Source: Clostridium sp. HBUAS56010 (GTDB lineage Bacteria; Bacillota; Clostridia; Lachnospirales; Lachnospiraceae). Taken from it: a DNA stretch of 64,000 nucleotides. Both the position numbers and the translations under genes were made by a program. The notes under the pieces are model-generated. The model did not search any database and was not told where the DNA came from. It saw nothing but the letters and a program-made list of their open reading frames with translations. Below are positions 1-64,000 of the stretch, piece by piece. The stretch covers positions 124,001 to 188,000 of the forward strand of contig NZ_SULJ01000001.1 in the NCBI RefSeq assembly GCF_007115105.1, written 5' to 3'. Each line of letters starts with the position of its first letter. Within the stretch, counting starts at the first letter, position 1.

Positions 1-1380
1 AATGAGAGAGGCGGTTCCTTTTGATACATTTTTAAGAAGCCTTGCCAGAGCCGTGGTCATATCTGCAATTCCGGATGCATTTTGTATGGTCGCCATCCAT
101 TTGATGGAATTGAGTGTATTGTATAAAAAGTGAGGATTGATCTGACTTTGGAGAATCTGATATTCCAAATCCTTTTTCTGTTTCTCATCAGCCAGTTTCT
201 TGTCCAGTAAATGGAGAATATTCCCGGACATCTGGTTAATTCCGCTTCCAATCTGCCCAAGTTCATGATCCCATTCAATTGTAAAATCCCTTGAAAAGTC
301 TCCCCCGGAGATTTTGTCAATCTTATTACTTAATTTGCGAATCGGTCCCATAATAATCCGGTTCAAAAGAAACGTTAACAAAATTCCTAAAGAAACAATA
401 ATCAGGCATATTCCAAGAATCAGAAGCATGTACAGTTTTTTCTGCTGTTGAAACTGCTGTTCAGACAGGATCTGTGACAGATGCAGACCATTCATCCCGT
501 CTATCTGCCGTTCTACAATGATCCGTTTTCTTCCGTCTTCACCTGTAGCAGAAAATACCCGGGTACCTTCAGAGAGGGATTCATTTTCCGACATGGGAAT
601 CGGATCCTTGTAGGGAATTTGGGTTTCCTCCCATCTTCCGGAATGAAAATCATAGGTTTTATTTCCCATAGTCAAAAGGAGCACACTGTCGCCTGCAAGA
701 GGATAGGAAGACAGATAATCAGTAAAAAGTTTGGAGGAGACCTCCACATAGTTCCAGCCAATGATCTTGGAATTAAATTTATTATAAATAGGGCGCACAA
801 TCGGCAGAAACGTATCTTTGCTGATTTTAGAAAATGGATCTTCAATCATGCCTTCCCATAGAAAATCCCCTGACTCATACAAGTGGGAATAAAAGGGTTG
901 TTCTTTGATGATCGTTGCAGCATAGCCAGAAGAGTTGTTGGCGGAAGCGGACATCTGTAGGAAGTTATTTTTATTGGTAGAGGAAATGATCACTCTGGAG
1001 ATGTATTCGTTAGACCGGGTATTATAGTACTCTTCTTTTAAGCGGTTGTGGGTGGAGAGTGCCAGCGGCCGGAGGTTTTCTGTATCTTTATCCGCAGTAG
1101 GAAGTCTTGATTCATCTTTAAATGCTTCCAGATAGTCAAGAATTGCTTCGTTGGAACAGCACCATTTACTAAAGTAAATGATGTCTTTCATGTCGGCTGC
1201 TATGTTATTATTTGCCACTTGAAGGCTGAATTCGGCAGATTGGATCTGGTTTTTCCTTAAAAAGGACTGGAAAACTGAGAAGCAGACCGATGTGGTCAGA
1301 ATGGTAATAAGCAGGGTCAGAGAGGCGGTAAGTGCCATGAGTTTTCCCCGGATGGTTTTTGGAATGAACTTATTTAACAT
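1..1380 (-). CDS. YesM-type sensor histidine kinase, C-terminus cut by the window edge
   Basis: Membrane sensor kinase that would phosphorylate a YesN/AraC-type response regulator, probably encoded just beyond the left edge. The reading frame is open from the ATG at 1378-1380 to base 1, giving 460 residues. It starts MLNKFIPKTIRGK, followed by a first membrane segment at about residues 13-35, an extracellular sensor region, and a second membrane segment near residues 320-340. A HAMP-like stretch follows, then the H-box INPHFLYNTLNS with the phospho-acceptor His at residue 417. The ATPase domain lies outside the window. It is divergent from the ABC importer at 1711, so it probably controls that locus. 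The N-terminus and H-box identify the family clearly; the ligand is unknown. Confidence 0.93.
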   Translation of the reverse strand, partial: MLNKFIPKTIRGKLMALTASLTLLITILTTSVCFSVFQSFLRKNQIQSAEFSLQVANNNIAADMKDIIYFSKWCCSNEAILDYLEAFKDESRLPTADKDTENLRPLALSTHNRLKEEYYNTRSNEYISRVIISSTNKNNFLQMSASANNSSGYAATIIKEQPFYSHLYESGDFLWEGMIEDPFSKISKDTFLPIVRPIYNKFNSKIIGWNYVEVSSKLFTDYLSSYPLAGDSVLLLTMGNKTYDFHSGRWEETQIPYKDPIPMSENESLSEGTRVFSATGEDGRKRIIVERQIDGMNGLHLSQILSEQQFQQQKKLYMLLILGICLIIVSLGILLTFLLNRIIMGPIRKLSNKIDKISGGDFSRDFTIEWDHELGQIGSGINQMSGNILHLLDKKLADEKQKKDLEYQILQSQINPHFLYNTLNSIKWMATIQNASGIADMTTALARLLKNVSKGTASLI

Positions 1381-1436
1381 GATAAAGACAGGTACCTTCT
1401 TTCCTATTACAGTATTATGGTATAGGTTCACCTACA

Positions 1437-1465
1437 AAGTTAGCCTATTTCTTGTAAAATGTCAA
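1437..1465 (-). promoter_or_regulatory. Promoter for the histidine kinase
   Basis: On the minus strand a TTGACA -35 (1460-1465) and a TAACTT -10 (1437-1442) are separated by 17 bases. They lie about 57 bases upstream of the kinase start. The -35 is a perfect match and the -10 is moderate. Confidence 0.5.
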
Positions 1466-1610
1466 TGAAAAAGCAGGGGTGTTTTTTTATAATACAGGGT
1501 ATAACATACGAGAGAGAGAAATATTACCGTTTATCGTAAGAAATTACATGTTTAGAAAAGTTTAAAAAAGCCGATGAATAAATAGTGAATCTTTTCCAAG
1601 AGAAATTCCA

Positions 1611-1639
1611 TTCTTAATGGGAGAGATATCATTTATAAT
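1611..1639 (+). promoter_or_regulatory. Candidate promoter of the ABC sugar importer
   Basis: TTCTTA (1611-1616), a 17-base spacer and TATAAT (1634-1639) lie about 70 bases ahead of the binding-protein start. The -35 is weak, which would fit a promoter needing an AraC-type activator. The rest of the 330-base divergent gap (1381-1710) is AT-rich. A second TATAAT-like run near 1490 is the only other thing I see there. Confidence 0.4.
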
Positions 1640-1710
1640 TTTAGTATAGTAAATTTCTGCAATTTATGTGGTTTTTACTTTTTCATCAATACAAATCAGG
1701 AGGGATTACA

Positions 1711-3060
1711 ATGAAAAAAAGAAAGCTAAGTTTGTTACTGGCCTGTGCCATGGTAATAACCAGTCTTGCTGGTTGCGCCGGAAGCACGAAAGAGACTACC
1801 GCAGGTTCTCCAGATGGAGCAAAGGAAGAAACGAAAAAGCAGGAGGCAGCAAAATCAGCAGATGGCAGAACAACTTTAAAGTGGTCTGTATGGGATATCA
1901 GCACAACGACTTACTATCAACCGCTGATTGACGCATATGAAAAAGCGCATCCAGATGTGAAGATTGAAATGGTAGATTTAGGCTCCACCGATTATTCGAC
2001 TGTTCTCGCCACCGAGTTAACCGGAAGCGGCTCTGATTTTGATATTGTAATGGTAAAAGATGTTCCTGGATACATGACACTGGTCAACAAAGGAGTATTA
2101 GAGCCTCTGGATGCCTATATCCAGTCATCGAATGTAGATCTGACCCAGTATAAAGGACTTACTGATCAGATAACGGTAAAAGATCAGCTTTATGAGCTTC
2201 CATTCCGGAATGATTTCTGGGTAATGTTCTATAACAAAGATTTATTTGACAAAGCAGGCGTTGCTTATCCAACCAATGATATGACATTTGAGGAATATGA
2301 TAAATTAGTAAGAAGTGTCACAGTTGAAACACCAGGGCAGGAAGTTTACGGTGCCCATTACCATACATGGAGATCAGCAGTTCAGCTCTTTGGTATTTTA
2401 GACGGAAAAAATACGATTTTAGACGGAAAGTATGAATTTTTAAAACCATATTATGACATGGTGTTAAAAGAGCAGGAAGACGGCGTTACTCAGGATTATG
2501 CAACACTTAAAACCAGTGGTTTACATTATTCCGGTGCTTTTGCACAGGGAAATATTGCTACCATGAACATGGGAACATGGTTTATCTCAACTCTTATGGA
2601 GAAGATCCGTATTGGTGAATATACAGACTGTACCAATTGGGGAATTGCAAAATATCCTCACGCAGAAGGGGTTGAACCAGGGGCTACTCTTGCAACAATT
2701 ACGTCTCTTGCCATTCCTTCCAATGCACCTCATAAAGATCTTGCATGGGAATTCATCAACTTTGCCAGCGGCAAGGAAGGTGCAGAGATTCTGGCTGCTA
2801 CAGGAACCATTCCAGCAGTTATGAATGATACTGTTGCTGATCTGGTTTCCAGTGCAGACGGATTCCCTAAAGATGATTCCACCAGCACAGAAGCACTGAA
2901 CACTTCAAAGCTTTACCTGGAGATGCCTGTGAATGAAAAGAGTTCTGAAATTGAAATTGTATTGAATGAAGCACATGATGCCATTATGACGGGAAGTATG
3001 TCCGTTGACGATGGAATTGCTGAAATGAATGAAAAAGTCAGTGCGATCTTAGGTCAGTAA
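1711..3060 (+). CDS. ABC sugar transporter substrate-binding lipoprotein
   Basis: Extracellular solute-binding protein family 1 component of a carbohydrate ABC importer (CUT1 type), 449 residues. The chosen ATG has a strong AGGAGGG site 7 bases upstream; an in-frame ATG at 1666 lacks one. A basic N-terminus and hydrophobic stretch end in the lipobox LAGC, with Cys22 lipidated. A Thr/Lys/Glu-rich linker follows, then the binding fold (NDFWVMFYNKDLFDKAG is typical of the family). It is followed by a hairpin and then two permease genes. No ATPase gene is nearby, so a shared MsmX-like ATPase is likely. Downstream GH88, DUF2264 and GH2 genes suggest a uronic-acid-containing or galactosyl oligosaccharide as ligand (inference). 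Confidence 0.93.
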   Translation: MKKRKLSLLLACAMVITSLAGCAGSTKETTAGSPDGAKEETKKQEAAKSADGRTTLKWSVWDISTTTYYQPLIDAYEKAHPDVKIEMVDLGSTDYSTVLATELTGSGSDFDIVMVKDVPGYMTLVNKGVLEPLDAYIQSSNVDLTQYKGLTDQITVKDQLYELPFRNDFWVMFYNKDLFDKAGVAYPTNDMTFEEYDKLVRSVTVETPGQEVYGAHYHTWRSAVQLFGILDGKNTILDGKYEFLKPYYDMVLKEQEDGVTQDYATLKTSGLHYSGAFAQGNIATMNMGTWFISTLMEKIRIGEYTDCTNWGIAKYPHAEGVEPGATLATITSLAIPSNAPHKDLAWEFINFASGKEGAEILAATGTIPAVMNDTVADLVSSADGFPKDDSTSTEALNTSKLYLEMPVNEKSSEIEIVLNEAHDAIMTGSMSVDDGIAEMNEKVSAILGQ

Positions 3061-3080
3061 AGATCTGAAATGATAAAACA

Positions 3081-3106
3081 GGCGGGCAGCAAAAGCCCGC
3101 CTTATT
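3081..3106 (+). terminator. Intercistronic GC hairpin after the binding-protein gene
   Basis: GGCGGGC (3081-3087) pairs perfectly with GCCCGCC (3095-3101) over a 7-base loop and is followed by TTATTT. In an importer operon such a hairpin can act as a partial terminator or 3' stabiliser, giving more binding protein than permease. A matching hairpin sits in the same place in the importer at 59.6 kb. Confidence 0.7.
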
Positions 3107-3148
3107 TAAAAAACTTCTGATGCACATAGAAAAAGGAGGAAGAGTAAA

Positions 3149-4216
3149 ATGGCGAAGACAATAACAGAATCGCAAAAACAGGAAAAAATCGCTGCTTTGC
3201 AAAAACGGCGGGATTCGTTAAGTCTATTGCTTTCGGATACTGGAAGCAATAGAAGACGTGACAGCCTGATTGCGAAGATCGAAAAAATAGATGAAAATAT
3301 TAAAAAAATCCGTACCGGACAGCGCTTTACAAGACAGGAGAAGAGGAATCTGGTTGCTTACTCCTTCATAGCCCCCAACTTTATTGGATTTGCAGTCTTT
3401 ACGCTGGGACCGATTATTTTTGCTTTTGTTCTGGCTTTTATGGAATGGGATGGAAACAGCTCTATGAAGTTTGCAGGACTTAGTAATTTTGTTGCTATGT
3501 TTGTGAATGCGAGATTTCAGGCATCTTTCATTAACACCATTGTTTATTGTGCAGCCACGGTTCCTTTAACGCTTGTGTGTGCTCTTTTATTAGCGGTTGT
3601 TTTAAACCAGAAGATAAAAGGGAGAAACTTTTTCCGTACGGTCAGTTTCTTTCCTTATGTTGCATCATTAGTTGCGGTGGCGGCCGTATGGAACATGTTA
3701 TTCAGCCCCATGAAGAGCGGACCGGTTAATATGATTCTTTATAATCTGGGTGTCCATGCGAAAAGTCTTCCCAAGTGGGCAGCCGATCCCCACTGGGTCA
3801 TGTTTACCATTATATTATTCAGTGTCTGGAAAAACATGGGATATTATATGATTATATATCTGGCAGGTTTGCAGGGAATTAACGGCGAGCTTTATGAGGC
3901 GGCAGGCCTTGACGGCTGTAACACATGGCAAAAATTCCGGTACATTACCTGGCCCCAGCTTCAGCCTACAACGTTCTTTGTAACCATTATCCTGACGATC
4001 AACTGCTTTAAGGTATACGATATTGTTTATATGCTGGCAGGAGGTTCCAATGGTATTGTAAGTTCCCAGGCGATGGTACTTGTTTATCACATTTATGAAG
4101 AAGCATTCCGTAACTGGAATCTGGGATATGCAAGTGCGGTAGCAATGGTATTATTCTTAATGGTTCTTGCTGTAACACTGGTTCAGTTCCGTGGCGAAAG
4201 AAAATATGCAAACTAA
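3149..4216 (+). CDS. ABC sugar transporter permease (UgpA/LacF type)
   Basis: Integral-membrane permease of the CUT1 importer, 355 residues, with AAAGGAGG upstream of the ATG. A charged, probably helical/coiled-coil cytoplasmic extension covers about the first 65 residues (repeated Lys/Glu/Arg/Ile pattern). About six membrane spans follow, beginning at VAYSFIAPNFIGF. The EAA loop, YEAAGLDGCNTWQKFRYITW, which contacts the ATPase, lies around residues 247-266. The N-terminal extension is longer than in most UgpA-like permeases. It pairs with the permease that starts 15 bases downstream. Confidence 0.94.
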   Translation: MAKTITESQKQEKIAALQKRRDSLSLLLSDTGSNRRRDSLIAKIEKIDENIKKIRTGQRFTRQEKRNLVAYSFIAPNFIGFAVFTLGPIIFAFVLAFMEWDGNSSMKFAGLSNFVAMFVNARFQASFINTIVYCAATVPLTLVCALLLAVVLNQKIKGRNFFRTVSFFPYVASLVAVAAVWNMLFSPMKSGPVNMILYNLGVHAKSLPKWAADPHWVMFTIILFSVWKNMGYYMIIYLAGLQGINGELYEAAGLDGCNTWQKFRYITWPQLQPTTFFVTIILTINCFKVYDIVYMLAGGSNGIVSSQAMVLVYHIYEEAFRNWNLGYASAVAMVLFLMVLAVTLVQFRGERKYAN

Positions 4217-4231
4217 AAAGGAGGATTCGTT

Positions 4232-5068
4232 ATGAGAAATAAAAGTACAAATTCAGCAATAAGCAAATGCCTCCTTTACGTGGTTTTGATCATTTTGACA
4301 TTTGCCATGCTGGTTCCGTTTGCCTGGATGCTTTCCGCTTCCTTAAAATTTGATAAGGATGTTTTTATCTTCCCAATTAAGTGGATTCCCCAAAATCCAA
4401 AATGGAGAAATTATCTGGATATCTGGACGAAGATTCCTCTTATGACCTTTGTATTAAATACTGTAAAAATTACGTTGATTGTTACCTTTTTGCAGCTTTT
4501 GACCAGCAGTTTTGCTGCATATGCGTTTGCAAAATTAAAATTCCGTTATAAAAACTTTTTATTCATGGCATATATTGCAACCATTGCGGTGCCCTGGCAG
4601 GTATATATGGTTCCTCAGTTTATGATGATGAGAAACTTTGGACTGAATAATTCCCATCTTGCAATTATTTTTCTTCAGGCGTTTTCTGCTTTTGGTGTGT
4701 TTATGATGCGGCAGTTTTATCAGGGAATTCCGGATGAACTTTGTGAAGCAGCAAGAATTGATGGGATGAGTGAGTATCAGATCTATGCAAAGATTATGCT
4801 CCCTCTGTCTAAACCCGCACTTTCTACATTAACCATCTTTACCTTTGTAAATACCTGGAACGATTTTTTGGGACCGTTAATCTATTTAAAAACAGAAGCG
4901 AAAAAGACCCTGCAATTAGGATTAAAGATGTTTATCAGCCAGTATAGTTCGGAATATGGATTAATCATGGCAGCATCGGTTCTTTCTCTTGTTCCTGTGC
5001 TGATTGTATTCCTGTCTCTTCAGAAACACTTTGTAGAAGGGGTGGCAGCAACTGGAGTGAAAGGATAA
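4232..5068 (+). CDS. ABC sugar transporter permease (UgpE/MalG type)
   Basis: Second permease subunit, 278 residues, about six membrane spans. It has AAAGGAGG upstream and lies 15 bases after the first permease, so the two are translated from one message. The EAA loop CEAARIDGMSEYQIYAKIML sits at about residues 171-190. The C-terminus, VEGVAATGVKG, is the usual ending of this family. It forms the transmembrane pore with the preceding permease. Confidence 0.95.
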   Translation: MRNKSTNSAISKCLLYVVLIILTFAMLVPFAWMLSASLKFDKDVFIFPIKWIPQNPKWRNYLDIWTKIPLMTFVLNTVKITLIVTFLQLLTSSFAAYAFAKLKFRYKNFLFMAYIATIAVPWQVYMVPQFMMMRNFGLNNSHLAIIFLQAFSAFGVFMMRQFYQGIPDELCEAARIDGMSEYQIYAKIMLPLSKPALSTLTIFTFVNTWNDFLGPLIYLKTEAKKTLQLGLKMFISQYSSEYGLIMAASVLSLVPVLIVFLSLQKHFVEGVAATGVKG

Positions 5069-5071
5069 TCA

Positions 5072-5143
5072 ATGAAGATGATAAAGAATTTTGTGGACCA
5101 GTATGATAACTGTCTGAGAGCAAACTGGTTTTTAAAAGAGTAA
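5072..5143 (+). CDS. Possible 23-residue microprotein at the end of the importer operon
   Basis: An ATG three bases after the permease stop opens a 23-codon frame ending in TAA. The product starts MKMIKNFVDQYDN and ends LRANWFLKE. It would be amphipathic and charged. Its ribosome site would be the AAAGGATAA overlapping the permease stop. It lies upstream of the operon terminator, so it would be transcribed. I do not recognise it, and a frame this short can arise by chance. Confidence 0.25.
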   Translation: MKMIKNFVDQYDNCLRANWFLKE

Positions 5144-5163
5144 AACCGGAATATTTTTATTGA

Positions 5164-5197
5164 GGGACCGGCGGTATATAGCCGTCGGTTCCTTTTT
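5164..5197 (+). terminator. Rho-independent terminator after the importer genes
   Basis: GGGACCGGCGG (5164-5174) pairs with CCGTCGGTTCC (5182-5192) in an 11-base stem with two G-U pairs, followed by TTTTT. It separates the transporter genes from the GH88 gene, so the enzymes may need read-through or their own promoter. Confidence 0.8.
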
Positions 5198-5246
5198 GAG
5201 AAAATAGAAAGGGATAGATTTTAGTTTCATGAGGAGGAAAAAAACA

Positions 5247-6428
5247 ATGAACAGACAAGTTGAGCAATTGCTGAAAGAAAAGCCGGAATTGTCAGAAGAA
5301 ATGTGCCAAAAAGCTATGGATTTTGCCGTTGACCAGGTGAGCAGCAATTTAAAAGAATTTACGCATTCTTTTAAGAAGGCATTTAGCGAAGACGGTTTTT
5401 ATAAACCAACCCCCAATGTAAACTGGACGACAGGTTTCTGGACCGGGCAGATATGGCTTGCCTATGAATGGAAACAATCAGAAGAATTGAAAAATGCAGG
5501 GCAGATTCAGATTGAAAGCTTTTTAGACCGGATTAACAGAAAAGTAGAAGTAGATCATCATGACATGGGATTTTTATATTCACCTTCCTGCGTGGCTGGT
5601 TACAAGCTGATAGGGGATGAAAAGGGCAGGGAAGCAGCAATAAAGGCGGCGGATCAACTCATAAGCCGTTTTCAGCCGGTCGGAGGATTTATTCAGGCAT
5701 GGGGACCTATGAACCAGCCGGAAAATTACCGGTTTATCATTGATTGTCTTTTAAATCTTCCGTTATTATATTGGGCAACCGGGGAGACAACAGATGAAAA
5801 GTACCGGGAAGTGGCAGAAAAGCATATTCACACCGCAATTGCAAATGTGATCAGAGATGACTATTCTACCTGGCATACTTTTTTCATGAATATGGAAACG
5901 GGAGCACCGGATCATGGAGCAACCTGCCAGGGATACCGGGATGGCTCTGCCTGGGCAAGAGGCCAGGCATGGGGCGTGTATGGCTGTGCAATGGCTTACC
6001 GCTATACCCGTCGTTTAGAGTATCTGGAAGATTTTAAACATGTTACAGATTATTATCTGGAGCATCTTCCTTCGGATCTGGTTCCTTACTGGGATCTGGA
6101 ATTCGGAGAAGGTTCAGATGAACCAAGGGATTCCTCCTCTGCCTCTATTGCTGCCTGTGGAATGCTTGAGATGGCAAAATACTTAGAAAAAGAGGATGCT
6201 GCCCGCTATCGCTCCATAGCAAAGAAAATCATGGCATCGGTTGTGGAATATTATGCAGTAAAAGATGAAAAGGAATCCAACGGACTGGTTCTTCACAGTA
6301 CCTATTCAAAAAAGTCCCCTTATAACACCTGCACACCGGAAGGGGTGGATGAATGCAACATCTGGGGTGACTATTTTTATATGGAGGCACTGACCCGTTT
6401 GTCTAAGGATTGGAATCCATACTGGTAA
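5247..6428 (+). CDS. GH88-family unsaturated glucuronyl hydrolase
   Basis: Cytoplasmic hydrolase that removes the 4,5-unsaturated uronic acid left at the non-reducing end of lyase-generated oligosaccharides. It has 393 residues, with GAGGAGG upstream of this ATG; an ATG 18 bases earlier overlaps that site. Family marks are WTTGFWTGQIWLAYEW, the HHDMGF motif (Asp106) and IIDCLLNLPLLYWA (Asp166). The 60-residue spacing of these aspartates matches the catalytic pair of characterised GH88 enzymes. DGSAWARGQAWGVYG is also typical of the (alpha/alpha)6 barrel. It precedes a DUF2264 gene by 26 bases. GH105 is the main alternative, but the HHD motif favours GH88. Confidence 0.9.
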   Translation: MNRQVEQLLKEKPELSEEMCQKAMDFAVDQVSSNLKEFTHSFKKAFSEDGFYKPTPNVNWTTGFWTGQIWLAYEWKQSEELKNAGQIQIESFLDRINRKVEVDHHDMGFLYSPSCVAGYKLIGDEKGREAAIKAADQLISRFQPVGGFIQAWGPMNQPENYRFIIDCLLNLPLLYWATGETTDEKYREVAEKHIHTAIANVIRDDYSTWHTFFMNMETGAPDHGATCQGYRDGSAWARGQAWGVYGCAMAYRYTRRLEYLEDFKHVTDYYLEHLPSDLVPYWDLEFGEGSDEPRDSSSASIAACGMLEMAKYLEKEDAARYRSIAKKIMASVVEYYAVKDEKESNGLVLHSTYSKKSPYNTCTPEGVDECNIWGDYFYMEALTRLSKDWNPYW

Positions 6429-6454
6429 AGGAATGATAACAGGAAAAGAGGCGA

Positions 6455-8164
6455 ATGAATGTGAAACTTGAATCAAAAGAGGATTATCGCCAGTGGATGC
6501 ATCAGGTGCTGGACCCTTTAAAACCATTGTACAGCAAGGGGGGAGCAAGACTTCATCTGGGAGACAGCGGAGTGACTTACCCGAAAACAAGTATCGAAAT
6601 GGAGGCATTTTCCCGGCCTTTGTGGGCTTTGGTCCCATACTGGCTTGGAGGAGGCAGCGGATTTGAAGAGATATACCAAAAGGGGCTGCTTCATGGAACT
6701 GATCCGGAGCATCCGGAATACTGGGGAGGGTTTGGAGATTATGACCAGAAGTTTGTGGAAATGGCAGCGATTGCATGCAGTCTGATTTTTACTCCCCAGA
6801 TAACCTGGGAGCCGTTAGGAGAAAAAGGAAGAGCGAATCTTGCTGACTGGCTTTATGGGATTAATGAACATATAATACCAGACTGCAACTGGCAGTTTTT
6901 TATGATTTTAGTTAATGTGGCGCTGAAAAAAAGAGGATGCCGCTACAGCAGGGAATGTCTGGATAAGGGGCTTTCAAAAATTGAAAGCTATTATATCGGA
7001 GAGGGCTGGTATCGGGATGGAGGTTCCAGTCAAAAGGATTATTATATTTCTTTTGCGCTTCACTATTATGGACTGGTCTATGCAAAGGCGATGAGAGAAG
7101 AGGACCCTGACCGGTGTCAGCGGTTTTTAGAACGTGCCGTATTATTTGCAAGGGATTTTATCTATTGGTTTGATGAAAATGGTGCTGCGCTTCCCTTTGG
7201 AAGAAGTCTTTCTTACCGTTTTGGAGAGGCTGCTTTCTGGTCTGCGTATTTATTCGCAGGTCTTGATGATATTCCGGTCGGGGTAGTAAAAGGTTTGATT
7301 TCCCGCCATTTAAACTGGTGGCTGGACCAAAAGATGTTTGACCGGGATGGTGTGCTGACGATTGGTTATAGCTATCCAAACCTGATTATGGCGGAACGGT
7401 ACAATGCCCCTGGTTCTCCTTACTGGGGAATGAAGACACTTTTGTGTCTGGGACTTGCGGACGATCACCCATTTTGGAGTGAAAAGGCAGAACCCCTCCC
7501 CCGGCTGTCTGACATAAAGATGCTTAAACAGGCAGATATGCTTATGCACCGTCATGGAAACGATGTGGTTGCTTATCCGGCAGGTGTGTGTGAAAAATAT
7601 GGACATGGACACGTACCGGAAAAGTATTCAAAATTTGCTTATTCAACCAGATTCGGTTTTTCTGTTGCAAGAAGCCAGATTGTGCTTCATGAAAATGCTC
7701 CCGATTCAGCGCTTGCTTTTGTCATTGACGGGGATGATTATGTATTTGTGAGAAAATACAGTGACTCGTATGAGGTGTTGGAGGATAAGGTAATCAGCAC
7801 ATGGCAGCCATTTCCTGGAATTAAGGTTACAACTACTATTATTCCAAAGGAAGAGGGGCATTTAAGGATTCATGAGATTGAAAGCCAATATGACTGCAGG
7901 GCATATGACTGTGGTTTTTCTGTTGAGAAGTTTACAGAAGGCTATGAACAGAACTCTGAGGGAGAAGAAGCTGTTGTTTTCCATAAAAAGCAGGGGTGTA
8001 AAGTACGGGGGAAAGGTCCGGGAGCATCTGGAATTGTTATAGAAGCAGATCCTAATACCAATGTACTTTATCCCAATGCTTCGATTCCGGCAGTCTGCTA
8101 CAGGGTGAAAAAAGAAGAACGGGTTTGCTTAGAAACCATGGTGACAAGTTTTTTATGGAATTAG
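6455..8164 (+). CDS. DUF2264 family protein, probable glycan-active enzyme
   Basis: 569-residue protein matching the DUF2264 family, with no signal peptide and hence cytoplasmic. Landmarks are the N-terminal SRPLWALVPYWLGGGSGF, GWYRDGGSSQKDYYISFALH near residues 184-203, and ALPFGRSLSYRFGEAAFWSA, all rich in the aromatic and acidic residues expected of a toroid sugar-binding cleft. The C-terminal third looks beta-rich. It follows GH88 by 26 bases, and a homologue sits beside the second GH88 at 36.4 kb. This suggests it acts on the same uronic-acid oligosaccharides, as hydrolase or lyase. I recall, without being able to check, that related proteins have been assigned to a CAZy beta-glucuronidase family. 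Confidence 0.85.
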   Translation: MNVKLESKEDYRQWMHQVLDPLKPLYSKGGARLHLGDSGVTYPKTSIEMEAFSRPLWALVPYWLGGGSGFEEIYQKGLLHGTDPEHPEYWGGFGDYDQKFVEMAAIACSLIFTPQITWEPLGEKGRANLADWLYGINEHIIPDCNWQFFMILVNVALKKRGCRYSRECLDKGLSKIESYYIGEGWYRDGGSSQKDYYISFALHYYGLVYAKAMREEDPDRCQRFLERAVLFARDFIYWFDENGAALPFGRSLSYRFGEAAFWSAYLFAGLDDIPVGVVKGLISRHLNWWLDQKMFDRDGVLTIGYSYPNLIMAERYNAPGSPYWGMKTLLCLGLADDHPFWSEKAEPLPRLSDIKMLKQADMLMHRHGNDVVAYPAGVCEKYGHGHVPEKYSKFAYSTRFGFSVARSQIVLHENAPDSALAFVIDGDDYVFVRKYSDSYEVLEDKVISTWQPFPGIKVTTTIIPKEEGHLRIHEIESQYDCRAYDCGFSVEKFTEGYEQNSEGEEAVVFHKKQGCKVRGKGPGASGIVIEADPNTNVLYPNASIPAVCYRVKKEERVCLETMVTSFLWN

Positions 8165-8226
8165 GCAATCTGTAATTCTTGCTTCTTTTGATCAGGCGGA
8201 TTATAATGAAGCCATAGTTTTTATAA

Positions 8227-11265
<3,039 letters not shown>

Positions 11266-11295
11266 AGAAACAAACGAGAAAAATGGGGGCGAAGT

Positions 11296-11655
11296 ATGGA
11301 ATATCAGTGGATTGATGAATACTTGAAATCAATGAAAGGCGTGACCAGTGATTATAAAAAGGAAAGGAACTGGGTTCGGTACTTTATAGGAGGCAAAATG
11401 TTTGCGGCAGTTTGCATGACAGAAAAAGGGGTAACCGATTTCGTCACTTTGAAGCTGGAACCGGCAGAAGGTGAATTTTTAAGACGGAGATATGAAGATA
11501 TTATTCCCGGGCATTATTTGAATAAGCTCTATTGGAACTCCGTGAAAGCCAATGGGAATATTCCCAAAAACCTCTTAAGTGATTTACTTGAGAAATCCTA
11601 TTACCTGGTGTTGTCAAAGATATCCAAAAAGCAGAAGGAGGAACTTTTTTGTTGA
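11296..11655 (+). CDS. MmcQ/YjbR family protein
   Basis: 119-residue protein of the YjbR/MmcQ family (CyaY-like fold, sometimes called DNA-binding). Recognisable features are VRYFIGGKMFAAV, VTLKLEP and the C-terminal GHYLNKLYWNSVKANGNIP. It starts 30 bases after the beta-galactosidase behind GGGGGCG and probably rides on the end of that transcript. The biological role of the family is not established, and nothing in the context resolves it. Confidence 0.85.
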   Translation: MEYQWIDEYLKSMKGVTSDYKKERNWVRYFIGGKMFAAVCMTEKGVTDFVTLKLEPAEGEFLRRRYEDIIPGHYLNKLYWNSVKANGNIPKNLLSDLLEKSYYLVLSKISKKQKEELFC

Positions 11656-11670
11656 ATTTCCATAATTTAC

Positions 11671-11699
11671 TTGACAAATCAAATTATGGGCAGTATTCT
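11671..11699 (+). promoter_or_regulatory. Promoter of the ABC exporter leader
   Basis: Perfect TTGACA (11671-11676), a 17-base spacer, and TATTCT (11694-11699). Transcription would start near 11706, giving a leader of about 330 bases before the first exporter gene. Confidence 0.75.
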
Positions 11700-11744
11700 A
11701 ATTATTAGAAATATTCAAAAAATATAGAAAAGGAGGCAGTTATC

Positions 11745-11858
11745 ATGAGAAGCATAATTGGAATGATTGGAAGCAGTAGAAGAAAGAACAAAAATTTAAT
11801 TAGATATCATGTTCAGTCTGCCTCATGGAATATAGAATCCTTTTTTCTTGCCGAATAA
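11745..11858 (+). CDS. 37-residue putative leader peptide of the ABC exporter operon
   Basis: An ATG preceded by AAAAGGAGG, one of the best ribosome sites in the window, opens a 37-codon frame starting MRSIIGMIGSSRRKNKN and ending ESFFLAE. It sits about 40 bases after a strong promoter and before two tandem terminators that precede a heterodimeric drug-exporter pair. This is the layout of ribosome-mediated attenuation, as for bmrB ahead of Bacillus subtilis bmrCD (established example). The peptide itself is probably not functional. Codons 24-25 contain CAGTCT (11814-11819), which can pair with the 3' arm of the first terminator. Confidence 0.65.
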   Translation: MRSIIGMIGSSRRKNKNLIRYHVQSASWNIESFFLAE

Positions 11859-11897
11859 GGGTGGCTTCTGTTTTTACGGAAGTATTTTATGAGAATA

Positions 11898-11931
11898 AAC
11901 CGCAGTCTGAATAGACTGCGGTTATTTTTTT
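11898..11931 (+). terminator. Attenuator terminator T1
   Basis: AACCGCAGTCT (11898-11908) pairs perfectly with AGACTGCGGTT (11913-11923) across a GAAT loop, followed by ATTTTTTT. The 3' arm is nearly repeated at 11997-12007 (AGACTGTGGTT), so the 5' arm has an alternative partner. It lies 40 bases after the leader ORF stop. Confidence 0.88.
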
Positions 11932-11938
11932 CTATGTT

Positions 11939-11979
11939 GCTGGAAAAGACCGCCTTTTGCTGTCTTTTCCAGCTTTTTT
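11939..11979 (+). terminator. Attenuator terminator T2
   Basis: GCTGGAAAAGAC (11939-11950) pairs perfectly with GTCTTTTCCAGC (11962-11973), 12 base pairs, followed by TTTTTT. It is the second strong intrinsic terminator in a row and lies about 55 bases ahead of the exporter start. Confidence 0.88.
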
Positions 11980-12032
11980 ATGTGTCAGGGGGCAGCAGAC
12001 TGTGGTTTTAGAATTATTTTAAGGAGAAGAGT

Positions 12033-13775
12033 ATGAAAAATCTATGGAAGTATGCAAAAAAATACTGGCATATGTATCTGTTTGCTTTAGGTGCCATGGT
12101 AATCAGTATTTTGCTGGATGCAGCAGCACCTCAGATCACCAAACGTATCATTGATGACGTAATTGTAGGCGGAGAAATGAAAATTCTCATGAATCTGCTT
12201 TTGGGCCTTCTTGGAATTGGGCTTTTAAGGGCTGTATTCCAGTATGCCAAGGAATTTGTTTTTGATTATGCCTCATCCGGAATTGGAAGCGGACTGAGGA
12301 AAGACCTTTTTGACCATATCCAGACTTTATCCATGGGGTATTTCGACCGTCACAATACAGGAGAGCTGATGGCAAGAATCAAGGATGATGCCGAAAAAAT
12401 ATGGAACGCTTTTGGATTCGTTGGCATGTTAGTGATTGAGTGTACCATACACACTCTTGTAGTTCTTTTTTGTATGTATCGGATCAGTCCTGTTTTAACC
12501 TTAATTCCCCTTGCTGTTCTGCCGATCATTGCCTGGTATGCCATCAAGATGGAAAATGGGCTGGGAGAAGTTTATGATAAAATCAGCGAACAGACGGCGG
12601 AGTTAAATACAGTTGCCCAGGAAAATCTTGCGGGAGTGCGTACAGTAAAGGCTTTTGCAAGAGAAGACTATGAAATGGAAAAGTTTAAAAAGCACAACAA
12701 GAGTTTTTATGACTTAAATATGAAGCAGGCAAGGCTGGTTGTCCGCTATCAGCCCAACATCTCCTTTTTGTCCAAGGTACTTTTGATCGCAGTGATTGTA
12801 ATCGGCGGGATTTTAGTTATTATGGAAAAAATGACGGTAGGAGAACTTGGTGCATTTTCTGAATATGCCAATAATATTATCTGGCCTATGGAAATGGTTG
12901 GCTGGCTCAGCAATGATCTGGCTGCGGCAATGGCTTCCAATAAGAAGATCAAGGCGATTATGGCGGAAGAGCCTGTGATTAAAGATACAGAACAGCCTGT
13001 TTACCCAGAGAAAATCAAGGGGGAACTGGTGTTTGACCAGGTTGGTTTCTCCATTGATGGAAAGTCTGTTTTAAACGATATTAATTTTACATTAAAGCCT
13101 GGGCAGACCATTGGGATTATGGGAGTAACCGGTTCCGGGAAAAGTTCTGTGGTTAATCTGATCAAGCGGTTTTACGATGTAACGGAAGGAAGAATACTGC
13201 TTGATGGAATCAATATCAAAGAACTTCCTCTCTCTGTTTTAAGAAAAGAAATCTCAGTGGTCATGCAGGATGTATTCCTGTTTTCCGACAGCATTACGGA
13301 AAATATAAAAACCGGAAACCGGGAGAGGGCAAAATGGGAAAGCGTGCAGCAGGCTTCTATTTCAGCGGAAGCCCACAGCTTTATCTCAAAACTGACCGAT
13401 CAGTACGACACGGTAATAGGAGAACGTGGAGTAGGACTTTCGGGAGGACAGAAACAGCGGATCAGCATCGCAAGAGCCATTGCCAAAGAAAGTCCGATTC
13501 TGATCTTTGATGATTCCACCTCGGCTCTTGATATGGAAACGGAGAAGAAAATTGAACATCATCTGTGGAATCAGAAACAGAGTTCTAAGATCATCATTGC
13601 CCACCGCATATCGGCAGTCCGTAATGCGGATGAAATTCTGATTTTTTCAGATGGAAAGATTATAGAGCGGGGAACCCACAAAGATCTGATGGAAAAACGG
13701 GGGGAATATTACAAAACCTATCAGGTGCAGTATGGAGAGGAGGAAACAACATGGCAGTCAATTCCAGCAGAGTAG
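12033..13775 (+). CDS. Heterodimeric ABC exporter, half-transporter with degenerate Walker B (BmrC/LmrC-like)
   Basis: 580-residue type IV ABC half-transporter: six membrane spans (about residues 1-305), then the ATPase domain. Walker A GVTGSGKSS is near residue 366, the signature LSGGQ is canonical and the H-loop IIAHR is present. Walker B reads LIFDDSTSALD, with Asp replacing the catalytic Glu (about residue 493). That is the mark of the non-catalytic half of heterodimeric multidrug exporters. The partner begins 25 bases before this gene ends. Expression is probably controlled by the leader ORF and double terminator upstream. The substrate is probably a drug or amphiphile, by family and regulation. 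Confidence 0.92.
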   Translation: MKNLWKYAKKYWHMYLFALGAMVISILLDAAAPQITKRIIDDVIVGGEMKILMNLLLGLLGIGLLRAVFQYAKEFVFDYASSGIGSGLRKDLFDHIQTLSMGYFDRHNTGELMARIKDDAEKIWNAFGFVGMLVIECTIHTLVVLFCMYRISPVLTLIPLAVLPIIAWYAIKMENGLGEVYDKISEQTAELNTVAQENLAGVRTVKAFAREDYEMEKFKKHNKSFYDLNMKQARLVVRYQPNISFLSKVLLIAVIVIGGILVIMEKMTVGELGAFSEYANNIIWPMEMVGWLSNDLAAAMASNKKIKAIMAEEPVIKDTEQPVYPEKIKGELVFDQVGFSIDGKSVLNDINFTLKPGQTIGIMGVTGSGKSSVVNLIKRFYDVTEGRILLDGINIKELPLSVLRKEISVVMQDVFLFSDSITENIKTGNRERAKWESVQQASISAEAHSFISKLTDQYDTVIGERGVGLSGGQKQRISIARAIAKESPILIFDDSTSALDMETEKKIEHHLWNQKQSSKIIIAHRISAVRNADEILIFSDGKIIERGTHKDLMEKRGEYYKTYQVQYGEEETTWQSIPAE

Positions 13776-15574
13776 ATGAAGATCAAAAAGAAGTGTTAAA
13801 AAAGGATACCATAATACGTTTGTTTGCATATCTTCTTGGTTTTAAAAAGCAGATTACAATTGTTTTATTGATTATGGCTGGAACCATAACAATCAGTATG
13901 CTGGCACCCCTTATCATGGAGTATGCCATTAATGTATGTGTGGCTCAAAAGGATATCAGGGGTCTTTTGATATTGGGAGGAGGAGCAGTGTTTTTGTTTG
14001 TGTTATTTTTGATTGGAACAAAGGTTCGGATGGTTCTTATGGCAGAAGTATCCAATCAGGTTTTACTGGAAATCAGGGAAGAACTGTACAAACATATTCA
14101 AAGCCTTGGTTTCGGATTTTTTGACAGCCGGCCAACGGGAAAGATTCTCGCCAGAGTGATTGGTGATGTGAATTCTCTGAAAAATGTTTTGTCAGACAGC
14201 GTCACTCAGTTAATTCCTGATCTTCTTACGGTTATATGCGTAGCCGTTATTATGGTGGTGAAGAATTACCGTCTGGCTATGGCTGCACTTTTAACCCTTC
14301 CGATTCTGGCTGTTGGTATGTTTCTGATTGAAACAACCGTCCACAGAAGATGGCAGATTTACCGTAAAAAGACTTCTAATTTAAATGCGTATGTTCATGA
14401 AGATTTATCGGGAATCAGAATTATTCAAAGCTTTGCCGCAGAACGGGAGACAAAACAGGTGTTTCACAGTCTGGTTGACCAGCATTATCAATCTTTTATC
14501 AATGCGGTGGCTGTGGCGGACGGGTTTGGACCTCTGGTTGAGGTCACCTGGGGGCTTGGAGTTTTTTTGCTTTATTTTATCGGCATTCGCATGATAGGGG
14601 TGGAACAGGTAGGAATTGGTACATTCCTGGCATTTTCAACTTATCTTTCCATGTTCTGGAGTCCCATCCGCAATCTTGCCAACTTTTATAATAAACTGAC
14701 CACCAATCTTTCGGCTGCGGAGCGGATCTTTGACCTGATTGATACAGAGGCAGAGATAAAGGATCAGGAAGGGGCGAAAGAATTATTTGGATTAAAGGGA
14801 GAAGTGGTTTTTGAAAATGTATCATTTGCTTACAGTGACGAACCGGACCGCTTGATTTTAAAAGAGGTTAATTTTGCTATCAAGCCAGGTGAAACTATAG
14901 CACTTGTAGGTCCTACGGGAGCAGGCAAAACGACAATTGTAAATCTGATCAGCCGGTTTTATGAAACAACAAAGGGGAATATCTGGATTGATGGTCATGA
15001 AATCAAGGATTTTACCTTAAACAGTTTAAGAAGCCAGCTTGGCATTATGACACAGGATAACTTTCTTTTTTCCGGCACAATTGGAGATAACATTCGGTAT
15101 GGACGGTTAGATGCCACTCAGGAGGAGATTATAGAAGCCGCGAAAGCGGTCAGTGCCCACGATTTTATTATGAAACTGGAAAATGGCTATGATACAGTCA
15201 TCAGTGAACGCGGAGCAGGATTATCCATAGGACAGAGACAGCTTCTGGCATTTGCCCGGACCATGGTTTCAAGACCAGGAATTTTAATTCTTGATGAAGC
15301 CACCTCAAGCATTGATACCCACACAGAACTTCTGGTGCAGAAAGGGATTGACGCATTGTTAAAGGGCAGGACTTCTTTTATCATTGCCCATCGTCTTTCC
15401 ACCATACGAAAAGCAGACAGGATCTTTGTCATTGACAATGGAATGGTTATGGAAGAAGGAACCCATGAGGAACTTTTAAAACGGAAAGGTGCTTATTATC
15501 AGTTGTATCAGAGCCAGTTTTCAGAGGCAGCCCCATTTGGAAAAGGGATTGACCGGATCGGGGAAATGCAATAG
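13751..15574 (+). CDS. Heterodimeric ABC exporter, catalytic half (BmrD/LmrD-like)
   Basis: 607-residue half-transporter overlapping its partner by 25 bases, with GAGGAGG inside the end of the upstream gene. Six membrane spans precede the ATPase domain. Walker A is GPTGAGKTT (about 386-394) and Walker B is ILILDEATSSID with the catalytic Glu intact. The signature reads LSIGQ instead of LSGGQ. Together with the Asp in its partner's Walker B this predicts one degenerate and one active ATP site, as in BmrCD, LmrCD and TM287/288. Confidence 0.92.
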   Translation: MAVNSSRVDEDQKEVLKKDTIIRLFAYLLGFKKQITIVLLIMAGTITISMLAPLIMEYAINVCVAQKDIRGLLILGGGAVFLFVLFLIGTKVRMVLMAEVSNQVLLEIREELYKHIQSLGFGFFDSRPTGKILARVIGDVNSLKNVLSDSVTQLIPDLLTVICVAVIMVVKNYRLAMAALLTLPILAVGMFLIETTVHRRWQIYRKKTSNLNAYVHEDLSGIRIIQSFAAERETKQVFHSLVDQHYQSFINAVAVADGFGPLVEVTWGLGVFLLYFIGIRMIGVEQVGIGTFLAFSTYLSMFWSPIRNLANFYNKLTTNLSAAERIFDLIDTEAEIKDQEGAKELFGLKGEVVFENVSFAYSDEPDRLILKEVNFAIKPGETIALVGPTGAGKTTIVNLISRFYETTKGNIWIDGHEIKDFTLNSLRSQLGIMTQDNFLFSGTIGDNIRYGRLDATQEEIIEAAKAVSAHDFIMKLENGYDTVISERGAGLSIGQRQLLAFARTMVSRPGILILDEATSSIDTHTELLVQKGIDALLKGRTSFIIAHRLSTIRKADRIFVIDNGMVMEEGTHEELLKRKGAYYQLYQSQFSEAAPFGKGIDRIGEMQ

Positions 15575-15596
15575 AATAGAAGACGAGGTGAGAAGA

Positions 15597-16478
15597 ATGA
15601 CAGAAGGAGCATTAGTTTTAGAAGGCGGTTCTCTCCGGGGAGTTTTTACTGCCGGAGTTTTGGATGTATTTATGGAGAAAGGAATTGAGTTTTCTTATGT
15701 AAATGGGGTGTCTGCCGGTTCCATGGCTGGAATGAGCTACATCAGCAAACAGGTTGGACGTTCCATCCGGGTGAATTTGGATTATGTAAGGGACAAACGT
15801 TTTTTAAGCTTCAGGAATATGGTTAAGAACCGTTCTGTTTTTAATTTTGATTTTTTATTTGGGGAATTAAGCAATAATCTTGTTCCTTTTGACTATGATA
15901 CATTTTACAGTTCCAGACAGACCTTTGAGGTGGTTGCAACCCGTTGTAAGACCGGGAAGCCGGAATATTTCGAGAAGAGTGCCTGCAAGGATTTTGTCAA
16001 TGCAGTCAAGGCATCAAGCAGCATACCGATTTTATCCAGCATGATTCCTGTCAATGGAAAAAAATATCTTGATGGCGGCTGTTCCATGCCTGTTGCATAC
16101 CAGAGAGCGATTGACCTTGGATATGAAAAGACAGTGGTAGTTCTTACAAGGGAAAAAGGCTATCGGAAGCCGCCCCTTGATAAATGGACGAAAAAAGGCT
16201 ATGAACGGTATTTTGGTCCGTTACCCAGGCTTTTGGAAGCATTGGAGGAGGTTCCGGACCGCTATAACCGGATGCAGGATGAATTGGATCGTCTGGAGGA
16301 ATCAGGCAGGGTCTATATCATTCGCCCGGATAAGCATGTGACCGTTCAGAGAACGGAACAGGATAAGCGCAAGCTGGAAGCACTCTATGAAGATGGAAGA
16401 AGGCTGGCGGAGACAAAACTGGAAGAGATGAAAGATTACCTTGGAATAAATGGAGAAGGAAAGGAAATAACGGTATAA
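15597..16478 (+). CDS. Patatin-like phospholipase family protein
   Basis: 293-residue cytoplasmic or peripheral lipid acyl hydrolase of the patatin/YjjU type. The oxyanion motif LEGGSLRG is near the N-terminus, the nucleophile Ser39 lies in GVSAGS, and the catalytic Asp159 in LDGGC, giving the Ser-Asp dyad. The C-terminal part (about 200-290) matches the extension common in bacterial members. The start at MTEGALV has a GAGGTGAGAAG site; longer in-frame starts run back into the exporter gene. It lies 22 bases after the exporter and ends 3 bases before pcrA, so it may share their transcript. Substrate unknown. Confidence 0.9.
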   Translation: MTEGALVLEGGSLRGVFTAGVLDVFMEKGIEFSYVNGVSAGSMAGMSYISKQVGRSIRVNLDYVRDKRFLSFRNMVKNRSVFNFDFLFGELSNNLVPFDYDTFYSSRQTFEVVATRCKTGKPEYFEKSACKDFVNAVKASSSIPILSSMIPVNGKKYLDGGCSMPVAYQRAIDLGYEKTVVVLTREKGYRKPPLDKWTKKGYERYFGPLPRLLEALEEVPDRYNRMQDELDRLEESGRVYIIRPDKHVTVQRTEQDKRKLEALYEDGRRLAETKLEEMKDYLGINGEGKEITV

Positions 16479-16481
16479 TTT

Positions 16482-18758
16482 ATGAGTATTTATGACACAT
16501 TGAACCCCATGCAGAAGAAAGCGGTGCTCCATACGGAGGGACCGCTTCTTGTACTGGCAGGAGCCGGTTCAGGAAAAACCAGGGTGCTTACTCATAGAAT
16601 TGCATACCTGATTGAAGAAAAAGGGATTAATCCCTGGAATATTCTTGCCATTACCTTTACCAATAAGGCAGCAGGAGAGATGAGGGAAAGGGTAGATCGT
16701 CTGGTGGAATTTGGTGCTGACAGCATCTGGGTTTCCACATTCCATTCTTCCTGCGTGCGTATTTTAAGGCGTCATATTGAAAGTCTTGGATATACAACTA
16801 ATTTTACAATTTATGATTCTGACGATCAGAAGACTTTAATGCGGCATGTCCTTAAGGATCTGGAACTGGACCCTAAGATTTATAAAGACAGGGTTATGCT
16901 TTCTGTGATTTCTACAGCGAAAAATGAACTGATATCTGCGGTAGAATTCGAAGAAGCATCGGCAGGAGATTTTCGGCAGAAGAAAGTGGCACAGGTCTAT
17001 AAAGAGTATCAAAGGCAGCTGAAAAAGAATAATGCTCTGGATTTTGATGATCTGATTATGAAGACCGTGCAGCTTTTTGAAACCAATGCAGATGTTCTCA
17101 ATTATTATCAGGAACGTTTTAAGTACATATTAGTGGACGAATATCAGGATACCAACACAGCTCAGTTTAAGCTGGTCAGTCTGTTGGCTGGTAAATATAA
17201 GAATCTCTGTGTGGTAGGGGACGATGACCAGTCGATCTACAAATTTCGTGGAGCAAATATTGAGAATATCCTGAATTTTGAAAAATCTTATCCTGGTGCT
17301 GTTGTTATAAAACTGGAGCAGAATTACCGTTCCAGCCAAAGCATCTTAAATGCAGCAAACGAAGTCATACGCCATAACAGAGGAAGAAAAGACAAAACCC
17401 TTTGGACTGCCAACGAAGAAGGACCTCTGGTTCAGTTTAAACAATTTGATAATGCTGCTGAGGAAGCGGATGCCATTGTCCGTGATATTTTAAACAGTCC
17501 GTCAGAATACCAGGACTGTGCTGTGCTTTACCGGACCAATGCCCAGTCCCGTCTGATTGAAGAAAAATGTCTTCAGCACAATGTTCCTTACCGAATGGTA
17601 GGCGGAGTGAACTTTTACCAGAGAAAAGAAATTAAGGATATTCTGGCTTATTTAAAGACCATTGCCAATGGACAGGATGATCTGGCGGCACTTCGTGTTA
17701 TTAATGTGCCAAAACGGGGAATTGGTGCTACCAGCCTGGCAAGAATCCAGGCATTTGCTTCGGAACGGGAATTCGGGATTTATGATGCGTTCTGCCGGGC
17801 AAAGGCTGTTCCAAGTCTTGGAAAAGCAGCAGATAAAGTGTTGAAATTTACGGAATTAATTGAAGATTTCCGCAGCAGGTTAGAAGAAGAGACTTATACC
17901 ATTCACCAATTGATTGAAGATGTTCTTGATGAAACCGGTTATCTGAAAGAGCTGGAAGCAGAAGGGGAGATTGAATACCAGACCCGTCTGGAGAATATGG
18001 AAGAGCTGATTAACAAAGCAGTCAGCTTTGAGCGGGATCATGAGCAATGGGATTTAAGTGAGTTTCTGGAAGAAGTTGCCCTTGTAGCAGATGTGGACCG
18101 GATGGATGACTCGGAAAACAGGGTGACACTTATGACGCTTCATAGCGCAAAGGGACTGGAATTTCCAAGGGTCTATTTAACGGGAATGGAAGATGGTCTT
18201 TTCCCCAGCATGATGTCCATATCTTCTGACGACAGGGAAGCGGTAGAAGAGGAACGCAGGCTTTGCTATGTTGGAATTACCAGAGCCCAGAATTATCTGA
18301 TGATGACAGCAGCAAGACAGCGTATGGTAAACGGGGAAACCCGGTATGCCAAGATAAGTCGTTTTGTTGAAGAGATTCCGTCGGACCTTCTGGACTCTGA
18401 TAAGCTGGAGCCACGTCTTTCATCGACCCGCAGCCAGAGTGATTTTGATGACAGTGCTCTGCCTTGGGGAAAAGCCTCTAAATCTGCCGGGGTCAGCAGT
18501 TTTGGACCTGGAAACAATTCTTATGCCTCCAAAACAGTACAGCCTGTATCAAAGCCTGGATTTGGGAAAGCGTTTACCGTGGAAAAGGCTGGTTCTTTGG
18601 ATTATAAAGCAGGGGACAGGGTCAGCCATATCAAGTTTGGGCAGGGACAGGTCATGGAAATTAAAGATGGAGGAAGAGACTACGAAGTTACGGTTCATTT
18701 TGATACGGCTGGTGTGAAAAAGATGTTTGCATCCTTTGCAAAACTGAAACTTTTATAA
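16482..18758 (+). CDS. pcrA: ATP-dependent DNA helicase PcrA (UvrD family)
   Basis: 758-residue superfamily 1A 3'-5' helicase for DNA repair and clearing of replication/transcription conflicts. The order is Q-motif LNPMQKKAV, Walker A AGAGSGKT, motif II VDEYQDTN, motif III GDDDQSIYKFRGA, motif IV EQNYRSS, motif V TLMTLHSAKGLEF and motif VI ERRLCYVGITRA. The C-terminal tail has a low-complexity linker followed by a Tudor-like module (VSHIKFGQGQVMEIKDG, about 705-755), as in Firmicute PcrA. It ends before an AT-rich gap carrying the next promoter. Confidence 0.97.
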   Translation: MSIYDTLNPMQKKAVLHTEGPLLVLAGAGSGKTRVLTHRIAYLIEEKGINPWNILAITFTNKAAGEMRERVDRLVEFGADSIWVSTFHSSCVRILRRHIESLGYTTNFTIYDSDDQKTLMRHVLKDLELDPKIYKDRVMLSVISTAKNELISAVEFEEASAGDFRQKKVAQVYKEYQRQLKKNNALDFDDLIMKTVQLFETNADVLNYYQERFKYILVDEYQDTNTAQFKLVSLLAGKYKNLCVVGDDDQSIYKFRGANIENILNFEKSYPGAVVIKLEQNYRSSQSILNAANEVIRHNRGRKDKTLWTANEEGPLVQFKQFDNAAEEADAIVRDILNSPSEYQDCAVLYRTNAQSRLIEEKCLQHNVPYRMVGGVNFYQRKEIKDILAYLKTIANGQDDLAALRVINVPKRGIGATSLARIQAFASEREFGIYDAFCRAKAVPSLGKAADKVLKFTELIEDFRSRLEEETYTIHQLIEDVLDETGYLKELEAEGEIEYQTRLENMEELINKAVSFERDHEQWDLSEFLEEVALVADVDRMDDSENRVTLMTLHSAKGLEFPRVYLTGMEDGLFPSMMSISSDDREAVEEERRLCYVGITRAQNYLMMTAARQRMVNGETRYAKISRFVEEIPSDLLDSDKLEPRLSSTRSQSDFDDSALPWGKASKSAGVSSFGPGNNSYASKTVQPVSKPGFGKAFTVEKAGSLDYKAGDRVSHIKFGQGQVMEIKDGGRDYEVTVHFDTAGVKKMFASFAKLKLL

Positions 18759-18823
18759 ATTTAATAATCAATACATAAAATTTAAAAAAAATGTGAAAAT
18801 GATAGTAAAAGGATCAATATAAT

Positions 18824-18831
18824 GGTATAAT
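18824..18831 (+). promoter_or_regulatory. Extended -10 promoter for the acidic-tail membrane protein
   Basis: TGGTATAAT-type extended -10 (TATAAT at 18826-18831) with no clear -35, about 73 bases upstream of the next start. An overlapping TATAAT is at 18818-18823. Confidence 0.45.
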
Positions 18832-18903
18832 AACTGCGATAAGCAAAGAGATGAACCCTTTGCATAATTAGGAAAGCAAGGCTCTCAGAAAGGACGTGGA
18901 GAC

Positions 18904-19197
18904 ATGAACAGATTTGATGCAATGAGCAAAGAGGCTATGAGCAGACTGGAAGATCTTATGAACTCAAGCAGAGTGAATGAATTGCTTCATAAAAGAGAAC
19001 AGGAAGAAAAAAAGAAAAATTGTATCCTCTGGATACTGGCTATTGTAGGTGCAGTAGCAGCGGTGGCAGGGATTGCTTATACAGTATATCGTTTCTTCAC
19101 ACCAGATTATCTGGAAGATTTTGAAGATGATTTTGATGACGATTTCGACGATGACTTCTTTGAAGATGATCAGCCCGCTGAAAGTTCTGAAAATTAA
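18904..19197 (+). CDS. Small membrane protein with a poly-Asp/Glu/Phe tail
   Basis: 97-residue protein of unknown function. The N-terminal 38 residues are charged and helical, then comes one membrane span (about 41-62, CILWILAIVGAVAAVAGIA), then a strongly acidic tail in which Asp/Glu runs are punctuated by Phe about every four residues. The start has AAAGGACGTGGAGAC upstream. It stands alone between pcrA and rlmD with its own promoter and terminator. The tail composition suggests a cation- or protein-binding role, but I know of no assigned function. Confidence 0.8.
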   Translation: MNRFDAMSKEAMSRLEDLMNSSRVNELLHKREQEEKKKNCILWILAIVGAVAAVAGIAYTVYRFFTPDYLEDFEDDFDDDFDDDFFEDDQPAESSEN

Positions 19198-19219
19198 GAA
19201 TGGCATTATAATAGAGAGA

Positions 19220-19249
19220 GCGTGCCTCAATGAATGAGACACGCTTTTT
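19220..19249 (+). terminator. Rho-independent terminator
   Basis: GCGTGCCTCA (19220-19229) pairs with TGAGACACGC (19235-19244), one mismatch, followed by TTTTT. It ends the small membrane-protein transcript. Confidence 0.8.
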
Positions 19250-19287
19250 GCTCGATTAGATATAATAAAAGGATAGGAGTCAACATA

Positions 19288-20646
19288 GTGAAAAAGGGTG
19301 AGATATACGAAGGAATTATCGGATGTTTTGATTTTCCGGATAAAGGAACCATTGAACTGCCGGAGGGGAGAATCACGGTAAAGCATGCGCTTCCAGGGCA
19401 GAAACTCCGTGTTATGATTAACAAGAAACGTGGAGGTAAGGCAGAAGGCCGTATTCTTGAGGTGCTGGAACCTTCCAGTCTGGAGACGGCAGCGGATCCC
19501 TGCCGCCATTTTGGAATCTGCGGAGGCTGCACGTATCAGACGATTCCTTATGAAGAGCAGTTAAAAATCAAAGAAAAACAAGTAAAGGATTTAATTGACG
19601 GTGTCTGTGAGTCCTATGAGTTTGAGGGAATTAAGGCTAGTCCCATAGAAGATGGATACCGGAATAAGATGGAGTTCTCTTTTGGAGACGAATATAAAGA
19701 TGGTCCTCTTTCTCTTGGAATGCACAAGAGGGGCAGTTTTTATGATGTGGTTACCACCACAGACTGTAAGATTGTTAATTCTGATTTCTGTGATATATTA
19801 AAAGCTGTCAAAGAATATTTTGAAGCACGTGGAACGAGATTTTATAAGAAGATGCAGCATACCGGGTATCTGCGCCATCTTCTGGTTCGCCGTGCCATTA
19901 AGACCGGTGAGATTTTAATCGACCTGGTTACGACTACGCAGGAAGATATGGATTTGGCTCCTTTTACGGAGCGGTTATTGGAGCTTAAGTTAAATGGCAG
20001 GATTGTTGGAATCCTACATACTTTAAATGACAGCCTTGCAGATGTGGTGAAAAGTGACAGAACCGATATCTTGTACGGACAGGATTTTTTCTACGAAGAA
20101 CTTTTAGGGTTAAGATTCAAAATTTCTCCGTTTTCTTTTTTTCAGACCAATTCTCTGGGAGCAGAAGTGCTTTATGAGACTACAAGAAGGTATGTAGGAG
20201 AGACGAAGGACAAGGTGGTATTTGACTTATACAGCGGTACAGGTACCATTGCCCAGATTATTGCACCGGTTGCCAGGAAAGTCGTGGGAGTGGAGATTGT
20301 CTCCGAAGCAGTAGATGCGGCAAGGGAGAATGCAGAACTTAATGGTCTGGACAATTGCGAATTCATTGCTGGAGATGTATTGAAGGTCATTGATGAGTTG
20401 AAAGACAAACCTGACCTTATCATCCTCGATCCTCCCAGAGATGGTATCCATCCAAAGGCTCTTATGAAGATTATTAATTTCGGTGTGGACCGGCTGGTGT
20501 ATGTGTCTTGTAAACCAACAAGCCTTACCAGGGATTTAGTTGTGCTGCAGGAGAATGGGTATCAGGTGGAGAAGGTTTGTTGCGTGGATATGTTTCCTTC
20601 TACGGCGAATGTGGAAACGGTTTGTTTGTTATCCCGCATAAAATAA
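19288..20646 (+). CDS. rlmD: 23S rRNA (uracil-C5)-methyltransferase, RlmD/RlmCD type
   Basis: 452-residue SAM-dependent enzyme making 5-methyluridine in 23S rRNA. A GTG start at 19288 with AGGAGT upstream is preferred, because an in-frame ATG at 19234 lies inside the preceding terminator. An N-terminal TRAM domain (about 1-60) is followed by the iron-sulfur cluster cysteines Cys72, Cys78, Cys81 and Cys160. The SAM motif is DLYSGTGTIAQ, then LDPPRDGIHPKAL, and the catalytic Cys408 in YVSCKPTSL. TrmFO- or TrmA-type specificity is less likely given the cluster. Confidence 0.93.
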   Translation: MKKGEIYEGIIGCFDFPDKGTIELPEGRITVKHALPGQKLRVMINKKRGGKAEGRILEVLEPSSLETAADPCRHFGICGGCTYQTIPYEEQLKIKEKQVKDLIDGVCESYEFEGIKASPIEDGYRNKMEFSFGDEYKDGPLSLGMHKRGSFYDVVTTTDCKIVNSDFCDILKAVKEYFEARGTRFYKKMQHTGYLRHLLVRRAIKTGEILIDLVTTTQEDMDLAPFTERLLELKLNGRIVGILHTLNDSLADVVKSDRTDILYGQDFFYEELLGLRFKISPFSFFQTNSLGAEVLYETTRRYVGETKDKVVFDLYSGTGTIAQIIAPVARKVVGVEIVSEAVDAARENAELNGLDNCEFIAGDVLKVIDELKDKPDLIILDPPRDGIHPKALMKIINFGVDRLVYVSCKPTSLTRDLVVLQENGYQVEKVCCVDMFPSTANVETVCLLSRIK

Positions 20647-20771
20647 GCCTTTAAGAAGTTTTGAATACCAGAAATAGTGCTCGTGACAACTATTTGGCAA
20701 CCATTCATCAGATTACTCAGCAAATCGTTTTATAGCAATTCGATTTATTGAGTGTTGTAAAAGATATTAAA

Positions 20772-20811
20772 AAAAGTGTAATTTTCCCAAATGGAGAATT
20801 ATACTTTTTTT
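20772..20811 (+). terminator. Rho-independent terminator in the gap after rlmD
   Basis: AAGTGTAATTTTCC (20774-20787) pairs with GGAGAATTATACTT (20793-20806), 14 pairs including two G-U, followed by TTTTT. The rest of the 302-base gap (20647-20948) is AT-rich. It holds a TATAAT at 20896-20901 that may serve the next gene; I see nothing else in it. Confidence 0.75.
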
Positions 20812-20948
20812 ATATAAGAAAGTATGATATCATGGAAGTTAAAAGAAATTTATCCAAATAGATCAATAAAAAGATTCTCAATTATAGATTATTTTTATAA
20901 TGAGAGTTTTGTGACTTTTACTTCATAGAACAAGGCAGGAGAAAATGA

Positions 20949-22616
20949 ATGAAATTTAAGCAAAAAAGAATTTTCACTTTTTTTATATTGTTGGCTGTAT
21001 TGTTAATTCTTGGTACAGTTCCGAGCTTTGCAGAGGAGGATGCCATTCCGTCAATTAAGATGGAGGTGAATCTGCAAAGGGACGGCTCTGCAGTAATAAC
21101 TGAGGTGTGGGATGTGCGTGGTGTATCCAGTGGTACGGAATATTACAAGGCCTTGAATAATATGGAGGGGATGAAAGTGCACTCCCTGACTGTAGCGGAC
21201 GAATCGGGAGTGCAATACAAAACCCTGGCTGACTGGAATCCCAAAAGAACCAGAGAAGAAAAGTCCGGTACCTGTGGGATAATAAAAACCTCCGATGGCT
21301 ATGAACTCTGTTGGGGAATCGGCAGTTATGGCAGCCATCAGTATACCATCCAATATACCATAGATGGGTTGGTGAAAAATTATGGTGACTATGCAGGATT
21401 CTATCACCAGTTTGTGTCAGAGCTTTCAAGTGCTCCGGAATCGGCTTATATTACAATTCGGGTGTCGGATGCAAGCCTGACTGAAAATAATGCCCGTATC
21501 TGGGCATATGGTTTTCCAGGAGAAGTCAGGATTGGAGGCGATGACAGTCTTCATGTTTTTTCTTCTAAAGCACTGGATGATGGTGATTATGTAAATGTGC
21601 TTTGTCGTTTTGACAAAAGCTTGTTTCCGCTGGCAGCCTCATCTGATATGTCTTTTGAGAAGCTACAGGAATATGCAGAGAATAAGAACTCTGATACAGC
21701 TTTGTATATTACTCTTGCTGTTATAGGAACAATTGGTGTTGGGACCGCCTTTTTGATTACATTTCTTTCTTCTCGTTATAAATTAGCAGACGGCACAGTG
21801 ATGCGGGTTCCCAGACAGAAAAAAATAGAATCCAACTGGTCTGTTCCTTTTGGAGGCAGCATTCCTGCTGTATATTCCGCCATGCTTTTGCTGCGCAAGG
21901 GAGTTTCCCTTGAAATGCTAATGAGTGGGTATCTTATCCGCTGGCAGAAGGCAGGGTATGTTCACATAGAAAAGAGGGAAAACCCGCGGACCAGAAAAAA
22001 GGCTCAAGAAGAAGTTATCGTATTTAACCCGGTTAATCCACTGGGGCAAGGAGTGGAGTGGAAGCTTTATGAAATCTTAAATGAGAACACGGATCATGAC
22101 GGCATTCTTTGGGCTTCTGACATAGAAGAAGGGGCGGAAACACTTCATGAGAAGCTGACCGGCTGGCAAGAAGAACTAAAGGAGGAAGGCGATCAGGAAT
22201 TAATCCTGTTAAGCATGGCGGCAATGGATATAAAGGGTACGGTACGTTTTACCGCATCGGGGTTTGAACATGCGGTCAGACTGCTTGGATTTCGGAAATA
22301 TCTGATAGAGCTGCGCAGTCAAAGTAAGGGCAGTTCTGTTCGTGGAGAACTTTGGGGAGATTATCTTGTAATGGCTATCTTATTTGGATTGGGAGAACAT
22401 GTCCTCAAAAGCCTGAAAAACCTGGATCCTGCCTTTTTTGATACATTCGCAGGAATGTATGGCTGCAATGCCTATAATATGATATTTCTTATGAATATGA
22501 CAAATCATATTTCCAGTTCTGCGTCGCCAGGGAATAATACAAACGGAATGGGCGGCGGAGCAGGTTCTGTTGGTGGAGGAGGTTTTTCCGGAGGCGGTGG
22601 AGGCGGCAGCCGGTAA
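20949..22616 (+). CDS. DUF2207 domain membrane protein
   Basis: 555-residue membrane protein of unknown function. A signal peptide (about 1-28, ending VPSFAEE) leads to an extracellular DUF2207 domain (about 33-225). A membrane span follows at about 250-272 (LYITLAVIGTIGVGTAFLIT), then a long cytoplasmic part. The C-terminus ends in a Gly-rich tail with the run SVGGGGFSGGGGGGSR, a common ending for DUF2207 proteins. AGGAG lies 9 bases ahead of the ATG. The second membrane segment usual in the family is indistinct here. It is single-gene, between a terminator and IS remnants. Confidence 0.85.
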   Translation: MKFKQKRIFTFFILLAVLLILGTVPSFAEEDAIPSIKMEVNLQRDGSAVITEVWDVRGVSSGTEYYKALNNMEGMKVHSLTVADESGVQYKTLADWNPKRTREEKSGTCGIIKTSDGYELCWGIGSYGSHQYTIQYTIDGLVKNYGDYAGFYHQFVSELSSAPESAYITIRVSDASLTENNARIWAYGFPGEVRIGGDDSLHVFSSKALDDGDYVNVLCRFDKSLFPLAASSDMSFEKLQEYAENKNSDTALYITLAVIGTIGVGTAFLITFLSSRYKLADGTVMRVPRQKKIESNWSVPFGGSIPAVYSAMLLLRKGVSLEMLMSGYLIRWQKAGYVHIEKRENPRTRKKAQEEVIVFNPVNPLGQGVEWKLYEILNENTDHDGILWASDIEEGAETLHEKLTGWQEELKEEGDQELILLSMAAMDIKGTVRFTASGFEHAVRLLGFRKYLIELRSQSKGSSVRGELWGDYLVMAILFGLGEHVLKSLKNLDPAFFDTFAGMYGCNAYNMIFLMNMTNHISSSASPGNNTNGMGGGAGSVGGGGFSGGGGGGSR

Positions 22617-22619
22617 TGG

Positions 22620-23433
22620 AATCATGCCTGTAAATCGAAGAATTAGAATGATTCCTTCTGTTGACATTACGTTTAAACAAGCGTTTTCTACTGCCTTTAC
22701 GGCTAGTTCTTCTGTAATGGAAGTATCATAGGAATATCCGATTACTAAGTTGCACCTTATGGATTTTAGGGGCTCTATAGCGGGCTTTGCTTTCTAGCCA
22801 GATCTTTTTAATATTAGCTTTCAGTCTTTCTGCAGCTAATTGCTGATTTGATGGAACATGAACAAGAGCCTTATAATAGATACTTCTGGGGAAACGTAAG
22901 GCTTTGCATATAAGTTTTATAGTACAGATTGATTTTAAATCTGTCAATGAAGGTAACGATTTCTGCTATCGTTTTCTTGCGAATATGGCGGTAGCTTTTT
23001 TTAATATCTCATTTTTCATTTAAAGTTCAGCAATACGTTTTTTCATGTTCTCGTATTCCTTAGAAGTGACTTCTTCCTTTTGAGATACTTTGACTGGGGA
23101 GAACTCCTTGATCCATTTATAAATTTTACGTTTGAGACACCATACTCGCGACTGAGGTAGGTGACAGAACTACCTGCTTGATACAAATCTTCTAATTGCT
23201 TTTAAATTCATCCGTATATCGGATACCGTTTTAGGACATTGATTAACACGCACCTTTGATATTGATATTTTAACGTGTTAAACTTTTCGCGTTTACACTT
23301 ATATACTAACACCAATATCGTAATTACGTATAATATCGCACTTTCTCTTAATGCTAAGAAAAAGACCAACAATTTGCTGCTTGAATTCAGGTGAAAATGT
23401 ACGACGGGTTTTAAGTTCATTGTTCTGAGACAT
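22620..23433 (-). pseudogene. Decayed IS3-family transposase remnants
   Basis: Minus-strand pieces of at least two IS3-type elements. An orfA start at 23431-23433 reads MSQNNELKTRRTFSPEFKQQ and hits a stop after 44 codons. From about 23230, another orfA-like segment (DEFK..., then SREYGVSN-like and WIKEF) is broken by frameshifts. It runs into an orfB N-terminus (CKALRFPRSIYYKA, YRAPKIHKVQ, 22726-22947). After an internal deletion an orfB C-terminal piece (ELAVKAVENACLN, TEGIIL) lies at about 22620-22720, abutting the DUF2207 stop. No intact transposase or clear terminal inverted repeats remain. Confidence 0.8.
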
Positions 23434-23470
23434 AGGGCATCATCTTTTCTTTATTAAGAATATCATATAT

Positions 23471-23560
23471 GACCTTAAAAAATCTGTCTAGTTAATTATA
23501 GCTAATCCAATACCTGACTCCGGTGAAGTATAGAATAAATACCCTTAAAAAAACTGTCTA
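23471..23560. repeat. Imperfect 20-base direct repeat beside the IS remnants
   Basis: gaccttaaaaaatctgtcta at 23471-23490 and acccttaaaaaaactgtcta at 23541-23560 match at 17 of 20 positions, 70 bases apart. They may be relics of IS3 element ends. Confidence 0.45.
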
Positions 23561-23568
23561 AAAAACTG

Positions 23569-23599
23569 TTGACAATCCATTTTTTTATAATACTATAAA
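23569..23599 (+). promoter_or_regulatory. Promoter ahead of the first acetyltransferase
   Basis: Perfect TTGACA (23569-23574) followed by TACTAT (16-base spacer) or TATAAA (19-base spacer) -10 candidates. It lies 55-85 bases before the GNAT start, just outside the IS relics. Confidence 0.55.
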
Positions 23600-23653
23600 A
23601 CGTGTAACTTACTGGAAACAAGCAGTTTTCAGACACGCTATGGGAGGATATTA

Positions 23654-24112
23654 ATGGTGTTCATAAATACAGAATTTCTAAAAAGTGATGAAATATATCT
23701 TAAATTAGAAAAAACGGTGGAAGGCAACCCAGTTAAAGAGTGGCTTCCAACCTATCATTTTGCCATTTGTGATAAAAGCGGAACTAAAATGGGAGAATGT
23801 GATCTGCGTATCGGCTACAATGAAAAAGCATACTATGGGGGCAATATTGGTTACCTTATGGAAGAGAAATACAGGGGACACCATTTTGCAGGGAAAGCGT
23901 GTAAGCTGCTCTTTGAACTTGCAGGAAAACACAAGATGGAATATTTGATAATTACCTGTAATCCGGATAACTATGCTTCAAAAAAGACGTGCGAATTTGC
24001 CGGTGGTATTTTAGAAAAAGTGGTTCCATTGCCAGATGAAAATGATATGAGGTTAAATGGAGAAACGGAAAAGTGTATATATAGATTCGACTTACATGAA
24101 TATCTGGACTAG
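23654..24112 (+). CDS. GNAT family N-acetyltransferase
   Basis: 152-residue acetyl-CoA-dependent acetyltransferase. The acetyl-CoA site is visible around NIGYLMEEKYRGHHFAGKAC (about 73-92), a Q/RxxGxG/A-like turn. NPDNYASKKTCEFAGG (about 110-125) is the usual GNAT motif B context. The ribosome site GGGAGG lies 8 bases upstream. It stands first in a run of four small co-directional genes. Substrate unknown. Confidence 0.85.
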   Translation: MVFINTEFLKSDEIYLKLEKTVEGNPVKEWLPTYHFAICDKSGTKMGECDLRIGYNEKAYYGGNIGYLMEEKYRGHHFAGKACKLLFELAGKHKMEYLIITCNPDNYASKKTCEFAGGILEKVVPLPDENDMRLNGETEKCIYRFDLHEYLD

Positions 24113-24191
24113 TTGATTATTAAAAAAAGTATATATAATATCATCAATTATAAATGCTGTATATGAGTAAGCGTTTGAGGGGGTAGATTAA

Positions 24192-24509
24192 TTGGATATT
24201 AAAGAATTTCAGAATGCGGTGCTTAAACAAGATGCAGAAAAACTGAGAACGTTCTTTCATGATTCTGCATATGTAAATTGTGAATATTCTGGTGACTGGG
24301 ACGGGACCAGTGAACGGATTGAAAAGGTAGGTAATTTAATAATTACAGCAGTAAAAGTTTTTCCTGTTACGAAGGAAGTGTCTTTTCATATTATTCCATT
24401 TATGGAAATTGAGAATGATAAAATCATTGCAATGAATGAATACTGGGGTGACGATGGAAGTGCACCGCAATGGAGATTGGATAAGCATATTGGAACAACG
24501 ATTTGTTAA
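24192..24509 (+). CDS. SnoaL/NTF2-like small protein
   Basis: 105-residue protein that looks like an NTF2-like (SnoaL) fold: an N-terminal helix pair (MDIKEFQNAVLKQDAEKLRTFF), then strands ending in the aromatic motif MNEYWGDDG. The start is TTG at 24192 with GAGGGGG upstream. No ATG is available in frame without losing the first helix. The reaction or ligand cannot be told from sequence. Confidence 0.7.
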   Translation: MDIKEFQNAVLKQDAEKLRTFFHDSAYVNCEYSGDWDGTSERIEKVGNLIITAVKVFPVTKEVSFHIIPFMEIENDKIIAMNEYWGDDGSAPQWRLDKHIGTTIC

Positions 24510-24663
24510 CTGCTAATATAGTTGTGAGTTGAAGTAATACATAATTTTTGTAAGGCTTTGGATACAGGGGAGTGGGAGTATTTCCAGGCAGGTTGATATG
24601 ACACATTCCTGATAGTATTTATTTAAACTTATTTGTAATCCATGGAGTAAGGGGGGACATGTA

Positions 24664-25362
24664 TTGAAAAATCAGTTAGAATTAGTTTCCAGATCTTATG
24701 ATAAAGCCATTGATTTGGGGCGGAGGGGGATTGATTTATACAAAGAATTACCGGAGTTTATTACAAATCATCCAAACTTCTCTTTGTTTCAGAACATGCA
24801 AACGGATGAAAGTTGTTCAGATAGCGGGCGGCAGGAAGTGTTAGATTATTTATCGCCGACGAAAAATATGAATTTTGTTGATCTTGGCTGCTGCCTAAAC
24901 CTGATGTTTCAAGGATATGATCAGTGGCCGTCACTGTATTATGGGGTGGATATAAGCAGCAAAACAATTGAGCTGCTTCATGAATTTGCTGCCAGAAATA
25001 AACTGGTCATTGGTTCTTTGTATTGCGGCAGTATGCACGATACCCCATATGAGACGGACTTTTTTGACATTGGAGCATGTATTGGTTCTTTGGAATATTT
25101 TGAAAAAGATTTTGTAGAAGAAGCAATTATGGAAGCCCATCGGATTATGAAGCCGAAGGGAAGGTTTGTCCTTGATATTCCCCATCTGGGAAGTCCGGAA
25201 TGTGAAATTGCAATGATGATTGAGGAGTATTTGGGAAGAACCGATCAATTCAATCTGTCATCTTTGGAATTTGAAAATATTCTGATGGGTTACTTTGAAA
25301 TAGAAAAGAAGGAAAAAGTGGGGCCTATGATTCAATATTTTTTAAAATGCAATAAGGCTTGA
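24664..25362 (+). CDS. Class I SAM-dependent methyltransferase
   Basis: 232-residue predicted small-molecule methyltransferase. Motif I is MNFVDLGCCLNLMF (about 69-82); the acidic end of strand 2 is YYGVDISSKTIELL. ACIGSLEYFEKDFVEEAI and RIMKPKGRFVLDIP (about 163-176) form motifs post-II and III. Motif I lacks the usual second and third glycines (GCC in place of GxG). The start is a TTG behind GGGGGG; the ATG five bases upstream is stopped at once. Substrate unknown. Confidence 0.82.
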   Translation: MKNQLELVSRSYDKAIDLGRRGIDLYKELPEFITNHPNFSLFQNMQTDESCSDSGRQEVLDYLSPTKNMNFVDLGCCLNLMFQGYDQWPSLYYGVDISSKTIELLHEFAARNKLVIGSLYCGSMHDTPYETDFFDIGACIGSLEYFEKDFVEEAIMEAHRIMKPKGRFVLDIPHLGSPECEIAMMIEEYLGRTDQFNLSSLEFENILMGYFEIEKKEKVGPMIQYFLKCNKA

Positions 25363-25392
25363 TTTAAATCTTGTTTTTGAATGGAGAATGAA

Positions 25393-25890
25393 ATGAATAT
25401 AAAATATCGCATTCCGAATCATGAAGAAATAAAAAAAATCAGCGAGCAAATAATGGTCAGTTACATATCCGCATATAAAGGGCTTATGGATCATGAATAT
25501 TTATCTTCTCTGAAAGCGGATCATTGGGTTCCAATTTTGCAGGAAAGTGCAGAAAATGGAGATATTTGTCTCATAGCAGAACATGACGGAAGGATTATTG
25601 GAAGCACTGTATTTGGCGTAGTCAATCAGGTGGAAAATACTTATGCAGAGTGGCATGCATTTTATTTGCTGCCCCAATATACAGGTCTTGGAATCGGCCA
25701 TTCATTTTTTCAGAATATTGAAGAGGAAATGGTGGCACGTGGCTGTCACTATTGTACTTTGGAAGTTTTATCATCAAATGAGCGTGCAGTCCAATTTTAT
25801 ATTTCTCATGGTTTTCATAGAATGGAAACTTTTGAAATTGAGGAAAATGGGATGACGCTAGTGTGTGATAAAATGAAGAAAATATTGTAA
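25393..25890 (+). CDS. GNAT family N-acetyltransferase
   Basis: 165-residue acetyltransferase (RimI-like). The acetyl-CoA loop LPQYTGLGIGHSFFQNIEEE carries the Q-x-x-G-x-G-x pattern, followed by EVLSSNERAVQFYISHGF (motif B), typical of the family. I start it at the second ATG (25393) because GGAG lies six bases ahead; the ATG at 25381 overlaps that site. It follows the methyltransferase by 30 bases. Substrate unknown. Confidence 0.88.
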   Translation: MNIKYRIPNHEEIKKISEQIMVSYISAYKGLMDHEYLSSLKADHWVPILQESAENGDICLIAEHDGRIIGSTVFGVVNQVENTYAEWHAFYLLPQYTGLGIGHSFFQNIEEEMVARGCHYCTLEVLSSNERAVQFYISHGFHRMETFEIEENGMTLVCDKMKKIL

Positions 25891-26011
25891 AATAATCATG
25901 AAATATATAATGAATTAAATAATGGTGCAGCCATACCACTCAAGAAACGGAGAAATTATATGCCTCGAAAAAAAATCTAACCATAGACAGGAACGTGTGA
26001 GTTTAGAAAAC

Positions 26012-26076
26012 GCCCCCAAATACTGAAAAGCAAATCGTATTAGTAGAGCTTTTTTCAGAGAAAATGGGGGATTTTT
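26012..26076 (+). terminator. Terminator-like hairpin before the PTS cluster
   Basis: CCCCCA (from about 26013) pairs with TGGGGG (ending 26070), enclosing a second pairing of CTGAAAAGC with GCTTTTTTCAG, and is followed by ATTTTT. It probably ends the small-gene run. Confidence 0.55.
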
Positions 26077-26173
26077 AAGAAATGTTCTGTGTCTCCTTGC
26101 CCATTTGCCACTACTCATGATACATTAAAATAGAAAGTAATCAACAGCAAAATGAAAGGTAAGGATTTACAGG

Positions 26174-26602
26174 ATGGATAAAAAGAAGATCATTTTAGTA
26201 TCACACGGAAAATTATCAGCGGGTATGATTCATTCCATACAGATGATCATAGGAGAGAATGAGGACATATCGTCTATGGGAATGCTTCCGGGAGAACATT
26301 ATCAGCCGATGGTGGATGCGGTGGAAGAGAAACTGAAAGAAAATCCGGATACCCAGTATGTGGTGGTGGCTGATCTTATGGGCGGCAGTGTATGTAATGG
26401 AATGACATCGTTGTTACATTATCCCAATATGAAACTGGTGGCAGGCATGAATATGGGACTGGTCATCAATCTTGTACTTTCACCAGGCGTTTTGTCGGAT
26501 GAAGAAATAGATGCTAAGGTAGCAGAAGCAAATGCAGTAAACCAGAGAATTCAGCCAGAGGCACTGACGGAAGGCGGAAGTGGAGAGGACGACTTTTTTT
26601 AA
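26174..26602 (+). CDS. PTS mannose/fructose-family EIIA component
   Basis: 142-residue cytoplasmic EIIA of the mannose (Man-Fru-Sor) class. It accepts phosphate from HPr on His11 (ILVSHGKLSAGM) and passes it to the IIB encoded at 33458. VVVADLMGGSVCNG (about 74-87) is the second family hallmark. It opens a long co-directional cluster. The remaining PTS subunits lie 7 kb downstream, an unusual separation since IIA normally neighbours IIB. The start has AAAGGTAAGGATTTACAGG upstream. Confidence 0.92.
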   Translation: MDKKKIILVSHGKLSAGMIHSIQMIIGENEDISSMGMLPGEHYQPMVDAVEEKLKENPDTQYVVVADLMGGSVCNGMTSLLHYPNMKLVAGMNMGLVINLVLSPGVLSDEEIDAKVAEANAVNQRIQPEALTEGGSGEDDFF

Positions 26603-26671
26603 TAGGTATATGGGGTTTTTATTTTAATCTGAGTTAGGACATGCATTTCTAAGGTAAAGGGAGACTAAGAA

Positions 26672-26749
26672 ATGTTAAAAAATAAACAATTCTATCAGAC
26701 TCATAAAATATTCTTCGAATTTGCAAAAGAATATGGGAGAGCAGGCTGA
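26672..26749 (+). CDS. Possible 25-residue ORF between EIIA and manA
   Basis: ATG behind AAAGGGAGA opens a 25-codon frame starting MLKNKQFYQTHKIFFEF. It is the only frame with a ribosome site in the 267-base gap between the EIIA and isomerase genes. The peptide is basic and aromatic and I do not recognise it. It could be a chance frame or a relic. Confidence 0.2.
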   Translation: MLKNKQFYQTHKIFFEFAKEYGRAG

Positions 26750-26869
26750 AAAGCCGGTAAGATACAGACAATAAAATGGGAGTATTACTGATAAATAATT
26801 AGCAATTGTAACAAGCAAAAGACCACTGAAATGAGTGCAGAAAAAATGTAAGGAAGGTGCGGACATCGT

Positions 26870-28636
26870 ATGGCTGAATTATTATTTTTACAGCCGGTAT
26901 TTAAGCAAGCTGTATGGGGAGGAAAGAAACTGGAGGAATGCTTTGGATATCAGATTCCCAGCGCTGCCACCGGGGAGTGCTGGGCTGTCAGCGCTCATCC
27001 CAATGGAGACTGCAGGGTCAGCGGTGGCATTTATGAAGGAGAATCACTATCCGGTTTGTGGAGCAGTCATCCGGAGCTTTTCGGCAATGAAGATGGAAGG
27101 CTGGGGAACCAGTTTCCTCTTCTGGTAAAGATCATAGATGCGCAGGAAGATTTAAGCATACAGGTTCATCCTGACGATGCCTATGCAAAAGAGCATGAGA
27201 ATGGCTCTCTGGGTAAGACTGAATGCTGGTATGTTCTGGACTGTACCCCTGACGCGTCCATTGTGATTGGACATCATGCAGAAAGCCGGGAAGAATTAGA
27301 ACAGATGACAGAGGAAAAGCGCTGGAAGGATCTGATACGGGAAGTGCCTGTAAAAAAAGGAGACTTTTTTCAGATTTCTCCAGGCTGTGTTCATGCCATT
27401 AAAGCCGGTACACTGATTTTGGAGACCCAGCAGTCCAGTGACATTACCTACCGTATGTATGATTATGACAGAATGTGGAATGGATCGCTGAGAGATCTGC
27501 ATACCAGACAGTGTATGGATGTGATCAATGTTCCTTTTGTTCCTGTGCAGGATCAGACAAACAGATTGGAAACCAGGGATGTGGATAAGGAGCATCTGGT
27601 GACTTGTGATTATTATACCGTGGAAAAATACGATATCCATGGAACCTGGAATCACAAATTCCAGGGAGCATTTACCAATGTGAGCGTGTTGGAAGGGGAA
27701 GGAACCATAGATGGCATTCCGCTGAAAAAGGGTACCCATTTTATCATTCCGTTTGGATATAATATCTGCGAAATAAAAGGGCAGCTTTCTCTGATCTGTT
27801 CCTGGGTGCCGGATCAAACTCCTGTTAGTGAATGTAAAGAGGATTCCATGAGTCTTGGAGTCTATGACTGGATGGGACGGTTAAAAGCCAGAGAAGAAGA
27901 TGAGGAACAGGCGGTTCTGGCATTTGAAGATATTTATGAGGAGGGGGATTTTATAAAGCTGACATTTCCCAGGACAGAAGCTCATTATGTGGTAAGAATT
28001 GATGATACCATGGATGAATCTTTGGTATATATGACAAAGAAAAGTCTGAATTTTGAGATTCCATTTGAGGAGCGGAAAAAGTCCTGTAATCCCAAGTCAT
28101 TTACCGGAAGGCGTCACTATCTGACCTGCCGCCCGGCGGAAGATTATGAGATATACGGTTACCGGAATCTTGCTAAGAATGTGATGGACCAGCATGGGGA
28201 CAGGGGATGCTATCCTCACGCTTCCGCCAATGTTGAGACACGGGGAGAGTCTGTATTTGCTGCCAGAAATGCCATTGACGGTGTGCTGGCCAATCGCTCC
28301 CACGGGTCCTGGCCTTATGAATCCTGGGGAATCAACAAAAGGCAGGATGCGCAGATGCTTCTGGAATTTGGCCGCCCTGTGGATATCGACCGGATTGTGC
28401 TTTGGACCAGAGCTGATTTTCCTCATGATAATTGGTGGGTGGAGGCAGAACTTTTATTTTCTGATGGAACCAGGGAAATTGTTAAGATGGAAAAGAGCAG
28501 GAAACCTCATGGGTTTCAGATGGAAAAGAAGAACATAACCTGGATCCGTCTGGGAAATCTGATTCAGTCCGATGATCCTTCTCCGTTTCCTGCTTTGACC
28601 CAGCTTGAAGTATATGGAAGAGAGCCGCGGATCTAA
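26870..28636 (+). CDS. manA: Class I mannose-6-phosphate isomerase fused to a discoidin-like domain
   Basis: Cytoplasmic zinc isomerase interconverting mannose-6-P and fructose-6-P, with a long extra C-terminus (588 residues; the usual short form is about 310-320). Residues 1-320 carry the cupin core: VFKQAVWGGKKLEE, QVHPDDAYAKEHE with metal-ligand His100, KTECWYVLD, and GCVHAIKAGTLILETQ. Residues about 330-430 are unassigned. Residues about 430-588 look like an F5/8-type (discoidin) beta-sandwich, with SVFAARNAIDGVLANRSHGS and LTQLEVYG. The start has GGAAGGTGCGG upstream. It sits inside a mannose-family PTS and glycan-degradation cluster, so it may feed PTS-derived mannose-6-P to glycolysis, or act on a related sugar phosphate. 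Confidence 0.88.
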   Translation: MAELLFLQPVFKQAVWGGKKLEECFGYQIPSAATGECWAVSAHPNGDCRVSGGIYEGESLSGLWSSHPELFGNEDGRLGNQFPLLVKIIDAQEDLSIQVHPDDAYAKEHENGSLGKTECWYVLDCTPDASIVIGHHAESREELEQMTEEKRWKDLIREVPVKKGDFFQISPGCVHAIKAGTLILETQQSSDITYRMYDYDRMWNGSLRDLHTRQCMDVINVPFVPVQDQTNRLETRDVDKEHLVTCDYYTVEKYDIHGTWNHKFQGAFTNVSVLEGEGTIDGIPLKKGTHFIIPFGYNICEIKGQLSLICSWVPDQTPVSECKEDSMSLGVYDWMGRLKAREEDEEQAVLAFEDIYEEGDFIKLTFPRTEAHYVVRIDDTMDESLVYMTKKSLNFEIPFEERKKSCNPKSFTGRRHYLTCRPAEDYEIYGYRNLAKNVMDQHGDRGCYPHASANVETRGESVFAARNAIDGVLANRSHGSWPYESWGINKRQDAQMLLEFGRPVDIDRIVLWTRADFPHDNWWVEAELLFSDGTREIVKMEKSRKPHGFQMEKKNITWIRLGNLIQSDDPSPFPALTQLEVYGREPRI

Positions 28637-28664
28637 ATACAGATCCGGGAAAGGAGAACGGGTG

Positions 28665-30257
28665 ATGCTGCGTGCAATTATTGCAGACGATGAAGCAGTC
28701 ATATTAAAGGGACTCAGGAAACTGATTGATTGGAAGAAGATGGGAATCGAGATTGTAGGTGAGGCCGGCAACGGCAGAGAGGCTCTTGAACTGATTCAGA
28801 AGAAAAAACCTGATCTGGCGGTATCGGATATTGCCATGCCTGAACTGAATGGGCTGGAGATGCTGAAACGTATCAATGAACTGGGACTTGAAACAAAGGT
28901 GATCTTCATCAGCGGATATCAGGAGTTCTCCTATGCAAAGAAGGCAGTAACCTACGGGGCGGTGGATTATATTCTAAAACCCATCGAGCAGGATGAAATG
29001 GAAGCGGCCATTAAAAAGGCCGTAAGCCTGGTGGGCGAACAAAGCAGTTTAAAGCTGCTTAGTCTGGAGCAGGATGAGAATGAGTTGTCCCGTATCTTTC
29101 ATAAAATTAACGGCAATCAGGAATATGCAAGACAGGATCTCTACGAACAGTTTGAGGCCCTTCACATTGATGTGGCCTGTAAGGAATTCATTGGTGCTGC
29201 CTTCCGGCTGTACTTTACCAGATCGGCTCCCACCAATATTAAGATGCAGGAACTGCAGAAATTCTCTGCCTATAACCGGCTTCAGAAAAAACTGGAGGAG
29301 GAAAAGTGGGGATTTGTCATTAAAAAGGATTTGAATAACTGCTATGTGATCTTTACTCTTTTGCCCTCTGAGGATGACCGTATGATCCGTTACCGCACCC
29401 GCAAACTGGCAGAGGTGATGACAAACGGACAGCCCATTATGGTAAAGACCGGAATCGGAGAACGGATAAAGGAAATAGGGACGCTCCAGCTTGCTTATAA
29501 GACCAGCCGGTTTGCCCTGGAGCTATATTACTTTACCGAAGAAGATGAGATCTGGTATGCCAATGTGGAACGCCAGTTTATGGATTCCTTTGATGATTAT
29601 CAGGCCTGTTATAAAAGGCTGATGCAGGGGTTTTTGTCCAGAAAGTCCTCCATTGATCAGGAGATTCGGGAAATCCTTTTCATAATCCGCAATCTCCATT
29701 TTGGAAACCGTTTTGCAGCGGTGAACCGGTGTATCCTTTTGGTGACTGATATTACCAAGGAACTGATGGACAACTATCTGGTGGATGAATCTTATCGGGA
29801 AAAGGGAGAGCGGGCAGCAGAAGAAATTCGTATAAAGCCGCTGTACCAGCAGGCCTGTGATGTGATTGCGGCTTATTTGACAGAGCTGTTTGAGATTATA
29901 AAGGAAGGAACCGGAAACAGCGGACTGAATGAAATTGCAAGGATTAAGCGCTACATCGGAGAACATTACCGGGAGAATCTTACTTTGGAATCCCTTGCTT
30001 CTTTTGCCAATATGAATCTTTATTATTTCAGCAGTTATTTCAAAAAGAATACGGGTCAGAACTTTAAGAACTATCTGACGGATATCCGTATGGAGGAGGC
30101 AAGAAGGCTTCTGGCTAATACGGATTATAAAGCTTATGAGGTAGCAGAAGCGGTAGGCTACCGGAATGTCCGTCAGTTTAATGAAAATTTCAAAGGGAAG
30201 TATGGGAAGAGTCCGAATGAATACAGAAAGGAATACAGGTCAGAGGGACATGTTTAA
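28665..30257 (+). CDS. YesN-like response regulator with AraC-type DNA-binding domain
   Basis: 530-residue transcription regulator. An N-terminal receiver domain (1-120) carries the phospho-acceptor Asp55 in LAVSDIAMPELNG and the conserved Lys in DYILKPIEQ. A long middle region follows. A C-terminal AraC double helix-turn-helix (about 430-528) includes YFSSYFKKNTGQNFKNYL and EVAEAVGYRNVRQFNENFK. The ATG at 28665 has GGAGAACGGGTG upstream. The gene overlaps the binding-protein gene, which overlaps the kinase gene, so all three are one translational unit. It presumably activates this PTS/glycan cluster. Confidence 0.94.
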   Translation: MLRAIIADDEAVILKGLRKLIDWKKMGIEIVGEAGNGREALELIQKKKPDLAVSDIAMPELNGLEMLKRINELGLETKVIFISGYQEFSYAKKAVTYGAVDYILKPIEQDEMEAAIKKAVSLVGEQSSLKLLSLEQDENELSRIFHKINGNQEYARQDLYEQFEALHIDVACKEFIGAAFRLYFTRSAPTNIKMQELQKFSAYNRLQKKLEEEKWGFVIKKDLNNCYVIFTLLPSEDDRMIRYRTRKLAEVMTNGQPIMVKTGIGERIKEIGTLQLAYKTSRFALELYYFTEEDEIWYANVERQFMDSFDDYQACYKRLMQGFLSRKSSIDQEIREILFIIRNLHFGNRFAAVNRCILLVTDITKELMDNYLVDESYREKGERAAEEIRIKPLYQQACDVIAAYLTELFEIIKEGTGNSGLNEIARIKRYIGEHYRENLTLESLASFANMNLYYFSSYFKKNTGQNFKNYLTDIRMEEARRLLANTDYKAYEVAEAVGYRNVRQFNENFKGKYGKSPNEYRKEYRSEGHV

Positions 30258-31509
30258 AAAACGGGATAGATTCCCCATAAAAACAGCAGGAAAAAGGGTG
30301 CTGGCCAGCATCCTTTTTCCTGCTGTTTTTCTTATGGGCTGTTCGTTCACTCCTTCCGCCCCCAAAGAAGAACCGGTATCCATAAGAGTGGCTTGCTCGG
30401 CCGGAGATCTTAAATGGAAGAGCGGAATGGAAGATGCGGCAGAGAAATTCATGGAACAGAATAAGGACATTAAAGTGGATATTTATTTTGTACCTGAGGT
30501 TAAGAACCAGACCTATGCGGAACGGCTGAAGGTCCTGGCAGCTCAGAAGGAGTTTTACGATATTGTGGAACTGCGTGAGACAGGAACTCTTGTACAGGCC
30601 GGGCTTCTTGCACCTATGCCACAGGAGGTATCTTCTCTGGTGGTGAATCCGCGGTTTTATGATGGGGTGTGTTACGGAGTGCCCAGGTATACAACCACTC
30701 TCGGAATCATTTATAACCGGGATATTTTTGATGAAATGGGACTTTCTGTACCGGAGACCTATGATGAGTTTTTAAATATCTGCGAAAAGTTAAAGACAGC
30801 CAGATATGATGCCCTGGCTTTGGGGGCTGCGGATATCTGGCATATGAAGTTCTGGGGAAACTATCTGTTTCGGAATTATATTGCCACAGAAGACGGGGAG
30901 GTCCAGATGACAAAAGAAAATCTGGTGGAGATGCTGACGGATTTTCGGTATCTGGCAGACAAGGGTTATATTAATTCCCATTACCGGGGGATTTTGGACA
31001 GCCAGACCGCCCAGGCATTGTCTTCCGGGCAGGCTGCCATGGTTTATACAGGTCCCTGGATGCTGTCCCAGATTGAGAATTTGAATCCTCAGATCAGGCT
31101 CGGCTTCTTTTTCCTTCCTGGCAGAGATGGAACTACTTATGCAATGGATGACAGCAATGTGGAATGGGGCATCTCAGCAGCAACAGCCGGGGATCAGGCA
31201 AAGATGGAGGCAGCGGTCAAGTTTCTTCAGTTCTTTTATTCAGAAGATGTTTATGAAACCATATTGGAACTGATGAATGCAGACTCCGTGACGGTCCGGA
31301 CGGTCCGTATGCCGGATACCAGGAATCAAAGGATTATGAAGGCAGCCTATGAACGGGGACCGGTGCATACAAAACTTCTGGTAGAGGATGCCAATTCACC
31401 CGACGGATTTATCGCATATTATGACCAGGTGCTTATTAGTGCCCTCTGGGGAGACAAACCGGTTTCTTCCCTGGCGTCAAGCCTGCTCAAACGATGGGAG
31501 GAGCCATGA
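30250..31509 (+). CDS. Sugar-binding lipoprotein of a three-component sensor set
   Basis: 419-residue extracellular solute-binding protein family 1 with lipobox FLMGC (Cys31). The ATG lies behind AGAGGGAC and overlaps the regulator's end by 8 bases. Its end overlaps the kinase start as ATGA. No permease accompanies it, so it probably presents ligand to the adjacent kinase rather than to a transporter. Family features include TTLGIIYNRDIFDEMGLSVP and GQAAMVYTGPWMLSQI. Codons 10-27, encoding the signal peptide, lie inside a 52-base near-perfect palindrome (see separate entry). Confidence 0.9.
   Translation: MFKKRDRFPIKTAGKRVLASILFPAVFLMGCSFTPSAPKEEPVSIRVACSAGDLKWKSGMEDAAEKFMEQNKDIKVDIYFVPEVKNQTYAERLKVLAAQKEFYDIVELRETGTLVQAGLLAPMPQEVSSLVVNPRFYDGVCYGVPRYTTTLGIIYNRDIFDEMGLSVPETYDEFLNICEKLKTARYDALALGAADIWHMKFWGNYLFRNYIATEDGEVQMTKENLVEMLTDFRYLADKGYINSHYRGILDSQTAQALSSGQAAMVYTGPWMLSQIENLNPQIRLGFFFLPGRDGTTYAMDDSNVEWGISAATAGDQAKMEAAVKFLQFFYSEDVYETILELMNADSVTVRTVRMPDTRNQRIMKAAYERGPVHTKLLVEDANSPDGFIAYYDQVLISALWGDKPVSSLASSLLKRWEEP
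30279..30330. repeat. 52-base near-perfect palindrome in the lipoprotein signal-peptide codons
   Basis: The halves 30279-30304 and 30305-30330 are reverse complements at 25 of 26 positions; the exception (30298/30311) is a G-T pair. The arm begins AAAAACAGCAGGAAAAAGG and the element ends in five T residues, so the RNA would form a long hairpin with a terminator-like tail. It is entirely inside the coding frame. Because of the symmetry both strands encode nearly the same peptide, containing LFPAVF. Confidence 0.93.
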
Positions 31510-33305
31510 CACAGAAAAGAAAGAGCATTTTCTTTAACCTGACCATATCCTTTACGGTTCTTGGCCTGGTCCCTCTTCTCATTGCCGGTACCGTACTGTT
31601 TTTTCAATTCAGGAACAATATGGAACGGGTGGTTCTTGATGATATGAACCGAATGGTCCGTTACTCTGGAAATAACGTGCAGGAAATGGTGGACGAGTGC
31701 AGTGAGCTGACCAAACGTATTTATGATATTTCCACGGACGATGGTTTGTTCCTGTATCAGATTTTAAATAACAAAAACCTTCGCCAGGAGGTAAGGGAAA
31801 TGAAGGTCATGGTGATTCTCAATGAAATGCTTGATGGAGACAGCCGGATCAGGACCGCTTATTTTGCGGATAATCAGGGGAGGATTTATTACGCCACAAA
31901 AAATACCCAGAAGGTGCTTGACAAAGAGGCCTTTTTAAAATGGACCGGACAGGAGGACAGCAGCTCCAACTTTTCTGTTCTCTATACTCATGTGGATAAT
32001 TATTTTCCGGATTCCAGAAATCAGGTGGTCACTTTTCGCCGCAGTTATCAGGATATCACTTCTTTTAAGACGATAGAAAACAATCTGGGAAACTTCTATT
32101 TAGATATGGATTTAAGCAAGTTGTCCTCCATGCTGTCCGATGTGAGTATGGATATCAACGAATCTTTCCGTATTGTGGATGACAGGGGCAGATGTATTTT
32201 CAGCATGGATCCCTCGGAGACAGGAAACATGGTGCCGGAGATGGTTCCACTTCTTCGGGCAATGTCTGAAGGAAGGGGAAATCTGGTGGAAGGGGATAAG
32301 TATCTGGTATACAACCGGCTGGAGAACTGCGGCTGGACAGTGGCTGCCCAGGCCGGCAAGGATCGGGTCCTTCGGAATCTGGAGAGCACCAAGCAGTATA
32401 TTCTGGCTTTCTTAGGGGGGACCTTTTTCTTACTGCTTTGTCTGTATTTCAATTTTCTCAAGCAGATCAGAAAGCCTGTGAAGCTCTTGGAGAGCGGCAT
32501 GGCTGAGATACAAAAAGGAAATTTAGAGACCCGGATCGATGTGGGCAGCAGGGAGGATGAAATAGGAGTTCTGGCGTCAGGCTTAAATTCCATGGCTAAG
32601 GAGCTTGATGAATACATCAAAAAGGTCTATGTGGCGGAAATCGGCCAGCGTGAGGCAGAACTGGATGCCCTTAAATCCCAGATTAAGCCCCATTACCTTT
32701 ATAACACACTGGAAGTGATCCGGATGACGGCTCTGGAACATGAGGACAGGGAAACTGCAAGAATGGTGGAGAGTTTATCCAGACAGCTGAAATATCTGAT
32801 GGGTCACAGCGGGGATATGGTACCCCTTCGAATGGAGATTGAAAATATCCGGGAATATTTTTATATCATGCGGATCCGGTATGAGAACCGGATTCAGCTG
32901 GAAGTCAGTGTGGATGAGGATGTAATGGAAACACCAATCATCAAGCTGAGCCTTCAGCCCATTGTAGAAAATGCTGTAAAACACGGTCTGCGGCCCAAGA
33001 AAGGGAACGGAACCGTACGAATTGAGGCCCACAGAAAGGCAGACTGTCTGGAGGTGACCGTAATGGATGATGGAGTGGGGATGACGGATGAAGTGTTAAG
33101 CGCTCTTTATGCCGGACTTGTTCAGGATGAGAAGGGAATGCAGACCATGGACGGGGGAAAACATGTAGGAATTAAGAATGTTTATGACAGAATACAGAAA
33201 AACTTCGGACCAGAATACAGTCTGGAGATTATCAGTACAGAGGGGACTGGAACCATTGTTGTGTATACACTTCCGGTAAATGCAGAGAAGTCCGGGAAAA
33301 GATAG
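31506..33305 (+). CDS. YesM-type sensor histidine kinase
   Basis: 599-residue membrane sensor kinase. Membrane segment 1 is at about residues 14-36, with an extracellular Cache-like sensor region to about 295. Membrane segment 2 (ILAFLGGTFFLLLCLYFNF) is at about 299-317, followed by HAMP. The H-box is QIKPHYLYNTLEVIRM with phospho-His396, then the N-box IVENAVKHG and G-box DDGVGMTDE plus GTGTIVVYTLP. It starts with GGGAGGAGCC ahead of an ATG overlapping the lipoprotein stop (ATGA). It is the cognate partner of the YesN-like regulator encoded two genes upstream. Confidence 0.95.
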   Translation: MTQKRKSIFFNLTISFTVLGLVPLLIAGTVLFFQFRNNMERVVLDDMNRMVRYSGNNVQEMVDECSELTKRIYDISTDDGLFLYQILNNKNLRQEVREMKVMVILNEMLDGDSRIRTAYFADNQGRIYYATKNTQKVLDKEAFLKWTGQEDSSSNFSVLYTHVDNYFPDSRNQVVTFRRSYQDITSFKTIENNLGNFYLDMDLSKLSSMLSDVSMDINESFRIVDDRGRCIFSMDPSETGNMVPEMVPLLRAMSEGRGNLVEGDKYLVYNRLENCGWTVAAQAGKDRVLRNLESTKQYILAFLGGTFFLLLCLYFNFLKQIRKPVKLLESGMAEIQKGNLETRIDVGSREDEIGVLASGLNSMAKELDEYIKKVYVAEIGQREAELDALKSQIKPHYLYNTLEVIRMTALEHEDRETARMVESLSRQLKYLMGHSGDMVPLRMEIENIREYFYIMRIRYENRIQLEVSVDEDVMETPIIKLSLQPIVENAVKHGLRPKKGNGTVRIEAHRKADCLEVTVMDDGVGMTDEVLSALYAGLVQDEKGMQTMDGGKHVGIKNVYDRIQKNFGPEYSLEIISTEGTGTIVVYTLPVNAEKSGKR

Positions 33306-33457
33306 AGGATTTTTTGGGAAAACAGGAGAGGTTTTTAGATGGTCGGTCCAAATGGTTGAGACAGGCAAACGCATATGATACCATATACCTATCTTGAAGA
33401 GGTTACATGAAAGATGGACCTTTTTCACGTTTGTAAGATATTCCAGGAGGTAGAGAG

Positions 33458-33952
33458 ATGATTAAGATGATGCGGGTAGATGACCGCCTGATCCATGGCC
33501 AGGTGGCGGTCATGTGGTCAAAAGAGCTGGGAATACAAAGAATCATTGTAGCCAGCGACACCATTGCTGCCAATGACATTCAGGTCAGTGCCCTTAAAAT
33601 GGCAGCACCGGCAGGAGTAAAGGCAGCCATACTGCCCATTGATAAGGCAGTAGAGATATTAAGTGATCCAAGGGCACAGGAGATGAAGATCCTGGTGATC
33701 TCCAATAATCCGGAGGATTTATTAAAGGTAGCAGAAAAGATTGAAGAAAGACCGGTTCTCAATGTGGCCAATTACGGAAGAATCGGAGGAGGCGCTCTGT
33801 CTTCCAAAACCAAGATTTCTGAATCCGTTTACGTAACAGATCACGACCGGGACGTATTGGAAAAGATTCATGCGTTGGGAATTGAAATCATTCATCAGCC
33901 CCTTCCCAGTGATGGAAGGCAAGACTTTATGAAGCTGTTAGGAGGAAAATAA
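33458..33952 (+). CDS. PTS mannose/fructose/sorbose-family EIIB component
   Basis: 164-residue cytoplasmic EIIB that takes phosphate from EIIA on His13 (RVDDRLIHGQVAVMWSKELG) and phosphorylates the sugar entering through IIC/IID. AGGAGGTAGAG precedes the ATG. It is followed 3 bases later by IIC. The 152-base gap before it may carry a leader structure. Confidence 0.94.
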   Translation: MIKMMRVDDRLIHGQVAVMWSKELGIQRIIVASDTIAANDIQVSALKMAAPAGVKAAILPIDKAVEILSDPRAQEMKILVISNNPEDLLKVAEKIEERPVLNVANYGRIGGGALSSKTKISESVYVTDHDRDVLEKIHALGIEIIHQPLPSDGRQDFMKLLGGK

Positions 33953-33955
33953 GCC

Positions 33956-34825
33956 ATGATCATGAACGCTTTAATTGTGGGACTTGTACTCATGTTTACG
34001 AAATTTTTTGACTGGTGGGGCAACACCATGTTCCAGAGACCTATATTCTGTGTGGCAATTTTAGGAGCTCTGCTTGGACATCCAAAGGAAGGCATTATTT
34101 TAGCAGCACAGCTGGAACTGGTATTCCTTGGAAATGTAAGTCTGGGCGGTGTAATGCCTTCTGACTTTACCCTGGGTTCTATTTTCGGTGCCGCATTTGC
34201 ACTTTTACTAGGGAAAGACTTAGCGACAGCGGTTACCCTGGCTCTTCCCCTGGCTGCACTTGGAACTCTTCTTTATTCCTCGATGAAAATTGTGGTAACT
34301 TCTCTTGTACCAAGATTCGAAAAGCTTTTGGCAGAACGTAACATAAAGGGATTTAAGAAACTGTGGATTTTCCAGTTTTCTATTTTCCACCTCTGCTATT
34401 TCCTTCTTGGCTTTATCTGTATCTGGGCGGGTACAGACGCAGTAAAGGCATTTGTTGACATCATTCCGGCGTGGGTACAGAAATCCATGACCGTTGCCTC
34501 CACCATGCTCCCTGCACTTGGTATGGCGCTTCTTTTAAAGTCCTTATGGACCAAAGAAATATGCCCCTATTATTTCCTGGGATTTGGTCTTGGAGCATTC
34601 TTCTTTTACAACAACGTAACAGGTGCAGCTCTGGCAGACAGTGCGGTAAAGTTAACCAGCGCTCCTACAAAAATGTTATCTTTGGTGCAGATTTCCTTTA
34701 TTGGAGCAGCGGTTGCAGCACTTATCATTTTCCGGGAACTGCAAAAGATTAAGGACGAACGGAGGCTTCAAAGCGTGTCCTCCGGCGCAAAAATAGATGA
34801 AAGTGAGGATTTCTTCAATGACTAA
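33956..34825 (+). CDS. PTS mannose/sorbose-family EIIC component
   Basis: 289-residue integral-membrane channel subunit. It contains the IIC landmark LGHPKEGIILAAQLELVFLG (about 41-60) and several membrane spans. The tail from about residue 265 is charged. The start has TTAGGAGGAAAATAAGCC upstream, and the end overlaps IID by 8 bases, implying coupled translation. Confidence 0.93.
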   Translation: MIMNALIVGLVLMFTKFFDWWGNTMFQRPIFCVAILGALLGHPKEGIILAAQLELVFLGNVSLGGVMPSDFTLGSIFGAAFALLLGKDLATAVTLALPLAALGTLLYSSMKIVVTSLVPRFEKLLAERNIKGFKKLWIFQFSIFHLCYFLLGFICIWAGTDAVKAFVDIIPAWVQKSMTVASTMLPALGMALLLKSLWTKEICPYYFLGFGLGAFFFYNNVTGAALADSAVKLTSAPTKMLSLVQISFIGAAVAALIIFRELQKIKDERRLQSVSSGAKIDESEDFFND

Positions 34826-35687
34826 TACCACCACAGGCAATGATACAGCCGTTACAATGAAGACAAAACTGAATCCTCAGCAGAAGAAAATAGTAGGCTC
34901 CGTGTTCTGGAGATCCATGTGGCTGATGTTCTGTACTTCTTATACCAAACAGCAGGGTACTACTTTTGGCTGGACCATGATTCCTTATCTGGAGGATATC
35001 TACGGAAAAGAGACAGATGAATTCTATGAAGCAATGTCCAGACATCAGGATTTTTTCAATACTACACCCGGCATGTCGCCTTTTATCTTCTCTCTGGTTA
35101 TTTCCATGGAGCAGGAAAGAAAATCCGCCAAGGACATAGGAAGAGAATTTGATGATTCATCCATTGAGGCACTTAAGGTTGCTCTTATGGGACCTTTTGC
35201 AGGAATTGGTGATTCCATTTATTCAGGAGCACTGCGTATTATCGCAACAGGAATTGCCCTGGGCTTTTCTCAGATGGGCTCTTGGCTGGGACCTATATTA
35301 TTTGCATTGATCTACAACGTTCCTAATGTGCTGATCCGTTATTTTGGGGCCAGTTATGGTTTGAAGCTTGGCAGTACATACATTGCCAATGCTCTGGCTT
35401 CCGGCGCATTGAAGGCGTTTACAAAAGGTTTTGCTGTTTTGGGACTTATTATGACAGGTGCCATGACGGCGCAGTATGTAAGCTTTAAGACCACGTATGT
35501 GGCTGACTTTGGCGGAGCTACCTTTAATTTGCAGGGAGTGCTGGACCAGATCATGCCTGGACTTCTTCCGCTTGCGCTCACCATGGCTTCCTTCTTCTAT
35601 TTAAGAAAGAAGAATAAGCCGGTCACCGTGCTGCTGGTTATGTTTGCAGCCGCTTTGGTGCTTACTGTGCTGGGAATCTGCGGTTAG
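34818..35687 (+). CDS. PTS mannose/fructose/sorbose-family EIID component
   Basis: 289-residue membrane subunit completing the mannose-class permease. FWRSMWLMFCTSYTKQQGTT, LMGPFAGIGDSIYSGALRII and the C-terminal spans are typical of IID. The chosen ATG at 34818 overlaps the IIC stop. In streptococci the same PTS class beside a GH88 enzyme imports unsaturated glycosaminoglycan disaccharides, which is the closest precedent for this context. Confidence 0.94.
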   Translation: MTNTTTGNDTAVTMKTKLNPQQKKIVGSVFWRSMWLMFCTSYTKQQGTTFGWTMIPYLEDIYGKETDEFYEAMSRHQDFFNTTPGMSPFIFSLVISMEQERKSAKDIGREFDDSSIEALKVALMGPFAGIGDSIYSGALRIIATGIALGFSQMGSWLGPILFALIYNVPNVLIRYFGASYGLKLGSTYIANALASGALKAFTKGFAVLGLIMTGAMTAQYVSFKTTYVADFGGATFNLQGVLDQIMPGLLPLALTMASFFYLRKKNKPVTVLLVMFAAALVLTVLGICG

Positions 35688-35704
35688 TAGTTATGGCTTT
35701 GAAG

Positions 35705-35733
35705 GGCTGGCAGACATTGGTTTGCCGGCCTTT
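35705..35733 (+). terminator. Weak hairpin after EIID
   Basis: GGCTGGCA (35705-35712) pairs with TGCCGGCC (35723-35730), 8 pairs with one G-U, followed by only TTT. It is more likely an attenuating or stabilising hairpin than a full terminator. Confidence 0.4.
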
Positions 35734-35758
35734 GGTCGTCTACAGAAAAGGAGAGAAT

Positions 35759-36391
35759 ATGAATGGTTTGGCAATGGTGGCTGTAATAATAGGGATTATG
35801 GCGGTTTCAGCCGCGGCAATGGGTCTTATAAAAAAACGTGTATTTACCGGCATCTATACGGCACTCCAAACCAGGAATTACAATTCTTTTTTCAAGCAGG
35901 TGGATGCAGGACTGGCCCGTGCTGTTTTACCTGGGTATACCAGAGAAAATATGAAACTAAGCGCATATATCAGCCTTGATGATGTGAACCAGGTAAAGGG
36001 GCAGTTTAATGCCATGATGAAGCAGCCCATGAATTCTTTTCAGCTTACAGGACTTTTGGTTCGGGGATATGAGTATTTTGCCCGCAGGCAGGAGGGGGAA
36101 AGATGCAAAAAGATTCTGGAAAAGATGGAGACGGTTCTGCCCCCTGAACGGCTGGAAAAATATCGGATGCATTATGAGATTGTATTTTGCGGTTCTGAGG
36201 CTTATACGGACTGGCTGAAAGCAGAGGCAGGAGCTCACAGAGGAAAAATGAAGGGGTATCTGGAATTTCTGCTTGCCAGATCCTATGAATCCATGGGCAG
36301 GAAAACAGATGGAAGGTTTTACCGGCAGCGGGCGGCAAAGGAGTTTAAAACGAGGGCAGAGGATATTGAAAGATATGTTGAAATCATGTAA
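35759..36391 (+). CDS. Single-span membrane protein of unknown function
   Basis: 210-residue protein starting behind AAAAGGAGAG. Residues 3-22 (GLAMVAVIIGIMAVSAAAMG) form a membrane anchor. The rest is soluble, helical and rich in Arg/Lys/Glu, with a possible tetratricopeptide-like character (YEYFARRQEGERCKKILEKM, LARSYESMGRKTDGRFYRQR). It lies between the PTS subunits and the glycan enzymes and overlaps the next gene by 17 bases, so it belongs to the operon. I do not recognise a family. Confidence 0.78.
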   Translation: MNGLAMVAVIIGIMAVSAAAMGLIKKRVFTGIYTALQTRNYNSFFKQVDAGLARAVLPGYTRENMKLSAYISLDDVNQVKGQFNAMMKQPMNSFQLTGLLVRGYEYFARRQEGERCKKILEKMETVLPPERLEKYRMHYEIVFCGSEAYTDWLKAEAGAHRGKMKGYLEFLLARSYESMGRKTDGRFYRQRAAKEFKTRAEDIERYVEIM

Positions 36392-38186
36392 GGACTTAAA
36401 AAACCGCAGAGATCTGGTGGAATGGCTTTCCGCCATGCTTCCGGATCCTTTTTCCTACAGCGGATCAACCGGTGCAGCCTACGATGCAGAGATCAGGGGA
36501 TTTGAATATTGTTCCAGACCTTTGTGGGCGGTATTTTCCCTGATTGCCAGCGGTGATTATGAAGAGGATATGGTTGCTCCATTTATAAAAAGAATAAAAG
36601 CAGGATTAAACCCGGGAACTCCTCTGGTATTTCCCGAGCCGTCTACAGCAAGGCGGCAGACGGCGGTGGAGATGGCAGTCTTCGGTTATGGACTGCTGTG
36701 TTGCAAGGAGCGGCTTTTAAGCTATCTGGATCAGAAAGAAAGAAGCCGTCTGGCTGTTTGGCTGAATCAGGTGAATGAAATCGAATTTCCTAGAGGGAAC
36801 TGGTATTTTTTCCTGTTGATCATCAATTATGGGCTGAAGGAGAATGGTTTTCCCTACAGCAGGGAAAACATTGATTTTGCATGCAGAGAGATTGACAGTC
36901 TCTATATCGGAGGCGGGTGGTACAAAGACGGTCATGATTCCCAGAGGGATTATTACATTCCCTTTGCGTTTCACTTTTACAGCCTGATTCTTGACCGTTA
37001 CTGCCCGGAACATAAGCTTTCCAGTGTCAGGGAGAGGAGTCTGGAATTTGAACCGGATTTTCTTTACTGGCTGGACCAACAGGGACGGAGCCTGCCTTTT
37101 GGAAGGAGCCTTACCTACCGTTTTGCCCATGTATGCTACTGGTGTGCATGTGCGGTCAGCGGTGTTTCCGGAGTCAGTGCCGGAGAAGTGAAGGATATGA
37201 TTTTCAGAAACTTCAATTATTGGGCGGGACAGGACATTCTCTCAGAGAAAATGCTCTCCATCGGCTATGGATATCCCAACCTGATTTTAAGTGAGGACTA
37301 TAATGCTCCCGGTTCGCCTATGTGGGCGTTTAAAGCCTTTGTTATTTTGTCTCTCCCTCAGGAACATGATTTTTGGAGAGAGGACAGGAAAACGGTGGTT
37401 TTAAAGGAATCCATCAAAGAACAGCGGGGCCCCGGATTTTTGATGGTGGCAGGCAAAAGGCACCATTATGCCCTTTCGGCCTGTCAGTACAGCAGTGCAG
37501 CTATTTTCCAGCATATGTCCAAGTATGGAAAGTTCTGTTACTCCACTGCATTTGGGTTTAACTGTTCCAGAGATGTGCAGGGAATCAGCCAGTTTGCAGT
37601 GGACAGCACTCTGGCACTGTCCGTCAAGGGAACGGGACAGTTTGCAGGACGGGGAAAGATCGAGGAATGGGATTCTTTCGGAGAGTATGTATACAGCAGA
37701 TGGGGGTATGGTGAGGCCGCAATGATTGAGAGCTGGCTGGTTCCGGTTGACGAAGAATTCCACGTAAGGATACACCGGATACGCACCAGCCTGGAACTGG
37801 AAACCTATGAAGGCGCATTCCCGGTCTTTGGGTGGAGCCCCAAGTTCTGTACTCCTGTGATGGAAAACGAAGGGGCGGTTCTCCGTCATGGTCTTATGTC
37901 CAGCGGGATATGGGATCTTTGCCATAACCGTCAGCCCCAGGTTGTCCTTCAGGGACCAAACACCAACATCTATGACTGTGAAAGAAATGGGGTTCCCGCT
38001 CTTAAGGGAGTAATCTCCCCATCAGAGGAGGGGCAGATTACCGCTTGTCTGGTCTATGGGAATCCGCAGATAGATAAGGATGAGACAGGTCCCGGACGAA
38101 AGCCGGAGATAAGCCTTAGAGGAAACTGTCTTATGGCAGACGGCAAAAAAATAATATTAGAAAAATTACATGCCAGGGAGGATTAA
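36375..38186 (+). CDS. DUF2264 family protein, second copy
   Basis: 603-residue homologue of the protein at 6455-8164, also without signal peptide. Shared blocks are YCSRPLWAVFSLIASGD, GGGWYKDGHDSQRDYYIPFA and SLPFGRSLTYRFAHVCYW. Divergence elsewhere rules out a recent duplication. The start at 36375 overlaps the preceding gene by 17 bases; the ribosome site is only moderate (AGAGG, 12 bases away). It is followed one base later by GH88, the reverse of the order in the first locus. Likely a glycan-active enzyme on uronic-acid oligosaccharides. Confidence 0.85.
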   Translation: MLKSCKDLKNRRDLVEWLSAMLPDPFSYSGSTGAAYDAEIRGFEYCSRPLWAVFSLIASGDYEEDMVAPFIKRIKAGLNPGTPLVFPEPSTARRQTAVEMAVFGYGLLCCKERLLSYLDQKERSRLAVWLNQVNEIEFPRGNWYFFLLIINYGLKENGFPYSRENIDFACREIDSLYIGGGWYKDGHDSQRDYYIPFAFHFYSLILDRYCPEHKLSSVRERSLEFEPDFLYWLDQQGRSLPFGRSLTYRFAHVCYWCACAVSGVSGVSAGEVKDMIFRNFNYWAGQDILSEKMLSIGYGYPNLILSEDYNAPGSPMWAFKAFVILSLPQEHDFWREDRKTVVLKESIKEQRGPGFLMVAGKRHHYALSACQYSSAAIFQHMSKYGKFCYSTAFGFNCSRDVQGISQFAVDSTLALSVKGTGQFAGRGKIEEWDSFGEYVYSRWGYGEAAMIESWLVPVDEEFHVRIHRIRTSLELETYEGAFPVFGWSPKFCTPVMENEGAVLRHGLMSSGIWDLCHNRQPQVVLQGPNTNIYDCERNGVPALKGVISPSEEGQITACLVYGNPQIDKDETGPGRKPEISLRGNCLMADGKKIILEKLHARED

Positions 38187-38187
38187 G

Positions 38188-39324
38188 ATGAAATATCAAT
38201 TAACAGATGCTGACCGCTTATGGGCGGAAGAAACTTATAAAAAAATACGGAAAAAGATTTTGGCAGAATGCGGCAGAGTGGGAGACCGTATTCCCTATAT
38301 TGCAGAAGACGGAGTTTATAAAGAGGATAAAGCCGAGACCGATATTGTCTGGTGGACCAACGGCTTCTGGCCGGGAATTCTCTGGCAGATGTATCACGCA
38401 GAGGGAGAAGAAGCTTTCCGAAAGGCGGCTGAGGGCGTAGAGGATAAGCTTGACAAAGCATTCGAGACGTATACGGGACTTCATCATGATGTAGGATTTA
38501 TGTGGCTTCATTCCGCATCGGCCAATTACCGTATTACGAAAAATGAACGCGCCAAAGCAAGAGCCCTTCATGCGGCGCATCTGCTGGCAGGAAGGTACAA
38601 TCCAAGAGGAAAGTTTCTCCGATCCTGGAACCGGGACCGGTCCGGCTGGGTGATCGTGGACAGTATGATGAACATCCCATTGCTTTACTGGGCCAGAGAT
38701 GAGATCAAGGATCCCAGATTTGAATATGTGGCCATGGATCATGCAGATACGGTTATGAAGTATACGGTGCGGGAGGACGGTTCCTGCAATCATATTATTG
38801 TCCTTGATCCCGAGACTGGAGAACTTTTAGAAACTCCCGGAGGACAGGGCTATGGTTCCGGCTCCTCCTGGTCCAGAGGTCAGGCATGGGCCATCTATGG
38901 ATTTGCTCTTAGTTTTCTTCACACAGGCAAAAAGGAATATCTGGATACGGCAAAAAAGGTGGCACATTATTTCATTGCACAGACCGACCGGACCGGGGGG
39001 GTGGCTTTGGTAGATTTCCGGGCACCTAAGGAGCCGGAATACTGGGACAGCACTGCTGGTGTCTGCGCTGCCTGCGGAATGCTTGAGATCGCGGCTCATG
39101 TGCCGGAAATGGAAAAGGAATTTTATATCAGTGCCGCACTGCGGATTCTTAAAGCAACGGATGAAAGGTTCTGCAACTGGGACCTGGCATATGATTCCAT
39201 TGTACAGATGGGCTCCGGTTCCTATGAAACGGAGCATGACAGGCATGTACCCATTATTTACGGAGATTACTTCTTTATTGAAGCAGTTTTACGACTTTTA
39301 GACAAGGATATATTGATATGGTAA
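38188..39324 (+). CDS. GH88-family unsaturated glucuronyl hydrolase, second copy
   Basis: 378-residue cytoplasmic hydrolase of unsaturated uronides. Features are WWTNGFWPGILWQMYH, LHHDVGFMWLHSASANYR with Asp101, VIVDSMMNIPLLYWARDE with Asp158, and SSWSRGQAWAIYGFALS. The start has CAGGGAGGATTAAG upstream, overlapping the end of DUF2264. It overlaps the HAD phosphatase by 7 bases. It is only distantly similar to the first GH88 in this window, so the two may prefer different uronides or linkages. Confidence 0.92.
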   Translation: MKYQLTDADRLWAEETYKKIRKKILAECGRVGDRIPYIAEDGVYKEDKAETDIVWWTNGFWPGILWQMYHAEGEEAFRKAAEGVEDKLDKAFETYTGLHHDVGFMWLHSASANYRITKNERAKARALHAAHLLAGRYNPRGKFLRSWNRDRSGWVIVDSMMNIPLLYWARDEIKDPRFEYVAMDHADTVMKYTVREDGSCNHIIVLDPETGELLETPGGQGYGSGSSWSRGQAWAIYGFALSFLHTGKKEYLDTAKKVAHYFIAQTDRTGGVALVDFRAPKEPEYWDSTAGVCAACGMLEIAAHVPEMEKEFYISAALRILKATDERFCNWDLAYDSIVQMGSGSYETEHDRHVPIIYGDYFFIEAVLRLLDKDILIW

Positions 39325-40151
39325 ATACGGAAATAATCAATACAAATATGATTGGTTTGCTGTGCATTGATATCGACGGGACGCTCCTTGACAGCCGCAA
39401 GGAGCTGCCCCGGGAAAATGTAGAAGCAGTCCATTATGCTCTTGAAAAAGGCGTTATTGTGGCAATTGCTTCCGGCCGGTCTGTTCCTGGCATTGAGCCG
39501 CTTTTTTCCCAGCTTGGCATTAAAAGGAATGGGGTCTGCCTAAACGGCGGACTGATCCTTTCGGAACGGATTATTCAAAAAACCATTATGGAAGAGGAAC
39601 TGGTAATGAAAATTATCGGTCAGGCAGAGATTTATAACAGCCAGATTTTCCTTTCCACTGCAGAGCTGAACCTTACCAACAGAGAGATGTCAGGGGAGGT
39701 AAAGGAATTGGTGGAGAAAGGGAGTCTTCGTTCCGATTACGTTTATTGTCGTGATTTTAACGAACTTCGCACTCAGGCACACCGATACAGGAATGAGATC
39801 ATTAAGGCGGCTATTAAGGAATTTGATGAAGACAATTATGGCTTATTAAAGCAGTCCTTGATAGATATGAATCTTTTCCATGTTGCAAAATCAGATACTT
39901 TTTTTGTGGACATTAATCCAAAGGGAAACAATAAGGGGAATGGTGTTGCTGCTCTTGCAAGACACCTTGCCATTCCCCTGGAAAATGTCATGTGCATCGG
40001 AGATAATGAGAATGATCTGGAAATGGTAGAGTTGGCAGGCGTAGGCGTAGCCATGGGAAATGCAGTGGAACCGGTAAAAGGGGCTGCTGTTTATGTAACG
40101 GGCGATCATGACCATGCAGGAGTGGCAGAGGCAATCTACCGGTTCCTATAA
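39318..40151 (+). CDS. Cof-type HAD-IIB family phosphatase
   Basis: 277-residue HAD hydrolase. The nucleophile motif is CIDIDGTLLDS, the Cof-type cap lies in the middle, and the C-terminal motif is MCIGDNENDLEMVELAGVGVAMGNA. AAGGA lies 9 bases ahead of the ATG, which overlaps the GH88 stop. In a PTS operon it may dephosphorylate a sugar phosphate that accumulates, for example a modified uronide (inference). Confidence 0.92.
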   Translation: MVNTEIINTNMIGLLCIDIDGTLLDSRKELPRENVEAVHYALEKGVIVAIASGRSVPGIEPLFSQLGIKRNGVCLNGGLILSERIIQKTIMEEELVMKIIGQAEIYNSQIFLSTAELNLTNREMSGEVKELVEKGSLRSDYVYCRDFNELRTQAHRYRNEIIKAAIKEFDEDNYGLLKQSLIDMNLFHVAKSDTFFVDINPKGNNKGNGVAALARHLAIPLENVMCIGDNENDLEMVELAGVGVAMGNAVEPVKGAAVYVTGDHDHAGVAEAIYRFL

Positions 40152-40230
40152 CAATGCGCCATAGGCGTAGATAAAAGGCGGGCTGACAGAATACTGGCTG
40201 ACAGTAAGGGAAAACATAAGGAGGCGCATT

Positions 40231-41847
40231 ATGAATACAGAGACTGCACATACAAATCTTCCTGAGAGAGCCGTGATTCATAATCCGGTTTTAAGAGGGT
40301 TTCACCCCGATCCCTGCATCTGCAGGGCAGAGGGAAAGTACTATATGATTACATCCACGTTTGAATGGCTTCCCGGCGTATCCCTTTATGAATCCGAGGA
40401 TCTGGTCAACTGGACTTCCAAAGGAGGAATATTAAAGGATCTGGATTTAAGGGGGATTCCCGATTCAGCTGGGATCTGGGCGCCTGCCCTTTCCTATGAT
40501 AACGGGATTTTCTATCTTATTTATACCGTAAGCAGGCAGATTGACGGCTATTTTAAAGATGTGGAAAATTATGTTACAACCTCCCCTTCCATAGAGGGAC
40601 CGTGGAGCACTCCTGTCTTTATCAATGCTTCCGGCTTTGATCCTTCCATGTTTCATGAAAATGGAAAACATTATGTGTTAAATCCCCAGTGGGATTCCAG
40701 ACCTTTAAAAGGGCACCAGAAGTTCAACGGACTGATTCTTCAGGAATTTGACATGGAGAAAGGAATGGTGGGCCGGTCAGAAGTGGTATTCCGGGGAAGC
40801 GGTACAGGCGGAACGGAAGGTCCTCATCTGATGAAGAAGGACCAATATTACTACATCCTTGCAGCCGAGGGCGGTACCGGTCGGCATCATTCCATCTGTG
40901 TGGCCCGGTCTGAGAACTTATGGGGGCCTTATGAAATATCCCCTTACCATCCGCTGATTACATCCTGGGAAAAGGATACGGTGTTAAAGAAATCGGGACA
41001 CGGCAATTTTGTGGAAACTCCCGATGGAAGCTGGTACATGACCCATCTGTGCGCCCGGTATCTGAAAGAGGAACCGGTCTGTGTTCTGGGCAGGGAAACA
41101 GCGCTGCAGAAGATTGTATGGATCGACGGCTGGCCTAGAATGGTACAGGGGGACTGTGTGCCTCATTTAGAAGTGGAAGCACCAGAGGGAGCTGTAAAAA
41201 AGGAAACCTTCAAAGAGTACCGGACATTCTTTTCTAAGGACACGGATCTGGAACAGGAGGAGTGGCTGTCACTGCGCCGTCCCTTGGGTCATAAGACTCT
41301 GATTACAGACCAGGGGCTTTTGTTAAAAGGGAACGATTCCCTTACTTCTTTGTTTGACCAGTCTGTTATTGCAAGAAGATGGGAGAGCTTTTGCTTTACG
41401 GCAGGAACCAGTGTGAAATTTAATCCCTATCATTATTCCCAGTCCGCAGGGTTGGTTTGCTATTACAACACAAAGGTGTTTCATTACCTCTATATAGGAT
41501 ATGATGAGAAAAAACAGTGTCCCATGGTCAATCTTTTAACCAACGATAATTTCCAGTTCCAGGAACCATTGGAAGGGCAGTATGAATATCTGCCAAAAAC
41601 AGTGGAATGGGTACGGCTGAAAGTCTGTGTTAACCAAAAAAACCTGCAGTTTTATTACGCAGCAGGGGATGAGGAATTTAAAAAGATCGGACCGGTTCTG
41701 GACGCTTCCATATTAAGCGATGAACATGCAGATGGCTGGGCTTATACAGGAGCGGTAGTAGGAATTACGGCCGTTGATAATTTTAATAAGGATACATCGG
41801 CTCTGTTTAAAGAGTTTTACCAGACAGAAGGGGAGGAAAAACTGTGA
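40231..41847 (+). CDS. GH43 beta-xylosidase / alpha-L-arabinofuranosidase
   Basis: 538-residue intracellular glycosidase. The five-bladed propeller has the catalytic base Asp27 in GFHPDPCICR, the pKa-setting Asp137 in SGFDPSMF and the acid Glu196 in GTGGTEGPHLM. A C-terminal concanavalin-like domain (about 335-530) matches the beta-xylosidase subgroup. It has ATAAGGAGGCG upstream. It ends as a GTGA overlap with the GH36 gene. Xylosidase or arabinosidase specificity cannot be decided from sequence. Confidence 0.93.
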   Translation: MNTETAHTNLPERAVIHNPVLRGFHPDPCICRAEGKYYMITSTFEWLPGVSLYESEDLVNWTSKGGILKDLDLRGIPDSAGIWAPALSYDNGIFYLIYTVSRQIDGYFKDVENYVTTSPSIEGPWSTPVFINASGFDPSMFHENGKHYVLNPQWDSRPLKGHQKFNGLILQEFDMEKGMVGRSEVVFRGSGTGGTEGPHLMKKDQYYYILAAEGGTGRHHSICVARSENLWGPYEISPYHPLITSWEKDTVLKKSGHGNFVETPDGSWYMTHLCARYLKEEPVCVLGRETALQKIVWIDGWPRMVQGDCVPHLEVEAPEGAVKKETFKEYRTFFSKDTDLEQEEWLSLRRPLGHKTLITDQGLLLKGNDSLTSLFDQSVIARRWESFCFTAGTSVKFNPYHYSQSAGLVCYYNTKVFHYLYIGYDEKKQCPMVNLLTNDNFQFQEPLEGQYEYLPKTVEWVRLKVCVNQKNLQFYYAAGDEEFKKIGPVLDASILSDEHADGWAYTGAVVGITAVDNFNKDTSALFKEFYQTEGEEKL

Positions 41848-44063
41848 TTCGTGTATTGGAGCAGGAAAGGACGTTTCATCTCGTCACGGCACGTACCTCC
41901 ATGATTTTTCATGTAATGCCAAGCGGTCACCTGATAAGCCTTTACTGGGGCAGCAGGGTTGAGGAGGAGGCGTTCAGCCTTATTGCAAAGGATATAAAAA
42001 AGGCAAGCTATTTATGCGGCACAGACGGAATCAAGGATTTCAGGCTGGAACAGTATCCGGTGCTCTATCCTTCCTGGGGAAATCCGGATTTGAGAAAGCC
42101 GGCCTTTCAGTTTTCCTATGAAGACGGTTCACAAATGACAGATCTTCGGTTTTTTGGATACCGGCAGTATCAGGGGAAAAAGAAACTGGAAGGGCTGCCT
42201 TCGGTCTTAACGGAAGAAGCCCAGTGTCTGGAACTAATATTGAGAGACAGTATAAGCGGAGTGGAAGTAACCCTGACCTATGGAGTTTTTGAAGCCTATG
42301 ATGCCATAACCCAAAGCGTAAAGGTAACAAATGGAAATCAGGGAGCCATGCAGATCGAACGGCTGATGTCTGGGTGCTTTTCCTTTCTGGATGACCAGTA
42401 TGATGCCATTACTCTAAATGGAGCCTGGGCCAGGGAATGTCATGAGAACAGGCAGAGAATCAGACAGGGTAGTTTCTGCGTGGAAAGCTTAAGAGGAGCC
42501 AGCGGCCATGGCCAGAACCCGTTTCTGGCACTGGCAGAGCCTGGAGCAGAGGAAGATAAGGGCAATGTATGGGCCATGAATCTGATCTACAGCGGAAGTT
42601 TTGAGGCAGGCGTTGAAGTGGATATGCACCAGAATACCCGGTTTATGATGGGAATCCAGTCCTTTGGATTTTCCTGGCGGCTGGAAAAGGGAGAATCCTT
42701 TGTAAGTCCTGAGGTGGTAATGATCCATTCCGGACAGGGGCTTGGGGCCATGTCAAGAAGCTTTCACCGGCTCTACCGGGAATGTCTGCTTCCAGAAGCC
42801 TTTCGGGAAGGGACAGGCAGAAAAAGACCGATCCTGATTAATAACTGGGAAGCCACCTATTTTGATTTTGATAAGAAAAAGCTTTTGGAGCTGGCAGATG
42901 AAGCGGTCAAACTGGGAATGGAATGCTTTGTACTGGATGACGGCTGGTTTGGAAAACGAAACAGCGATGAAAGCTCCCTGGGTGACTGGACGGAGAACCG
43001 GGAGAAGCTGGGAGGAAGCCTGAGAGAACTGGCGGAAGAAATCCGCAGCCGGGGACTTTTATTTGGTCTGTGGTTTGAACCGGAGATGGTGTCACCGGAC
43101 AGCGGCTTATATAGAAGCCATCCGGAGTGGGCCATTCAGGTCCAGGGGCGTCCCATGCAGCTTGCCAGGAACCAACTGGTGTTAGATATAAGCTGCAAAG
43201 AGGTGCAGGATTATATCATTGAATCCGTTGACCGGATTCTTAGGGAGGTTCCTGTGTCCTATGTAAAGTGGGATATGAATCGCAATATAACGGAATGGAA
43301 TTCCTGTTTTCTTCAAGGGGACCGGCAAAAGGAACTGGGACACCGGTATATTCTTGGGCTTTACCGGATTTTAGAGGAACTGACCCGGCGTCATAAAGAT
43401 GTGCTGTTTGAAGGCTGCGCGGGAGGCGGAGGACGTTTTGATCCTGGAATGCTTTATTACATGCCTCAGATCTGGACTAGCGACGATACGGATGCCGTGG
43501 AGCGGCTGGACATTCAGCTTGGGACCTCCTATGTATATCCCTCGGTGACCATGGGCTGCCATGTATCGGCCTGTCCAAACCACATGATAGGAAGAATTAC
43601 GCCTCTTTCCACCAGAGGTCTGGTTGCCATGCAGGGCAATCTGGGGTATGAACTGGATCTGACGTCACTGAGAGAAGAAGAAAAACAGGAAATCCACAGG
43701 CAGACGGATTTTTACAAACAAATCCGGGAAATTGTCTGGAACGGGGAACTGTACAGGCTGAAAAAAGAAGGAAATGAACGGGCTTTTCTGTATATTTCAG
43801 AGGACGGAAGCAAAGGAATGGTAAGCTTTGTTCAGATTCTTGCAAAGGCCAATACCGTTCCCAAAAGGTTGAAGCTGAAAGGATTAAAAGCAGAAGCCTT
43901 ATACCGGGTGGAACGGGTGGGAGAAGCTGACCGCATGGTTGTGCATGGAAGTTTTCTTATGAACATAGGCCTGGATTTAAAACGGTCCCAGGGAGATTTC
44001 CATGGGGAACAGTGGTTGCTTTACAGAGAGGAGAATTCCAATGCTTTCCATACCGGAGAATAG
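41844..44063 (+). CDS. GH36 alpha-galactosidase
   Basis: 739-residue alpha-galactosidase. The start is a GTG overlapping the GH43 stop, with GGGGAGG 8 bases ahead. An N-terminal beta-supersandwich precedes the TIM barrel. Barrel marks are CFVLDDGWFGKRNSDESSLG, the nucleophile Asp477 in YVKWDMNRNITE, and the acid/base Asp547 in WTSDDTDAVERLDIQ. The length and residue numbers match characterised GH36 enzymes closely. It would remove terminal alpha-galactose from the imported oligosaccharide. Confidence 0.95.
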   Translation: MIRVLEQERTFHLVTARTSMIFHVMPSGHLISLYWGSRVEEEAFSLIAKDIKKASYLCGTDGIKDFRLEQYPVLYPSWGNPDLRKPAFQFSYEDGSQMTDLRFFGYRQYQGKKKLEGLPSVLTEEAQCLELILRDSISGVEVTLTYGVFEAYDAITQSVKVTNGNQGAMQIERLMSGCFSFLDDQYDAITLNGAWARECHENRQRIRQGSFCVESLRGASGHGQNPFLALAEPGAEEDKGNVWAMNLIYSGSFEAGVEVDMHQNTRFMMGIQSFGFSWRLEKGESFVSPEVVMIHSGQGLGAMSRSFHRLYRECLLPEAFREGTGRKRPILINNWEATYFDFDKKKLLELADEAVKLGMECFVLDDGWFGKRNSDESSLGDWTENREKLGGSLRELAEEIRSRGLLFGLWFEPEMVSPDSGLYRSHPEWAIQVQGRPMQLARNQLVLDISCKEVQDYIIESVDRILREVPVSYVKWDMNRNITEWNSCFLQGDRQKELGHRYILGLYRILEELTRRHKDVLFEGCAGGGGRFDPGMLYYMPQIWTSDDTDAVERLDIQLGTSYVYPSVTMGCHVSACPNHMIGRITPLSTRGLVAMQGNLGYELDLTSLREEEKQEIHRQTDFYKQIREIVWNGELYRLKKEGNERAFLYISEDGSKGMVSFVQILAKANTVPKRLKLKGLKAEALYRVERVGEADRMVVHGSFLMNIGLDLKRSQGDFHGEQWLLYREENSNAFHTGE

Positions 44064-44937
44064 AAAAGTCCGTGTCATTATATGCAGCGATGCAAAGAAT
44101 GAGGCCGATGACCAGTATGCCATTGTCCATGCTCTTTTGACCGGAAGCTTTGAGATAAAGGGAATGGTTGCAGTTCATTTCCGGGAGGAAGGCACAAATC
44201 GGCTTTCTTATGAAGAGATGAAGAAGCTGGCTGTGCTTACAGGAACAAAGGGGCAGTACCCTGTTTTATTAGGTGCAGATAAAAGGCTGGAGAGCAGGGA
44301 AACCTATGAATACAGCCAGGGAGCTCAGTTGATCGTTAAGGAAGCGTTAAAGGAGGATGAGCGTCCTCTCTATATACTGAACCTGGGGGCACTGACGGAT
44401 ATAGCTGCGGCAATACTCAGACACCCGGAGATCCAGAACCGCCTGACAGCGGTCTGGGTGGGAGGAGGACGCTATCCCCAGGGAGGGAATGAATGCAATC
44501 TCAACAATGATATGCTGGCAGCCAGAGTCCTTTTTTCTTCGTCTGCGGCATTGTGGCAGATTCCAAGCAATGCCTATAAGACCACTCTTGTTTCCGTTGC
44601 AGAATTGAAGCTCCGGGTAGGACCCATGGGAGAACTGGGAGCCTACCTTTACCGTCAGCTCATAGAGTTTGCGTCTGCCAATATGGAACACAAGTCCTGG
44701 ATCAATCCCGAATGCTGGGTTATGGGAGATTCTGGTGCAGTGGGAGTCCTTTTGGACCCTCAGAAGGGATATTACCGGGAGGAAGAAGCTCCTGATTTTG
44801 ATGATAACAGCAGATATGTGAAAAAACCGGGCAACCGGAAGATCAGAATCTATGACAGGCTCAATAATCGTATGATTATAGAAGATATGTTCAGTAAGAT
44901 ACAGCTGTATTATTTATCCTTACAGAAAAAAGTTTAA
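44041..44937 (+). CDS. Nucleoside hydrolase-like protein with variant metal motif
   Basis: 298-residue protein of the inosine-uridine nucleoside hydrolase fold. The usual N-terminal Asp cluster appears as CSDAKNEADDQYAI, with Asn-Glu in place of the standard DxDPGxDD spacing. LYILNLGALTDIAAAI and GGNECNLNNDMLAARV fit the rest of the family. The start at MLSIPENRK has GAGAGGAG ahead and overlaps GH36 by 23 bases, so it is the last gene of the operon. In this setting it may hydrolyse an N- or O-ribosyl-like glycoside; true nucleoside activity is uncertain. Confidence 0.8.
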   Translation: MLSIPENRKVRVIICSDAKNEADDQYAIVHALLTGSFEIKGMVAVHFREEGTNRLSYEEMKKLAVLTGTKGQYPVLLGADKRLESRETYEYSQGAQLIVKEALKEDERPLYILNLGALTDIAAAILRHPEIQNRLTAVWVGGGRYPQGGNECNLNNDMLAARVLFSSSAALWQIPSNAYKTTLVSVAELKLRVGPMGELGAYLYRQLIEFASANMEHKSWINPECWVMGDSGAVGVLLDPQKGYYREEEAPDFDDNSRYVKKPGNRKIRIYDRLNNRMIIEDMFSKIQLYYLSLQKKV

Positions 44938-45053
44938 AAATTTTTGTAAGGATAAAGCTTACACAAAGGTTCACATGAGAAGTAAAGGGAACGGACCCTT
45001 GATCGAGAGATTTGTGGAGTTAAAATAACAATAAGAATTCATGAAAAGAAATA

Positions 45054-45082
45054 TTGACAAATTCTGACATATGTAGTAAAAT
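45054..45082 (+). promoter_or_regulatory. Strong sigma-A-type promoter without an adjacent gene
   Basis: TTGACA (45054-45059), exactly 17 bases, TAAAAT (45077-45082). The nearest downstream start is at 45450, and a hairpin terminator intervenes. Confidence 0.65.
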
Positions 45083-45088
45083 ACATAT

Positions 45089-45187
45089 ATACAAAAGAAG
45101 ATGTTACATATAATTTAAAATACAAATGATTGCTTTCAAAAGATAAAACAAACCCGAAGTCTTAATTGATTTCGGGTTTGTTGTGTT
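45089..45187 (+). ncRNA. Candidate small RNA, about 95 bases
   Basis: The promoter at 45054-45082 would start transcription near 45089. The hairpin CAAACCCGAAGTC (45149-45161) with GATTTCGGGTTTG (45168-45180), followed by TTGTGTTTAG, would end it. No ORF with a ribosome site lies between. It could instead be a leader terminator for the next operon or the terminator of the upstream cluster. The rest of the 512-base gap (44938-45449) is AT-rich, with a second promoter at 45223. Confidence 0.4.
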
Positions 45188-45222
45188 TAGAAAAATATAA
45201 AAGTGATTTCTCAAAATTTAGA

Positions 45223-45252
45223 ATGACATTGATTCCAGGTGTATGTTATAAT
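45223..45252 (+). promoter_or_regulatory. Promoter of the beta-glucoside region
   Basis: ATGACA (45223-45228), an 18-base spacer, and an extended -10 TGTTATAAT (TATAAT at 45247-45252), about 200 bases before the TIM-barrel gene. Confidence 0.55.
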
Positions 45253-45449
45253 GTGAAAAATGGTTTAAAATAATTGTGGTAGTGTAAAGTAGAGTATGAA
45301 AAAATATGTCTCTTTCAATTCTCTGAATTCATTTATTATGGGGCATGAGCACCTGTAAGCCTAAAATTGATGGGCATTCAGCCTGAACTTGTTAGGAATC
45401 CACAAGTAAAATAACTGGTCATCCGGAGTATTAAAGAGGGGGCAAACAT

Positions 45450-46133
45450 ATGAAGGAAAGATTTGTGCCAAGAATTAACACACAGTTAAGAAGCCATACC
45501 GTAATTGTGCCGGATGCCATTAATCGGGCAACGGGAATTATTATCAATGGACATCGGATTAAATCACTGTTATTTTCTACAGATGTTGCGATCATAGCAA
45601 ACAGCAATGCGGATGCAATTATTGCCTTATATCCCTTTACTCCAACCATGCAGATTACAAAAGCTATTATAGATGTAGCACAGAAGCCTGTTTTTGCCGG
45701 TGTGGGTGGCGGAACCACTTCTGGGGCGAGAGTCCGGGACATCGCTCTTGATGCGGAGTTACATGGAGCCACAGCCGTTGTGTTAAATGCGCCTACGAAG
45801 ACGGACTTTGTTCGGCAGCTAACCGAATATGTTGATATTCCAATTGTATTGTCTGTTATCTCCATCAATGAAAATCTGGAAGAGCGAATGCTTCTCTCAG
45901 GCGCCAGGATTATGAATGTCTCAGGAGGCAAGAATACAGTAGAGATTGTTAAGGCTTTGCGCAGGATTGATGAGACATTTCCGATTATTGCTACGGGAGG
46001 ACCCAATAGAGAGACGATTGAGGCAGTGATTGAAGCTGGAGCAAATGCAGTAACCTATACGCCGCCAACCAATGGTGAGATATTTAGAAATCTTATGAAT
46101 GAGTATCGTAATCGCTGTAAAGAGCAGGATTAA
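45450..46133 (+). CDS. TIM-barrel protein of unknown function
   Basis: 227-residue protein with a predicted beta/alpha barrel. GVGGGTTSGARVRDIALDAE (about 89-108) and the late phosphate-binding motif IATGGPNRETIEAVIEAG (about 183-200) followed by TYTPPT are like phosphate-binding ThiE/NanE-type barrels. AGAGGGGGCAAACAT precedes the ATG. It sits upstream of the antiterminator-controlled PTS genes and is likely to act on a phosphorylated sugar product. I cannot name the reaction. Confidence 0.72.
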   Translation: MKERFVPRINTQLRSHTVIVPDAINRATGIIINGHRIKSLLFSTDVAIIANSNADAIIALYPFTPTMQITKAIIDVAQKPVFAGVGGGTTSGARVRDIALDAELHGATAVVLNAPTKTDFVRQLTEYVDIPIVLSVISINENLEERMLLSGARIMNVSGGKNTVEIVKALRRIDETFPIIATGGPNRETIEAVIEAGANAVTYTPPTNGEIFRNLMNEYRNRCKEQD

Positions 46134-46177
46134 TGGTATAGAATGCTGAAAAGCTTAAAATGTAGTTGCATGGCGGT

Positions 46178-46183
46178 TATAAT
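46178..46183 (+). promoter_or_regulatory. Possible promoter -10 ahead of the PTS leader
   Basis: TATAAT at 46178-46183 with only a weak TTAAAA-like -35. Transcription from here would place the RAT element about 45 bases into the message. Confidence 0.4.
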
Positions 46184-46232
46184 CGTGTTATATTTAATTT
46201 GTATCAAATACAACTGAATAAGTTTGAGAGAA

Positions 46233-46261
46233 GACGTGTTACTGGTAATGCAGGCAAGATC
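46233..46261 (+). promoter_or_regulatory. Ribonucleic antiterminator (RAT) for a BglG/LicT-family protein
   Basis: GTTACTGGTAATGCAGGCAA within 46233-46261 matches the known sacB/bgl-type RAT sequence almost base for base. Its 3' end (GATC, 46258-46261) overlaps the 5' arm of the terminator downstream, so protein-stabilised RAT and terminator are mutually exclusive. The LicT-like protein encoded at 49727 is the obvious ligand. Confidence 0.88.
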
Positions 46262-46338
46262 GGATTAAACGAATGGGAATAAGACAGATGGGGTATTTTG
46301 TCTTATGAGGAAGTCGTTTGATTGGGTCTTTTTATTTT
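46258..46338 (+). terminator. Leader terminator opposed by the RAT
   Basis: The 5' arm 46258-46272 pairs with 46314-46328 (15 positions, one mismatch, three G-U) and is followed by TTTTTATTTTG. The loop holds an inner perfect stem, ATAAGACA with TGTCTTAT. It lies 50 bases before the PTS gene. Confidence 0.85.
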
Positions 46339-46389
46339 GTCAATCTAAAGGGAAGAGAAAATAAAAAATACTTGAAAGGGGTTTTGAAC

Positions 46390-48267
46390 ATGAATTATAA
46401 TCAAATAGCCAAAGATATTATTAAGAATGTTGGCGGGTCCGGAAATGTAAAAGCATTGACCCACTGTTTTACAAGATTGCGATTTCAGTTAAAAGATTCA
46501 AAAAAAGCGAATAAAGAAATGATTGAACATCTGGAAGGTGTTATTTCTGTAGTAGAAAGCGGTGGGCAGTTCCAGGTGGTGCTGGGAACAAAAGTGAACA
46601 ATGTTTACGATGCAATGGTTCCTTTGCTGTCTGTGGAGGAAAGCACAGAACTTGGCGAAGAGAAGGTTTCCATCTGGAACCGGATTCTGATTGCGGTTTC
46701 TGCCATGTTCACACCTATGGTTCCGGCAATTGCAGCATCAGGACTTTTAAAGGGATTTCTTACCATAGCCAAAATTATCGCTGCGAAGCATGGAGTGGAT
46801 ATTACTTTAAATCAGACCTATACACTTTTGATGGCAGGTACGGATGCGCTGTTTTATTTTATGCCGATTATTTTAGCTTATACCAGTGCAAAAGTATTTA
46901 AAGCCAATGAGTTTATTGCCATGGCACTTGGAGGAACGATGTGTTATCCTTCGGTCGTGGCATTGATGACGGGGCAGGATGTAGTAAGTATGTTTGGGGT
47001 AACAATTACAAAAGCAAGCTATGCCTCTTCCGTAATTCCTATTATCATCGGAGTTTTTATTCTGTCCTATGTACAAAAGTTCTTAGAAAAGATAATACCG
47101 GAAGTTTTAAAGATTATTCTTGTGCCTGGTCTTTCTCTTTTAGTTATGATACCTGCTACTTTTATGGTATTTGGTCCTATCGGTATTTATATTGGCAATG
47201 CGATTAATTTTATCTATAGCGGAATGATGAATTTAAGTCCGGCAATCTGCGGAGCCTTTATTGGAGGAATGTGGTGTGTGTTTGTTATATTTGGAGCCCA
47301 CAGAGCCCTTCTTCCTATTGGAATTAATGACGTAGCACAGTTTGGACATCAAAATCTTCTTGCATTTGCAGGCGCTGCTAACTTTTCCCAGGGTGGGGCC
47401 GCTCTTGGAGTAATGTTAAAAAGCAGAAATAAAGATTTAAAAACAGTAGCAGCATCAGCCGCTATTTCTGCTTCCGTCTGTGGAATTACAGAACCCGCTA
47501 TCTATGGCTGCAATCTACGTTTAAAACGTCCCATGATTTATGCCATCATCTGTGGGGCAATTGGTGGAGCAATTATGGGAATTGGCGGTGTGTATGGAGA
47601 TTCTTTTGCCAATAATGGTATTCTTACCTTTGCAACGTATGCCGCATTTGGAATGAGAAAATTTGCGTATTATCTGATTGGTGTAGGAGTTTCTTTCTTT
47701 GGGGCAATGATACTTACTTACCTGTTTGGTTTTGATGAAACGGAAGGTAAGAAAAAGAAAGAAGAAATATCAGTTCCTGTTAAAGCGAATACCAATGTTT
47801 CAGAAGCAGATATTTTAATTGATTCTCCTATTGAGGGAGAAGCGGTTTCCATGACGGAAGTAAACGATGAAGTTTTCTCATCTTTAGCGCTTGGCAATGG
47901 AATTGCGATTATTCCTGAAAAAGGAGAGGTAGTTGCACCAGAAGACTGTACGGTAACCTTAATCTATCCAACCCTTCATGCTCTTGGTCTTATGTTGGAT
48001 AATGGTGTTGAAATGATTATACATGTTGGTATTAATACGGTTCAGTTGGAAGGAAAACATTTTAAAAAGTTTGTAGAAGAAGGAACACATATTGCAAAGG
48101 GAACAAAGATTCTGGAATTTGATATAGATGCGCTAAAGAAAGATGGTTACGATACCATCGTTCCTGTAATCGTAAGCAACACCTCTGTGTTTAAGGAGGT
48201 TTCCGGTATCGCTGGTATAAATGCAGCATTCAATAAGCCGGTAATTGCAATCCAGAAGAATCAGTAA
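46390..48267 (+). CDS. PTS beta-glucoside transporter, EIIBCA fusion
   Basis: 625-residue single-chain PTS permease. The IIB domain (1-90) carries the phosphocysteine Cys26 in ALTHCFTRLRF. The IIC membrane domain (about 105-455) includes GITEPAIYGCNLRLKRP. The IIA domain (about 490-620) has the phosphohistidine His545 in EMIIHVGINTVQLEG. The ATG at 46390 follows GAAAGGGG; an in-frame ATG at 46318 lies inside the leader terminator. It imports and phosphorylates aryl-beta-glucosides or cellobiose, which the GH1 enzyme encoded 12 bases downstream then cleaves. Confidence 0.94.
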   Translation: MNYNQIAKDIIKNVGGSGNVKALTHCFTRLRFQLKDSKKANKEMIEHLEGVISVVESGGQFQVVLGTKVNNVYDAMVPLLSVEESTELGEEKVSIWNRILIAVSAMFTPMVPAIAASGLLKGFLTIAKIIAAKHGVDITLNQTYTLLMAGTDALFYFMPIILAYTSAKVFKANEFIAMALGGTMCYPSVVALMTGQDVVSMFGVTITKASYASSVIPIIIGVFILSYVQKFLEKIIPEVLKIILVPGLSLLVMIPATFMVFGPIGIYIGNAINFIYSGMMNLSPAICGAFIGGMWCVFVIFGAHRALLPIGINDVAQFGHQNLLAFAGAANFSQGGAALGVMLKSRNKDLKTVAASAAISASVCGITEPAIYGCNLRLKRPMIYAIICGAIGGAIMGIGGVYGDSFANNGILTFATYAAFGMRKFAYYLIGVGVSFFGAMILTYLFGFDETEGKKKKEEISVPVKANTNVSEADILIDSPIEGEAVSMTEVNDEVFSSLALGNGIAIIPEKGEVVAPEDCTVTLIYPTLHALGLMLDNGVEMIIHVGINTVQLEGKHFKKFVEEGTHIAKGTKILEFDIDALKKDGYDTIVPVIVSNTSVFKEVSGIAGINAAFNKPVIAIQKNQ

Positions 48268-48279
48268 AGGAGGTTTGAG

Positions 48280-49704
48280 ATGAAAAAAATAAATACAAAA
48301 TTCCCGGAAGGCTTTTTGTGGGGAGCATCATCTTCCGCATTCCAGATCGAAGGTGGCTGGGATGAAGGCGGCAAAGGCCCCAGCGTTGCTGATATCAATT
48401 CTTTTAAACGTTCTCATTTACAGGCGGACAGTAAAGTTGCCAGTGATTTTTTTCATCACTGGCCTGAGGATATCGGGCTGATGAAAGAATTGGGACTGGA
48501 TATATACCGTTTTTCCATAGCGTGGTCCAGAATTATACCGGATGGAGACGGGGAGATGAATCAGGCTGGAATTGATTTTTACAACGATGTGATAAATTGT
48601 CTGTTGGAGAATGGGATTAAGCCATTTATCACCTTGTACCACTTTGATCTTCCTTATGCCCTTGTTGAGAAATACAATGGCTGGGAGTCAAGGGAATGTG
48701 TCAAAGCTTTTGAGCGTTATGCCAGAATATGTTTTGAAGAATTCGGCGACAGAGTCACTTACTGGCAGGTCCACAATGAACAAAACCTCATGGTTCGTGT
48801 GGATGAAAGAGTAAATATTAATTCAGACGATAAGTGGGAAGCGGATCGACAGCGGGCACAGATGGATTATCACATGTTTCTGGCTCATGCCCTGGCAGTA
48901 AAAGCATGTCATGCCATAATTCCGGAAGGAAAGATTGGTCCTGCAATATCTTCTACCTGTACTTATCCAAGCAGTAATCGTCCTGAGGATGTATGGGCAG
49001 CCCGTTTAAATGACTGGTTTAAAACAGACTACTGTCTGGATATGCACTATTATGGACGGTATCCGGGATATTACATGCGATATCTGGAGGAAAGAAAGAT
49101 TGTCCCCATTATGTTCGATGGAGATGAGGAGATCTTAAAAGATGCAAAAATGGATTTTATTGCATTAAACTATTATCGGACTCTTTGTGTCAGCTATTTA
49201 CCGGCAGATGAATCTCATCCAAGAGGGGAGAGAACATTTCCCACGAATGAGGTGGATTTCGACCAGTATGGCTATTTCCATCATATAAAAAATGAACATC
49301 TGGCTTCCAGTGAGTATGGAGCACAGATTGATCCATTAGGGCTTCGAACGGTACTGAATAATTACTATCAGAAGTACCACCTTCCTCTTATTGTTACGGA
49401 AAATGGTCTTGGTACGGCTGACACCTTAACAGAAGATGAACAGGTTCATGACGATTACAGGATTGAATACTTAAAAGCACATATTCTTGCATGCAGCCAG
49501 GCAATAGAAGATGGAGTTGAAATGCTTGGGTATGCCCCATGGTCTTTCATGGACTTACTCAGTTCCCATGAAGGATTTAAAAAACGTTATGGGTTTGTTT
49601 ATATCAATCGGGATGATCATGATTTGAAAGATATGCGCCGAATTAAAAAAGACAGCTACCATTGGTATCGGCGCGTCATTGAAACCAATGGAGAGGATCT
49701 CTAA
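48280..49704 (+). CDS. GH1 6-phospho-beta-glucosidase
   Basis: 474-residue cytoplasmic glycosidase with AAAGGAGG upstream. N-terminal signature FPEGFLWGASSSAFQIEGGW; acid/base Glu167 in WQVHNEQN; nucleophile Glu374 in LIVTENGLG. The sequence SSHEGFKKRYGFVY places Ser428, Lys435 and Tyr437 at the phosphate-binding loop, replacing the Glu-Trp pair of plain beta-glucosidases. This supports a phosphorylated substrate and fits the PTS gene just upstream. Confidence 0.95.
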   Translation: MKKINTKFPEGFLWGASSSAFQIEGGWDEGGKGPSVADINSFKRSHLQADSKVASDFFHHWPEDIGLMKELGLDIYRFSIAWSRIIPDGDGEMNQAGIDFYNDVINCLLENGIKPFITLYHFDLPYALVEKYNGWESRECVKAFERYARICFEEFGDRVTYWQVHNEQNLMVRVDERVNINSDDKWEADRQRAQMDYHMFLAHALAVKACHAIIPEGKIGPAISSTCTYPSSNRPEDVWAARLNDWFKTDYCLDMHYYGRYPGYYMRYLEERKIVPIMFDGDEEILKDAKMDFIALNYYRTLCVSYLPADESHPRGERTFPTNEVDFDQYGYFHHIKNEHLASSEYGAQIDPLGLRTVLNNYYQKYHLPLIVTENGLGTADTLTEDEQVHDDYRIEYLKAHILACSQAIEDGVEMLGYAPWSFMDLLSSHEGFKKRYGFVYINRDDHDLKDMRRIKKDSYHWYRRVIETNGEDL

Positions 49705-49726
49705 ACAACAGAAATGGGGTTGGATT

Positions 49727-50584
49727 ATGAGAGTTATTAAAGTAATGAATAATTCACTGCTGCTGGCACTTGATGACAGTGGCAGGGAAGTGATCCTGAT
49801 GGGAAAAGGCATTGGCTTTCATAAATCCATTGGTCATCATTTAAAAAGTGAAGACATTGAAAAAGTGTTCGTGTTAAAAGACCGGTCTATTTCAAAGAAC
49901 ATTATACGGCTTGCTTCTGAAATAGACAGTACTTATTTTGAACTGGCAAAACAGGTGATTGACTATGCCATTGAGGCTTTTTCGATGGAACTGATGGAAC
50001 ATATCTATCTGGGACTTACCGATCACCTTTCTTTTGCTGTAAAAAGATATCACCAGGGGATTTTTATACAGAATTTTTATACGCAGACATTAAAGCGTTT
50101 TAATCCGGAGGAATATGAAGTAGGGCTATACGCATTACGGCTTATAAAGGAGCGGCTTGATGTAGATTTACCAATTGGTGAGGCGGGTAATATTGCATTT
50201 CATTTTATCAATGCCCAGACAAATAATTCGAATGAAACGGACAACCAGATTATATTTGAGACGGTCAAAGGGATTCTTGATATTGTCAAATACAATTTCT
50301 CTATCATTTATAATGAAGAAGGAATGGGCTATAACCGATTCCTCACTCATTTAAGGCTTTTTGCCCAAAGACTGGTTAAGGGAAGCCAGGATTTGTATGA
50401 TTATGAGGATGCTTTTTACGACCATGTGATTGAGAGCTGTCCAAGTGAATATGAATGTGTGAAGAAGATTGGAATCTATATCCAGGAAAAGTTTACCACC
50501 CGGTTGTCCAGGCAGGAAGAAATATATCTGACTGTTCATATTCATCGTATACGAGAAGAATATTCTCAACAGAAAAAGAAATGA
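49727..50584 (+). CDS. licT: LicT/BglG-family transcription antiterminator
   Basis: 285-residue RNA-binding regulator. An N-terminal CAT domain (1-55, MRVIKVMNNSLLLALDDSGR and GKGIGFHKSIG) binds the RAT. Two PRD domains follow (about 65-170 and 171-283), with regulatory histidines in LTDHLSFAVKR and in TVHIHRI. The PTS phosphorylates these to switch activity with sugar supply. The start at 49727 follows GGGGTTGG. It overlaps the MFS gene by four bases (ATGA). Confidence 0.94.
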   Translation: MRVIKVMNNSLLLALDDSGREVILMGKGIGFHKSIGHHLKSEDIEKVFVLKDRSISKNIIRLASEIDSTYFELAKQVIDYAIEAFSMELMEHIYLGLTDHLSFAVKRYHQGIFIQNFYTQTLKRFNPEEYEVGLYALRLIKERLDVDLPIGEAGNIAFHFINAQTNNSNETDNQIIFETVKGILDIVKYNFSIIYNEEGMGYNRFLTHLRLFAQRLVKGSQDLYDYEDAFYDHVIESCPSEYECVKKIGIYIQEKFTTRLSRQEEIYLTVHIHRIREEYSQQKKK

Positions 50585-51774
50585 AGGAACATAAATTGAA
50601 GAAACAAACATTTACGCGCAGGCAAGAGATAAGCTACCTCATTATGGTTTCTTTGTTTTGGTTTGCGCAGTATATTTATATCCCCTTTCAAACCACTTAT
50701 TTGACTTTTTTAGGAGTAAGCAGTACTTTTATAGGAATTGTGGTTGGTGGATATGGAATTACTCAGTTGATTTTCCGTTTTCCCCTTGGAATCTGTGCTG
50801 ATTCCCTGGGCAGACATAAATGTTTCATCATGGCAGGAGCTCTTTTTTCCGGGCTGGCATCACTTTTCCGGATATTTTGGGATTGTGGACTGGGATTTCT
50901 GGTTGCAAATCTTTTCTCTGGACTTGCATCTGCCATGTGGATTTCATTTATGGTGTTTTATACCAATCACTTTTCAGCAAAAAGCCAGCAGTGTGCCACC
51001 AGTAAAATTGTGATGTTTAATAACTTTGGTATGCTTTTGGGGTTCCTTTTCAGTACGGTCAGTTATAGAATCATAGGCATGAAAGGCATTTGCATATTAA
51101 GCGTGATGGCGGGAATTGCAGCTTTTTTCGTGTCTTTTCAGATTAAGGAATCCTGCAGCAGAAACAATACTGTTAATTTAAAAGTTTTATTTTCTGTTTG
51201 TAAACGAAAGAGATTATGGCTGTTCTCCATCCTTGCCTTAATACAGCAAGGAATTCAGCTTACAACCGCCATGTCATTTACTAATCAGATATTAAAAGAT
51301 CTTGGTGCATCCAATGAACTTATTGGAATATCTTCTATTATATATATGATTTCTGCTGTATGTTTTGCCGCATTTGCTTCTACATTTTTATGCTGCCGCA
51401 AAGGACCCAGGTTCTGGATTCCCTTTGTATTTGGAATCGTAGCGGTATACTGCATTCTGGTACCATCAGCAGATACGGTTCAGGAACTTTTGCTGCTTCA
51501 GATTCTTCCTGGCATGTCTACCGGGATTTTGTTTTCTTATCTGACATCGGAAGCGATGTGTGGTATTCCCTCTGACAGACGTTCCACAGCTATGGGGCTT
51601 TTTCAGGCAGTTTATGCAATTGGTATGACCACATTTCCTGTTTTTACAGGTTTTCTGGCTTCGTCTTTCAGTATGAGGACCGGATATCTGACTCTTGCCG
51701 GAATTGCTTTGTCGGGCATGGTAATATCATCTCTGTATTATGTAAAAAAACACAGAAGTAACATGAAAATTTAA
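50581..51774 (+). CDS. Major facilitator superfamily transporter
   Basis: 397-residue membrane transporter with about 12 spans. FPLGICADSLGRHKCFIMAG (about 62-81) is the MFS motif A region, and the C-terminal half repeats the pattern. The ATG overlaps the antiterminator stop, but its ribosome site is poor. A TTG at 50596 with GAAGGA seven bases ahead is an equally good start. Being in the beta-glucoside operon, it may export a sugar or aglycone; substrate unknown. Confidence 0.88.
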   Translation: MKEHKLKKQTFTRRQEISYLIMVSLFWFAQYIYIPFQTTYLTFLGVSSTFIGIVVGGYGITQLIFRFPLGICADSLGRHKCFIMAGALFSGLASLFRIFWDCGLGFLVANLFSGLASAMWISFMVFYTNHFSAKSQQCATSKIVMFNNFGMLLGFLFSTVSYRIIGMKGICILSVMAGIAAFFVSFQIKESCSRNNTVNLKVLFSVCKRKRLWLFSILALIQQGIQLTTAMSFTNQILKDLGASNELIGISSIIYMISAVCFAAFASTFLCCRKGPRFWIPFVFGIVAVYCILVPSADTVQELLLLQILPGMSTGILFSYLTSEAMCGIPSDRRSTAMGLFQAVYAIGMTTFPVFTGFLASSFSMRTGYLTLAGIALSGMVISSLYYVKKHRSNMKI

Positions 51775-51824
51775 ACAAGAATAAAATATTGTTACGATAG
51801 CAGCTTTAATGGAACACAATGCAC

Positions 51825-51870
51825 AAAATACGCCTTGGTATGGGTTTAATCCAGACCAAAGCGTATTTTT
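51825..51870. terminator. Bidirectional terminator between convergent genes
   Basis: AAAATACGCCTTGGT (51825-51839) pairs with ACCAAAGCGTATTTT (51855-51869), one mismatch, with T runs on both strands. It serves the MFS gene (plus) and the subtilase (minus). Confidence 0.8.
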
Positions 51871-51944
51871 ATGTGATTAAGATGTTTTTTATACAAAATG
51901 TCATTACAGATTCATGTTTCAACTTCCCGTTGTTTGGAATTATT

Positions 51945-53615
51945 CTAAAAGGCTGAAATACGTTCAAATAAGTGAAATGCGTCAATTTTTCCATATCCCC
52001 ATATGTTGTTTGGATAAGAATTGGAATCGCTTCGCCTTGCGCCGCGAACAATCATACGATTGATCGTATGACCTGTGATTGAGGTCTGGTTTCCCTGGCA
52101 GACCCCCCAGTCCATGACAAGAGATGCTATTCCGGCAGCGTGGGCAGCAGCGGCACCTGTGCCTGTAAGAGTCCCATAACTGTTTCCGGGAATGGCACAG
52201 GGGATTTTGTAACCTGGTGCGGCAACATCAGGAGTGATTGCTCCAAAACGGCTGTATCCTCTGCCTGATTCTTCCAGAATGTGGTTGGTAAACTGGTTAT
52301 AAGCGGTGACAGTAAGCGGATTTCTTGCATTGGCAGGAGATGTAATTGTAGTTGAAGATGTGTAATCATAAAAATAAGTTTCTGAAGAGATTAAATTGCT
52401 GGAAGGAAGCCAGGCGTGTAAATTAAAAGGCTCATTTTCCATGTTACAGACTTTTAAGATCCAGGATCCCGGCAGAGGATCTTTAAAACGTACCAGAATA
52501 AGCTGATCTCCCGATTCCCCCTCCATAGTAATGTTGTTAACCCATATTTTACTGTCACCATGGAGCATCTCATAGTTTTTACAGCCACTGTGGATAGGAG
52601 GCTGGCTGGTAAGATATGCTCCATCAGGAGAGACAATTTCCAGTGAGATTCTTCCAGGTGGAAACGGCCATATTTCCAGAGATAGGGATTCTTTATTCCC
52701 AACGTTCAGACAAAAACTATTTTCATATGGGGGTGAGGTTACATCATAATAATAGTGCCTTTTTTTATTTCCTTCATTGCCAACTGCAATGGTAACGTCA
52801 GTTTTTGGCAGATTGACAATTTGGTCTAAGTAGGAGCTGAGAGCACCTCTGCCGCTGTGTCCGCCCTGGCTGCTCCCCAGAGCAATACATAGAATCAGTG
52901 GCCGGTTCAGCCGTTGGGATAAAGATAACAAAAAGCGGATTCCAAGAAGAATGTCAGATTCCTGATAGCAAAGTGAATCATCAGACACAAGAAAAATATT
53001 TTTCAGGCTGCTTTTTGCTTCCTTTAGTTTGACAACAGCCAGTTTTGTTTGTGGTGCAATGCCTGTAAAAGATTCCTCTTCGTCAGGAGTGCCGGAGATA
53101 ATACTGGCAATTGCGGTTCCATGCCCATTCATATCGGTTGTGGGAACTATATGTAAAGGATTATTTGATTTTAATGCAGTATTAATATGTTTGTTGCTGT
53201 ATTCTGAACCGTAATGAAATCCTTCCGGAGGCTTTCCGCTTTGATCTGTCTGATCCCATATACTCAGAATCCTGGTGGAACCATCATGGTTACGAAAGGC
53301 AGGGTGTTGGTAATCAATTCCAGTATCAATGACCCCTACAATGACTCCTAACCCATTGAGATTTAGCTGGGCTCGCTTTTTTATATCTTCAACCCCGGAT
53401 TTTTCCATACTCACTTTTGAGCAAAGGGTAAAAAGTGAGGGAAAACTATCGTAAGAATAAAATCCCAGATCGCAGAGATCCATATTGTTTTTATGCAGGT
53501 GAAGCAAGGAATACTTTTCGTTAAGTCTGGTTGCGGTTTGTTCAAAATGCGAACTGGGAATCAGAGAGTTGCTTATAATTAGGTCATAATATTCGTTGTC
53601 CAGAATTTTTTCCAT
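51945..53615 (-). CDS. S8 subtilase-like protein lacking the catalytic serine (Csp-like)
   Basis: 556-residue protein with an N-terminal prodomain-like region (1-80) and a subtilisin fold resembling the clostridial spore germination Csp proteins. Asp97 (VIVGVIDTGIDYQHP) and His165 (DMNGHGTAIAS) of the triad are present. The serine motif reads LTGTGAAAAHAAG, with Gly487 where Ser is required and Ala for the usual Pro. It is therefore predicted inactive as a protease. The start has AGGAGG nine bases ahead; a longer in-frame start lacks this. It stands alone between terminators. Csp pseudoproteases act as germination signal sensors in Clostridioides difficile (established); that role here is inference. 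Confidence 0.88.
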   Translation of the reverse strand: MEKILDNEYYDLIISNSLIPSSHFEQTATRLNEKYSLLHLHKNNMDLCDLGFYSYDSFPSLFTLCSKVSMEKSGVEDIKKRAQLNLNGLGVIVGVIDTGIDYQHPAFRNHDGSTRILSIWDQTDQSGKPPEGFHYGSEYSNKHINTALKSNNPLHIVPTTDMNGHGTAIASIISGTPDEEESFTGIAPQTKLAVVKLKEAKSSLKNIFLVSDDSLCYQESDILLGIRFLLSLSQRLNRPLILCIALGSSQGGHSGRGALSSYLDQIVNLPKTDVTIAVGNEGNKKRHYYYDVTSPPYENSFCLNVGNKESLSLEIWPFPPGRISLEIVSPDGAYLTSQPPIHSGCKNYEMLHGDSKIWVNNITMEGESGDQLILVRFKDPLPGSWILKVCNMENEPFNLHAWLPSSNLISSETYFYDYTSSTTITSPANARNPLTVTAYNQFTNHILEESGRGYSRFGAITPDVAAPGYKIPCAIPGNSYGTLTGTGAAAAHAAGIASLVMDWGVCQGNQTSITGHTINRMIVRGARRSDSNSYPNNIWGYGKIDAFHLFERISAF

Positions 53616-53695
53616 GAAAAGCCTCCTAGCATTAATGTGCATAGTATATATAGAGTATATGCAGATGAATGCGTTGGCTTGCATGAAAGAATTCA

Positions 53696-53753
53696 ATAAA
53701 ACAGCCTCATCCTGCCTTTACTCCTGTTTGGGAGATCGGACCAGGGTGAGGCT
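53696..53753 (-). terminator. Terminator of the nitroreductase gene
   Basis: On the minus strand AGCCTCACCCTG pairs with CAGGATGAGGCT (12 pairs, one G-U) around an inner CTCC/GGAG hairpin, followed by GTTTTATT. Confidence 0.75.
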
Positions 53754-53763
53754 TATTGCCCTT

Positions 53764-54318
53764 TTATGATTCTGGATCAGATTTGCCTTTTTCAATTCCA
53801 TCAAAGGAATCAAAGAAAACCTCATGTTCTATATCAAACCGTTTCCCATGGAGTGGGTGAGGGCGGCAGTCTTCTCTTGGATATCCAAGGGGGAGAAGTG
53901 CGACAGGAGTCAGAAAATCAGGAATCTGAAATGCAGTGCGGATAGCTTCCGGGTCGAAGTGTCCAACCCAGGTAGTGCCAAGACCTAAGTCAGCTGCCTG
54001 AAGCATCATATGTGTGGTTACAATGCTGGCATCAACCATTCCCATATCTTTCTGGTCGTAAGATCTTTTCCAACTGGCGGTGGAGTCATAGCATACCAGC
54101 AGTGCCATGGGAGCATGGAAATGATAGACGGTACAGGATTTTAGTTTTTCCAGATTCTCCGGACTTTCAATTACCAGAATTCTTTGCGGCTGGTAGTTGA
54201 CTGCAGTAGGGGAAACTCTGCCCGCCTCTAAAATCATGTCAAGTTTATCCCGCTCTACTTTGCGGTCACTGAATTTACGAACGGAGTATCGTTCTTTTGC
54301 TAATTGCAAGAAATTCAT
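53764..54318 (-). CDS. Nitroreductase family protein
   Basis: 184-residue FMN-dependent oxidoreductase. ERYSVRKFSDRKVERDKL near the N-terminus, AGRVSPTAVNYQPQRILV (FMN binding) and ALLPLGYPREDCRPHP near the C-terminus are typical. GGAG lies 8 bases ahead of the ATG. Single-gene unit with its own terminator. Substrate unknown. Confidence 0.9.
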   Translation of the reverse strand: MNFLQLAKERYSVRKFSDRKVERDKLDMILEAGRVSPTAVNYQPQRILVIESPENLEKLKSCTVYHFHAPMALLVCYDSTASWKRSYDQKDMGMVDASIVTTHMMLQAADLGLGTTWVGHFDPEAIRTAFQIPDFLTPVALLPLGYPREDCRPHPLHGKRFDIEHEVFFDSFDGIEKGKSDPES

Positions 54319-54369
54319 ATAGTAATCTCCTTATCCATTTTTGTTTTGTATTATAACATAGAAGGAGAA

Positions 54370-54403
54370 AAAAGGCAAAGCCATACTATGGGCTCTGCCT
54401 TTT
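54370..54403. terminator. Bidirectional terminator below the cellobiose phosphorylase
   Basis: AAAAGGCAAAGCC (54370-54382) pairs with GGCTCTGCCTTTT (54391-54403), with one imperfect position. On the minus strand it is a 13-pair stem followed by TTTT just after the phosphorylase stop. Confidence 0.8.
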
Positions 54404-54408
54404 CGTTC

Positions 54409-56841
54409 TTAGATCATAAGGGTAATGTGATATTCTTTTTTTCCATCAATGAAAGGAATTTCATTTCCTTCTATAGGACTTCCGTCAACGTAAATCAAGG
54501 AGGATGTTTTAGTATCGGATTGATTCCGTCTTACATTAATATAGTAGTCCGCTCCCCGGAATTTTCGTACTGCTGAAAATTCTTTTATAAAATCAGGAAG
54601 ACAGGGATCTAGAATCAGTCCGTGAAAGCCGGGACGAATTCCGAGAATGTACTGGGATATATTGACAAAGGACCATGCGGCAGTTCCCGTAAGCCAACTG
54701 TTTTTTGCTTCACCAAAATTTTTCGCATCTTTACCTGCAATCATCTGGGAATAGACGTATGGTTCTGTTTTATGAATCTCACTGATTTCTTCCAGGTAAG
54801 CAGGACAGGTTCTTTGATATACTTCAAAAGCCCGGTTTCCTCTGCCCACCATGGTTTCTGCAATGGAAATCCAGGGATTATTATGACAGAAGATTCCTGC
54901 GTTTTCTTTATATCCGGGTGGATAGGAGGTGATTTCACCCAGATGTTTCTGATAACCGGAGTAAGCTGGCTGGAGAATCACAATGCCATAAGGAGTGTCT
55001 AAATATTCCTTTACGCTGTCCAGAGCCTGTATGGCAAGCCCGTCTTTTATACCAATGCCTCCCATAACACAAAAGCCCTGGGGTTCAATAAAGATCTTCC
55101 CTTCCTCGCAGTCTTTGGAGCCCACTTTTTCTCCAAACGCGTCATATGCTCTGAGAAACCAGTTTCCATCCCAACCTGATTGATTAACAGCATCAATCAT
55201 ATCTTTGACCGATTGTTCTGCCAAAAGGGCCTCCTCGGTCAATCCTTTTATCTGGCAGATTTTTGCATACTCCATTCCGTATTTTGCATACATGCCTGCA
55301 ATCATCACCGATTCAGCGACAGGACCTTCCGAAGGACCGGAAGTCTGAAAAGATTCTCCAGGTTCGGTTGAAAAGCAGTTGAGATTCAGACAGTCATTCC
55401 AATCGGCACGGCCAATCAAAGGGAGACCATGGGGACCTAAATGAGACTTGGTGAACAAAAAGGACCGTCTTAAATGTTCCATAAGAGGCTGGCTTTTTGA
55501 TTCATCATTATCAAAAGGAACGGACTCTTCCAGGATATCCCAATCCCCGGTTTCACGGATGTAAGCAGATACGCCTGCGATTAGCCATAGTGGATCATCA
55601 TTAAATCCGCTTCCGATATCAGAGTTTCCCTTTTTGGTAAGGGGCTGATACTGATGGTAGGCACTTCCATCTTCAAATTGAGTGGCGGCAATGTCAAGGA
55701 TTCGTTCCCTTGCTCTTTTGGGAACCATATGTACGAATCCTAAAAGATCCTGGCAGGAATCCCTAAATCCCATTCCTCTGCCTGCTCCGGATTCATAGTA
55801 AGAAGCGGAACGGGACATGTTAAAGGTAACCATACACTGATACTGGTTCCAGATATTTACCATTCTGGCTGTTTTTTTATCCTCCATGGAAACCGAGTAA
55901 GAGGAAAGAAGCTGATTCCAGTATTCCTTTAAAGACAAAAGTGCTTCATCAACCTGGAGGGCGGTATGGTATCTGGCAAGAAGAGAAGCAGCAGATTGTT
56001 TGTTGATAATATTTTGACCTTCCCACTTCTGGTCGGCAGGATTTTCACCATAGCCTAAAATAAAGATAAGTTCTTTTTTCTCTCCAGCTTCAAGATGAAT
56101 GTTGAGACAGTGGGAACCAATGGGAGACCAGCCGCTTGCCATGGAATTGGTGGAGTGGCATTTTTGTACCATATCGGGTTCTTTATTGGAGCCGTATGTA
56201 CCAAGAAAAGCATTCCGGTCTGTTTCGAATCCGTCAATCTCTGAATTGACAGAATAATAAGCGTAATGGTTTCGGCGTTCTCTGTATTCTGTTTTGTGAT
56301 AGATGACGGATCCTTCCACCTCCACTTCCCCTATGCTTAGGTTTCTCTGATAATTTGTCATGTCATCCACCGCATTCCACAGGCAGAATTCCACATAGGA
56401 AAACAGGGTAAAATCTTTTGGCAGATCTGTTTTATTCATCACGGTTATTTTGTTGATTTCACATGGATCTTTTAATGGTACAAAGGCTGTAACCTCCGCC
56501 GTCAATCCCTGCTTGCTCCCTGTATATTTCGTATAACCCAGCCCATGACGGCATTCATAGAAATCGAGAGGGGTCTGTGAGGGCTGCCAGCCTGGATTCC
56601 AGATGGTCCCGCTTTCGTTAATATAGTAGTAATGACCATTGCTGTCTAAGGGAACGTTATTATAGCGATACCGGGTCAGCCTCAAGAGCTTTGCATCTTT
56701 ATAGAAGCTGTAGCCTCCGCCAGTGTTGGAGATCAGGGAAAAGAAATCTTCGCTGCCCAGATAATTAATCCAGGGAAGCGGAGTGTCCGGAGCAGTAATG
56801 ATATATTCTTTTTCCTGATCATCGAAATAACCATATTTCAT
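54409..56841 (-). CDS. Cellobiose phosphorylase (GH94)
   Basis: 810-residue cytoplasmic enzyme splitting cellobiose with phosphate into glucose-1-phosphate and glucose. Length and sequence closely match known cellobiose phosphorylases: [73 protein letters not shown] (general acid Asp at 480 or 483) and [24 protein letters not shown] precedes the ATG. It is divergent from a LacI regulator and ABC importer whose operators lie in the shared gap, so uptake and phosphorolysis are probably co-controlled. Cellodextrin phosphorylases are usually longer. Confidence 0.95.
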
Positions 56842-56890
56842 AATTGGAAACTCCTTTCGGCTGAAGTTATAAACACAAAAAACGACATTT

Positions 56891-56907
56891 TACGAAAACG
56901 TTTAAGT
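56891..56907. promoter_or_regulatory. LacI-family operator O1
   Basis: TACGAAAACGTTTAAGT, about 50 bases ahead of the cellobiose phosphorylase start. It has the CG-centred AAACGTTT core typical of LacI-family sites and matches O2 at 16 of 17 positions. Confidence 0.75.
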
Positions 56908-57073
56908 AAGATAAAAGAAAGATATAAAGCAATAATAGACTATTTATCAAAAAAAAACAAGAGAAAAATATTCTTTTTAATAGAAATACTGTGGCCTATC
57001 GTTGTTTACATGTAATAATGCCTAAATTATAAACGTATAATCTATATAAGTTGGATAAAATAATAAAAAAGTA

Positions 57074-57102
57074 TTGATTTTTTTCTGTAAAGGGGGTATA
57101 GT
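57074..57102 (+). promoter_or_regulatory. Promoter of the LacI-ABC importer operon
   Basis: TTGATT (57074-57079), 17 bases, TATAGT (57097-57102). The predicted transcription start near 57109 falls inside operator O2. Confidence 0.65.
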
Positions 57103-57107
57103 GAAGA

Positions 57108-57124
57108 TACGAAAACGATTAAGT
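57108..57124. promoter_or_regulatory. LacI-family operator O2
   Basis: TACGAAAACGATTAAGT, one base different from O1, overlapping the predicted transcription start of the regulator's own operon. Binding here would block transcription, so negative autoregulation is likely. Confidence 0.75.
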
Positions 57125-57140
57125 GAAAAAGGTGAGACAT

Positions 57141-58160
57141 ATGATTTCTATGAAAGAACTGGCGCAGTACTGCGGAGTATCCGTTGCCACAGTAAGTAAG
57201 GCACTCAATGATCAGAGTGATATTGGTGAGACAACAAAACAGAGAATTAAAAAGGCAGCAGAAACATTAGGATATTATCCAAATGCTGCCGCAAGATCTC
57301 TAAAAACAAACAAAAGTTATAATATTGGAGTTTTGTTTGTAGATGAAGCCAACAGCGGTCTTACTCATGAATATTTCGCAGCCGTACTGGAAGGATTCAA
57401 GGTGGAAGCGGAGAAGCAGGGATATGATATCACCTTTATAAACAGTCAGATTGGCAGGAAAAAGGTGTCCTACTACGATCATTGCAGATATCGCAATGTA
57501 GATGGAGTTGTGATCGCATGTGTGAATTTTGACAATCCAGAGGTGAACGAACTGCTTTCCAGTGACATTCCCGTAGTTACAGTGGATCATATTCATGAAA
57601 ATTGTTCCTCTGTTTTATCTGATAATGCAAAAGGCATTGAAGTTCTTCTGAATTATATTTATGAAAAAGGGCATAGAAAGATTGCTTATATACACGGACA
57701 GAATACGGCTGTTACCAAATCAAGGCTTACTAGCTTTTACCGGTTTGTTGAAAATCATAACATTGAGATACCGGACAGTTATACCGTGGAAGCAGATTAC
57801 TTAAATGTTAGTCAGGCAGCTCTTTGCACCAGTAAGTTGCTGGAGCAAAAAGACCCGCCTACCTGTATTTTATATCCGGATGATACGGCGCTGATTGGCG
57901 GTCTTAACGAAATAAGGGCAAGAAACTTAAAGGTACCGGAAGACATTTCTGTTGCAGGATACGATGGAAGCAGGATTTCCCAGCTTTTAAATCCCAGGCT
58001 TACAACGATTCGGCAGAATACAGCAGCCATAGGCAGTCAGGCTGCTAAAAAATTAATAAGTACGATCGAAACCCCCAAAACTACATTTACAGAGCAGATT
58101 ATTGTGGAAGGAGAACTGCTTATGGGGGAATCGGTTGGGACTGTAGATGTATCACAATAG
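57141..58160 (+). CDS. LacI-family transcriptional regulator
   Basis: 339-residue repressor. The N-terminal helix-turn-helix is MKELAQYCGVSVATVSKALN, with hinge YYPNAAARSLKTNKS, then a periplasmic-binding-protein-like sugar domain (about 60-335, ending in TEQIIVEGELLMGES). The start is set at the ATG behind AAGGTGAG; the upstream in-frame GTG lies in operator O2. First gene of the importer operon. Inducer probably cellobiose or a related beta-glucan oligosaccharide. Confidence 0.93.
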   Translation: MISMKELAQYCGVSVATVSKALNDQSDIGETTKQRIKKAAETLGYYPNAAARSLKTNKSYNIGVLFVDEANSGLTHEYFAAVLEGFKVEAEKQGYDITFINSQIGRKKVSYYDHCRYRNVDGVVIACVNFDNPEVNELLSSDIPVVTVDHIHENCSSVLSDNAKGIEVLLNYIYEKGHRKIAYIHGQNTAVTKSRLTSFYRFVENHNIEIPDSYTVEADYLNVSQAALCTSKLLEQKDPPTCILYPDDTALIGGLNEIRARNLKVPEDISVAGYDGSRISQLLNPRLTTIRQNTAAIGSQAAKKLISTIETPKTTFTEQIIVEGELLMGESVGTVDVSQ

Positions 58161-58183
58161 TTTTTTAGAAAAGGAGAGGTAAT

Positions 58184-59581
58184 ATGAAGAAGAAGGTATT
58201 AAGTGGATTCTTATGCGCAGCAATGGTAGTGTCTCTGGCTGCCGGCTGTGGAGCGAAGGATGTAGAAAGCCAGAGTACTGGCAGCAAAGATCCAGCGCAG
58301 ACGACGGAAAAGGAAGCAAAAAAAGGGGAAGAGTCAGAAGGAAAAGTTATTAATATATATGTTTGGAATGACGAGTTCAAAGAGCGTTTTGATGCTTACT
58401 ACGCATCAAAGCTGCCTAAGGATTATACGGTGAATTTCGTAACCACACCCAGCGAGAACAATGCGTACCAGAATGCTCTTGATGAAGCCTTGCTAAACCA
58501 GGAAAATGCAAAAGCGGATGATAAGGTGGATATGTTTCTTGTAGAGGCAGATTATATTTTAAAATATGTGAATTCTGACAGTACCATGGATTTAAAAGAA
58601 CTTGGTATTACGGATGAAGATATGTCAAAACAGTATGATTATACCAAAGTAATTGCACAGGATTCCAATGGAGCACAGAAGGGGATATCCTGGCAGGGGT
58701 GTCCAGGACTTTACATTTACCGTCGTTCCATTGCAAAAGAAGTGCTTGGTACAGATGATCCTGCAGAAGTTCAAAAGGCAATCAACGACTGGGATTCCTT
58801 TGACAAGACAGCAGGAATGATGAAAGACAAAGGATACTATATGGTATCTGGTTTTGATGATACATACCGTACGTTCTCCAATAACGTATCAGCACCATGG
58901 GTTGATGGGGATAAAGTAGTCATTGATCCCAATATGGAGAAATGGATTGAACAGACAAAGAATTATACAGATCAGGGATATAATGAGAAAACTGTTTTAT
59001 GGGCAGCAGAATGGGCATCCGGACAGGGTCCGGAAGGAAAAGTATTCGGCTATTTTATGCCCGCATGGGGAGTTGATTTTGTTATGGCGAAAAACTCTCT
59101 TGCGGTTGCAGAAGCAGAGGGCGGCAAACAGGAAGCTGGAAATGGCTCTTATGGAGACTGGGCAGCAACCATTGGTCCTGAATCCTACAACTGGGGAGGA
59201 ACCTGGCTTTGTGCAGCGGCAGGAAGTGACAATAAAGAGATTGTAGCAGACATTATGAAGACCATCTGCACGGATGACGCAACCATGAAAAAGATTGTTG
59301 AAGAAAAGAATGACTTTGTAAATAACAAGACCGTTATGGAAGCTCTTGCAAAGAGCGATTATAAATCGGAATTTCTCGGCGGACAGAATCCTTTGCAGAT
59401 GTATTGTGATGCAGCAGAAAAGATTGATATGAGCATGATTTCTCCATATGATCAGGGAATTAATGAGAGCTTACAGATTTCCATGCACGATTATTTTAAT
59501 GGAACTGTTGATAAAGAAACAGCACTGAAGAATTTTTATACTTCAATTAAGGAAAAGTACCCGGATTTAAAGACCGAGTAG
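58184..59581 (+). CDS. ABC sugar transporter substrate-binding lipoprotein
   Basis: 465-residue binding protein with lipobox LAAGC (Cys22) and a charged linker (about 23-55). AAAGGAGAGG lies ahead of the ATG. The fold shows INIYVWNDEFKERFDAYY and SWQGCPGLYIYRRSIAKEVL, characteristic of family 1 binding proteins for cello-oligosaccharide-type sugars. It lies 23 bases after the LacI gene and is separated from the permeases by a GC hairpin. No ATPase gene is present. Confidence 0.92.
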   Translation: MKKKVLSGFLCAAMVVSLAAGCGAKDVESQSTGSKDPAQTTEKEAKKGEESEGKVINIYVWNDEFKERFDAYYASKLPKDYTVNFVTTPSENNAYQNALDEALLNQENAKADDKVDMFLVEADYILKYVNSDSTMDLKELGITDEDMSKQYDYTKVIAQDSNGAQKGISWQGCPGLYIYRRSIAKEVLGTDDPAEVQKAINDWDSFDKTAGMMKDKGYYMVSGFDDTYRTFSNNVSAPWVDGDKVVIDPNMEKWIEQTKNYTDQGYNEKTVLWAAEWASGQGPEGKVFGYFMPAWGVDFVMAKNSLAVAEAEGGKQEAGNGSYGDWAATIGPESYNWGGTWLCAAAGSDNKEIVADIMKTICTDDATMKKIVEEKNDFVNNKTVMEALAKSDYKSEFLGGQNPLQMYCDAAEKIDMSMISPYDQGINESLQISMHDYFNGTVDKETALKNFYTSIKEKYPDLKTE

Positions 59582-59590
59582 CTGAACACT

Positions 59591-59614
59591 GCAGGGCGGC
59601 TGATCCCGCCCTGC
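59591..59614 (+). terminator. Intercistronic GC hairpin after the binding-protein gene
   Basis: GCAGGGCGG (59591-59599) pairs perfectly with CCGCCCTGC (59606-59614) over a 6-base loop, without a T-run. It is in the same place as the hairpin at 3081 in the other importer and probably protects or limits the message. Confidence 0.7.
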
Positions 59615-59635
59615 ATAAAAGCAGGAGGTTTTGCT

Positions 59636-60568
59636 ATGGTAAAAGTAAAAAAGGAAAAGGTCACCAAAAAAGTCAGTTACGCCAAGTGGGGCTATATCTT
59701 CCTCATACCGTTTTTTACAATTTATTTGGTGTTTTCTTTTATTCCTTTAATTAATACATTTTATAACAGTCTGTTTGAGAATTACCGTTCCGGTCTTACC
59801 CAGATCGGTCCGACTTTTGTGGGATTTGAAAATTACAGTTCTATATTTGAAAGTGATTTGCTTAAATATCTTGGCAATACAATGATATTATGGATTATTG
59901 GTTTTGTACCTCAGATCATTATATCCCTCCTTTTGGCAGTCTGGTTTGCGGATATGCGTTTGAGACTGAGAGGCAGTTCATTCTTTAAAACGGTCATTTA
60001 TCTTCCAAATGTGATTATGGCAGCGTCTTTTGCCATGCTGATATTTGCACTTTTTTCTGATGATGGTCCAATGAATCATTTACTAATTAATATAGGAATA
60101 TCAAAAGAGCCGGTTCGTTTTTTGACTACCGTATGGGGAACCAGAGGACTGATTGGCCTTATGAATTTTATGATGTGGTTTGGCAACACCACAATTTTAC
60201 TTATGGCTGCCATTATGGGAGTAGACGGAACTTTGTTTGAAGCAGCGTCAATTGATGGAGCAAAGTCTTTCCAGATCTTTACGAAGATTACCATGCCTGT
60301 TATTAAGCCTATTTTTATTTATGTTTTAATTACTTCTTTGATTGGCGGACTTCAGATGTTTGATGTTCCCCAGGTTCTGACCAACGGAAAAGGAAGTCCT
60401 GACCGAACCAGCATGACCTTAATTATGTTTTTAAATAATCATCTCTACAGCAAGAATTATGGAATGGCAGGAGCTCTGTCCGTGATCTTGTTTATCATCA
60501 CAGCACTGCTGAGTCTTGTGGTATTTTTTGTATTAACAGGTTCTGATAAAAAGAAAGGGGGCCGTTAG
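59636..60568 (+). CDS. ABC sugar transporter permease
   Basis: 310-residue CUT1 permease with six spans. The EAA loop FEAASIDGAKSFQIFTKITM is at about 201-220. GCAGGAGG lies ahead of the ATG. It precedes its partner by 2 bases. The N-terminus is short and Lys-rich, without the long extension seen in the 3149 permease. Confidence 0.94.
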   Translation: MVKVKKEKVTKKVSYAKWGYIFLIPFFTIYLVFSFIPLINTFYNSLFENYRSGLTQIGPTFVGFENYSSIFESDLLKYLGNTMILWIIGFVPQIIISLLLAVWFADMRLRLRGSSFFKTVIYLPNVIMAASFAMLIFALFSDDGPMNHLLINIGISKEPVRFLTTVWGTRGLIGLMNFMMWFGNTTILLMAAIMGVDGTLFEAASIDGAKSFQIFTKITMPVIKPIFIYVLITSLIGGLQMFDVPQVLTNGKGSPDRTSMTLIMFLNNHLYSKNYGMAGALSVILFIITALLSLVVFFVLTGSDKKKGGR

Positions 60569-60570
60569 GA

Positions 60571-61410
60571 ATGAGCAGTTTAAAGAAGATAAAGAAAGTA
60601 TTTGTTTATGCTGTTTTGTTGATTTTGGTTTTTTTGTGCCTCTTCTTTTTTTACTGTCTTGTAATCAATGCTTCCAGATCCCATCCTGAGATTTCAAAGG
60701 GATTCTCCTTTATTCCCGGCAAATCTTTTGGAACGAATCTGTCTCATGTATTAAAGAATAATAATCTTCCTGTTTTACGGGGAGTTTTAAACAGTCTGAT
60801 TATTGCAGGAAGCTGTTCCGTTCTGTCAGTGTATGTTTCTGCAATGACCGCATATGCAATTCATGCTTATGAATTTCGGTTTCGGAGAGCAGTATATTTA
60901 TTCATCATTCTAATTATGATGATTCCAACCCAGGTAACGACTCTTGGTTTTTTAAGATTAATTGGTGCAATGGGGTTAATGGATAGCTTTATTCCATTGA
61001 TTTTGCCATCAATGGCAGCCCCGGTGGTATTTTATTTCATGGTTTCTTATTATGAAAGCAATCTTCCGCTTGAGATTATTGAGTCTGCAAGAATTGATGG
61101 TTCTAATGAATTTAATACCTTTCATGTTATTGTCCTTCCGATTGTAAAACCAGCGTTGGCTGTGCAGGGCATCTTTGCGTTTGTTGCTTCCTGGAATAAC
61201 TATTTTGTTCCTTCACTTGTCTTGAAATCCAACGGAAAGAAAACACTTCCTATTTTGATTGCTCAACTCCGAAGTGCTGATTTTCTGAAATTTGATATGG
61301 GGCAGGTGTATATGCTCATAACAATTGCGATCATTCCTGTTGCAATTATTTATCTATGTCTGTCAAAATTCATCATTGGCGGAGTGACGGCTGGAAGCGT
61401 GAAGGGATAA
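60571..61410 (+). CDS. ABC sugar transporter permease
   Basis: 279-residue second permease, MalG-like. The EAA loop IESARIDGSNEFNTFHVIVL is at about 170-189 and the C-terminus is GGVTAGSVKG. AAGGGGGCCGTTAGG upstream overlaps the end of the partner gene. Completes the importer paired with the phosphorylase. Confidence 0.94.
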   Translation: MSSLKKIKKVFVYAVLLILVFLCLFFFYCLVINASRSHPEISKGFSFIPGKSFGTNLSHVLKNNNLPVLRGVLNSLIIAGSCSVLSVYVSAMTAYAIHAYEFRFRRAVYLFIILIMMIPTQVTTLGFLRLIGAMGLMDSFIPLILPSMAAPVVFYFMVSYYESNLPLEIIESARIDGSNEFNTFHVIVLPIVKPALAVQGIFAFVASWNNYFVPSLVLKSNGKKTLPILIAQLRSADFLKFDMGQVYMLITIAIIPVAIIYLCLSKFIIGGVTAGSVKG

Positions 61411-61412
61411 TA

Positions 61413-61438
61413 CTAAGAAAACTGTAGGTTTTTCTTAG
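61413..61438 (+). terminator. AT-rich hairpin ending the importer operon
   Basis: CTAAGAAAA (61413-61421) pairs perfectly with TTTTCTTAG (61430-61438) just after the permease stop. AT-rich and lacking a T-tail, so possibly partial. Confidence 0.5.
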
Positions 61439-61447
61439 AATTCTGCA

Positions 61448-61476
61448 TTGTCATTTTCTTGAATTCTGCTTATAAT
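61448..61476 (+). promoter_or_regulatory. galE promoter
   Basis: TTGTCA (61448-61453), 17 bases, TATAAT (61471-61476), 35 bases ahead of the galE start. Confidence 0.75.
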
Positions 61477-61511
61477 GTTCTTAGACATACATATTTAAAG
61501 GAGGAAATAAG

Positions 61512-62531
61512 ATGGCAATTTTGGTTACTGGAGGAGCTGGCTACATAGGAAGCCATACCTGTATTGAATTATTACATGCAGGTTATGAAGTGGTAGTAGT
61601 GGATAATCTGTGTAATTCCAGCAAAGAGTCTGTAGAGCGTGTCATGGAGATAACAGGAAAAAAGCTGGCATTTTATGAGGCGGATTTACTGAACCGGGAA
61701 GCACTTGACCACATATTTGAAAAAGAAAACATAGACGGCGTCATTCACTTTGCCGGCTTAAAAGCAGTAGGTGAGTCCGTAGGAAAACCTCTTGAATATT
61801 ATCACAATAATATTACTGGAACCCTTATTCTCTGTGATGTGATGAGGAATCATGGGGTGAAGAATATTGTATTCAGTTCTTCTGCAACCGTATATGGCGA
61901 TCCTGCTTTTGTTCCGATTACTGAGGAGTGTCCAAAAGGAGATATTACCAATCCTTATGGTCAGACAAAAGGGATGCTGGAGCAGATATTAAGTGATTTG
62001 AATACGGCAGATCCCGAGTGGAATGTTATGCTTTTACGGTATTTTAACCCTATTGGAGCCCACGAATCCGGACGTATCGGTGAGAATCCAAAAGGAATTC
62101 CCAATAACCTTCTTCCCTATATCACCCAGGTAGCGGTTGGTAAATTAGAATGTCTTGGTGTATTTGGAGGGGATTATGATACACCTGACGGAACTTGCGT
62201 AAGAGACTACATTCACGTTGTTGATCTGGCAGATGGTCATGTAAAGGCTTTAAAGAAGTTTGAAGGCGCAAAAGGCGGTGTGTGGATCTATAATCTGGGA
62301 ACTGGTATTGGCTATAGTGTTCTTGATGTGATTCATGCTTTTGAAGAAGCCAACAATTTAAAGATTCCTTATGTTATGAAGGACCGAAGACCTGGAGATG
62401 TTCCAAGATGCTATGCAGATCCATCAAAAGCGGAGAGGGAATTAGGCTGGAAGGCAAAACACAGTTTAAAGGATATGTGCTGTGATTCATGGAATTGGCA
62501 GAAGAATAATCCGGAAGGATATGCCAGATAA
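61512..62531 (+). CDS. galE: UDP-glucose 4-epimerase
   Basis: 339-residue NAD-dependent epimerase interconverting UDP-glucose and UDP-galactose. The Rossmann motif [10 protein letters not shown] is at the N-terminus; [10 protein letters not shown] and the catalytic YGQTK (Tyr about 150) follow, then [13 protein letters not shown] and [22 protein letters not shown] precedes the ATG. It has its own promoter and terminator. It links the galactose released by GH2 and GH36 enzymes to glucose metabolism and supplies cell-envelope precursors. Confidence 0.97.
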
Positions 62532-62568
62532 CGGTTAGACACTGCAAAATAAATTCCTGTAACAGACA

Positions 62569-62598
62569 CGCGGTTCCAAAAGGGACCGCGCTCTTTTT
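62569..62598 (+). terminator. galE terminator
   Basis: CGCGGTTCC (62569-62577) pairs with GGGACCGCG (62582-62590) over AAAA, followed by CTCTTTTT. Confidence 0.88.
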
Positions 62599-62711
62599 GT
62601 GTGCTTTTTTCTGCGTTTATTGATTTTTGGGGCCTGTTTCTTCTATATATAATACTTTTTCTGTTCTTTGGTTTCATAGTGTGGATTTTAAGTGGTAATT
62701 TAACCCAATTG

Positions 62712-62725
62712 CGAACATACATTCG
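62712..62725. promoter_or_regulatory. LexA/DinR-like box 1
   Basis: CGAACATACATTCG differs at one base from a perfect CGAAC-N4-GTTCG Gram-positive SOS box. It lies just upstream of the -35. Confidence 0.7.
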
Positions 62726-62732
62726 AAAATGC

Positions 62733-62761
62733 TTGTAATTTATTATTTGCTATGGTATTAT
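62733..62761 (+). promoter_or_regulatory. Promoter of the radical SAM gene
   Basis: TTGTAA (62733-62738), 17 bases, TATTAT (62756-62761), flanked closely by the two LexA-like boxes. Confidence 0.65.
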
Positions 62762-62770
62762 AAAAGAAAA

Positions 62771-62784
62771 TGAACGTGTGTTCG
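62771..62784. promoter_or_regulatory. LexA/DinR-like box 2
   Basis: TGAACGTGTGTTCG contains a perfect GAAC-N4-GTTC palindrome, located at or just after the predicted transcription start and 10 bases before the start codon. Confidence 0.78.
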
Positions 62785-62794
62785 AGGTGGAGAT

Positions 62795-64000
62795 ATGTTA
62801 ATACAGGAAGAGTTGAGCGTACAGGAAAAGTTGGAGATTTTATCAGATGCGGCAAAATATGATGTGGCATGTACTTCCAGTGGAACCGACCGAAAAGGTA
62901 AAGCTGGAGCATTGGGGAATACAACAAAGGCAGGAATCTGCCACAGTTTTTCAGCGGATGGCAGATGTATTTCTTTGCTGAAAATATTATTTACCAATCA
63001 ATGTGTTTATGATTGCAAGTATTGTATCAACAGATGTTCCAATGATGTGCCCCGCACTGCATTTACACCGGAAGAGGTATGCCAGTTAACCATACAGTTT
63101 TATCGCAGAAATTATATTGAAGGGCTTTTTTTAAGCTCTGGAATTCTGCACAGCCCCGATTATACCATGGATCTCATTTATCAGACACTTAAAAAGCTGA
63201 GAGAGGAATATCACTTTCATGGTTATATTCATGTAAAAGCCATACCAGGAGCTGATCCGGTTCTCATTGAGAAGACAGGTTTTCTTGCAGATCGGATGAG
63301 TATTAATCTGGAATTGCCTACTGCAGACGGACTGAAGAAGCTGGCCCCTGGAAAAAGCAGGAGCAAGATCCTGACTCCCATGAAGCAGATTCAGACAGGG
63401 ATTACAGCCAATCGTTATGAGTTGATGGAATATAAGAAAGCTCCGACTTTTGTACCGGCAGGTCAGAGCACACAGATGATTGTAGGAGCGACTCCGGAGA
63501 ACGATTTTCAGATGATGATGGTTGCTGAGGCTCTTTATCAGAAGTATGATTTGAAAAGAGTGTTTTATTCTGCATTTGTTCCGGTCAATCAAGACAGCAG
63601 TCTGCCTTCCCTCCCGGGAGGTCCTCCCCTTTTAAGAGAACACCGGCTCTATCAGGCAGACTGGCTTATGCGTTTTTATGGATTTCAGGCAGGAGAACTG
63701 CTTTCTGAAAGCCGGCCCAACTTTAACGTATTGCTGGACCCTAAGTGTGACTGGGCGCTTCGCCATCTTGAATTATTTCCGATTGAGATTAACACGGCAG
63801 ATTATTTTTCGCTGCTTCGTATTCCGGGGGTTGGCGTAAAATCAGCTAAGAGAATAATTGCTGCCAGGAAGAATGGCCCCCTGGATTTTTGTGCTTTGAA
63901 AAAGATTGGAGTTGTCCTGAAAAGAGCTGTGTATTTTATTACCTGTTCCGGCAGAACCATGTATCCGGTAAAGATTGAGGAAGATTATATTTCCGCACAT
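62795..64000 (+). CDS. Putative DNA modification/repair radical SAM protein, cut by the window edge
   Basis: 402 residues are visible and the frame is open at the right edge. The cluster motif CVYDCKYC (Cys-x3-Cys-x2-Cys) near residues 70-77 marks a radical SAM enzyme. A helix-hairpin-helix, LRIPGVGVKSAKRII (about 341-355), indicates nucleic-acid binding. This combination matches a family annotated as DNA modification/repair radical SAM proteins, usually paired with a uracil-DNA-glycosylase-like gene, which may lie beyond the window. GGTGGAG precedes the ATG. Two LexA-like boxes imply SOS induction. The chemistry is unknown. Confidence 0.88.
   Translation, partial: MLIQEELSVQEKLEILSDAAKYDVACTSSGTDRKGKAGALGNTTKAGICHSFSADGRCISLLKILFTNQCVYDCKYCINRCSNDVPRTAFTPEEVCQLTIQFYRRNYIEGLFLSSGILHSPDYTMDLIYQTLKKLREEYHFHGYIHVKAIPGADPVLIEKTGFLADRMSINLELPTADGLKKLAPGKSRSKILTPMKQIQTGITANRYELMEYKKAPTFVPAGQSTQMIVGATPENDFQMMMVAEALYQKYDLKRVFYSAFVPVNQDSSLPSLPGGPPLLREHRLYQADWLMRFYGFQAGELLSESRPNFNVLLDPKCDWALRHLELFPIEINTADYFSLLRIPGVGVKSAKRIIAARKNGPLDFCALKKIGVVLKRAVYFITCSGRTMYPVKIEEDYISAH

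Follow-up and report, generated by a model that had tools for sequence, protein, structure and literature searches.

A candidate transcription attenuator before an ABC exporter of Clostridia, with the Shine-Dalgarno sequence of its leader ORF as a predicted switch strand

In the trp attenuator of E. coli, control rests on the alternative 1:2, 2:3 and 3:4 pairing of RNA strands, strand 1 carrying Trp codons at the end of the leader ORF. Leaders that read translation have also been described in front of antibiotic resistance genes. In B. subtilis, bmrCD expression is induced by ribosome-targeting antibiotics and requires translation of the leader ORF bmrB, and the part of the report available to us describes three structures at nt 60-162, with a terminator lying inside the ORF and an anti-antiterminator whose role is left unclear (PMC4191407). 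The B. subtilis ABC-F gene vmlR is preceded by a tripeptide uORF within an anti-antiterminator hairpin, the Shine-Dalgarno sequence (SD) of the uORF being single-stranded ahead of the hairpin, and its inducers are described as holding ribosomes at initiation on that uORF (PMC9226507). For the DUF1127 leader of Sinorhizobium meliloti, Rho-dependent termination has been proposed, in the available account without an intrinsic terminator or an antiterminator (PMC12218461).

Here we analyse a leader in a 64,000-nt stretch of DNA from Clostridium sp. HBUAS56010 (hereafter the window). It shares with bmrB-bmrCD (PMC4191407, as far as available) a short leader ORF, an intrinsic terminator, and a predicted antiterminator and anti-antiterminator before a heterodimeric ABC exporter, and with vmlR, in the accessible text of PMC9226507, the anti-antiterminator/antiterminator/terminator logic.

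The exporter is encoded on the plus strand by two overlapping genes, half A (580 aa, 12033-13775) and half B (607 aa, 13751-15574), each matching both ABC_membrane and ABC_tran. The nucleotide-binding domain of half A has the motif DDSTSALD where DE is usual, and the signature of half B reads LSIGQ instead of LSGGQ, a combination that we take to mark exporters in which one of the ATP sites is degenerate. Among bacterial chains of the PDB, half A matched TM287 (E 2.5e-98), and half B matched TM288 (4.6e-115), YheH (9.8e-102) and also Sav1866. These features assign the two halves to heterodimeric ABC exporters with one degenerate site, of the TM287/288 or BmrCD kind, in agreement with the original prediction, and by homology the pair is likely a drug exporter; among the best 25 NCBIfam models listed, none reached its cut-off for either half. 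The exporter was present in all 25 genomes searched from the window's own genus. One genome carries half A twice (G001:C9:1323888-1325627 and 1326269-1328008, with 641 nt between), with N upstream of one copy, which is either a recent duplication or an assembly artefact (L108 and L126).

The leader begins at a promoter TTGACA-17-TATTCT (11671-11699, plus strand), with 10 of 12 consensus matches. A promoter scan found three promoter-like sites where 2.7 are expected by chance, so that the scan alone is no evidence, but the same spaced motif recurs in every one of the 28 distinct regions that lie upstream of exporters sharing at least 73% identity with the window's. An SD, GGAGG (11732-11736), precedes a plus-strand leader ORF of 37 codons (37 aa, 11745-11858). 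After a small terminator-like hairpin in the interval that follows (11864-11883), a position occupied by other hairpins in relatives when inspected by eye, comes terminator T1 (11898-11931, -17.3 kcal/mol), which starts 39 nt past the ORF stop and consists of a perfect 11-bp stem (11898-11908 with 11913-11923) and a U tract. A second terminator, T2, lies at 11939-11979 (stem 11939-11973, -21.9 kcal/mol). The original prediction had named this promoter and this ORF with its SD, and both hold; it had also called the two terminators perfect, which is true of T1, whereas the stem of T2 has 12 bp, a mismatch and 2 bp. The leader folds better than expected (z = -4.68), none of 100 shuffles being equally good. 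Rfam gave no match at gathering score in the whole window, and the 17 matches at E<=10 on 11650-12060 were all below their own gathering scores, none being of this attenuator kind.

Four RNA strands appear central to this leader. Strand 1, GAGGCAG (11733-11739), is part of the leader SD; strand 2, the switch UUCAGUCUGCCUC (11812-11824), lies inside the 3' part of the leader ORF; strands 3 and 4 are the arms of T1. Strand 2 can pair with strand 1 through 11818-11824 (CUGCCUC) to form P1, a predicted anti-antiterminator of 7 bp (-13.4 kcal/mol). It can also pair through 11812-11821 (UUCAGUCUGC) with 11902-11911 (GCAGUCUGAA), that is, with the T1 5' arm and loop, to form a predicted antiterminator, AT1, of nine pairs flanking a U-U mismatch (-12.8 kcal/mol). 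Positions 11818-11821 are used by both P1 and AT1, and 11902-11911 by both AT1 and T1; T1 lies between leader ORF and gene, and antiterminator and anti-antiterminator overlap, as in an attenuator. The repeats noticed originally, CAGTCT at 11814-11819 and 11903-11908 and AGACTG at 11913-11918 and 11997-12002, are all present. The ORF segment singled out there is indeed the key element, though its partners would be the T1 5' arm and loop and the leader SD; CAG-U-CUG being almost self-complementary, the two same-strand CAGTCT copies can pair together. Finally, the 3' arm of T1 together with its U tract (11918-11929) could pair with 11942-11953 in T2 (AT2, -11.0 kcal/mol).

To follow this arrangement across genomes, we assembled 106 exporter loci, 80 from genome contigs and 26 from the window's genus, 97 of which have distinct upstream ends. 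Twenty-eight distinct loci with an exporter at least 73% identical to the window's form a close set, and all have the same order of parts: AAGGAGGCAG, ATG, a short ORF, CAGTCTGCCTC and hairpins. A detector defined by a 7-base SD:anti-SD match (at least six Watson-Crick pairs) with a terminator behind it, and no ORF required, found the arrangement in 81 of the 97 distinct loci and no match in the other 16; after shuffling of the region from start codon to T1, the same SD still gave a match in 23 of 243 cases. A looser scan, requiring an ORF and setting no pairing threshold, gave the layout in 89 of 97, although 81 of 97 is the figure to use; an ORF with a terminator was not obtained in eight loci, at least one of which (L150) is a miss of the script. 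The frame set by the ATG runs open across the switch in 80 of the 81 loci, against 0 and 6 for the other two frames, and in most loci the terminator follows the stop of the leader ORF. A second terminator is present in 27 of the 28 close relatives and in 17 of 60 others. One locus excluded from these counts, L039, has GGAAGCAG about 90-130 nt before the exporter, then ATG and, almost directly, a T1-like hairpin CCGCAGTCTGATCACTGCGG, and may be a minimal form. As a negative control, a class-wide search of 245 genomes provided 28 new exporter loci: the arrangement precedes seven of the eight homologues at least 46% identical and none of the 20 at 43% or less, and therefore appears to travel with one exporter clade, the detector not being easily fooled.

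In other Lachnospiraceae and Clostridiales we found a second sequence class, in which the SD contains GAGGUA, T1 contains CCGUGGUAUUUC.. and the switch has UACCUC. As SD, switch and T1 sequences all differ between the classes, both helices have changed together. Within classes, alignments were limited to leaders shorter than 230 nt and comprised 19 of 20 representatives for class C (without L037) and 21 of 27 for class G (without L067, L073, L076, L087, L095 and L097), the switch of L027 being misaligned in A1. In class C, AT1 is paired in 90.6% of cells, against 80.7+-1.7 in shuffles, with a covariation of 0.288 against 0.114+-0.023; none of 500 shuffles reached either value, and versions of the helix slid along the alignment were at most 43.6% paired. 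In class G, the result was not significant (81.3% paired against 78.7+-1.9, reached by 64 of 500 shuffles; covariation reached by 35 of 500; one slid version 68.5% paired), in a column count that suffers from variable loop length. P1 is paired in 97.0% (class C) and 93.9% (class G) of cells, with no covariation within either class.

We also consider alignment-free tests in which strands are swapped among loci. These used 88 rows, after L099 was dropped as having no refined T1, and 50 representatives with exporter identity below 85% (21 C and 29 G; L081, L093, L095 and L099 are G-type). AT1 was better with its own partner than with swapped ones in both classes (C, -12.7 against -10.0, 0/5000; G, -8.2 against -6.9, 1/5000), and so was P1 (C, -14.3 against -13.5, 3/5000; G, -11.2 against -10.0, 0/5000), the loci being related rather than independent and these counts not exact probabilities. 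Below 70% identity, with 8 C and 13 G representatives, the counts were 3/5000 and 1/5000 for AT1, and 196/5000 (weakened) and 15/5000 for P1. By these comparisons AT1 covaries in class C and is locus-specific in both classes. AT2 was hardly better with its own partner (close relatives, -13.8 against -13.3; others, -10.3 against -9.7): its sequence is conserved, covariation offers no proof of it, and pairing of the T1 3' arm with the T2 5' arm is a possibility only.

Taken as a three-strand attenuator, with the SD as strand 1, the switch as strand 2 and the arms of T1 as strands 3 and 4, the leader would work as follows. With no ribosome present, strand 1 would pair with strand 2 (P1), T1 would form and transcription would stop. 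Under free translation, the ribosome would cover the switch and T1 would again form, P1 re-forming later. A ribosome held at initiation or on the first few codons would instead cover the SD and leave the switch free, so that strand 2 would pair with strand 3 (AT1) before strand 4 is made, T1 would fail and the exporter would be transcribed. AT1 would need to last just briefly, while the polymerase is on the U tract of T1. In loci that have a T2, the 3' arm of T1, left unpaired, may in addition sequester the 5' arm of T2. A queue of ribosomes behind a later stall would presumably also cover the SD, widening the response. The peptide sequence itself would not matter.

Folding models with a ribosome in place are consistent with this scheme. 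When the window RNA is folded up to the T1 loop, the modelled probability of AT1 is 0.17 for free RNA. It is 0.84 when a ribosome occupies the start codon and 0.38 when it stands at codon 10; a ribosome covering the switch gives 0.00, and one at the stop gives 0.13. Among the 50 representatives, masking the start adds two or more expected AT1 pairs in 36 and causes a loss in none, and at least four AT1 pairs are expected in 39 with the start masked versus 7 when free. With the P-site on codons 1 to 7, the mean number of AT1 pairs is 7.3, 7.3, 7.1, 5.2, 3.2, 3.0 and 2.2, and beyond codon 7 it is near the free value of about 1.5. In the models, then, it is chiefly a ribosome on one of codons 1-4 that releases AT1. 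In the window itself, modelled AT1 is high up to P-site codon 7 and again at codon 18, and the reading range is therefore not strictly the start. Once the T1 3' arm has been made, T1 (-17.3 kcal/mol) beats AT1 (-12.8 kcal/mol) at equilibrium in every modelled state, even with the start masked, and the choice between them must therefore be kinetic.

We regard it as very probable that this leader attenuates transcription in some way linked to translation. That it works, more specifically, as a peptide-independent sensor of ribosomes arrested at initiation is in our judgement probable, with appreciably less assurance. We infer from sequence that the leader ORF is translated, and in the same spirit take start arrest to be the signal, inhibitors of initiation or of the first peptide bonds to be the presumed natural inducers, and the kinetics throughout to be those just outlined.

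Among other readings, the one that survives best, though it is unlikely, is an amino-acid or charged-tRNA attenuator, in which a shortage of some amino acid would halt the ribosome near the beginning of the leader. Any early arrest would do, the leader peptides are rich in Asn (15.9% before the switch), and DUF1127 control in Sinorhizobium has been proposed to sense ribosome and tRNA shortage (PMC12218461, as far as its text is available). However, the leader peptides share no codon run for one amino acid, their richness in Asn and Ile fits an A-rich unstructured RNA, and the target is an exporter rather than a biosynthetic gene.

A shade less likely again is peptide-specific stalling of the erm/mef type, in which the nascent leader peptide and a drug together arrest the ribosome at a programmed codon. 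An ORF with a strong SD ahead of an exporter would suit it, and such leaders are known from what is available of PMC4335068. Against it, a tblastn search with the leader peptide in 61 genomes returned only the window itself, and the best match in the 60 other genomes had a chance-like E-value of 0.0965. Leader ORF lengths range from 22 to 61 codons. The segment CAGTCTGCCT[CT] is exact in 26 of the 28 close relatives, yet the frame of CTGCCT relative to the ATG differs among them (22 versus 6), and it is therefore the RNA segment that is kept rather than the peptide residues. In the comparison of leaders across relatives that had been suggested, the peptide is not conserved, and the idea that it senses a compound by its own sequence finds no support, while the RNA segment and a frame open through the switch are conserved.

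A ligand riboswitch, or a site for an RNA-binding protein on the same helices, would account for the structured leader (z -4.68). We consider it very unlikely, as mean column identity outside P1, AT1/T1 and the SD is poor in the alignments (43% and 49%), no Rfam family is matched, and the frame kept open in 80 of 81 loci would be needless for a pure riboswitch.

In the original prediction, the leader CAGUCU competed with T1 by pairing with the T1 3' arm or with the AGACTG before the gene; the 8-base match with 11995-12002 on which this drew does exist in the window, but AGACTG is found after T1 in just one of the 28 close relatives, the window itself (L101), and in the T1 3' arm likewise in one of 28, and pairing with that arm would need to beat a hairpin already forming, which makes the proposal highly improbable. 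Just as improbable are plain tandem terminators, without regulation, of spurious transcription or of the yjbR-like gene upstream (11296-11655), given the promoter between that gene and the leader and the retention of leader, switch and T1 with the exporter in 81 of 97 loci and their loss with more distant paralogues.

The sensor of initiation-arrested ribosomes that we favour may not be confined to this exporter. Covariance models comprising P1 and T1 gave 30 matches at E<=0.01 in 200 genomes of the family, of which the best 11 all precede an orthologue of exporter A; among the remainder, four more match exporter A (one, L154, at only 28%). In 196 genomes of the order, matches occurred in seven, four of which precede an exporter A homologue. 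Matches with E above about 1e-5 are mixed, most weak ones, including L151 (E 2.1e-5), being chance-like by eye. An exact DNA pattern for one class, which matched in 12 of 299 genomes, proved too strict, and several of its matches were unrelated.

A different genus of the same family gave matches at E<=0.1 in 19 of the 41 genomes searched. Of the 20 loci there (19 new ones and L175), six precede an exporter A homologue and 13 adjoin an rsgA homologue, the rsgA neighbours having been found by tblastn with the RsgA start of L175, itself one of the 13. Thirteen rsgA-type leaders were tabulated, 12 with an RsgA match and L182, which has none within the locus. The switch lies within the ORF in all 13. 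P1, formed by SD and ORF, ranges from -8.4 to -16.0, and the pairing of the switch region with T1 from -10.7 to -14.6; L193 is without an SD in the matched stretch. The part that pairs with T1 has moved 3' and shows matched changes, for example CGGCU:AGCCG and CGGUU:AACCG, which, the loci being closely related, are suggestive rather than conclusive. In L191 the first gene after the leader (1745-3151) is a single ORF that encodes a GNAT acetyltransferase domain (46-134 in the best match) and, after it, an RsgA GTPase domain (266-440), a predicted acetyltransferase-RsgA fusion that similar first ORFs indicate also for L189 and L192.

Further leaders of this type were seen beside other genes. An SD:anti-SD leader with a terminator stands before an ABC exporter 28% identical to A in L154 (about 1501-1734), and another, on the minus strand of L152 (about 1501-1691), stands before an ABC exporter whose ABC_membrane domain is preceded by a novel N-terminal stretch. 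In L173, a class-G-like leader (P1 -15.7, AT -11.3) precedes a 70-aa ORF (1219-1428, minus strand) with no Pfam match.

From these distributions we tentatively suggest, as a wider claim that we would put somewhat below even, that Clostridia have a general class of RNA sensors of initiation arrest that do not depend on the peptide. The SD of a disposable ORF would serve in them both as the ribosome's landing site and as strand 1 of a 1:2/2:3/3:4 switch; compensatory changes would have produced several sequence classes, and the genes controlled would be various genes of translation stress (the exporter, rsgA, which encodes a ribosome assembly GTPase, and probably the ABC exporters of L152 and L154). 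If true, many gut and environmental Clostridia would report initiation-arrested ribosomes without a special arrest peptide, and a conserved exporter that stays silent until a translation inhibitor arrives would be explained. The scheme predicts that the inducers are drugs that trap ribosomes on the start codon or close to it, and not those that act late in elongation; its occurrence before rsgA would tie control of ribosome assembly to the same signal, and it would provide a compact reporter part. With two helices and compensatory changes at hand, the mechanism is directly testable.

A survey of premature terminators, in the part available, includes five other ABC-leaders in a figure, and 'Lachno' is absent from its main text. 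Among the open-access papers searched we found no title or abstract describing such a device, which may already have been noted elsewhere.

Compared with the described systems, the DUF1127 leader of S. meliloti (PMC12218461, in its available parts) is alike in that uORF codons pair with their own RBS and read initiation and ribosome availability, and differs in that missing ribosomes turn the gene on there, whereas here they should keep it off. The E. coli toiL-topAI leader (PMC12121999, as far as accessible) resembles ours in that its uORF answers several drug classes and tetracycline stalls ribosomes at its start codon; it works, however, by RBS control and Rho-dependent termination, with another layout and before another gene. 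The trp attenuator has the same 1:2/2:3/3:4 pairing, but here strand 1 would be the SD and strand 2 lies in the ORF. The bmrB-bmrCD layout of ribosome-mediated attenuation, with which the locus was originally likened, is supported as a kind of control and differs in pairing partners and in the use of the SD: as described in the available text, the leader SD takes no part there, whereas here it is a predicted pairing strand and the terminator lies past the stop in most loci. Unlike the tripeptide uORF of vmlR, the ORF here has 22-61 codons and its 3' part would fold back on the SD. bmrB-bmrCD and vmlR are thus the nearest known systems, with the same logic and different wiring, and what appears new, judging from the predicted pairings, is the use of the leader ORF's SD as the anti-antiterminator strand.
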